33,813 bases of DNA. Source: a virus. A program made the translations under genes and the position numbers. Shown one piece after another: positions 1-33,813 of the stretch. A model generated the notes under the pieces. It had not been told where the DNA came from. It was given only the letters and a program-made list of their open reading frames with translations, and ran no database searches. Numbering within the stretch: the first letter of the stretch is position 1; the number at the start of each line of letters is the position of its first letter. The stretch is from IMG/VR virus record IMGVR_UViG_3300027973_000135, positions 1 through 33,813 of that record; one strand, given 5' to 3'.

Positions 1-1
1 G

Positions 2-3000
2 AAGGAAAATAAATTTGGTGTAGATACTTATCTAGACAGAGAGACTGTATATAGAGAGTTACTTGAGGTGTTTACTGGAAAGCAAACATTCAATGACATG
101 GTAACGGCTCTTGAGAATGCAGCTATTTACAAACCAAACATTATTAATCCTGTACTTGACTTTGTAAAAGGATTAGATGCTCCTCAAAAAGCAATGATGT
201 ATAATGCATTTGCTCTTGCTACTACTGAGTTTGTACTTATGAAGAGTAAGTCAGAACCTAATAACAAACTTAGAGTAGAGATCTTTAATCCTAATAGAAA
301 AGGAAAAGCTGAGAAGTTAGTAGACTCTTGGAGGAATGCAGTAATTGCTACTGACGATGTTAACTCAAGAGGTCTATACAAAGCACAGCAACTAGAAGGA
401 AAGGAAGGAGAAGAGCCTACTCTTACTTATGCAAAAATTGATTCTAAGATTAATGAAGTTGTAGAAGCATTTAAAGTTCTTGAAAAGCTTATGCCTCAAA
501 GACCTATAGGGGATATCCCTATGGAGCCTGGTATAACTAATCCTATTGTTAAAGGAATCGGTGATTTGATGTGGGCTATGGGATTGAATGTTGGAGACAA
601 CATGAATATCCAAGACACTTATGATAACGTCCACAAAATTGTTAGCAATGGCTTCTATGTTTCGGATGCAGGTGGAACTAGAAAAGTTCAAGGCCAAATG
701 GCTGCAAAAGTATTACAGAATAAACTGTATGCTTTAATGAATGGTATTGCAACATTTAAAGCTGATAAGGGTAGCTTGGTAGGATCTATGACTCCTGGAA
801 CTAGCACTAACTACATAGTTAGTAAGAAGTCAGTTGCCTTAGAGTTTGCAGAATTCTTTGCCCCTGTACTTAGCATAGCTGGTGAGAGCCACGTATCTGC
901 AAGTGGATCACAGATTTATGCAACTAATACACAGTCTCACATGCAAGAGATTGTTACTGATCTTAAAACTAATAGAGCTGCATTTATTGAAAGATACATG
1001 CAAGACCCATTTATGGGAGCTCATGGTAATCCTGAGTTTCAGTCTATATTATTTAGAGCTTTTCAAGATGAAACATTCTTTAAAGAGTTTAGATTGGAAG
1101 ATCTGGATGCCCTTAAAGAATCAGATAGATTTGATGATGCTACATCCTATGGGGATATGTCCAAGATAGATTCATATGTAGTACGTATTAATGCATTTAT
1201 TAATGCAGGAAGAGCTGATACTACTAAAATCTTTGCATCTGTACAGGCTGATAGAGATAAGTTTACAACTAATAATGTACCTAGACTTAGCAGGTTGTCT
1301 GCTAAAATGAAAAATGCTAGCAAAGCTGAGTTGATTAAAGCTCAGATTGTACAGGACTTCTTACGTATGGCTGAGGCTAGAAGAATAGTACTCAGTGGAG
1401 ATACCTCATTGTTTGTAGATGGGTATCATACCGATCCAAAAACTGGAGTAACTATCGATGAGAATGGTAACTTCCTCGGAAGAGCATTTGATTCTAAATT
1501 CTTCCAGTTTACAGCTCTTGATGAGAATGGACAGCAGATTGTAACAGACGAAGTTCTTACTAAAAATAGCCAATCAATCCTAGAAAAGAATTCCTTAAGC
1601 ACAGTGATAGATGACTATGTAAAGGGTAAATTATCGAAAGAAGAAAAAGCTGCAGTAGATGCTAAACTAAATGCTATGGTAGCTAAGCTTGATACTTATA
1701 TGAAGAATCAAGCTGCTAAGCTTAAGCAGATACTATCAGAGAAGCTTCCAAACAATGAGACTCATTTAAATAGAATAGATAACGTAAGTCTAAGTGGCTT
1801 AAAGGAGAACGAGATACTTGAAGCATTTGTGTTTGAAGAAACACTGATGAGAAACGAACTAGTTAAACTTTACCGTGGATCCAGAGCTTACTCGAAGAAT
1901 CTTGTAGACTTCTACAAACGTATGGGTCACTTGACTTCTCCAGGTTCTAAGTATGCACTTAAGTCTGACAATGTTGGCTCAGTAGACTGGATGCCAGGTG
2001 AGGCCTATGGTATGATGGATACCTTTAATGAGATTACTCTTGCCGATCTTAAACTCAATACTACCCCTGAACAAGTAAAGAGAGCTAATGAGGCTGCTGA
2101 TAAAATGAGAGATGGGTTAGTTGCTTCTGGTATTCCATTAGAGAATGCAACAATTATCTCTAATGCATATCGTCCAAATAAGTTTGATTCTACCGATGCT
2201 CAAGCATTCATTAGCCTTGACATGCACAGAGGGTTAATGCAAGGTGAAGGTAAGTGGACTAAAGAAGCTGAGATGGCATATAAGAATTACAAGCAGACTG
2301 GAGAGTTTGTTTACATGCCAGGGTTTGTACCTAAGGGTTATAAAGCTGGAGATGCTGTCCCTGTATATCCTACAAAGACTTACTTCGAGAAGCTACAATT
2401 AGTAGGTAACTCAATGACCCCGATATCAGAGAAGAACTCTTACTCTGTACTTCTTAAATCTTACACTAAGGACTTCCCTAAACTAGAGGACCTTCGTCAA
2501 AGAATGGAATCAGAAGGAGTCTATGCAGGTATGGATCCAGTCCATGTTGCAAACTTTGTATCAGGTAAAAAGCTAGCTAAGAGAAATGTACACAATGTAA
2601 CAGGTTTAGCAGGAGAGTTTGCTACTACCGTGATAAATACGAATGAGTCTAAAGGGTTGAGAAAACCTCAGACTATCCCAGAGATGAAGGATAACCCAGT
2701 TGTTACTCTTAACCGTCAGATTAAGAAGAACATGATGGCTAACGTAAACAATGCTACTACTTATACTTACAATGCAGGCATTGAAGGTAAAGAAGTAGAT
2801 TTGAATGGGGGAGAAATGCAGGCCATGTACCATGCAGCTATTGAAGAGAAGTTGGCTAGGGACATGCAAGATGTAATGCAAGAGCTTAAGATATCAGACT
2901 TGCAAGCAGCTCTGGGTACTAAAGACCCTAAGATTATTAACGATGCTAAACTCGATGTACTTAAGAATATCCGTGACATTATCTACAAACAAATCCTTGA

Positions 3001-5776
3001 TGGGGATTTACACTCTAACTATTACCGAGCCCTAGACATTGAGTTAGAAGCTGATGGTAGCCCTAGATTTAAGGTGCCACTTGATCTCCCGATATATAAT
3101 AAGAAGTTTGAATCTATCATCATGTCTGTGATGAGCAACAGAGTATTCAAACAATCTGTAAAAGGGTATGAGGCTGTACAGGTGGCTCAGCTTGGTGGGC
3201 ACGAGATTGACAATGAGCTTAAGTTCTATGAAGTTGTTAATGCTAATGGTAAGCAGAGACTTGCCCATGCAGAGGTAATGATCAGAGAAGACTTGGCTCG
3301 TCAGTTTGGAATTAAACCTGGCCAATCTTTAGATGAAGTTCCAGAAGAGCTTAGAAGAATCATTGGTTACCGTATCCCTAACCAGGATAAGGCATCTACA
3401 GTTATCCTAAAGATAAAAGGATTCCTTCCTGAGAATTATGCTAAGTCTATAGTTGTACCTGGACAGCTTGTAAAATTGATGGGATCTGACTTTGACGTGG
3501 ATAAACTCTTCTTGATGTTCCCAGAAGTGGAAGAAGATGCTACATCTAAATACGGAATTAAAAAAGTAATTCCAGATTACAAGAAGATAGCAACTACTCC
3601 TGGAATGATTCAGGATAGAAAGAAGGTATCTAACAAACAGCTTAACAATATTATCCTAGATACTATGGAAGCTGTGATGGCTAACCCTGCACACTTCACT
3701 GAGACTTTGTCTCCACTTGACGACACTACACTTCAAAAAGAAGTAAACAGAATAAGAGAGGCCCTTCCAGAATTTGACACAGCTCAAGACTGGAATGATA
3801 TAAGCACAGAAACTGATGCTCTTATCCGTAACCAAGCTGGTAATAAACTTCGTGGTATTTATGCAAACATTATTGCAGGAAGAAACGTAGCTCAGCATGG
3901 TATCGTTAATCTTAATAAAGATTATGCTATTAAGATTCAGAATGCAGCTGGGCAAGTAGAAGAATTCTTCCAGTATCAAACATACACTAAGGAAGGAATA
4001 ACTACGGATAAGTCAGGATCACTGTTCTTGTCTGCAGCTGTGGATGCTGGTAAGGATCCAATCCAACTTGAACTTAATGATAGTTTGATCACTGCTCCAA
4101 TAAGAGCATTGTTCATGGCTTATCATAATGATTATGATACTGCTACTTGTACTAACCTACTCAATCAACCATATGTAAGAAGACTTACTTCTATACTTGA
4201 GAACCAATATGGTGGAGAAAGTAGACAGTTGGAAAATGCAAAGAAGGCAGTTATTGCAGAGATAAGAGCTGAGATGACTAAGAGAAAAGCAGCTCTTGGT
4301 GATAAGACTCCAGTAGAAACTAAAGTAGCTACTGAGACTACTCCTATGAATGCTGAAGATCTTAAGAACCTATCTAAAGAGAATAGAGACCTTGAGCAGC
4401 AATTAGCATACGTGCAAAACTTTGTGTTATTCCACAGAGCTGGTAACAAGCTACTGAGTCTCTATAAGAGAATTACTCCTGACTCTATGGACGGACTTAA
4501 TAGAATAGGTAACATCGAATCTTATAACGACAAAGCTAAAGACTTCGAAGCTACAGTAGATCCAGAAACTGGAGATGTAGAAGACCTAATGTTCTATGGT
4601 CCTGATCCAAACGGAAATGTCCTGGATCAGTTCTTAGGGGAAGAGTCTATATATGGACTAGAGAGAGGTTACGAAACACTTAAGGACAATAGTTTACTTG
4701 TGGCTAGTTACTTCTTCCCAATGAGAACTAGTTCAGCCTTCTTAAGTATGAAGGAGAGAATTAAACTAGGTGCTGGGGTAAAAGGAATGACTAGTGCTAT
4801 GCATCAATTAGTGGATGCTAACCTTACATTCCTTATGCTTACTAAGAGCACATCTCCTTTCTTGAGATACTTAAATCAAAGTTATGCTGAGGATATGTAT
4901 AGCAATGCTACTAATAACATTGGTACTAGACTCAATCAATTGAAAAAACAATTCCCTAAGCTTGCTTCTACTAAGTTTATTAGTAACTTTGAAACCGAAG
5001 TAGATCCAATTAAGAAATACTACGGTATTAAGTTTGACGGATCGTTTGCATTCTCTAGAAGTGAGAGAGAAGGATTTACATCTACTCTTAGAGCTATGAT
5101 GTTTAGCCCTCAGTACTTCTTAAATGTAAACCCTGAGGATGTAGTTCTTACAAATGGAGTTATTCAAGATCCTAAGTTAAAAGCAGAAGCTCTAAAAATT
5201 AAACAGCTTGGTCAGCAACTTGCTATGCACAGTTTCTTATCAAGTGGATTTAGACAAGGAGCTGGATCATACCATGATATCATCCCTATTGAGTTCTGGA
5301 GTGCTCCACAAAAAGTAGGTAACGAGCAGAAGAGTATTTTGGAATTCTTACATGAAGAGAGTAATAAACTTGGGAATGCCAGCTACTTTGATACTGCAGA
5401 TCTTATGACTTACATGCAATTGTTTGGTCCTATGAAAGCTGAAGGTAGACCACTTCTAGATAGGCAGAATAATAGAGGTCTTAATAATAAAACTACTGAG
5501 CTGACTAGTTCTAAAAACAAACAGTTCTTAGTATTTAAAAACTCCAAAACTAACGAGATTGGAACATTTATAAAGACAGGAAAGAAAGGAGATAAATTCG
5601 TATACGGAAGACTTGACTCTGCATTTGTAGGAAAGACAATATACTCTCTCCCAAATATCTCAACAGATGAACAGATGGCTAAGGCACAAGTGTTCAAAGA
5701 ATCCTTGGAGTTTACAAATGATATAAAAATTCCTGGGGTAAAAGACAATGATAATCTGATGTTGTGTAACGGATAA
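2..5776 (+). CDS. Giant virion-type DNA-dependent RNA polymerase (5' end outside window)
   Basis: The reading frame is open from base 2 with no stop, so the gene starts left of the window; the GTG at 68 is only the first possible start inside it. About 1,920 residues are visible. The key signature is GSDFDVDKL, with the aspartates encoded at 3488-3502 (about residue 1141 counted from base 68). This is the metal-binding DxDxD loop of the double-psi beta-barrel RNA polymerases described in crAss-like phages and related to YonO-type enzymes. The length fits the giant single-chain polymerases of crAss-like phages, which are packaged in the virion and transcribe early genes; that role is taken from the family, not seen here. 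The stop is TAA and the next giant gene begins 25 bases on, same strand. I could not delimit the second barrel by eye. Base composition and codon use match the neighbour. Confidence 0.85.
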   Translation, partial: KENKFGVDTYLDRETVYRELLEVFTGKQTFNDMVTALENAAIYKPNIINPVLDFVKGLDAPQKAMMYNAFALATTEFVLMKSKSEPNNKLRVEIFNPNRKGKAEKLVDSWRNAVIATDDVNSRGLYKAQQLEGKEGEEPTLTYAKIDSKINEVVEAFKVLEKLMPQRPIGDIPMEPGITNPIVKGIGDLMWAMGLNVGDNMNIQDTYDNVHKIVSNGFYVSDAGGTRKVQGQMAAKVLQNKLYALMNGIATFKADKGSLVGSMTPGTSTNYIVSKKSVALEFAEFFAPVLSIAGESHVSASGSQIYATNTQSHMQEIVTDLKTNRAAFIERYMQDPFMGAHGNPEFQSILFRAFQDETFFKEFRLEDLDALKESDRFDDATSYGDMSKIDSYVVRINAFINAGRADTTKIFASVQADRDKFTTNNVPRLSRLSAKMKNASKAELIKAQIVQDFLRMAEARRIVLSGDTSLFVDGYHTDPKTGVTIDENGNFLGRAFDSKFFQFTALDENGQQIVTDEVLTKNSQSILEKNSLSTVIDDYVKGKLSKEEKAAVDAKLNAMVAKLDTYMKNQAAKLKQILSEKLPNNETHLNRIDNVSLSGLKENEILEAFVFEETLMRNELVKLYRGSRAYSKNLVDFYKRMGHLTSPGSKYALKSDNVGSVDWMPGEAYGMMDTFNEITLADLKLNTTPEQVKRANEAADKMRDGLVASGIPLENATIISNAYRPNKFDSTDAQAFISLDMHRGLMQGEGKWTKEAEMAYKNYKQTGEFVYMPGFVPKGYKAGDAVPVYPTKTYFEKLQLVGNSMTPISEKNSYSVLLKSYTKDFPKLEDLRQRMESEGVYAGMDPVHVANFVSGKKLAKRNVHNVTGLAGEFATTVINTNESKGLRKPQTIPEMKDNPVVTLNRQIKKNMMANVNNATTYTYNAGIEGKEVDLNGGEMQAMYHAAIEEKLARDMQDVMQELKISDLQAALGTKDPKIINDAKLDVLKNIRDIIYKQILDGDLHSNYYRALDIELEADGSPRFKVPLDLPIYNKKFESIIMSVMSNRVFKQSVKGYEAVQVAQLGGHEIDNELKFYEVVNANGKQRLAHAEVMIREDLARQFGIKPGQSLDEVPEELRRIIGYRIPNQDKASTVILKIKGFLPENYAKSIVVPGQLVKLMGSDFDVDKLFLMFPEVEEDATSKYGIKKVIPDYKKIATTPGMIQDRKKVSNKQLNNIILDTMEAVMANPAHFTETLSPLDDTTLQKEVNRIREALPEFDTAQDWNDISTETDALIRNQAGNKLRGIYANIIAGRNVAQHGIVNLNKDYAIKIQNAAGQVEEFFQYQTYTKEGITTDKSGSLFLSAAVDAGKDPIQLELNDSLITAPIRALFMAYHNDYDTATCTNLLNQPYVRRLTSILENQYGGESRQLENAKKAVIAEIRAEMTKRKAALGDKTPVETKVATETTPMNAEDLKNLSKENRDLEQQLAYVQNFVLFHRAGNKLLSLYKRITPDSMDGLNRIGNIESYNDKAKDFEATVDPETGDVEDLMFYGPDPNGNVLDQFLGEESIYGLERGYETLKDNSLLVASYFFPMRTSSAFLSMKERIKLGAGVKGMTSAMHQLVDANLTFLMLTKSTSPFLRYLNQSYAEDMYSNATNNIGTRLNQLKKQFPKLASTKFISNFETEVDPIKKYYGIKFDGSFAFSRSEREGFTSTLRAMMFSPQYFLNVNPEDVVLTNGVIQDPKLKAEALKIKQLGQQLAMHSFLSSGFRQGAGSYHDIIPIEFWSAPQKVGNEQKSILEFLHEESNKLGNASYFDTADLMTYMQLFGPMKAEGRPLLDRQNNRGLNNKTTELTSSKNKQFLVFKNSKTNEIGTFIKTGKKGDKFVYGRLDSAFVGKTIYSLPNISTDEQMAKAQVFKESLEFTNDIKIPGVKDNDNLMLCNG

Positions 5777-5801
5777 CTAACTTTGTATAAATAATAATAG
5801 A

Positions 5802-8800
5802 ATGAGTTGTGTAGTATCAAACATTAATGGTAATGGAGTAATAGTAGCTAACCCTACTGAGACTTTAATAGTAAACACTGTTGACGCAGCTGCTTCTACT
5901 GGTGCACCTATCTCTGGAAGAGAGATCTACAAGATTATCCAATCTGCTGGGTATGTAATGTCTGGTGGTAAACTGAACATGCCATTGCTTGTAGATGCTA
6001 ACAACAGACAAGGTAGAGACATTTCTTCTATCCAATCTATGGCTAGACTAAATGTACACTTTGCTATTAACTATGGAGCTACTGGACCTGTATTTAAACT
6101 ACAAGGTTTTAAATCTAAAGGATCACCTGACTCAGCACGACCAGGTAAAACAGCTGCAGTTCTCCCAACTCATGATTACTATGTAAGTATTGATGAAACT
6201 CAACTTAATTCTTTAAATAGACTTGCTGCTCCTATGCAATTGAGTGACTATGATAGAGCTCAAATGTATCAGTATGTAGCTAACTATAAAAGAGGAGCAG
6301 CTGATGCAGCTAGGTACCAACAAGTTTTTAATCCTTATACTCCAGTAGCTACTGCTACAGCTGTAATGGCTGAGTCTGAGGTAGTATCAAATGCTGCACA
6401 GAATCAGTTATCCAAGTTTGATTTAGAAGCAGATAGCAGACAACTTGAAACACCTGTAGGAGAAATACAGTATCAAGATGTGGCTGACCAAATCATTAGT
6501 ATCAAGAATACATTTAGAACACAGGGTATAGAAGTTAACGTAGAGGTAGATCCTGAACTCCCTGTAAAAGGAAGAATCGTAATAGAACCAGGTAAGCCTG
6601 CTACCATAAAGTTTAACCCAACCAGGATGACTGAGGATACTCACATCCACGAGTTCAGCCATCTTTTAGTTGAGCTCTTAGGTGAGGATAATGCAACAGT
6701 TAAAGCTGCAATCAAAGAGCTAAAGGGTACAGAACTATACAGACAGGTTAAAGAAAAATACCCTGAGCTTGACGAAGCTACATTGGATAAAGAGGTTGTG
6801 GTTACTGCTATTGGATTGGCAGGTGCTAAGATCAATAGAACCAAACCTAACAAATTCCAGCAGATAGTTAATAAGATATTCAGAGCACTTGCAAAAGCTT
6901 TGAACATAAATAACAATGATTCTGCTGTAGAAGAACTTGCTAAGATTTTGCTAGAGGGAAGGTTTGACAAAGCCATGTTCAAGGGAAGCCTTAAGTCTAT
7001 GATGGCTGATAGCCGTGGTGATCAAAGAGTTAAGGATGACTTTGAGAATATTCTTGCAGATATAAAAATTGCTGTAAAAGAAAACATAGCTAAGTTAGAA
7101 AGAGCAGGAGAAGAAGCAAATGAAAAAGCTGTTGCTCGTCTTAAGCTTATGTATGAGGACCTAGAAAAGGTTAAAAAGATTGAACAGTTAATGGACTTTG
7201 TAGCTTATGCTTCTCGTGTAGCTACCACTGCTGATGACATGCTTACAGAGATAGATGAGAAGTACAATCCAAATCTATCTACATCAGAAAGATTGCAGCT
7301 CATCAACCAACTACATAAAGTAGGGGACACAGTATCTAACTTCTACGGAGGTATGGATCCTGATAAAAGCTTGATGGCTAAGATTCGTAACTTGGTTAGG
7401 TATAAGAAAGTAAGATTACAAAGTAAACTTACCCAAGAACAGCAAACCACTGATCAAGAATTCTTAAAGCTTACCAAGCTAGAGCAATCTCTTATTAATG
7501 CCATCGATAAGATGAGCATAATTGCAAATGATTATAACGAGGTAGGTATTCCTATGATGGCTGATCTACTTCTAGAATACAACAATACTGATACAGAAGA
7601 TCAGATAAATAGCATTATCGATAATATTAGTAAAAACAAAAGACTTATTGCCCCAGACAAGAATGATGAATGGAGAGCTTTAGAGAAGAAGTTTAAAGAC
7701 GGAACATTGACTGATGAGAAGGGCAATAAAATCACAACTAAAGAAGGATTGTTTGATGCTCAGCTTAAACTAAATATCAAACAACTAGAAAATAAAAAGA
7801 TAGGTAGAGAGACTTTAATTAACGAATTAAGAGAAGCTCAGAAAGATAAGTCTGCATTCAGCTACGTATTGGATCCTATTGTCTATTCGTCTCAGGCTAG
7901 TCTTCAAATGTTTGCTATGACTTTGAAGAATAAAATGTATGAAGCCAATGATGATACCCAAGAGGTAGCATACAAAGTTGCTGATGCATATAGAAAGTTT
8001 GCAGAGAGTAAAGGTTCTGGTGTTAACCCAGTAACTTTTAATGAAGACATCATCGAGGTACATGAGTACATGGTTAGAGACCCGCAAACTGGGGAGATGA
8101 AGAAAGAGAGGATATTAACTTTTGTGCAGCCTTTAGATGTAACTGGCTATAGAAAAGCAGAGTCAGCTATGTATGAGGGATTGAATACTAAGTATGCTAT
8201 CCCGACCACTCCAGATGAGAGAAAAGCATGGTTTGATGATGCTAAGAATAAAGTTAAGATTGCTCAGTTCTATGAGGAGCAGTCTAACTGGTATGCTAAC
8301 AACTCTGAGCCTAGCCCTGATTCACAGAAGCTATTGCAAAGATTAACTAATGAACTTGCTGCAGCTAATAAAGGATTGTCAACTGCATCTGCTAATAACG
8401 ATGGGGATAGAATGGCCTATTATCATTCTCAGATTCAAGAGATCCAGAGTTTGATGAATAAGATCTATGATCCTAAACGTAGACAGTTCAAAGGTAGAGC
8501 AGTTCAACCATTAGCAGCTAAATATACTAACCCAAAGTATACAGCTCTTAAAGCTAACGGCCCTGCATTTGAATATTACACAGCTCTTCTAGATGTGTAT
8601 AAGGATAGCCAGAAACTAATAGGTAAGAATGGTCCAGTAAGAAACTCATGGGAGAGTTTTAGTTACGTAGCTCCAGCAATACTTGCTGATGGACTTGAAA
8701 AAGTTCAGAAAGATGGAGTTATAGACTCTATTAAACTAGGGGCTAGAGAGACTTTAAACTTTTTATCTACAGATACTCACTACGGAGATTCAATCAATGC

Positions 8801-10481
8801 TAACAAAGAAGCTAGAGATAAAGTTATCCCTATCTTCTACGTAAACCCTATCAACGAGAAGCTTGCAACCAGAGACATGGCATCTGCTATTGTACAATTT
8901 GCAGGTATGGCTAACATGTTCCAAAGAAAGTCTGAGATACAAGGAGCTGTAATGTTGATGAGAGATATTGTTGAGAAGAGAGAGACTCTAACAGTAAACT
9001 CTAGTAGCTCTCCTATAATTAACATATACTCTAAAATTATAGGGAAGACTAGATACCAAACTAATAAAGAAGTATCAAATAACTTCAAGCATCTTGCTGA
9101 GTTTATCGACACTGTATTCTTTGGGGAAGAAGAACTTAAAGCAAGCTTAAACTTTGCAGGAAAAGAGTTCTCGTATAATAAGATAGCAGCCAAGTTAGCC
9201 AGCTTTACAGCTTTGAACAACCTTGCATTCAATGCACTTCAAGCAGGTAACCAGTTGCTTCTGGATAACGTAAGACTTATAGAAGAAGGAGTAGCTGGCC
9301 AGTACTTCTCTAAGGGAGACCTAGCTTGGGCTAAATCTACTTACCACTTGCAACTGCAAGGTATTGGACAAATGAAAGACTATGAGAAGTTTGTCCCTAA
9401 AGGTAAGATGGGACAGGCTATTAACTTCTTCGATGCACTAGGAGAAACACTATCTTCAGACACAGGGAATAGAACAGGGCCAGTAGCAATAAAGGCCGTA
9501 AAAAATATCCCTATGGCCCTTCAAGGGATAATGGAGAATGAGACAGCTGTTACTAGAATGCTTGCCATGATGAAGTCTTATGAGGGTAAACTCAAGGATG
9601 CACAAGGCAATGTAATAAATAATGCAGACGGCAAACCTGCTAATCTATGGGATGTATTCATCCTAGATGAAAAGTCAGGTAGATATGGTATCGACCCAAA
9701 GGTTGCTAATGCTGATCAGATACGGAATAGATTCAGAATGAAAGTATCTGGATTGACTAAAAAGACAAACCAGGTTAAGAATAAGTTTGATGATGCTGTT
9801 CTACAACGTAGATGGTATGGCAAACTAATCATGCTCTTTAGAAGATACTTTATCCCATCACTTAGAAGATACTATGGAAGTGGAACTGGTACATTAGGAG
9901 CTGGATTGCATCAAGACTTAGAACTTGGTACAGTATCAGAAGGTATTTACCACACAGCTGCTAGACTTTTCAAAGAGTCATATAAGGCTAAAGGGAATAT
10001 AGTAGGTGTGTACCGTAATATGGAAAAGTTTGAGAAAGAGAATATAAAGAGATTTGGTACCCAGGCAATGTTCATGTTAATATGTGTACTAGCTGTAGCA
10101 GCTCTCTCTGATGATGATGAAGAGGAAACATATGCTGAGCAGTTCTTGATCTATCAAGCACTTAGAATGCAAACAGAATTACGTCAGTTCTCTAGCCCAA
10201 CAGAATTTATTAAGATGGCTGAATCTCCAACAGCTACTATCAGACCTCTACAAAAGGTAGTTAACCTTTTCGATCTTGGAACTGCAGAGCTTGGTGCTTT
10301 GTTTACAGGAAATAGAGAAGGACTAGACTATGCAAGAAGTACTGCAGGAAATGAGAAGGGAGATAATAAATTCGTAGCTAAGCTAGAAGAACTTGTACCA
10401 ATTCTAGGAGGTGTAGAGAAATCAAAGAATCCAGAAGATGCATCTAAGTGGTTTAACTTAGGAGCTGGCTCAGGTAAATAA
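5802..10481 (+). CDS. Giant virion-associated protein with HExxH zinc-peptidase motif and C-terminal hydrophobic segment
   Basis: 1559 residues. Residues 283-287 read HEFSH, preceded by THI and followed by LLVELLG, a canonical HExxH zinc-peptidase helix. A downstream KEVVVTAIG stretch around residue 330 could supply the third, glutamate ligand, as in gluzincins. The middle is long, charged and largely helical. Near residues 1420-1436 is a hydrophobic stretch (MFMLICVLAVAAL) followed at once by an acidic run DDDEEE, suggesting one membrane-interacting helix. In crAss-like phages the polymerase is neighboured by very large capsid or ejection proteins, some with a Zn-peptidase domain; placing this protein there is inference. 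It may be ejected with the polymerase or process it. The start ATG at 5802 follows an A/T-rich leader with no Shine-Dalgarno. The gene ends just before a strong terminator. Confidence 0.8.
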   Translation: MSCVVSNINGNGVIVANPTETLIVNTVDAAASTGAPISGREIYKIIQSAGYVMSGGKLNMPLLVDANNRQGRDISSIQSMARLNVHFAINYGATGPVFKLQGFKSKGSPDSARPGKTAAVLPTHDYYVSIDETQLNSLNRLAAPMQLSDYDRAQMYQYVANYKRGAADAARYQQVFNPYTPVATATAVMAESEVVSNAAQNQLSKFDLEADSRQLETPVGEIQYQDVADQIISIKNTFRTQGIEVNVEVDPELPVKGRIVIEPGKPATIKFNPTRMTEDTHIHEFSHLLVELLGEDNATVKAAIKELKGTELYRQVKEKYPELDEATLDKEVVVTAIGLAGAKINRTKPNKFQQIVNKIFRALAKALNINNNDSAVEELAKILLEGRFDKAMFKGSLKSMMADSRGDQRVKDDFENILADIKIAVKENIAKLERAGEEANEKAVARLKLMYEDLEKVKKIEQLMDFVAYASRVATTADDMLTEIDEKYNPNLSTSERLQLINQLHKVGDTVSNFYGGMDPDKSLMAKIRNLVRYKKVRLQSKLTQEQQTTDQEFLKLTKLEQSLINAIDKMSIIANDYNEVGIPMMADLLLEYNNTDTEDQINSIIDNISKNKRLIAPDKNDEWRALEKKFKDGTLTDEKGNKITTKEGLFDAQLKLNIKQLENKKIGRETLINELREAQKDKSAFSYVLDPIVYSSQASLQMFAMTLKNKMYEANDDTQEVAYKVADAYRKFAESKGSGVNPVTFNEDIIEVHEYMVRDPQTGEMKKERILTFVQPLDVTGYRKAESAMYEGLNTKYAIPTTPDERKAWFDDAKNKVKIAQFYEEQSNWYANNSEPSPDSQKLLQRLTNELAAANKGLSTASANNDGDRMAYYHSQIQEIQSLMNKIYDPKRRQFKGRAVQPLAAKYTNPKYTALKANGPAFEYYTALLDVYKDSQKLIGKNGPVRNSWESFSYVAPAILADGLEKVQKDGVIDSIKLGARETLNFLSTDTHYGDSINANKEARDKVIPIFYVNPINEKLATRDMASAIVQFAGMANMFQRKSEIQGAVMLMRDIVEKRETLTVNSSSSPIINIYSKIIGKTRYQTNKEVSNNFKHLAEFIDTVFFGEEELKASLNFAGKEFSYNKIAAKLASFTALNNLAFNALQAGNQLLLDNVRLIEEGVAGQYFSKGDLAWAKSTYHLQLQGIGQMKDYEKFVPKGKMGQAINFFDALGETLSSDTGNRTGPVAIKAVKNIPMALQGIMENETAVTRMLAMMKSYEGKLKDAQGNVINNADGKPANLWDVFILDEKSGRYGIDPKVANADQIRNRFRMKVSGLTKKTNQVKNKFDDAVLQRRWYGKLIMLFRRYFIPSLRRYYGSGTGTLGAGLHQDLELGTVSEGIYHTAARLFKESYKAKGNIVGVYRNMEKFEKENIKRFGTQAMFMLICVLAVAALSDDDEEETYAEQFLIYQALRMQTELRQFSSPTEFIKMAESPTATIRPLQKVVNLFDLGTAELGALFTGNREGLDYARSTAGNEKGDNKFVAKLEELVPILGGVEKSKNPEDASKWFNLGAGSGK

Positions 10482-10490
10482 GACGGGGCA

Positions 10491-10522
10491 TTAAAAAAAG
10501 GGGCTTTCGCCCCTTTCTTTTT
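10491..10522. terminator. Bidirectional hairpin terminator between convergent blocks
   Basis: A run of A, then GGGGC-TTTC-GCCCC, then a T-rich run. The GC core is flanked by A on one side and T on the other, so it works as a Rho-independent terminator read from either strand. It sits between the stop of the plus-strand giant gene (10481) and the end of the minus-strand block (10532). Confidence 0.92.
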
Positions 10523-10531
10523 AACCAACAT

Positions 10532-10915
10532 TTACCACCATGAGGAGTAAATTATTTTGTACCCATCTTTAAGATACTGTCTAGCATCATTGATAAATTT
10601 AAGATCTCTTTTCATGTCTTCCTGAGCCCATTCTTCTTGAGAATAAGAATCATTCCCGAAGAAAAATCCTTCGGTTCTTGGAAGAGCTTTATCAATCACA
10701 TCTTTCTCTAGTCTATCTAGATCTTCAGCAGTTAGTTCTAAATCAACACAATTGAATTCTCTATTGGAGTCTGGATTCTTATCTCTATAGAGATTCTCCA
10801 TCCATCCTTGAAGTCTATTGTGTTTTCTCCAATAGGCAATATCAGTGTCTACTGGTTCTACTTCTTCGTCATTATCAATGACTTGTCTTGCATAAGCATA
10901 CTGGTCTAAGCCCAT
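10532..10915 (-). CDS. Conserved phage hypothetical protein (MGLDxYAY...SWW family)
   Basis: 127 residues with a pattern I recognise from many phage genomes: an N-terminal MGLDQYAYA, a central YWRKHNRLQGWMENLY, an acidic LTAEDLDRLEKD, then LPRTEGFFFG and a C-terminal YSSWW. Homologues are sometimes labelled by chance with enzyme names; the function is unknown. The start is well supported: AAGGAG lies about 8 bases upstream of the ATG, one of the clearer Shine-Dalgarno sequences in the window. It is the last gene of the minus block and ends at the bidirectional terminator. Rich in acidic and aromatic residues, no membrane segment. Confidence 0.8.
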   Translation of the reverse strand: MGLDQYAYARQVIDNDEEVEPVDTDIAYWRKHNRLQGWMENLYRDKNPDSNREFNCVDLELTAEDLDRLEKDVIDKALPRTEGFFFGNDSYSQEEWAQEDMKRDLKFINDARQYLKDGYKIIYSSWW

Positions 10916-10917
10916 AA

Positions 10918-11130
10918 CTAAATCTCCTTAATTTTAAGTTTGTCATGATCCTCCATTAGCTTCTTTAAGTACAGAGCTAAATCAAGAGCTTCTTCATAGG
11001 CATGTTGCAGCCACTCTTGTTTAGATAGGTCCTTCCTATCCATAGTTGTACCGTATGTTGCTAATCCTTTTTCCTCACGGATTCTTAAATCCATGATTAC
11101 TGATGCTAGTAAGTTACTTGGTTCATTCAT
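10918..11130 (-). CDS. Small helical protein, MazG-like in appearance
   Basis: 70 residues. The middle reads EKGLATYGTTMDRKDL followed by EEALDLALYLKKLM. The motif YGTTxDR...EWLQHAYEEALDxALYLK recurs in small phage proteins and resembles one half of an all-alpha MazG/NTP-pyrophosphohydrolase fold. The full set of catalytic EExxD/E residues cannot be assigned with certainty, so nucleotide hydrolysis is only a possibility. It ends with TAG, showing that amber is a normal stop here. Two bases separate it from the next gene downstream. Confidence 0.7.
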   Translation of the reverse strand: MNEPSNLLASVIMDLRIREEKGLATYGTTMDRKDLSKQEWLQHAYEEALDLALYLKKLMEDHDKLKIKEI

Positions 11131-11180
11131 CTGTTAACTTTAATTTTCAAATTTTGGTAATTAAGTTTTCTTCGTTTTTC

Positions 11181-11357
11181 TTAACTAAGACTTACTACTC
11201 TTTTTAAATATTTAACAAAAGTTTGCCTAGTAAAAGACCAACCCTCACCATTCCAGTAAGCTTCAATAACATTTCTGTTATTCATCATAGTTTTTGTTTC
11301 TACAATGTATGTACCTGGTTGTTCAGGTTCTGAGGTAAGCCATTCCATTTTACTCAT
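11181..11357 (-). CDS. Small hypothetical protein (DUF551-like look)
   Basis: 58 residues from ATG 11357. Longer starts up to 11375 exist, but this one gives a compact 8-base overlap (ATGAGTAA) with the stop of the upstream gene. The sequence begins MSKMEWLTSEPEQPGTYIVE and later has EAYWNGEGW, resembling the short W-P-x-G-x-Y plus W-x-G-x-W proteins common in phages (DUF551-like). Function unknown. Confidence 0.6.
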   Translation of the reverse strand: MSKMEWLTSEPEQPGTYIVETKTMMNNRNVIEAYWNGEGWSFTRQTFVKYLKRVVSLS

Positions 11358-11583
11358 CATCATCTCCTGTTGCATTGTCTTCTACAATTTTAGTGTGTCT
11401 TGCTTTGACATCAAACCCAATCTGAGTTATGTCTTCAAGATTAAGACTACCACCCTTTAATAGTAGTGCATCATAGGTAGATACAATAGAATCAATGGTC
11501 TCTTCATGTAGACCAATGTTCTGCAAGCTTAAAGCTAATCTCATATAGTTAAGCTTCTGTTCTAGTGTTAGTTGTTTCATCAT
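11350..11583 (-). CDS. Small hypothetical protein
   Basis: 77 residues, mostly helical, with a highly acidic C-terminus (ATGDDDE). The start (ATG 11583, with a second Met next to it) overlaps the stop of a 16-codon upstream ORF in an ATGA arrangement, suggesting translational coupling. No family recognised. Confidence 0.6.
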   Translation of the reverse strand: MMKQLTLEQKLNYMRLALSLQNIGLHEETIDSIVSTYDALLLKGGSLNLEDITQIGFDVKARHTKIVEDNATGDDDE

Positions 11584-11630
11584 TCGTGAAATTGTTTAAA
11601 TTGTTTCAGGTTTTGTGAAATTTTACTCAT
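11580..11630 (-). CDS. Candidate 16-residue microprotein or leader peptide
   Basis: MSKISQNLKQFKQFHE, ending in TGA that overlaps the ATG of the next gene. A perfect GGAGG lies 7-11 bases upstream of its ATG (about 11637-11641), which is unusual in this A/T-rich window and is the main support. It could be a leader that couples ribosomes into the 77-residue gene rather than a functional peptide. Confidence 0.4.
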   Translation of the reverse strand: MSKISQNLKQFKQFHE

Positions 11631-11647
11631 TTGCTACCTCCGTAATT

Positions 11648-11782
11648 TTAATCATCAATAACTTCAACAAATGTTATATTAAAGCAATTTGGACATTCAA
11701 GTTCTAATGTCATTAAAGGTCTAACAGCAACCCACTGATGTGTACAAATGCTGCATTGAACTAAAGATGCTGTATATTTCAT
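11648..11782 (-). CDS. 44-residue zinc-ribbon protein
   Basis: Contains two CxxC knuckles: CSICTHQW near residue 10 and CPNCFN near residue 30, the spacing of a small zinc ribbon. The ATG is preceded by GGAGGAAGG and overlaps the upstream stop as ATGA. Likely a small nucleic-acid or protein adaptor; target unknown. Confidence 0.65.
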   Translation of the reverse strand: MKYTASLVQCSICTHQWVAVRPLMTLELECPNCFNITFVEVIDD

Positions 11783-11997
11783 CCTTCCTCCACAATTTTT
11801 TTAGTTGCTTGCATGTAATAGTCAAAGTAGTATTGATAAGCATCATTTTTAAACTTGAACTTCATGTCGCTTTTCCAAGGGGTTCCATCTGGATGATAGT
11901 CTGTTCTCTTAACTGTTCTCCATATAAACCATCTTCTAAGTTGAAGCAAATGGTAACTTTCATGCCTTGTAATTACCTGAATAATCCTATATCTCAT
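11779..11997 (-). CDS. Small basic hypothetical protein
   Basis: 72 residues, rich in Arg, Trp and Tyr (RYRIIQVITRHESYHLLQLRR near the N-terminus). It starts at an ATGA overlap with the stop of the upstream gene and has GGAGG a few bases before the ATG, inside the upstream gene's final codons. The C-terminal half (KSDMKFKFKNDAYQYYFDYY) is aromatic and charged. Function unknown. Confidence 0.6.
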   Translation of the reverse strand: MRYRIIQVITRHESYHLLQLRRWFIWRTVKRTDYHPDGTPWKSDMKFKFKNDAYQYYFDYYMQATKKIVEEG

Positions 11998-12668
11998 TTT
12001 TTACCTCCGTATGTTTGAGTGTAGTATTGCTCTCCATTGTCTTCATTTAAAAAAGCCTCATCATAAGCGTCTTGAATCTGCTCTTTCTCCATTGCTTTGG
12101 CTTGTTCAATGGTTTCACCCATAACTGCATTAACAGCAATTTTGAATGCTTTTGCATATTCACTTACTAGCCACTCTACTGCTGTTTGCTTTTTTCCGCA
12201 TTTTGATTCTTCTTTTGGAAGGATGATTTTGTAACATAAGTGATTATTACCACTTAATTGCAATTCTGGAATTGTTTTCATATTTCTAACCTCAACCTCC
12301 TTACAACTTAGATTATCTACAAACCATTCGAGTTGGTTATCGTCAATAGCTTGAACACCGTTATCGATAAGGTCTTGGTCTGTTGTTAGAATTATTTTTC
12401 TTAATCCTTTATTTAAATGATGACCTTTTTCAATACCTAAATATTGTTGTGGTTTATCACATATAAATAAATTTCCAAAATCATCAAACATTAAAGTATA
12501 ATCTCCTTCTTTAATTTCTTCATCAGAAGTGATGTAGATGTGATAATTAGTGAAGCTATCATTTCTGCTTACAATGCTATTTTGCATTAAGCCTAGCACA
12601 ACATTTCCGTTGTCTCCGATTCTTAACCTGCTTGGTTTCTCGGTTGGTAATACGTGTACGTTTTTCAT
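11994..12668 (-). CDS. Conserved hypothetical protein of Bacteroidota phages and prophages
   Basis: 224 residues from ATG 12668. Longer in-frame starts at 12713 and 12749 would run into the ung coding region, while this start leaves a 20-base gap. It begins MKNVHVLPTEKPSRL, then IYITSDEEIKEGDYTLMFD, and later KIILTTDQDLIDNGVQAI and EWLVSEYAK. The ITSDEEIKEGDW/Y and KKIILTTDxDLIxxGVQAI signatures recur in uncharacterised Bacteroidota phage and mobile-element proteins, which supports a host in that phylum (memory of the family, not a search). The C-terminus is acidic. Ends in TGA within an ATGA overlap. Confidence 0.7.
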   Translation of the reverse strand: MKNVHVLPTEKPSRLRIGDNGNVVLGLMQNSIVSRNDSFTNYHIYITSDEEIKEGDYTLMFDDFGNLFICDKPQQYLGIEKGHHLNKGLRKIILTTDQDLIDNGVQAIDDNQLEWFVDNLSCKEVEVRNMKTIPELQLSGNNHLCYKIILPKEESKCGKKQTAVEWLVSEYAKAFKIAVNAVMGETIEQAKAMEKEQIQDAYDEAFLNEDNGEQYYTQTYGGKK

Positions 12669-12687
12669 TTTGTTATTTGTTTTTTCA

Positions 12688-13452
12688 TTACGGTTCTTGT
12701 ATTTGTCCTCCATCCCATGTATCTTGAGGTAGTGGGTGCTCAGATTCATATGAGCCTACCCAATCAATAGGATAAGAAAGGTTATCATTAGCTTTCAGAA
12801 AACAATTACTCCCAACAAATCCAGCTTTCATACTTCCGTATACTTCAGCTGCAGGATGTGCAGTAGTAATAATAACATGGGATTTACCATCATAGTTATT
12901 CGAAGCTTCAATCATAGCTTTGAATCTATTCTGTGCATACTTACCCCATAGTAGAAATACAACATCGTCCTTGTGGAATCTGATCATGTTCCTCATCATC
13001 GCATCTACAAATCCTTTCCAAAGATTTTCATGAGAATTAGGATGACCTTTTACCACAGTTAATGTTGTATTGAGAAGGAGTACACCTTGTTTGGCCCAGC
13101 TCTCTAAGCTGAAATCAAAATTAGGCAGTTCTTCTTCTCCGTGTTCCAAACATAGCTCTTTATAAATAACTCTAAGACTTGGGTTAATCTTAAACCCTTC
13201 TCTAACCCCGAAGGCTAGACCTGTTGCAGCTCCATTGTGATACGGATCTTGGCCAATGATGACTGCTTTTAAATCTTTGAGTTGTGTCAGCTCAAAAGCC
13301 CGAAGAACCTCTGGACTGCTTGGGTAAACAATCCTAGAGGTTCTTTCTGACTTTAAAGTTGACTTGAGCACTTCGTATTCAAGACCGAGCTCTTCAGTTA
13401 CTTGTGTGTAAACTGGAGCCCAATCCCCTAATTGTTCAAGTACTTTTGACAT
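12688..13452 (-). CDS. ung: Uracil-DNA glycosylase (family 1)
   Basis: 254 residues, slightly longer than typical Ung. The water-activating loop GQDPYHN is at residues 67-73, with LLLNTTLTV near 126-133 and FLLWG near 166-170. The uracil-recognition and minor-groove loop, normally HPSPLS, reads HPAAEVYG at 199-206, followed by a conserved-looking GFVGSNCFLKAN. So the catalytic Asp and His are present, but the intercalation loop is altered. Removes uracil from DNA and may serve repair, or give resistance to uracil misincorporation during rapid replication. Overlaps the upstream 277-residue gene by 17 bases, so probably co-translated. Confidence 0.93.
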   Translation of the reverse strand: MSKVLEQLGDWAPVYTQVTEELGLEYEVLKSTLKSERTSRIVYPSSPEVLRAFELTQLKDLKAVIIGQDPYHNGAATGLAFGVREGFKINPSLRVIYKELCLEHGEEELPNFDFSLESWAKQGVLLLNTTLTVVKGHPNSHENLWKGFVDAMMRNMIRFHKDDVVFLLWGKYAQNRFKAMIEASNNYDGKSHVIITTAHPAAEVYGSMKAGFVGSNCFLKANDNLSYPIDWVGSYESEHPLPQDTWDGGQIQEP

Positions 13453-14269
13453 TTGATTTTCTTTCTATAACTGATTTTGGTGTGTAATAATACTCTGGAT
13501 TAAATCTCTCTTGAGACATGTCAAGTGCTGAGTGCAGCTCGTTTTTTTCTGGGATCATACAATCTAGCTTTTCTTCAAGTTCAGCTTTTAAAATCTCAGA
13601 CTTGAATAAAACTCTAGCTGTCTGACCATCCATATTAAACCCGTGGTAATCTAGAATCTTTAACTTCAAGAAGTCATCCATCTTAGAATACTCACTCCTC
13701 ATCAAGTGTTCATAGGCACTCTGTGATGTCTCTGGAACTTCAAAAACAAACATTACATGACTCGAATCAGTGTCAATCTTGTACTTAAATGTTCTGAATG
13801 CACATAGTGCAGCTTCGAACTTTAAGAACAACACATCCCCTGAGAATCTGTAAAGCATTGCAATGATATTCTTCTCATCTTGAGTTTCTACAAAAGCATT
13901 AACGAAATACTTATCCCATAAGAATAACTCTCTATTACCTCCCAATAAAGGAGCAGCAAAGATTGACGATAGATTCGTCTTTGCAATAGATAAATCATAG
14001 CTTTGTGCAGGATTCTGTGAGTTACCACCTGCAGTTAGCTTCTGAATTACATTAATTTTATAAGGAGTCTTTAGTTTAGGTCTAATAACTTGCCCGATAT
14101 GGTAATCCAACTCTGGCCCTTCTAGCTTAATGATCTCATCAGATTCATTGTAGATTGGCTTAAATTGTTTTATATCCCCAGACAATCTCACTGTTCTGGC
14201 ATTGACAATAGTTAAAAAGGATTTACCAGGTTTCCCAGGAGGGAGATTCAGGCTCGTCGATTGGCTCAT
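13436..14269 (-). CDS. Unknown 277-residue protein between exonuclease and ung
   Basis: No family recognised. The N-terminus (NLPPGKPGKSF) is followed by alternating beta-like stretches and a central hydrophobic core (MLYRFSGDVLFLKFEAALCAF). No classical nuclease or NTPase motif is visible. It overlaps the 5'-3' exonuclease gene upstream by 47 bases and ung downstream by 17, so it is embedded in a DNA repair and replication operon and is probably a replication accessory protein. The 47-base overlap at its start is long, but the next Met is far inside, so I keep this start. Confidence 0.7.
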   Translation of the reverse strand: MSQSTSLNLPPGKPGKSFLTIVNARTVRLSGDIKQFKPIYNESDEIIKLEGPELDYHIGQVIRPKLKTPYKINVIQKLTAGGNSQNPAQSYDLSIAKTNLSSIFAAPLLGGNRELFLWDKYFVNAFVETQDEKNIIAMLYRFSGDVLFLKFEAALCAFRTFKYKIDTDSSHVMFVFEVPETSQSAYEHLMRSEYSKMDDFLKLKILDYHGFNMDGQTARVLFKSEILKAELEEKLDCMIPEKNELHSALDMSQERFNPEYYYTPKSVIERKSNVKST

Positions 14270-15035
14270 TTTCTTCAGGTTTAGAGTTGATACATATTAA
14301 AGACTGTAATTCAGGTAGTTCCAGCTTAACTTCTCTTGATATATCTTCCTTAGTCTTAAGGAGATACACCAGTCGAAAGTTAATAAAGAACTGTTCTAAG
14401 CCCTCAACTACCCCAAACTTTTCTACATATTTTCTCAACACAAACCCTTCAATTTCTTTCTCACGATCCTTCAGCCAATTCTCTGCTGTCTTGATTCCTA
14501 CACCTGGGATGCCTTGAATGTTATCCGTGCTATCCCCCATTAAAACTTGTTTCCATAAAAATTTCTCGGCATCTGTTTCACTAGTTGTCACAAACTCTAC
14601 TTTCTGATAATTAAAATGCTTGCCTATGCACTGATGCAGTACATCTTTATCGGGAGAACAGATTAAAACTTTATGATCATTGTTGTTTACTCCATAGTAA
14701 GCAACTAGATCGTCAGCTTCTAATCCATCGAACTCTTTGAATGTATACCTCTGCTTTAAGTACTCTCTAAGTGCATAGAAGATAATTGGTTTGGGACGAT
14801 ACTTACGATTGGCTTTATAGGTTGGGCAGACTTGATATCTATATCCACTCTTCCCTGTTAGAAAACCTACATAAGTATTAGCATTACAATTAGTAAGGAT
14901 AGTCTCTACCCTAGAATCAATTCCTTTCAGAGCTTCTTCTAGGGTAGGCTTATCCATCTCGTAATATAATAAGCTATCCCCGTCAATTAGACAAATCGTA
15001 CTCTCTTGTCCTTCTGTGTCTATACGGTCGATCAT
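14223..15035 (-). CDS. 5'-3' exonuclease / flap endonuclease (PolA N-terminal type)
   Basis: 270 residues. Metal-binding and structural motifs occur in family order: DGD at 18-20, a basic KANRKYRPKP clamp near 74-83, EADD at 106-109, SPDKD at 127-131, GDSTDN at 167-172 and the helix-hairpin GIPGVG at 175-180. This is a stand-alone equivalent of the exonuclease domain missing from the phage's own DNA polymerase (27825-29732), so the two probably work together in removing primers and flaps. The C-terminus is Pro/Glu-rich. Three bases from the rIIB-like gene upstream, so one operon. Confidence 0.93.
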   Translation of the reverse strand: MIDRIDTEGQESTICLIDGDSLLYYEMDKPTLEEALKGIDSRVETILTNCNANTYVGFLTGKSGYRYQVCPTYKANRKYRPKPIIFYALREYLKQRYTFKEFDGLEADDLVAYYGVNNNDHKVLICSPDKDVLHQCIGKHFNYQKVEFVTTSETDAEKFLWKQVLMGDSTDNIQGIPGVGIKTAENWLKDREKEIEGFVLRKYVEKFGVVEGLEQFFINFRLVYLLKTKEDISREVKLELPELQSLICINSKPEENEPIDEPESPSWETW

Positions 15036-15038
15036 AGC

Positions 15039-16208
15039 TTATAATGAATTTAGTTCGTCTTGTTCTTCTTCAAGTTTCCGTACTTTCTCCATTGACAAAA
15101 CAACAGCTTCTTCTCTCATCTTATCCCACTCAGCATCTGTCATAGCTGCATAAGTAGAAGAATGATAGATAGAACCATTAACTCCAGCCAAACTTGAATG
15201 AACGAAATACTGTAAACATCTTACTGCACCACTCTCATCATCAGGAATAGCTCCAATGTGCATTGGGTCAACAAATATGTTGTGAATCTCACCAGCATAT
15301 CCAGAGATATACTTTAGACCACCGAAGTGCAAACCTGGAACACAAGATGAATGATCGTTTGTGTTTACCTTATCCCAAGAATCTAGACGATGTACACAAC
15401 CTACCTTGATGAAGTGGGCTGGGCTACCATAGCCATTAGCTCCTTCACAATAGAATGCATCACCAGAACCTCCCATAATTGCTGGCTCGAATATACGATC
15501 CTCAACAAATTCTGGTAGTCCTTCTGACTCAATCTCACCAGTGTCTACATTGAAAGTTCTCTTGTAACGGTCAAGTACCTCACCAGTCTCAAGGTCATAC
15601 TTATAAAGAACCTCTTTGGATACCTTGTAACCATTCAAGAGACCTTCTTTAGTAATCTTCATCTGATACATAGTAGCAGCATCGATAGCCTTCTCATCAG
15701 AGAAACCCATCTCTTCTGTATATTTCTTAAATAGTACAGGGTGTACATACTTAAGGTTTACAAAGTTGAAGAATCTTTCAGAGAATTCTCTACCTCTTCC
15801 ATCCTTCATCTTCTTTCTAAGGATAGGATTACGAAGCCATCTAGTCCACATCTTAACTAGTGGATTGAAGTCAATCCCTTTGTCAATAGACTCATAGATT
15901 CTTTCTACCAAAGCTTCAGGCATTGGGATAGTAGACACAGTCTTACCATTCTTTAAGAAGAACTCACCAGTAGCTCTGTTTACAAAGATAAACTCACACT
16001 TATCTTGGATAAGTTCAGTATAATCTTCTTGGGTATTCAACCCGAACTCGTCAATAAACTTACGATACTCCTCTATTGTAGCAGAGTCGTTAGCAAGTTC
16101 AGCAAGTTTACTCAGTTTCTCATAAAGTTCAGGGCTATGCTGAACAGAGAACGGAGTGTCTCCGTAAGATCCACAGATCCTACCATCAATTACATTAATA
16201 TTGATCAT
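15039..16208 (-). CDS. rIIB: RIIB-like protein
   Basis: 389 residues. The C-terminal half carries the RIIB hallmark CVPGLHFGGLKYISGY (around residue 290-305), followed by a D-rich segment and a helical tail. It lies directly downstream of an rIIA homologue, as in T4, though here in separate reading frames with a 29-base gap. In T4 rIIA/rIIB affect host membrane and exclusion phenotypes; their role in crAss-like phages is not established. The start ATG 16208 follows an A/T-rich spacer without Shine-Dalgarno. Confidence 0.85.
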   Translation of the reverse strand: MININVIDGRICGSYGDTPFSVQHSPELYEKLSKLAELANDSATIEEYRKFIDEFGLNTQEDYTELIQDKCEFIFVNRATGEFFLKNGKTVSTIPMPEALVERIYESIDKGIDFNPLVKMWTRWLRNPILRKKMKDGRGREFSERFFNFVNLKYVHPVLFKKYTEEMGFSDEKAIDAATMYQMKITKEGLLNGYKVSKEVLYKYDLETGEVLDRYKRTFNVDTGEIESEGLPEFVEDRIFEPAIMGGSGDAFYCEGANGYGSPAHFIKVGCVHRLDSWDKVNTNDHSSCVPGLHFGGLKYISGYAGEIHNIFVDPMHIGAIPDDESGAVRCLQYFVHSSLAGVNGSIYHSSTYAAMTDAEWDKMREEAVVLSMEKVRKLEEEQDELNSL

Positions 16209-16237
16209 GTTTAATTATTTACTATAAAGATACGAAA

Positions 16238-19027
16238 TTAATTTAGCTCAGGGATTGGAATTTCCAACACCTGTAAAGCTTTCAGATAGATTTTTACCTG
16301 CTCATTAACTTCTGTTCTATTGTAAGTACTTAAGTTTGGAAGTAGATGCTTAGTGTCCTTAGTGAATTCATCAGCAAATCTTACAAATTCCATAAACTTA
16401 GTATCCAAGACTTTTACTCCTGGGATATCAGACAGAACAAAATATTTAGCAGATAATTCAGCTCTCATATCATCAGATATATCAGCTGCAGATAACAATT
16501 CAAACTCAGTAAGTTTAGTAAGATCTTCTTTTACATCTATTAGCAAAGCTTCTGCTATGGGTTTATGAAATACAATAGAATCAAACTTATTATAGACATT
16601 TAGAAGGTATTTAAATATCTCATTATACTTCTTATCTATAAAGTCAAGATCAAAACACTCATGGAAATAACTAAAATTTTCCCAAATTGGGAACTGTTTA
16701 GCCCACAAGTGATTAGCAAACATGTTAACAGCTGGGTGACAAGTATAATTACCTTCAGTATCTATAGTTCTAAAGAACTCATCGATGTGCTTATAATTAC
16801 TTAAGTCTCTTACATATTTCACATTAGTCTCACTAAGCTTTAGTAGCTGAGTTTGATCACTATAATCCAAATCAGATGCGGCTGAAAAGTGTCCCGACGG
16901 AAGCCTAGTTGGGAGATAGTCAAAGTAATACATAGTATCACTATTACTTCCATAAGGAACATAGCTATACCTGTTATTAAGAGCTGTGGCAAGATTAAAA
17001 TTAAATCTTCTAAGAATAGCAGCAGCCATCTTCAACTTCTCACCATCCTCGTCAGTACCATAGTAAGTAGGAATTGTACTGTTAATAACTGTAAGCAAAG
17101 TTGGCTCTACCTTATCCCACACATAATCAGAATAAGAATTACCTGCATTTCTATGGTTATCGGGACGAAGAGTATATGCTACAATCTGAGAGTTAAGCTT
17201 ACGTTTCTCATCTGGAGTTAAACTTACCCCAGATTCTGTCCTAACAGCAATAGCTTCAGCTCCATCAAATAACTCTTTGATATTATCAGGAAGTACAATC
17301 TCATCATAATTCTCATAAAGTTCTGATGCTTTGATCAACGGCTCTATCAGATTCTGATTAGTAAGCTTCTTAGTATACTCTGCTCTATAATGAGCTATAT
17401 CTGTATCAGGCAACCCAGGGGTATCCATATGGTCCTGTAGATAATTAAGATTAGTCCTCTTAATAGTTACAAATGCCCCATACTTCTGATGCAGATAAAA
17501 GTCTTTGTACTTATTAGAATTAGCTGTACGATAAAATACCTTCTTATCCCCAATCTGTTCCCAATGATCTATCTTATCCGATGTGTACTCAAACACAGCA
17601 CTTACTCCATCATTACTGTGTTGCTTGACAACCTTCTTGTCATGAACCTTCAGATTAAAACCATTAAGAGTTGATGGAATACTAGTAAATTTAATAGTCG
17701 GATCAGGAGAATACTTAGGCTTGATTGACTTAGTATCAATGATGTTTGATAATATTGCAAGAGTTCTCTCACTTGGGTCATCTGAATATTTACTTCCTTT
17801 CTTACCACCAATGATTTGTCTGCAAGTATCTAACCATTTAAGGAAGTCTGTCTCTAATAACTCTTTCTCTACAAGTTCAGTTACCTCATCTGCAGCTGAA
17901 TCGATAAGCTTTTGGATAAAAGCCTTAGTCGAATCACTCCAGATAACCTTCTCTCGTGATGGAGTTACCTCAACACCTTCTTGAATGATTACTTCTTGCC
18001 CTTCTTCATCAATGTAAGACTGTTTAACAGGGCACTTCAAGCCTACAGGACCATACAGGTCTTGCATCTCTAGCTCTCTAAAGTCTACATAGCCATAGTT
18101 AATACCTGTCTCAGCACCCTCTTCTTTTACAATAACAATGTGAGGCTTCTTCAAGTAGTTATTAGTAGAAACAATCAGATTCTTAGAGTTATAGATAATA
18201 TCACTCTTAATCTTCTGTTCCATCTTGTGGCCACTCATCTCTACATAATATTTTACATTATCCAGATAATTAAGTTGCTCCCCTATTGCTTCCTCAAATC
18301 TAGATGAGTTGTGAGACTTAACACCAAAGCTTACCTCAGTCCAGTTAAGATCAACAGTATCCTCATAATATACTGTAGATCCATCAGACAAAGTAATCGA
18401 TGGGTTAATCTGGCCTGTTGTAAGATTGAACTTCGGGATAATGAAGTCAGTCTTATAATTAAAACAATTAGCCTTGAATCTTTTGCCATTGTATACCGTC
18501 TCGATAGTGTAAAAGTCTACACCAGTTGACAGTGCCACCTTAGCACCCAAGCCGAAAGCACCGAAGTTCTGACTTGTGTTACGTTTAGTAGAATAGCCTA
18601 ATTCAAGAATACCTTCTAATCTCTTGGCCCCAATACCTACACCGTAGTCTTTGATGATTAGCTTATCACAATAGCCAATGCCATTGCTGTGTTGATAAGT
18701 TATCTCAACATGGTTACGTGCAATATCCAGGTTAGAAATAGAATAGTAACTAGGGTCAAAGTTAGAATCAGAATACTGCTCCCCATCTCTGGTTATGTAG
18801 TAATCTGATGTTTGTTTAACCCCAGTAAGAATCTCAATAGCAATCTCCTTCTCTCGTTGAGCATCGCAGGCATTTGTTACCAGCTCTCTGACGGTCGAAG
18901 GAATTGGGGTGGAATACTGAGTAGACTGCAAGATATCAAAGACAAGCTTCTCAGCTCCTTTGTTAATTCTCTTAGCCACACCCTTATCCATCCCGATGTA
19001 ATTTTCTTCAATAGTTTTTATACTCAT
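16238..19027 (-). CDS. rIIA: RIIA-like GHKL ATPase
   Basis: 929 residues. The Bergerat ATP-binding fold is clear: N-box RELVTNACDA at 47-56, G1 box DYGVGIG at 127-133 and G2 box GAFGLGAK at 156-163. The rest has no recognised domain but matches the large size of phage RIIA proteins (T4 RIIA is about 725 residues, so this one is longer). It pairs with the RIIB-like protein downstream. A terminator for the upstream nuclease gene lies only 11 bases before the ATG, so rIIA needs either its own promoter in that gap or read-through; I see no convincing promoter box in so short a space. Confidence 0.88.
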   Translation of the reverse strand: MSIKTIEENYIGMDKGVAKRINKGAEKLVFDILQSTQYSTPIPSTVRELVTNACDAQREKEIAIEILTGVKQTSDYYITRDGEQYSDSNFDPSYYSISNLDIARNHVEITYQHSNGIGYCDKLIIKDYGVGIGAKRLEGILELGYSTKRNTSQNFGAFGLGAKVALSTGVDFYTIETVYNGKRFKANCFNYKTDFIIPKFNLTTGQINPSITLSDGSTVYYEDTVDLNWTEVSFGVKSHNSSRFEEAIGEQLNYLDNVKYYVEMSGHKMEQKIKSDIIYNSKNLIVSTNNYLKKPHIVIVKEEGAETGINYGYVDFRELEMQDLYGPVGLKCPVKQSYIDEEGQEVIIQEGVEVTPSREKVIWSDSTKAFIQKLIDSAADEVTELVEKELLETDFLKWLDTCRQIIGGKKGSKYSDDPSERTLAILSNIIDTKSIKPKYSPDPTIKFTSIPSTLNGFNLKVHDKKVVKQHSNDGVSAVFEYTSDKIDHWEQIGDKKVFYRTANSNKYKDFYLHQKYGAFVTIKRTNLNYLQDHMDTPGLPDTDIAHYRAEYTKKLTNQNLIEPLIKASELYENYDEIVLPDNIKELFDGAEAIAVRTESGVSLTPDEKRKLNSQIVAYTLRPDNHRNAGNSYSDYVWDKVEPTLLTVINSTIPTYYGTDEDGEKLKMAAAILRRFNFNLATALNNRYSYVPYGSNSDTMYYFDYLPTRLPSGHFSAASDLDYSDQTQLLKLSETNVKYVRDLSNYKHIDEFFRTIDTEGNYTCHPAVNMFANHLWAKQFPIWENFSYFHECFDLDFIDKKYNEIFKYLLNVYNKFDSIVFHKPIAEALLIDVKEDLTKLTEFELLSAADISDDMRAELSAKYFVLSDIPGVKVLDTKFMEFVRFADEFTKDTKHLLPNLSTYNRTEVNEQVKIYLKALQVLEIPIPELN

Positions 19028-19037
19028 TGGATGGTAA

Positions 19038-19068
19038 TAAAAAAGGCCTAGATTACTCTAGACCTTTA
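19038..19068 (-). terminator. Rho-independent terminator downstream of the nuclease gene
   Basis: Read on the minus strand: an 11-base stem AAAGGTCTAGA against TCTAGGCCTTT with one mismatch, loop GTAA, then a T run (CCTTTTTTATT). Lies between the nuclease stop (19086) and the rIIA start (19027). Confidence 0.8.
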
Positions 19069-19085
19069 GTTAGTTAAATTGTTGA

Positions 19086-19580
19086 TTATAAAGCTAATAT
19101 CTTTTCGATTGACTCCAAGACTTGCTTTTGATTTTTAGGGAGATACAGTGGGATTACTGTTCCTTCTCGTATTAAAGTCTGCTTGAATAGCTTCCACGTA
19201 TTAGGGAATCTTTCATTAGCAAAACCTTTACATTCAATTACCCATTTAATTCTTCCGTCAGCATCGTACCCTACAAAGTCTGGGGTGTATGTGATATCAC
19301 GAACTTTTCCGTTCCCTTTATCCTTATAATCCCCACTAGGTAGAGTCTCCCAAGAACATTCAGGGTAGTCAAACCCTTGCATAACGACGAACTTCTTTTG
19401 TTCGTACTCGAATCTTAACTCATACTCTAATAGCTTACGATACGTAAACACCTCCAACATTGACTTAAACTGTATGCCGTCTACTACCTTTTGAGTAGCT
19501 TTTATTTTACCTCTGCTTCCTTTTTTGGGACCAGTCTTTCGTACAGTATTGGATCTAGTTCTTGTATTTCGTTTAGCCAT
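19086..19580 (-). CDS. PD-(D/E)XK phage endonuclease (DUF1064/T7 endonuclease I-like)
   Basis: 164 residues. A Lys/Arg-rich N-terminal tail (KRNTRTRSNTVRKTGPKK) leads into DGIQFKSMLEVFTY, with a likely catalytic Glu43, then YTPDFVGY (Asp101) and WVIECKG (Glu116, Lys118). This E...D...ExK order is the PD-(D/E)XK core seen in phage resolvase-like or DNA-repair nucleases. Probable role: cleaving branched or replicating DNA. It overlaps the 75-residue gene upstream by 79 bases; the basic tail lies within that overlap and is the best reason for keeping the start at 19580. Confidence 0.82.
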   Translation of the reverse strand: MAKRNTRTRSNTVRKTGPKKGSRGKIKATQKVVDGIQFKSMLEVFTYRKLLEYELRFEYEQKKFVVMQGFDYPECSWETLPSGDYKDKGNGKVRDITYTPDFVGYDADGRIKWVIECKGFANERFPNTWKLFKQTLIREGTVIPLYLPKNQKQVLESIEKILAL

Positions 19581-19729
19581 TGTTGTTCTAATTGTTTTGC
19601 AATTCTGATGTCTTGAACATCAAAAGTAGTGTAAGTACCTAAGTTGCTGAACAAGTTTGCACAATTTTTTAATATAGTGTCAATCTTCTCTCTAACTTCT
19701 GGGTCTGTATGATATTTAGAATCAGTCAT
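19502..19729 (-). CDS. Small acidic hypothetical protein
   Basis: 75 residues, charged and helical, no recognised family. It overlaps the primase gene upstream by 8 bases and the nuclease gene downstream by 79. The long overlap is unusual, but the reading frame is positioned as expected within the operon. Confidence 0.55.
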   Translation of the reverse strand: MTDSKYHTDPEVREKIDTILKNCANLFSNLGTYTTFDVQDIRIAKQLEQQWLNEIQELDPILYERLVPKKEAEVK

Positions 19730-20714
19730 TTATGGGTAGTTGGATGTTAATTATTCTTTTTGCACAATCTTTTCCATGATCTCTAACAAGATCTGATATA
19801 TCCTTAGATCTGTAATGAGCTGGAATAATAATGTTGATTAACTGATACGTACTACAAATTTTGTTAGCCATAGTCTGGCCTGGATTTGTATCAGAATTAA
19901 AGTCATTATCATACAGCACAACAACTAAGTCAAACCTTGAGTTGAGATGATCGATAAACTTCTGACCAGGCAACTGCATCTCACTTTGAAATGCTACAGC
20001 TTCGAATCCAATAGCATTCAAAGTCATAACATCCTTTAGTGATGAAGCAAGAAAGACAATGTCTCCACTGTCTTTCAATTGGCCATAGCCTTGGATATCA
20101 TTTTTAGTAGTATTACTGAACCACTTACCCTCTGTTTCCAACGGTCTGTAGATTTTATATCTCCCGTTGATATTATATGCATAAGCCAGAGTGTGGCAGC
20201 TATACCGAACCTCATTGATCCAAAAGTAATCGATCGGCTCTACAGCAAATTTAGCTAATAAATCTAGGGAAATCCCAAACTTACTCCAGAATTTAACATC
20301 TTCTTCAGTCCACCTTCTACTACGTTTAGCAATGATGGTGGGCTTTCTTTCCTCAATAACTTGATTACCATAAGTAATAGCCATCTCAGCTCTAGTCACG
20401 GTCCCTAAGTGAAGACCTAGTCCAAAGTCGGCATCTATTACCTTAAGTGCTTCTATAAATGTCAGACTGTACTTACGTTGCACATAACTAAAACAATCAT
20501 GGCTCTCCCCATTCCCGAAATCCTTGTACAATAGTTTCCCATTGTACTGGATTATCGAGCATGTTGGAGATTTATCTTGTCTGAGTTCACTACAAAACTT
20601 GTCACCGTTTTTCTTAAAACTGTGACAATAAAACTTAAAGATATCGTACTCTGAGATTTTACAAAGAACAGAGTCTTTATCTAAGTAAGCATCGCTGTTC
20701 CTTATTTGTATCAT
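19722..20714 (-). CDS. DnaG-type primase (zinc-binding and Toprim)
   Basis: 330 residues. The N-terminus has a degenerate zinc-binding region (YCHSFKKNGDKFC, then SPTC) and KDFGNGESHDCFSYVQ, as in DnaG-type primases. The Toprim half shows DIVFLASSLKDVMTLNAIG and then VVVLYDNDFNSDTNPG, the DxD-type metal site. In bacterial DnaG the first motif starts with an essential Glu (EGxxD); here it is SSLKD, a variant shared, from memory, with some phage Toprim proteins. Likely makes RNA primers for the phage polymerase or works with the DnaB-like helicase. Its ATG follows a terminator, so it probably begins a separate transcript. Confidence 0.82.
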   Translation of the reverse strand: MIQIRNSDAYLDKDSVLCKISEYDIFKFYCHSFKKNGDKFCSELRQDKSPTCSIIQYNGKLLYKDFGNGESHDCFSYVQRKYSLTFIEALKVIDADFGLGLHLGTVTRAEMAITYGNQVIEERKPTIIAKRSRRWTEEDVKFWSKFGISLDLLAKFAVEPIDYFWINEVRYSCHTLAYAYNINGRYKIYRPLETEGKWFSNTTKNDIQGYGQLKDSGDIVFLASSLKDVMTLNAIGFEAVAFQSEMQLPGQKFIDHLNSRFDLVVVLYDNDFNSDTNPGQTMANKICSTYQLINIIIPAHYRSKDISDLVRDHGKDCAKRIINIQLPIND

Positions 20715-20720
20715 ATTTAC

Positions 20721-20755
20721 AAAAATAAAGAAAGGGGCACGTAAGCCCCCTTCTC
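20721..20755 (-). terminator. Rho-independent terminator downstream of the candidate SSB gene
   Basis: On the minus strand: GGGGGC-TTACGT-GCCCC followed by TTTCTTTATTTTT. Located between the end of the 20804-21571 gene and the primase start, thus splitting the replication block into two units. Confidence 0.88.
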
Positions 20756-20803
20756 ATTTAATCTAAACACTTAATCAATAAACATATACACACACTAAAC
20801 AAC

Positions 20804-21571
20804 TTACATTTCCCAAGCATCAGCAGATGACTCTGCTGGTACTGCTACAGGATCAGCCACAATCATAGTTGGGGAATAAACCTGTAACTTAAGATCTTTG
20901 TTGTATTCAGCATTAAAAGAACCGTAGTCCTCATTCAAAGCCTTAATAAACAAATCATCTCTCATTGGCTTTAGACGACCAAAGTGACGATTGTATACAG
21001 CTTGATACTTACCATCTTTAGCACCTACAAGGACACGTAATTTGTTAGCACTAAGTACTTTAACATACTCCTGCAACTCTTTTACATCACCCTGAGCAAT
21101 AGCATCGATAGTATCAAATGATACCTCCCCACCGTTGGCTACGTTAGCCCAAGCCTTGGTAAAGTTAATCAAAGTATCCTCACCTACATAAGCTTTTCTT
21201 GTTCTATCAGCATTTTTCCACCAGTCATAGGCAGGAACGTCTGCACTCCATGTAGTCTGACCAATGTTGTTAGCCCACATAAACTTACCTCCATCCTTAG
21301 ATGCACGGTGCTTAGCTTGCATCAAGATCTCGAATCTTGTAGTAAAAGATGCACCAGGAACTTCAGACTTAAGCCAGAATACTAGCTTATTATAGTCCTC
21401 TTCGTTCAAGGTTACCTTATACTCAGGTTCGGTCTTAAGATTAATACCAAGCTCTGAAAGCTCACTTAGGTTAGGGTTAACTGCAACTACTGATACTGGG
21501 GCAATACCTGTGTAAAGGGTTATACCACCTGTTGCTACAACTTCTTCTGAATTATTCGATTGAATAGCCAT
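20804..21571 (-). CDS. Candidate single-stranded DNA-binding protein
   Basis: 255 residues. No diagnostic motif, but several traits fit a phage SSB: position among helicase, RecA-like ATPase and primase genes; a monopartite beta-rich core with many aromatics (FMWANNIGQTTWSADV, YDWWKNADR); and a flexible Pro/Ala C-terminus ending in an acidic, aromatic tip (SSADAWEM), like the interaction tip of SSBs. A terminator directly follows it, consistent with an abundant protein. It could instead be another replication accessory factor. Confidence 0.5.
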   Translation of the reverse strand: MAIQSNNSEEVVATGGITLYTGIAPVSVVAVNPNLSELSELGINLKTEPEYKVTLNEEDYNKLVFWLKSEVPGASFTTRFEILMQAKHRASKDGGKFMWANNIGQTTWSADVPAYDWWKNADRTRKAYVGEDTLINFTKAWANVANGGEVSFDTIDAIAQGDVKELQEYVKVLSANKLRVLVGAKDGKYQAVYNRHFGRLKPMRDDLFIKALNEDYGSFNAEYNKDLKLQVYSPTMIVADPVAVPAESSADAWEM

Positions 21572-21622
21572 TTTTAATAATTTTTAACGGTAATACATTT
21601 TATAAACTCTGTCTCTACCCCT

Positions 21623-21976
21623 TCACAATTCTGCCTCTGCATCGACAATCAAGTCAAGCAAATCGAGTTGGTTAGGATCTGTAACCACGTGCAAGTCGTG
21701 ACCAGGTGTCACAGGTTGAATGTTTGGGATGGTTACTGGATTGCTTTCTACTGTGTCATCTACAATAGATATACGTGTAATCTTACGACGAGCACGTAGA
21801 CCCTTAAGCTTTGGGTGCTTGAATACTTCTATAACTTCTGCAGTTGATAGGCCGTACTTAGTAGCAATAGCTGCTCTGTCTAGGCCGTTATTCAAATCAC
21901 CAAGAACTGATGATATAGTAATTACTGTGGTTGGTTGTGTTGCAACATCTTGTGCAACGGTAGCTTCAATTGCCAT
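21623..21976 (-). CDS. HTH-containing hypothetical protein
   Basis: 117 residues. The middle reads NNGLDRAAIATKYGLSTAEV, which fits a helix-turn-helix, followed by a basic stretch KLKGLRARRK. The N-terminus is Thr/Ala-rich and the C-terminus acidic (DLLDLIVDAEAEL). It sits between the candidate SSB and the RecA-like ATPase, so it may bind DNA in replication or regulate the operon. No named family recognised. Confidence 0.65.
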   Translation of the reverse strand: MAIEATVAQDVATQPTTVITISSVLGDLNNGLDRAAIATKYGLSTAEVIEVFKHPKLKGLRARRKITRISIVDDTVESNPVTIPNIQPVTPGHDLHVVTDPNQLDLLDLIVDAEAEL

Positions 21977-21990
21977 TTGATTTAATGTGT

Positions 21991-22695
21991 TTAGTCAATA
22001 TAAATTTTACTCCAATCAAGTTCCATAACTTGACCTTTTAAATGATCACAACGAGAACCTGCAGTGATTTCTTCACTAGAATCGAATGAAATCATTGTCT
22101 TGTCTCCATCTCTATAAACGTAGCCTATGGCATCCGAATTAGAGCAAGCAATGTTTCTAATCTTACCAGTCAAGTCGAGATCTTTAGCAGATACCTCCTT
22201 ACCTTTCTTCTCAAGCATCTTATCTTTGAGGTGGCCGATATAGATGATATGATCAGAGAGCATCTCTAATCTGTCCATCCATTTCTTAATAGCCATTCTC
22301 AAGTACAAATAGCCTGCACCCTGAGGAAGAGACAATACTGATAACCCTTTGTTATCTGCATCGAAGTTCTTACCCATCGGGGTTTGTCTGTACAACTCTT
22401 TAGCCTCTGACTCACACCAAACTTCTAATTGTGTGAGAGTGTCGATAGCTATGTACTTGTAGGGTTTCTTGGCCTGCATAATGGCCTTCCCTACTTGTGC
22501 TAACTCTGCAAGATTTGCAACCTTGATTTTAAGTGCCTCAACCATGTCAGATCCTTGTTCCAGGTCTATGATTAAACACCCATCAAGTTTAGCAATTGCA
22601 GTAGTTTTACCAATCTTTGGGGGCCCGTACATAATCATATGTCGTGGGCTCTTCCTTCCAACTGGTACTTTCTCTGTTGGCAATACTAACTCCAT
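21991..22695 (-). CDS. RecA-like AAA ATPase (AAA_24 / Sak4-type)
   Basis: 234 residues. Walker A GPPKIGKT is at 24-31, followed by LIIDLEQGSD, and Walker B YIAIDTLTQLE has Asp85. This short RecA-core layout, with DLExG after the P-loop and a TLTQLE Walker B, matches the phage AAA_24 family to which Sak4-like single-strand annealing proteins belong. Likely assists recombination or helicase loading on SSB-coated DNA. Next to the DnaB-like helicase gene (50-base gap). Confidence 0.85.
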   Translation of the reverse strand: MELVLPTEKVPVGRKSPRHMIMYGPPKIGKTTAIAKLDGCLIIDLEQGSDMVEALKIKVANLAELAQVGKAIMQAKKPYKYIAIDTLTQLEVWCESEAKELYRQTPMGKNFDADNKGLSVLSLPQGAGYLYLRMAIKKWMDRLEMLSDHIIYIGHLKDKMLEKKGKEVSAKDLDLTGKIRNIACSNSDAIGYVYRDGDKTMISFDSSEEITAGSRCDHLKGQVMELDWSKIYID

Positions 22696-22744
22696 TTGTT
22701 AAGTTTTAAATTTACTTTTTACCATACTTTGTAAAGTAATAGGT

Positions 22745-23719
22745 TTACTTCTTAGGTCTTTCTTTAATCGAGAAAGTAGACAGATCTGATTCGTAAGGAA
22801 TCATGCCTAGCTGGCCATCCCTATTCTTTTCTACGTGACATGCAAGCAAACCTACTGGGTTCTCACCACAGTATGCATCTGTTATCCCGTATAAATCATA
22901 TGGACGTTGAAGCATCATAACCACGTGAGCATCTTGGCCTATTGAGTCACCCCCGAATAAGTCAGTTAGCTGTGGTTGATACTGCTGCTTAGCACGATAC
23001 TCTTGCTCGATGTTCCTGTTTAGCTGAGACAATAGGATATTGATTACCCCAAGTCTAGCCTGCAGCCACATACAAGTTTTAGATATCTGATTAAGCTTCT
23101 GTAGTTCTGTATCCTCAGACCCTAGAATAAGTCTAGAGTGGTCGAAGAGGTTGATTATTGTGTGGTTTGGGAACTTGATGTTCACCCTGTTATTCACCTC
23201 TTTAATCTTAACCATATTCTGAGGAATAGAGCAGAAAAATATCGGGTATTTACGATACTTATCTACTGCCTTCTCATAGTCGTTGACCTTCTCGTCAGAG
23301 AGTGGGGACTCGATACTATAGAGGTCAGAGAACTGCAGCTTAACATCGTTAGCTGCTGCCCTCATAATCTGTTGATAGTCTGGCATCTCGAAACTCCAAT
23401 AAAGGAGAATCATTTTCTTGTCCTTGTTTCTGTCTAGAAGATCGAAGACCAATTGGTTAGAGAAAGCTGATTTCCCTACACCTGGTCTCCCAGCAATTAC
23501 ATACATTTTCCCAGGCTGCAAACCACCAAGAAGATTCTTATTCAACCTGTCCCAACCAGTAGGGAATACAATCCTATTACCAAGCTTAGCAAGCTTAATC
23601 TCTTCGATTGATTTATCTACTGATTTTGAGATGTGACGAAACTCTTTTAAAGTCTCATCTAGATTGTTAGAGTGATCTTGTGATTCGTCCTGTGGCTGAT
23701 TCAGGCTCTGTTGTGTCAT
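22745..23719 (-). CDS. DnaB-like replicative helicase (RecA core only)
   Basis: 324 residues from ATG 23719; an in-frame ATG at 23767 would add 16 residues and enlarge the overlap with the upstream gene from 53 to 101 bases, so the shorter form is preferred. FPTGWDRLNKNLLGGLQPG leads to Walker A GRPGVGKS at 77-84. Later come LLSQLNRNIE and LTDLFGGDSIGQDAHVVMML, equivalents of the DnaB LSQLxR and 'SDLREsGxIEQDAD' motifs, then a Q/R-finger region. The N-terminal primase-interacting domain of bacterial DnaB is missing, as in many phage helicases. Confidence 0.9.
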   Translation of the reverse strand: MTQQSLNQPQDESQDHSNNLDETLKEFRHISKSVDKSIEEIKLAKLGNRIVFPTGWDRLNKNLLGGLQPGKMYVIAGRPGVGKSAFSNQLVFDLLDRNKDKKMILLYWSFEMPDYQQIMRAAANDVKLQFSDLYSIESPLSDEKVNDYEKAVDKYRKYPIFFCSIPQNMVKIKEVNNRVNIKFPNHTIINLFDHSRLILGSEDTELQKLNQISKTCMWLQARLGVINILLSQLNRNIEQEYRAKQQYQPQLTDLFGGDSIGQDAHVVMMLQRPYDLYGITDAYCGENPVGLLACHVEKNRDGQLGMIPYESDLSTFSIKERPKK

Positions 23720-24215
23720 TTGTGTCTGTGTACTTTTCCCAACTGTGATTATTAATCCATGTATCAAGCATCTGCATATAGCCTAAGCCATTACCTTTCC
23801 TACGAAAGTCTAGTTCCCTGTTAAGGCACTCGATAATTCTATCGTGTTTCTCCTTATCAGTTCCCACAATCTTCTTGTACTTAGCTTTGGATTTACTATT
23901 AGCTTTAGAGTCTGGGTCTTTTGCTCTGAGCATTCTAACTGTACCCTGATTCATAACTTTAAGTGGGAATCGGGAGAGGAGACCATGCCACATCTGATCG
24001 AAATTTGAAAGAGTACTAGACTCAAACTTATCCCTTAATGTAACATCGTCATCCTCCCCGATTTTGATCCACCCATTGGTTTGCAATAACTCTAAATCAA
24101 CATTTAACTTAAAACTAGGGTCAATTTCTTTTCGACTCAGCATTAGCAAGTAAACATACTCATCTGGACATAAGCCAAGAGTAACAAGCCTTTCAGTATC
24201 AAGTTCTATGATCAT
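23667..24215 (-). CDS. Putative replication initiator or helicase-loader-like protein
   Basis: 182 residues. The N-terminal part (EYVYLLMLSRKEIDP, WIKIGEDDDVTLRDKF) looks like a winged-helix domain. The C-terminus has MLDTWINNHSWEKY, resembling the 'P.T.TWLNxxxWxD' motif near the end of many phage replication proteins of the O/DnaD-like class. A Lys-rich linker joins the two. Position directly upstream of and overlapping the helicase supports a loader or initiator role, by inference. Confidence 0.55.
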   Translation of the reverse strand: MIIELDTERLVTLGLCPDEYVYLLMLSRKEIDPSFKLNVDLELLQTNGWIKIGEDDDVTLRDKFESSTLSNFDQMWHGLLSRFPLKVMNQGTVRMLRAKDPDSKANSKSKAKYKKIVGTDKEKHDRIIECLNRELDFRRKGNGLGYMQMLDTWINNHSWEKYTDTNDTTEPESATGRITRSL

Positions 24216-24251
24216 AAAGATTTCTGTTATACTATCTATACTGAATCGTTT

Positions 24252-25445
24252 TCAAATATAAGAAGAAATTCCATCAATCCAACTGATGTTAGATAAATTT
24301 TTAATGGCATTTTGCAACCATTTTTCTTCTTGACTATCTTTCACATAGAGAATTATCACCTCACCAACCTTGTCTTTATCAGACAATCTTAGTAGACGAC
24401 CAACTCTCTGGATCATCTGCAATGCTTTTGAGTCAAGGCCACAGATAACACCTAGGTTAGCATCATGCACATCAAACCCTTGATTCAAGGCCTTTGTAGA
24501 GCATAGCACCTTAACAGTGCTGTCTTTAAAGTCCTTGAGAGCTGAATCCTTTTCTTTCTTCTTGAGTTTAGAATGATATCTAGCTACTGGGATGCCTTCA
24601 TTTGCAATTGCCTCGTGCATAGAATCAGTAAACTCATTACTACCGCCAAACGTCAGTATCTTCTTATCAGGCATAGCCTTAGCTATCTGAGCAGTATAAA
24701 GAATTTTGTTATGAGCCTTTTGAACAATTTCTTTACGATCTCTGATAGCCTTGTAGAACATAGCTGCATTTTTCTTGTCTTCAGGACTAGAAGTAGCTGG
24801 ATTAGCCAGTATTTGATTAGCCCTGTTAAAGGAATCAAACTGTCCAAGCTTGTACTTGTAGTGTACAAACATGTTATTAGCTGTCTTGTAGTCCTTCCTC
24901 TCTTCGTCAGTTAGCTCCACAGCTATACAATTAATCTTGTAAGGGGCAACCAATCCTTTGGCCACACACTCGTCAAGAGTTATTGTATATACTGGGGGAG
25001 CAAGGTTAACTAAAAGAGTACGATAATCAGGTTCTTCGGGCATAGTAGCAGTCATACATAACAGCATCTTATGAGTATTTTCAGTGAAGATTGTACGATA
25101 GATAGGACTTAGCCCAAGATGTACCTCATCTGCTACGGTTACTGTATAAGTCTCCCCAGATAATTTACATGCTGACTGATAGCATAGAATATCTACCCTA
25201 TCAAGTACATCGTCATAACCCCACTTAGCAAACTCATCTTTGAACTGATCTTGAAGCTGATTAGTAGGAACTAGAACTAATCCTTTACCTTCATGTCTTC
25301 TCAATAGCTCACCGACTGCCATAATACCAACTCTACTCTTACCGAAACCCGTACCTGCAATAACAGAACCTCTGTACCCTGCTTTGGCCCATGACCTTAA
25401 AGCTGTACGTTGCTCTGTGTCTTTAACTTGTAATAAGTTCGTCAT
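24252..25445 (-). CDS. SF2 DNA/RNA helicase
   Basis: 397 residues. Helicase motifs in order: Walker A GTGFGKS at 31-37, DEVH at 106-109, TAT at 132-134, a C-terminal RecA domain with STKALNQGFDV, and motif VI QRVGRLLR at 346-353. Compact two-domain architecture without accessory domains, similar to phage UvsW-like or type III restriction-like helicases. A likely job is branch migration or unwinding of recombination intermediates. Overlaps the DnaA-C-like gene upstream by 23 bases. Confidence 0.9.
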   Translation of the reverse strand: MTNLLQVKDTEQRTALRSWAKAGYRGSVIAGTGFGKSRVGIMAVGELLRRHEGKGLVLVPTNQLQDQFKDEFAKWGYDDVLDRVDILCYQSACKLSGETYTVTVADEVHLGLSPIYRTIFTENTHKMLLCMTATMPEEPDYRTLLVNLAPPVYTITLDECVAKGLVAPYKINCIAVELTDEERKDYKTANNMFVHYKYKLGQFDSFNRANQILANPATSSPEDKKNAAMFYKAIRDRKEIVQKAHNKILYTAQIAKAMPDKKILTFGGSNEFTDSMHEAIANEGIPVARYHSKLKKKEKDSALKDFKDSTVKVLCSTKALNQGFDVHDANLGVICGLDSKALQMIQRVGRLLRLSDKDKVGEVIILYVKDSQEEKWLQNAIKNLSNISWIDGISSYI

Positions 25446-25863
25446 CAGATTGAGTAGATAATTTTATTAATAATAATTCTTTGAGCTCTCTTATCTCAGC
25501 TTCAGCTCTAATCAACCTTTCCATGATGATAGCAGGATCTATCAACGTGTACTTAGAATTACATACCATAGCTACATATCTGTCTGAGCATTCCTCAAAC
25601 ATCTTCATGTAAGCTTTATCAACAGATATAAGATCCTCGTGAATCTTGTACATGTGATACACAGTACCTCGGTCTTTATTAATCTTCTTGCTTAACTCTG
25701 TCTCAGACAAATCTGTGAAGATGTGCAATAGATTGACGTAAAAACAACGAGCCATTACAAACTTTCTCTTACGATTGTTTTCCAGGATTTCCTTTCTATC
25801 AATCCCAGTTTTTAACTCTACTATTTTAAGCAGAACGTCTGAAATTTCTTCTACGTTCTCCAT
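25423..25863 (-). CDS. DnaA domain IV-like DNA-binding protein
   Basis: 146 residues. The central part reads KRKFVMARCFYVNLL...LSETELSKKINKDRGTVYHMYK (residues 32-73). This follows the DnaA C-terminal signature: basic helix, 'aR...yL', 'LS..eIg', then 'gRDHTTVlhA', here DRGTVYH at 64-70. There is no AAA+ domain, so it is the origin-binding module alone, followed by a helical, acidic C-terminus suitable for dimerisation. It could bind the phage origin and recruit helicase, or act as a repressor. Its ATG overlaps the upstream stop by one base (TAATG). Confidence 0.7.
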   Translation of the reverse strand: MENVEEISDVLLKIVELKTGIDRKEILENNRKRKFVMARCFYVNLLHIFTDLSETELSKKINKDRGTVYHMYKIHEDLISVDKAYMKMFEECSDRYVAMVCNSKYTLIDPAIIMERLIRAEAEIRELKELLLIKLSTQSDDELITS

Positions 25864-26132
25864 TATTTACTCCCCTTTAGTTTCTTCTGACGAACACTGT
25901 TGGGATTAACAGGACGACCAAGCTTCTTAGTAATTCTCTTAGGTTGACTTCTAGGAATTACCATCTTTTCTAGGTCGATAATTTGATATCTGACAGTATC
26001 AGAGACCTCATCAAGATAATCTAAATGTGCTTGCATTTGAAACATCGTTCCTTCTAGTCTGTTTATTATCAGTCTGTGATAAAAGAAAAAGGCTACGAAG
26101 CCGCCTATGGCTGTAATTGTTGTAACTACCAT
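25863..26132 (-). CDS. Small single-span membrane protein with coiled segment and basic tail
   Basis: 89 residues: hydrophobic N-terminal helix (TTITAIGGFVAFFFYHRLII), a helical heptad-like stretch (MFQMQAHLDYLDEV), and a Lys/Arg/Pro-rich C-terminus (KRITKKLGRPVNPNSVRQKK) containing a GRP-type minor-groove-binding motif. The topology would put the basic tail in the cytoplasm, possibly tethering DNA to the membrane; this is inference. Confidence 0.65.
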   Translation of the reverse strand: MVVTTITAIGGFVAFFFYHRLIINRLEGTMFQMQAHLDYLDEVSDTVRYQIIDLEKMVIPRSQPKRITKKLGRPVNPNSVRQKKLKGSK

Positions 26133-26145
26133 TTGATTTTAAGAT

Positions 26146-26325
26146 TTAAAAGTGAATATAAATTGGATTACGTGTTAATTCGAAAAGTCTATTACTTACA
26201 TTACGACGTTTCATTTGATTGAACTTCCTGTCTGTATCAGTAATTGTCTTTTCTAATAAAAGTTGTCTACGTTTTACACGTAATTGAACAACTTCAATTT
26301 CTTGATCTAAAGTTAGCTCTCGCAT
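26146..26325 (-). CDS. 59-residue basic helical protein
   Basis: Begins MRELTLDQEIEVVQLRVKRR, ends NPIYIHF. Highly charged with a basic middle, no cysteine. It lies 13 bases from the downstream gene and 2 bases from the upstream 30-residue gene, so the spacing fits an operon. Function unknown. Confidence 0.55.
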   Translation of the reverse strand: MRELTLDQEIEVVQLRVKRRQLLLEKTITDTDRKFNQMKRRNVSNRLFELTRNPIYIHF

Positions 26326-26327
26326 AC

Positions 26328-26420
26328 TTAATAGTTTGAATTGTCTCTAGTTTGTTTGTAAACATCATACATAGCATGTGCTACCAAGCAGCCAGCTATT
26401 ACTACTAATAAATTAATCAT
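26328..26420 (-). CDS. 30-residue single-span membrane microprotein
   Basis: MINLLVVIAGCLVAHAMYDV, then a short polar tail. One hydrophobic helix, with the stop two bases before the ATG of the next gene. Such microproteins are common in phage early regions; supported only by reading frame, spacing and hydrophobic pattern. Confidence 0.45.
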   Translation of the reverse strand: MINLLVVIAGCLVAHAMYDVYKQTRDNSNY

Positions 26421-26442
26421 GATTAATAAGGTTTAAGATTAG

Positions 26443-26516
26443 TACCTCCATCAGGATTCGAACCTGAGACCGACAGATTAGAAATCTGTTGCTCTATCCA
26501 ACTGAGCTATGAAGGC
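26443..26516 (-). tRNA. tRNA-Arg (anticodon UCU)
   Basis: A full cloverleaf: acceptor GCCTTCA/TGGAGGT with discriminator A, D arm AGCTCAGTTGGATAGAGC, a 5-bp anticodon stem ACAGA/TCTGT with loop TTTCTAA (anticodon TCT, reads AGA), and T arm with GGTTCGAATCC. The CCA end is not encoded. Decodes AGA, very frequent in the A-rich phage genes, so it probably supplements the host pool. Confidence 0.95.
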
Positions 26517-26521
26517 ATTTG

Positions 26522-26627
26522 TAGTCAGGACAGGAATCGAACCTGCTTGAGAACTCTGCCCGTGTACCTTATAGCCCACGTTCTCACTATGTACCTAGCT
26601 ACGGACAACCATTTCCGCCACCTGACT
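26522..26627 (-). tRNA. tRNA-like gene, class II-like, oversized variable arm and reduced anticodon arm
   Basis: 106 bases. Acceptor AGTCAGG/CCTGACT plus A73, D stem GCGG/CCGT and T arm GCAGG-TTCGATT-CCTGT are all well paired. The region between the D and T arms is about 54 bases. The best fold gives only a 4-bp stem GCTA/TAGT with a 6-base loop GGTACA where the anticodon arm should be, then a variable arm with 6 bp GAGAAC/GTTCTC and an inner CGTG/CACG. No 5-bp/7-base anticodon arm fits, so I assign no amino acid; GTA (Tyr) is present in the loop but misplaced. Its 5' end overlaps the stop codon of the 37-residue gene. Confidence 0.7.
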
Positions 26628-26739
26628 ATTTTATTTTAACTCTTTTATCACATTTAGGGCATTTAAAATGAGTCATCCCGCAAAAAATACCTATGTGGTT
26701 TTCATGTTTACAAAATAATTGTTTAATAAACTTTATCAT
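26626..26739 (-). CDS. 37-residue zinc-ribbon microprotein between tRNA-like genes
   Basis: MIKFIKQLFCKHENHIGIFC, then a CPKC pair and a basic tail (DKRVKIK). Cys10, His12/His15, Cys20 and CxxC at 27-30 could bind zinc. Stops at TAG, whose bases overlap the 5' end of the neighbouring tRNA-like gene. Supported by the cysteine pattern and placement; function unknown. Confidence 0.5.
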   Translation of the reverse strand: MIKFIKQLFCKHENHIGIFCGMTHFKCPKCDKRVKIK

Positions 26740-26752
26740 TCTTTTTATTTAG

Positions 26753-26835
26753 TAGTCAGGACAGGATTCGAACCTGTTTTAGGGCTTACGACCTATGATA
26801 TTCTATTTACTACAACGCCATGTAGCCACCTGACC
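26753..26835 (-). tRNA. tRNA-like gene with reduced anticodon arm
   Basis: 83 bases. Acceptor GGTCAGG/CCTGACT plus A73, D stem GCTA/TAGT and T arm ACAGG-TTCGAAT-CCTGT pair well, and the acceptor and T-arm sequences are nearly identical to those of the 106-base gene, so the two are paralogues. A variable arm TAGG/CCTA is present. That leaves only about 13 bases for the anticodon arm (AAATAGAATATCA), which can form just a 3-bp hairpin ATA-GAA-TAT. No anticodon can be assigned. Confidence 0.65.
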
Positions 26836-26838
26836 ATG

Positions 26839-26897
26839 TATACCCCATAGGGTATAAGTAATGTTGTTTTCATTACTTATACACCCTATAAGGTATA
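26839..26897. repeat. Long inverted repeat (hairpin) between a CDS and the tRNA cluster
   Basis: Left arm 26839-26863 and right arm 26871-26897 match as reverse complements over about 24 bases: TATACC, a 2-base mismatch, ATAGGGT, a 2-base bulge, ATAAGTAATG. The loop is TTGTTTT. It starts 3 bases after the stop of the 26900-27196 gene. With no T run on the minus side it is not a typical terminator; it may be an RNA processing or stability hairpin ahead of the tRNAs, or a protein-binding site. Confidence 0.85.
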
Positions 26898-26899
26898 AA

Positions 26900-27196
26900 T
26901 TATTCTCCTTCTAAATCCTCAAAGTTATCATTCTTATCTAAATCTGAAATCTTAAGTCCCCACATAAGATCAAACCATTGAAACTCTGTGTCAGCTTTAT
27001 AATAGCTGGTCTTAAGTTCTTTCTTTAGATAACGAACAGCATAATCTTTGAATGCATTTGATTGTTGCTGAGTCATTGTAAACTCTCTATACCAATCATC
27101 TTTACGATCTTTTATATCATCGTAAGTCTGTGGGATATGAGCATACTCAAACATCTTATTAATCAAATGTTTTACTATTTTGTCTTTATCTACCAT
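26900..27196 (-). CDS. Hypothetical protein
   Basis: 98 residues, charged with several Trp and Tyr (KDDWYREFTMTQQQSNAF, FQWFDLMWGLK). Acidic C-terminus. The start overlaps the stop of the upstream gene by one base (TAATG) and GGAGGGAAG lies just upstream, a plausible ribosome-binding site. Family not recognised. Confidence 0.6.
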   Translation of the reverse strand: MVDKDKIVKHLINKMFEYAHIPQTYDDIKDRKDDWYREFTMTQQQSNAFKDYAVRYLKKELKTSYYKADTEFQWFDLMWGLKISDLDKNDNFEDLEGE

Positions 27197-27474
27197 TATT
27201 CTTCCCTCCAGTCATCTGCATTATCTTCAAGGTAGCATTGTGTGCAAAGCCTGCTCTCATCCATTACCTTTTCATAGCACTCGTCATAGAAATCTTCTTC
27301 TGACATATGCTCATCTTTATTAGTAATAGATTCGTTAGCTTCTGCAGCTTTCTCATTAGCCATACTCCTAGCAATTTGACCCATTTCCTTAGTGTCACAA
27401 TATGTACAGTAAGTGTGTAGTTCATTCCACGGTGCACTTGGGTCATGTTCTGCCCCTATAGGATAATTACTCAT
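27196..27474 (-). CDS. Small acidic two-knuckle zinc protein
   Basis: 92 residues with CTYC (Cys23, Cys26) and CTQC (Cys77, Cys80), a zinc-binding pair separated by an acidic helix (NEKAAEANESITNKDEHMSE). Overlaps the upstream gene by 8 bases. Probably a protein-protein adaptor; no family named. Confidence 0.6.
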   Translation of the reverse strand: MSNYPIGAEHDPSAPWNELHTYCTYCDTKEMGQIARSMANEKAAEANESITNKDEHMSEEDFYDECYEKVMDESRLCTQCYLEDNADDWREE

Positions 27475-27823
27475 GTTCTTTTAGTTTTTGATGAAATTTT
27501 AATAATGTGTCTAGTTTACCTTCATTGTACAGATCTAATAGCATAACAATATCAGGGAGTTTATAGTAATCTAACTGAGCTATTTGTTTAGCAAACGTAT
27601 CCATTACCTCTGTTACCATTGGCATTTGAACTCCGTCTGCATCCCATATAGCCTTAATAGTTTTACCATGATCTTTATCAATAACATCAACTGCAGTCTT
27701 TAGTGATTGCTTAGTCCTATGACTATAGAACCATTTGATTGGCTCACATTCATCTGATGCATACACTGATACTTGTAACCACATTAGTAGATTAAGTACC
27801 TTAATTTGTTCTTGTTGTGTCAT
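27467..27823 (-). CDS. Hypothetical helical protein next to DNA polymerase
   Basis: 118 residues, leucine-rich and helical, no motif recognised (QIKVLNLLMWLQVSVYASDE at the start). It lies one base from the polymerase stop, with GGAG about 8 bases before the ATG, so it is translated with polymerase. May be an accessory factor. Confidence 0.6.
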   Translation of the reverse strand: MTQQEQIKVLNLLMWLQVSVYASDECEPIKWFYSHRTKQSLKTAVDVIDKDHGKTIKAIWDADGVQMPMVTEVMDTFAKQIAQLDYYKLPDIVMLLDLYNEGKLDTLLKFHQKLKEHE

Positions 27824-27824
27824 G

Positions 27825-29732
27825 TTATTTACTCCATACTTTAGTTATTGATGTCTCTGCTTTTAGTAATCCATTACGTATGATTTGATTAGCAGCTTTC
27901 TCCATCTCTTCAGTCATATATACTTTCCATTCCTCTGCAAATTCTTGAGGACAGATTGTATCTATTTGATCATGAACAGTCATTACTATCTTAACAGGAT
28001 AGCCATGCTTCTTGATTCTTTTGTAGAGATAAACGAGTGCTAACTTAGTCATATCTGCTGAACTGCCCTGAATTGGGGTATTCTTAGACGCTCTTTCAAT
28101 AGATCCAAGCTCCATAAAGCTGTCTCTATCTCCGTACATTTTTGGGGTCCAGCTATCAAACCATCTCTTCCTATAAAATGGGAAGAATGTGGTAACATAT
28201 CCGTACCTCTTTCCAAACTCTCCCTGATCCTCAAGGAATCTTTTAATCTTAGGGAAAGCTTTGAAATACTTTTCAATCAATTGTTTTGCTTCAGCCATTG
28301 AACAGTTAATAGTCTCAGATAACTTTTTAGGCCCCATTCCATAAGCCAATCCAAAGTTGATTGTTTTAACTTGTGTCCTAAGTTTCTTGTGTTCTTTGCA
28401 TTCACACTTTTGTGTATACTGATAGTATATACAATCATGTTCTGCTGCATTCTTCCATACATCAGCAAACACTAACTCAGCACATACAGAGTGTAAGTCT
28501 TCGTTATTACGCAGTGACTTGAGGAATACTGGATCTCCAGAACCATAAGCAATAACATTCAATTCCTGTGAGCTATAATCAGAGGATACAAACACCCATC
28601 CATGTGGAGCTACAAAACAATTACGATACGCATTAGTTGCTGGTATCTGTTGCATATTAGGTTCGCTAGATGAGACACGACCTGTGTCTAGTATCTGTTG
28701 AAAGTTAGTATGCACCTTACCATCACAACTAATGTAGCTGTTAAAGTTTGTTCCAAATGCTGATGCCAGTTTACTCTTCTCCTTGTACTTGATGTACTCA
28801 TCAATCAATGGATGCTTATAACGATAAGGAGCTAGCTTCTTACCATTTACATCCTCAATTTTAGGGAATAGAGTCTGGAATATCTTAAGCACTTGGCTTG
28901 GACTATCCCAGTTAACTGTTGAATCCTTTAACTCTGACTCATCCATGAATAAGTCTAGCTGTTTCTTAGCTCTGTACTTATCAAACTCTACATAGGACAA
29001 TAGACTAGCATCTAATTGTTTCCCTAAATGTAAACTTTCTTGCTTATTTTTATCAGCTAGTTTCTTCCATGCTGCAGTGTCAATTTCTAATCCATTGTAT
29101 TCTATTTCAGAGAATACAATGACAGCTTGATTTTCTAGTTTAGCTACATTGAATAGAGTTTGCATAGTCAATAGATCTACCTGTTGAAAGTAAATGTCTA
29201 TTAAATATTCAACGTCCTTAGCACCATAGATAATCTGATCATCAGTAAATGGTGTTGAAGATGTTTGAGTAAACCTACTACGTACTGATTTATCTAACTC
29301 TTTATCAAGATACCTCTTGACAAGTTTAGCTAGTCCAAATCCGTAATCAGTTTTCCCACAGTGTAAAATCTTTTCGCATAAGTATGTATCATGAATGTTT
29401 ACAGTATCTATCTTAAGATAGTGCTTAATGAACTTGTAATCAAACTTTGCATTGTGGAATATCTTGACGATACCCTCATTGTTTAATACTCTAGTTAATT
29501 GCACTTGATCTGCATAATTTAGATCTCTACAATCAATTACATACTGACGCTCTGAGTCTCCAATCTGAAGCATTAATAGTTTCTTACATGTAAAATCAAG
29601 TCCTTCTGTCTCTGTATCTACACCTAGTACTTTACTAGTTAATAGATCCTCGACAGCTTCTTCGATTGTACATGTCTTGAAACTACTCGCTATCAGTGCT
29701 TGGTTCTTGCTGATAAAGAAAATGTTGTTCAT
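27825..29732 (-). CDS. Family A DNA polymerase with 3'-5' exonuclease
   Basis: 635 residues. Exonuclease motifs: GVDTETEGLDF (Asp39, Glu41), FHNAKFDYKF and YGAKDVEYL. Polymerase motifs: GRVSSSEPNMQQIP, motif A SSDYSSQEL (about 385), motif B RTQVKTINFGLAYG (about 456) and motif C TVHDQID (about 588). No 5'-3' exonuclease domain; that activity is separately encoded at 14223-15035. This is the phage replicase, working with the DnaB-like helicase and primase. The N-terminus overlaps the 77-residue gene upstream by 50 bases. Confidence 0.97.
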   Translation of the reverse strand: MNNIFFISKNQALIASSFKTCTIEEAVEDLLTSKVLGVDTETEGLDFTCKKLLMLQIGDSERQYVIDCRDLNYADQVQLTRVLNNEGIVKIFHNAKFDYKFIKHYLKIDTVNIHDTYLCEKILHCGKTDYGFGLAKLVKRYLDKELDKSVRSRFTQTSSTPFTDDQIIYGAKDVEYLIDIYFQQVDLLTMQTLFNVAKLENQAVIVFSEIEYNGLEIDTAAWKKLADKNKQESLHLGKQLDASLLSYVEFDKYRAKKQLDLFMDESELKDSTVNWDSPSQVLKIFQTLFPKIEDVNGKKLAPYRYKHPLIDEYIKYKEKSKLASAFGTNFNSYISCDGKVHTNFQQILDTGRVSSSEPNMQQIPATNAYRNCFVAPHGWVFVSSDYSSQELNVIAYGSGDPVFLKSLRNNEDLHSVCAELVFADVWKNAAEHDCIYYQYTQKCECKEHKKLRTQVKTINFGLAYGMGPKKLSETINCSMAEAKQLIEKYFKAFPKIKRFLEDQGEFGKRYGYVTTFFPFYRKRWFDSWTPKMYGDRDSFMELGSIERASKNTPIQGSSADMTKLALVYLYKRIKKHGYPVKIVMTVHDQIDTICPQEFAEEWKVYMTEEMEKAANQIIRNGLLKAETSITKVWSK

Positions 29733-29916
29733 GTTGTTGTTGTGCTAATTTGTGGTAAATGTAAGCCATAACATTGGCAGCAAACTCTACATCATATGAG
29801 GCATTACCAAACTGGAATTGTTTTTCTCCACGTTCAGCAGCCAACATCGCTTGACATTCAAAGGCTTGATAAGTCCCAGACTCCATCAAGTCAAATACAA
29901 ATTTCATTCTTGACAT
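29683..29916 (-). CDS. Small hypothetical protein upstream of DNA polymerase
   Basis: 77 residues: a helical, Ala-rich core (FECQAMLAAERGEKQFQFGN) and a Gln/His-rich tail (QQQHEQHFLYQQ). Overlaps the start of the polymerase gene by 50 bases. No family recognised. First gene after the hairpin at 29979-30020. Confidence 0.55.
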   Translation of the reverse strand: MSRMKFVFDLMESGTYQAFECQAMLAAERGEKQFQFGNASYDVEFAANVMAYIYHKLAQQQHEQHFLYQQEPSTDSE

Positions 29917-29978
29917 ACGCTATTGATTTAGATTAAATTGTTTCGTGATTATTTGAAAAGAATACGCAGATAAACAAC

Positions 29979-30020
29979 AATAAGCAGCAAGGTATCCTCT
30001 TTACCTTGCTATCGCTTATT
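29979..30020. terminator. Strong hairpin, probable terminator between tRNA and polymerase operon
   Basis: AATAAGC + AGCAAGGTA pair with TACCTTGCT + GCTTATT: 16 bp with a 3-base bulge (ATC) and a 7-base loop. On the minus strand it is followed by a T-rich run, on the plus strand by TGTTTTCT. It would end transcripts carrying the 30058 tRNA. Confidence 0.7.
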
Positions 30021-30057
30021 ACTGTTTTCTCCCTTTTGCTATGTGAGGATTAATTGG

Positions 30058-30129
30058 AAACCAGGATGGGATTCGAACCCATATCTTACGAATAATAACT
30101 CGTTGCTCTACCAGTTGAGCTACCTGATT
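30058..30129 (-). tRNA. tRNA with one-base-short anticodon arm (identity uncertain)
   Basis: 72 bases. Acceptor AATCAGG/CCTGGTT with discriminator T, D arm GCTC/GAGC with GGT in the loop, T arm ATGGG-TTCGAAT-CCCAT and a normal 5-base variable region (AAGAT). The anticodon arm has 16 bases, not 17: stem ACGAG/TTCGT with a G-T last pair and a 6-base loop TTATTA. Depending on which base is counted missing, the anticodon reads ATT (Asn), TAT (Ile) or TTA (ochre). No CCA encoded. Confidence 0.75.
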
Positions 30130-30148
30130 TACTATCTAACTAAATGGA

Positions 30149-30754
30149 TTAGTTAAATATTTCTCCCGTTGAGAAGTCAACACCTGCAGGGATACCACTC
30201 GACTGAGTAGTAGTTGCAGCTGCATCAACCTCAAGGAACACGTGATTTGCTTTGTGGAAAGCAATACGTGTGTTAGCAAAGATGTACATACCCTTGTGAG
30301 TAATGAATGCACCATCTTTACCACGACGTTTAGCAGATGTATCGAGGTTAGCTGCTTGCCAATCAGTTGGTGTTACAGTCTCGATAACTTCTAACTTGAG
30401 AGGAATTTCTTCCCCTTGAATGTTAGCTACTGGGTTAAGAATGTTCAAAGAGATTACCTCACGTCCCATTGAATCAACGGTCCAGTTTGGATTAGTCTCT
30501 GTCAAATCAATACTTAAGTATTGGCTTGCATCCTTAGGCTCAGCAGTTAACCAAGCACGACGAGCACCTCCTTGTGAGAAACGATCATCGCTCTTATTGA
30601 AGATAGCAAGTGGGTTTGCTGCATTAGATTGTGATTTAACAATCTCAGCAAATTCCAATTGCACTTTGTTACCAGCTACTTTACGAGCTGAAACTAGAAG
30701 GGTTTGATTCACTTGCAATCCTTGCAATGAACCAGTGTTAATGGTGTTAGCCAT
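30149..30754 (-). CDS. Unknown 201-residue protein, possible nucleic-acid-binding factor
   Basis: Begins MANTINTGSLQGLQVNQTLL from ATG 30754. A longer start at 30814 exists, but the extra N-terminus has no domain character and the preferred ATG follows an A/T-rich leader. Beta-rich, with alternating hydrophobic and polar stretches, plus an Arg/Lys patch (TSAKRRGKDG) and an Ala/Thr-rich segment near the end. It lies 19 bases from the tRNA downstream, after long leader DNA. A virion or SSB-like protein is possible, but I cannot name a family. Confidence 0.6.
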   Translation of the reverse strand: MANTINTGSLQGLQVNQTLLVSARKVAGNKVQLEFAEIVKSQSNAANPLAIFNKSDDRFSQGGARRAWLTAEPKDASQYLSIDLTETNPNWTVDSMGREVISLNILNPVANIQGEEIPLKLEVIETVTPTDWQAANLDTSAKRRGKDGAFITHKGMYIFANTRIAFHKANHVFLEVDAAATTTQSSGIPAGVDFSTGEIFN

Positions 30755-30863
30755 GTTTTTAAATGATAAATTAAGTAAATAAAAGTTTGAAATGATTTGT
30801 TTACCACTCTGCATTGTAGGACTTGTGACCTTCAGTATTACCTGGTTGCATTAATAAACTAAG

Positions 30864-30898
30864 AGAAATAAAAAGTAACGGTTTAAGCCTCACCGTTA
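30864..30898 (-). terminator. Rho-independent terminator
   Basis: On the minus strand: TAACGGT-loop-ACCGTTA followed by CTTTTTATTT. It ends the transcript of the small membrane-protein genes (30933-31503). Confidence 0.8.
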
Positions 30899-30932
30899 AG
30901 CTACTATTGTATGAAGTCCAATAGTTAAAGTC

Positions 30933-31028
30933 CTACAAAGCACCGATTATCAACCACATTACTACGATTGATGCTGCTACTAAGAATCCACTTACAAATA
31001 GCAGAATGTCTTTTGTGTTTTCAGTCAT
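30933..31028 (-). CDS. 31-residue single-span membrane microprotein
   Basis: MTENTKDILLFVSGFLVAAS continuing to a strongly hydrophobic C-terminus. One membrane helix. Its ATG (31028) lies inside the last codons of the lipoprotein-like gene (8-base overlap), suggesting coupled translation. Confidence 0.5.
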   Translation of the reverse strand: MTENTKDILLFVSGFLVAASIVVMWLIIGAL

Positions 31029-31224
31029 GACGTTTACATTTAGGGAGTTTGTTATGCTCAGCTTTGTGTTTCCACTGAGCATTAGATTTAGAGTGTGATT
31101 TATAGTCGAACCCATGTTTAGGTTGACTACAAGATGTTAGCAATACTGTTAACAGTAGAATGAGGAGCATGACAAGCCCGAAAGCCGTCATGTCCTCAGC
31201 AAATTTATATCTATTCTCTTTCAT
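31021..31224 (-). CDS. Small lipoprotein-like membrane protein
   Basis: 67 residues. The hydrophobic helix LVMLLILLLTVLLTSCSQ ends in LLTSC, a lipobox (L-x-[TS]-C), followed by a Lys/His-rich soluble tail. Suggests an envelope lipoprotein exposed to the periplasm or surface; phages use such proteins for superinfection exclusion, but that is inference. Stops at TGA. Confidence 0.6.
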   Translation of the reverse strand: MKENRYKFAEDMTAFGLVMLLILLLTVLLTSCSQPKHGFDYKSHSKSNAQWKHKAEHNKLPKCKRHD

Positions 31225-31236
31225 AGTGTTATAGTA

Positions 31237-31503
31237 TTAGAACGGTAGACTTTGATTGAGATTAGCACGTTTACGTTCAGCACGTTCTTCCATCTCCATG
31301 CTGTATACTACAACATAGATGATGGTGATGATTACAGTTGCAAAGCCCATCCCGAATTGGTAGTCACCACTAGAGATGTCAGTGAAGTAACAATCGAGAT
31401 TGAATGCAATAGCTGTGTGTAGTACAGCAGGAGTAATGAATGTAAGTGTAGCAACTACTGCAATTTGAGTAATTACTTTGATGAAGTTAAGAGTGAAATT
31501 CAT
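31237..31503 (-). CDS. Small two-span membrane protein
   Basis: 88 residues from ATG 31503; an in-frame ATG at 31629 would add 42 residues that run into an apparently structured leader, so the shorter form is preferred. Helix one ITQIAVVATLTFITPAVL, loop with Cys and Asp, helix two ATVIITIIYVVVYSM, then a charged tail (EMEERAERKR). Likely holin-like or superinfection-related by size and topology, but this is not established. Confidence 0.6.
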   Translation of the reverse strand: MNFTLNFIKVITQIAVVATLTFITPAVLHTAIAFNLDCYFTDISSGDYQFGMGFATVIITIIYVVVYSMEMEERAERKRANLNQSLPF

Positions 31504-31623
31504 GATGAATAAGGTTTGATATTGATTTAAGTTATTGATTACAAAAGGAATAAGCAGTTTGAATACATGCTTAGGTATGTAACATACTATAGGTATGTAA
31601 GCCAGAGATTGCATCTTATCAGT

Positions 31624-31766
31624 CTGCAATTAACATTCTATTGTAATCCGTACTTCACCTCCTTAGTAATTACTTACGTCTGGTCTAGGATCACAACTTA
31701 AAAGAAAGTGGGATAGAATATGATGCAATCATTTCTGTGATTACTATTCTACCCCACGAATTGCAG
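31624..31766 (-). ncRNA. Structured leader RNA candidate upstream of the small membrane genes
   Basis: The 350 bases from 31504 to 31853 contain no convincing gene. Read on the minus strand, CTGCAATT (31759-31766) and AATTGCAG (31624-31631) pair over 8 bp and close a domain. Inside is a 13-bp stem GTGGGGTAGAATA/TATTCTATCCCAC that has a G-U pair only on the minus strand (A-C on the plus strand), a sign of RNA function in this direction. A 5-bp inner hairpin (AATCA/TGATT) caps it. May be a regulated leader or a free RNA. Confidence 0.45.
31696..31757 (-). terminator. Hairpin with T run: terminator or attenuator
   Basis: The 13-bp stem (31708-31720 with 31745-31757) is followed on the minus strand by TTTCTTTTAAG. 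Placed between the 52-residue gene and the membrane-protein operon, it would end the former's transcript or attenuate entry to the latter. A further 11-bp hairpin (31844-31870) spans the 3' end of the 52-residue gene. Confidence 0.65.
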
Positions 31767-31853
31767 TGTGATGAGTTGGGACATACTAACGTCCTTCCAT
31801 CTGACTGCTAATTAATTAGTTATTCTAACCTCTGGCTCATAACCTAAAGGGAC

Positions 31854-32012
31854 TCATAAGAGTCCTTTAGATGTAGCCCAGTCAATAGCTTGCTGATAGT
31901 CAGCATCAGTTGAACGGATGAAGTACGACTTCTCGGTTGGCCCGTTGTCAGACCAAGTACGTTCGGTGATAACAAGGGTGCCAGTACGTTGAGAGATGTA
32001 AGCTGTTTTCAT
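31854..32012 (-). CDS. Small hypothetical protein
   Basis: 52 residues from ATG 32012: MKTAYISQRTGTLVITERTW followed by a beta-rich stretch and DADYQQAIDWATSKGLL. A start at 32045 would add 11 residues of poor character. Ends with TGA inside a hairpin. No family recognised. Confidence 0.55.
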   Translation of the reverse strand: MKTAYISQRTGTLVITERTWSDNGPTEKSYFIRSTDADYQQAIDWATSKGLL

Positions 32013-32112
32013 AGCAAAATGTGCGGAGGGATGTTTGTTCCGCAAAGGTTAGTGGGGGTCTTTGAATACGTAGGACAACACTCTCAGAAAATTTCCAGAT
32101 AAAAAATTTTAG

Positions 32113-32140
32113 TAACAAATTTTACCGCAAAAATGTTACG
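32113..32140. promoter_or_regulatory. 28-bp palindromic operator candidate, copy A
   Basis: GTAACA-N16-TGTTAC. The same 6-base half-sites at exactly the same spacing occur at 33011-33038. On the minus strand it contains TAAAATTTG, close to the TAnnTTTG promoter box, about 100 bases before the 52-residue gene. Otherwise 32013-32247 holds no gene I can support. Confidence 0.5.
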
Positions 32141-32247
32141 AGTAAACCACAGGATAATGTGATTTTAGGGTAAAACTAACACATAGCTTTGTCGGTTATA
32201 ACAGTCATTAACACTATAATGTGGGTTTAATGATGGTTAAAGTATGC

Positions 32248-32276
32248 AAAAGAAAAAGCCCCCAATTAAGGAGGCT
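32248..32276 (-). terminator. Rho-independent terminator after the Ig-like genes
   Basis: On the minus strand: AGCCTCC-TTAATT-GGGGGCT followed by TTTTCTTTTG. Ends the two-gene Ig-like transcript. Confidence 0.85.
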
Positions 32277-32299
32277 CTTCTAATAAAGGCTAGTTAAGA

Positions 32300-32632
32300 T
32301 TAAGCTACGATAAAAGGCTCTGTAGTAAAATCTTTGTACACGATTTCTTCAACCTTTGGGTTAAGGCTAACTACGTCAACAACTTTGATGACAAACTCAC
32401 GAGTAATTTGTCCGTTAAGAACGAAGAGAACTGTGCTCTCCCCAAGTTCAACAGCTGTGAATAAGGCCTCCCCATTGTAAGTTTTAAGATCGATGACTGC
32501 ATCGTTGTTGTGGAACCACTGAGTTCCTGCTTGGAATTCGTCAACAAAAATCTTAAACTTCTCCCCGACTACAACTTCGAGTGTATCAAAGTTATAGACA
32601 GTGGCATTGTTAAATGATACGTTAAGTTTCAT
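32300..32632 (-). CDS. Small beta-sandwich (Ig-like) protein
   Basis: 110 residues of alternating beta pattern: NNATVYNFDTLEVVVGEKF, AGTQWFHNNDAVID, ESTVLFVLNGQ. Resembles bacterial Ig-like/Big-type folds used in phage decoration or adhesin proteins. No Cys. Next to another Ig-like gene on the same transcript. Position by the divergent control region suggests an early or strongly expressed role, not a standard late structural gene. Confidence 0.55.
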   Translation of the reverse strand: MKLNVSFNNATVYNFDTLEVVVGEKFKIFVDEFQAGTQWFHNNDAVIDLKTYNGEALFTAVELGESTVLFVLNGQITREFVIKVVDVVSLNPKVEEIVYKDFTTEPFIVA

Positions 32633-32644
32633 TGTAACTTAGGA

Positions 32645-32965
32645 TTATTTGTTTTCAACAGCAGCAGCAATACCAAGACCAGTAGCCTCAGGAGCAACAA
32701 CTGCATAAACGATCAATTCAGAAATTTCACGAACTTCACCTTCATCTAAGTCAGCATCAGCACTAACTGAAACTTGGTTAACTACGTCAGCAGCACCTGA
32801 GATAAGGTAGCAAGACAAACCATCAGCAGCTACTTCGAGGGTGCAATCACCTTCGATAACAGACCATACTGGGGCACCATCAACAGTTGCAGGATTGCCA
32901 GCAGCAGTAGTTGGGTTTAGGGTAATAAGAACTTTTTGTTCTGATGTTGAGTTAACTGGAAACAT
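32645..32965 (-). CDS. Small Ig-like protein
   Basis: 106 residues. Pattern LNPTTAAGNPATVDGAPVWS...VAADGLSCYLISGAADV...VSVSADADLDEGE typifies Big_2/Ig-like beta-sandwich proteins that I recall from crAss-like and other phages. Very acidic and Ala-rich. First gene of the minus block, facing the plus-strand operon across an 85-base divergent promoter region. Confidence 0.65.
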   Translation of the reverse strand: MFPVNSTSEQKVLITLNPTTAAGNPATVDGAPVWSVIEGDCTLEVAADGLSCYLISGAADVVNQVSVSADADLDEGEVREISELIVYAVVAPEATGLGIAAAVENK

Positions 32966-33010
32966 AGGATTTAAATTTAAATTAATAAGTTACGAAGATA
33001 GTAAAAGTTC

Positions 33011-33038
33011 GTAACAATTTTCATAGTAAATTTGTTAC
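33011..33038. promoter_or_regulatory. 28-bp palindromic operator candidate, copy B, overlapping a promoter box
   Basis: GTAACA-N16-TGTTAC, identical in half-sites and spacing to copy A. TAAATTTG (33027-33034) within it fits the Bacteroidota -7 element TAnnTTTG and would drive the plus-strand gene at 33051, with RNA starting near 33041. No good TTTG -33 box is seen. A second inverted repeat, GTTACGA/TCGTAAC (about 32990-33014), overlaps its left side. Confidence 0.55.
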
Positions 33039-33050
33039 AAAATCAACAAG

Positions 33051-33185
33051 ATGGCAAAAATAAATACAGCTAACTCATTCAATCCCAACCCTAAGAAAAA
33101 ACGTCCAGGGGTGCACTCTAAGAAAAAGTTCTCAAAGATTAAGAGTTCAAAACTTTACAAGAAAGTTAATAGGGGGCAAGGATAA
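33051..33185 (+). CDS. 44-residue basic protein (KKKRPGVHSKKK type)
   Basis: The middle KKKRPGVHSKKKFSKIKSSK and the end VNRGQG match a family of tiny Lys-rich proteins that I recall from many Bacteroidota phages and elements (PKKKRPGVHAKxKxS...YxRGQGR). Strongly basic, so probably nucleic-acid binding. First gene of the plus-strand operon after the divergent promoter. Confidence 0.65.
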   Translation: MAKINTANSFNPNPKKKRPGVHSKKKFSKIKSSKLYKKVNRGQG

Positions 33186-33190
33186 TTTGC

Positions 33191-33198
33191 TACATTTG
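33191..33198 (+). promoter_or_regulatory. Candidate promoter -7 box for the structured RNA
   Basis: TACATTTG matches TAnnTTTG. It ends 6 bases before the first base of the structured RNA's closing stem, the expected distance to a transcription start. No matching -33 TTTG is visible, so support is partial. Confidence 0.35.
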
Positions 33199-33203
33199 CA
33201 GAT

Positions 33204-33411
33204 AGCAACCATCTCCTAGATGATCACCCCTGAGGGCCAAAAGGTAAGTAAGGGGTCAGACGTTGGGTTCTATCATACTCACATTCAATAACATAGAGTA
33301 TGAAAGTTGTCCCCGATAGTTGCTGAAAAGGAATTGACATAAGGTTCTGGGGTGGATTACGACTATAGGGAAGAATGGAATGTCCCACCGAAGGCTAAAG
33401 ACGGCAGAACT
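33204..33411 (+). ncRNA. Structured RNA candidate
   Basis: Closing stem AGCAACCATC (33204-33213) with GATAGTTGCT (33315-33324), one mismatch. Inside: ACCCCT/AGGGGT (33226-33231 with 33251-33256) and TCATACTC/GAGTATGA (33273-33280 with 33296-33303, 8 bp), together a three-way junction. A second domain follows: GGTTCTG (33343-33349) with CAGAACT (33405-33411), enclosing GGTGG/CCACC (33351-33355 with 33385-33389). The stretch 33186-33498 has no plausible coding gene. No known RNA class recognised (not RNase P, tmRNA, 6S or a group I core that I can see). Confidence 0.55.
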
Positions 33412-33428
33412 GAAGCTCAATTTTAAAC

Positions 33429-33448
33429 AAAAAAATCCCTAAGGGGAT
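33429..33448 (-). terminator. Rho-independent terminator on the minus strand
   Basis: ATCCC/GGGAT stem with a short loop, then seven T on the minus strand. It would stop antisense transcripts before they enter the structured RNA region. On the plus strand it is a hairpin without a T run. Confidence 0.6.
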
Positions 33449-33498
33449 AGGTGTGTCCAATTAAGAAATTTCACGTACCTTTAGAAAAATTTTCTTGT

Positions 33499-33729
33499 AT
33501 GGCAACTAACATTAAAGCAGGGATTTACCAACCCCCATTTACTACAGGAGATGAGAATACAACTAATCTTCTTATATACATAGATGAGAAGATTGTGCAG
33601 TTCCTGGATGAGGAGGAAAAATTCGTGTGTCAGCTTAGCTATGAGGAACTTAGAGGAATCATGGCTATATTAGCTGCAGAGCAAGAAAAGACTCACCTTA
33701 GAATACAAGCCCAGATTAAAAAGAACTAA
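33499..33729 (+). CDS. Small acidic hypothetical protein
   Basis: 76 residues from ATG 33499 (MATNIKAGIYQPPFTTGDEN). An in-frame ATG at 33451 adds 16 residues but begins right after the terminator hairpin. Acidic, then a helical end (GIMAILAAEQEKTHLRIQAQ). The stop overlaps the next ATG (TAATG). No family recognised. Confidence 0.6.
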   Translation: MATNIKAGIYQPPFTTGDENTTNLLIYIDEKIVQFLDEEEKFVCQLSYEELRGIMAILAAEQEKTHLRIQAQIKKN

Positions 33730-33813
33730 TGCAGTCCCCATTCTATAAACAGAATAAGATAGTTAAGGTTGATATAAGCCTTAAGCAACTGCTTGATGTA
33801 GATACTACTAATG
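33729..33813 (+). CDS. Start of a gene cut by the window edge
   Basis: ATG overlapping the previous stop by one base (TAATG); 28 codons are open to the end (MQSPFYKQNKIVKVDISLKQ, then LLDVDTT). Function cannot be judged from this much. Confidence 0.55.
   Translation, partial: MQSPFYKQNKIVKVDISLKQLLDVDTTN

Follow-up and report, generated by a model that had tools for sequence, protein, structure and literature searches.

Antitermination leaders, such as HK022 put, Bacillus EAR and those of the LoaP/ops type, are structured RNAs that lie just 3' of a promoter where a long operon begins, are co-directional with that operon and are not tied to one gene. Other large noncoding RNAs with which a new phage RNA can be compared are the phi29-type pRNA, which is phage-encoded and multi-helical, the large structured Y RNAs of bacteria (YrlA, RF02553; some Crassvirales encode a TROVE/Ro protein), and GOLLD and ROOL, which are conserved and elaborately folded and have no known function. 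The RNA described below is like each of them in these respects. It was found in crAss-like phages, which rank with the most abundant viruses in the human gut and in which the switch to late genes and the start of replication are little understood. A class of RNA that marks the boundary of the late genes in environmental as well as gut members provides a concrete point of entry.

Architecture and covariation of the RNA

The window, which is the whole 33,813-nt stretch of DNA that was analysed, is a 33.8-kb environmental virus fragment (IMGVR_UViG_3300027973_000135). Its minus-strand genes stop at about position 32965, after which the plus strand carries a 44-aa basic ORF, whose stop codon is just 5' of a TAnnTTTG promoter box, then a gene-free stretch and then a 76-aa ORF, the product of which matched no family above the cut-off. 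The original prediction, made from the letters of the window, placed in this stretch a structured RNA with several domains that fits no named class, a description borne out by covariation across many homologues and by the lack of any Rfam match. Its features are as follows.

33051..33185, plus strand: 44-aa basic ORF (..RPGVHSKKK..YKKVNRGQG), directly 5' of the RNA; a common neighbour, not RNA-specific
33191..33198, plus strand: TAnnTTTG box TACATTTG, a Bacteroidota-type -7 element, 6 nt 5' of P1
33205-33458, plus strand: whole structured RNA, two domains and tail
33205..33323, plus strand: 5' domain, a four-way junction of P1/P2/P3/P4 (covariance-model match 33205-33325)
33205..33209, plus strand: P1 5' strand, pairing with 33319-33323
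33319..33323, plus strand: P1 3' strand
33210..33222, plus strand: P2 hairpin (CATC..GATG), double changes at all four pairs
33226..33256, plus strand: P3 and conserved loop (ACCCCU 33226-33231 with AGGGGU 33251-33256)
33262..33317, plus strand: P4 (GUUGGG 33262-33267 with CCCGAU 33312-33317)
33331..33423, plus strand: 3' domain (P5 33331-33337/33417-33423, P6 33344-33349/33405-33410, P7 33351-33355/33385-33389)
33393-33405, plus strand: near-invariant GGCUAAAGACGGC in the 3' domain
33439..33458, plus strand: conserved 3' tail motif CTAAGGGGATAGGTGTGTCC
33435..33448, minus strand: terminator-like hairpin and T-run, present in the window and not conserved in homologues
33499..33729, plus strand: 76-aa ORF, the first downstream gene, with its start codon shortly 3' of the tail

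The five helices that had been predicted (10, 6, 8, 7 and 5 bp) are real as judged by covariation, but their lengths needed correction. The supposed 10-bp outer stem is P1, which has 5 bp family-wide and 5-7 in the window, and the bases that had been used to extend it belong to P2 and P4, so the 5' domain is a four-way rather than a three-way junction. The apical hairpin of P4 (33273-33280/33296-33303) varies in length. The second domain exists as had been anticipated, and the promoter box does lie 6 bases before the outer stem, while the conserved tail reaches beyond the predicted end at 33440. Invariant unpaired segments occur within this long, multi-junction RNA, and a tail motif like AAGGGGATAACTATGTC is present in all groups at about one occurrence per genome, for which reason it was rejected as a general phage promoter. 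Mimicry of a 16S rRNA 3' end (GAUCACC...) was also dropped, since the 16S ends of Bacteroidota differ from that type.

Taken by itself, the gene-free stretch of the window has an unremarkable folding energy (z = -1.15 on the plus and -0.46 on the minus strand), which speaks for chance pairings, a DNA cruciform or an overlooked coding region, and the helices therefore needed comparative evidence. In the 5' domain of 16 relatives, 99.7% of cells pair and double changes occupy 41 cells, compared with 9 after shuffling. A covariance search across all groups gave 47 matches, all with E<=1.2e-8. Among 45 distinct sequences, whose alignment had the structure as its guide and so leans towards it, 99.8% of the helix cells of the 5' domain are paired, double compensatory changes are found in 212 cells versus 63 in shuffles, and the covariation score is 0.608 versus 0.18 when shuffled and 0.03-0.09 when slid. 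In a separate check on P1, 14 of 15 strand-pair types were fully paired, compared with 15 of 206 when strands were swapped. The 3' domain was folded de novo, and P5, P6 and P7 have double changes in 16 of 24 pairs in the window-like phages and in 21 of 31 pairs in a diverged group, termed group B, the P5-P6-P7 layout being common to both at low sequence identity. Covariation in homologues, the check on which the original prediction had been staked, is thus what places the helices beyond chance, something that folding energy alone fails to do. The basal pair of P4 is G-U in 44 of the 45 sequences and the closing pair of P3 is U-G in 27 of them; such wobbles would be A-C mismatches on the minus strand, which assigns the RNA to the plus strand, and a DNA cruciform would not keep them. 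A coding region is contradicted by indels among the homologues whose lengths are not multiples of three, in agreement with the prediction that the stretch is gene-free. Chance, cruciform and coding explanations are in effect refuted, and since paired mutations keep the shape of the molecule, the comparative evidence is that this is a real structured RNA encoded on the plus (rightward) strand.

Distribution in Crassvirales and counterpart loci

A search of IMG/VR baited with the 76-aa protein yielded 68 loci, and the RNA was present in 27 of the 73 loci collected at this stage. Two DNA patterns derived from its invariant segments then gave further contigs, and all such loci match an iterated nhmmer profile. 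The total is 94 matching loci, some of which overlap on one contig so that contigs are fewer than loci, and these represent 53 distinct 5' domains, almost all from environmental crAss-like phages. A direct DNA search of GenBank phages with the window and one diverged homologue gave no match, and the 18 hits of the first pattern in 84,980 bacterial and archaeal genomes, none of them significant against the RNA models, are probably due to chance. By covariance model, 17 environmental records (the window plus 16 more) have a single copy of the RNA apiece, and 11 phages that have only the 76-aa protein's family in common with them have no copy.

The carriers appear to belong to Crassvirales, as the proteins checked, those of the window and group B, are of the crAss type. 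The window DNA polymerase has crAssphage cr111_1 as its best match, the 1559-aa protein matches the RNAP subunit gp49 of crAss001 (E 7e-15, ranking second to Leptolyngbya phage Lbo-JY46), and the best matches of group B TerL are gut crAss phages. The window also encodes a 929-aa protein with RIIA-like matches (16238-19027, minus strand). The 44-aa ORF upstream of the RNA belongs to a family of basic peptides of about this length (RPGVHAKTK..SKNYKK.YRGQGR) that is widespread in related phage contigs, is found in Flavobacterium phage immuto and in a 635-kb phage, and has no Pfam or PDB match. It was rejected as the specific partner of the RNA because it is present in 10 of the 11 RNA-less relatives and in other phages; in RNA-less phages the peptide is followed by other sequence that the covariance model does not match.

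The RNA was also found in two human-gut crAssphages, cr111_1 (Steigviridae, 38.8 bits) and cr118_1 (Suoliviridae, 40.4 bits). In both it occupies a gap without annotation that separates genes of opposite direction, just 5' of the rightward genes, and in cr118_1 P3 is compensated (GGCCUA/UAGGUC) and the tail is GUCUUAGGGGAUUAGUGUGUUC. A weak second match in cr118_1 (L204, NC_055872 36217-36287, 24 bits) is probably a chance hit. There was no detectable match to the model in phi14:2, cr108_1 and several other gut crAss phages, nor any in six other gut Suoliviridae phages at E<=0.1, and a pattern from the 3' domains of the gut phages found nothing in IMG/VR.

In crAss001, cr128_1 and the phage 'tikkala', the corresponding gap has a TAnnTTTG box followed by other sequence with a similar tail at its end. 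That of crAss001 (about 650-980, within NC_049977, 600-1010) is just 5' of the late genes, with gp3 downstream, the promoter box TATGTTTG and the tail AAGGGATTGTTATAC, while 'tikkala' carries the exact tail GGGATAACTATGTC. A 3' segment is shared with cr128_1 by crAss001 (E 7e-11) and cr111_1 (E 6e-5). Because the 5'-domain model matches none of the three gaps, they are termed positional counterparts, which are probable but not proven homologues of the RNA. The phages 'tikkala' (L178 1490-1880, OQ198717.1) and crAss001 (L161 600-1010), which are of one genus, are 98.5% identical over the 68 nt up to the promoter box, and past it their gap sequences are dissimilar and their tail motifs similar, as if an RNA module had been swapped. 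In Cellulophaga phage phi17:2_18 (L180 1498-1966, KT962247.1) an annotation-free gap of 470 nt, adjoining a tRNA cluster and without an Rfam match, follows a crAss001-like promoter sequence and may be another structured RNA.

Promoter, downstream operon and possible function

A TAnnTTTG box lies 4-10 nt 5' of P1 in 40 of 49 distinct loci (search span 26 nt), compared with 1.9% of random 26-mers, and the first downstream ORF is co-directional with the RNA in 52 of 52, with a start codon that in most cases is no more than about 80 nt from the tail. No plus-strand terminator follows the RNA in 50 of 52 homologues. The RNA is therefore 5' of an operon, in its direction and shortly after a promoter box, as are antitermination leaders. 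The first genes are many and unrelated, varying by group and including the 76-aa protein and GroES-like proteins, which ties the role of the RNA to the operon and not to one gene; a gene-specific riboswitch would always precede the same gene or pathway. On the minus strand, the hairpin and T-run of the window had been predicted to protect the RNA from antisense transcription. The element is there, but it is not conserved, terminator-like sites on this strand being found in 11 of 52 homologues and mostly at other positions.

The existence, structure, strand and single copy of the RNA, its association with a promoter box and its constant position before the first rightward gene are established. 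The original prediction had listed regulatory, packaging and replication roles; this position speaks for one linked to the expression of the late genes. In Crassvirales the host RNAP is presumed to transcribe these genes (PMC8375218, PMC10136315), and together with the box near P1, the co-directional first ORF and the lack of a plus-strand terminator this fits a cis-acting 5' leader of the late operon, which is tentatively the preferred reading. In most groups transcription would start a few bases 5' of the RNA, at a promoter of the host type (Bacteroidota sigma), and the RNA would be co-transcribed with the late (structural, packaging, lysis) genes as a leader of two multi-helix domains and a conserved tail. 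Folding as it emerged, the nascent RNA would act in cis on the late transcript and confer competence on the host RNAP or on the long late mRNA; processive antitermination is the most plausible way, by analogy with phage put or the Bacillus EAR leaders. A bolder proposal, and a rather doubtful one, is that an ancient Crassvirales RNA, present in freshwater, marine and human-gut phages, joins the host RNAP on the late operon to give a terminator-resistant state, so that a viral RNA would stand in for an antiterminator protein like lambda Q. Strand-specific RNA-seq of crAss001 infection has been published (BioSamples SAMN16810643-54, PMC8375218), and with the crAss001 gap resembling a diverged counterpart, these data allow an immediate check on whether that locus is transcribed.

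The main rival to a cis-acting leader, and a possibility of some weight, is a stand-alone RNA that acts in trans. Transcribed from its own promoter, with its 3' end made at the tail by processing or termination, it would serve together with proteins of the phage or the host (polymerase, ribosome, assembly machinery) as a scaffold or regulator. Such a molecule would account for the box near P1, for the long multi-junction fold with its invariant unpaired segments, for the single copy per genome and for the plus-strand terminator-like site 3' of the RNA at locus L118. It would also account for a second TAnnTTTG-like box between the RNA and the first gene in many groups (17 of 52 by a strict pattern versus 10.5% of random sequences, 40 of 52 by a relaxed one versus 34%), from which the genes that follow could be expressed independently of the leader. 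In L116 and the L074/L080 group the interval from the upstream ORF to the RNA shows no box, and the 5' end there would need processing or an upstream promoter; this, with the second box, is why a trans-acting RNA retains its weight, although a promoter missing from some groups is itself awkward for an RNA with its own promoter. Nor does trans action need the RNA to stand in every case directly before the genes that follow and in their direction, or explain the general lack of a terminator after it.

Other roles are less probable. The RNA sits where the leftward and rightward modules diverge, which would suit a primer or origin transcript, and the replication mechanism of Crassvirales is described as unknown (PMC10136315), but compensatory changes spread through entire domains point to a folded RNA as the product, and group B does not conserve the A-run 5' of the tail, which led to rejection of a ColE1-like primer; a replication-associated RNA is accordingly unlikely. 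Improbable too is a phi29-like packaging RNA that is part of the terminase motor: the RNA is multi-junction and in some groups the same module carries TerL, yet this TerL family is shared with gut crAss phages, most of which are without a detectable RNA, and no Rfam family matches. A Y-RNA-like ligand of a phage TROVE/Ro protein is very improbable. Such proteins are encoded by crAss001 and cr111_1 (NC_049977 97428-97706 and NC_055880 77241-78038, respectively, both on the minus strand) and that of crAss001, the product of an early gene, was called a possible ribonucleoprotein component (PMC8375218), but TROVE was detected in 0 of 17 environmental RNA-bearing records, several of which are fragments, and there is no YrlA match over the RNA.

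Comparison with known RNAs

The whole window searched against Rfam 15 at gathering thresholds gave two tRNAs only, and there were no matches at E<=5 over 32950-33520 or at E<=1 over the RNA of diverged homologues, so the Rfam search suggested with the original prediction returned no family for this RNA. No publication describing it was found in the non-subscription literature searched. With neither an Rfam relative nor a published report found, the RNA family is considered new. From Y RNAs it differs in having no Rfam match and in being carried by environmental genomes in which TROVE was not detected. The Rfam pRNA model matches neither the RNA nor its diverged homologues, and relative to phi29-type pRNA the terminase is of another kind and the RNA is at the start of the late operon, not at a genome end. 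GOLLD and ROOL, to which no Rfam search linked it either, are longer and are not known to share its fixed position before late genes. A relation to put or EAR is likewise not indicated by the Rfam searches, in which put may not be represented. Compared with antitermination leaders, this RNA is much larger, has two domains and belongs to phages of Bacteroidota, and antitermination by it is putative. Its size of 250-400 nt and its complexity exceed those of known antitermination leaders, while in function it may yet turn out to belong to a known type.
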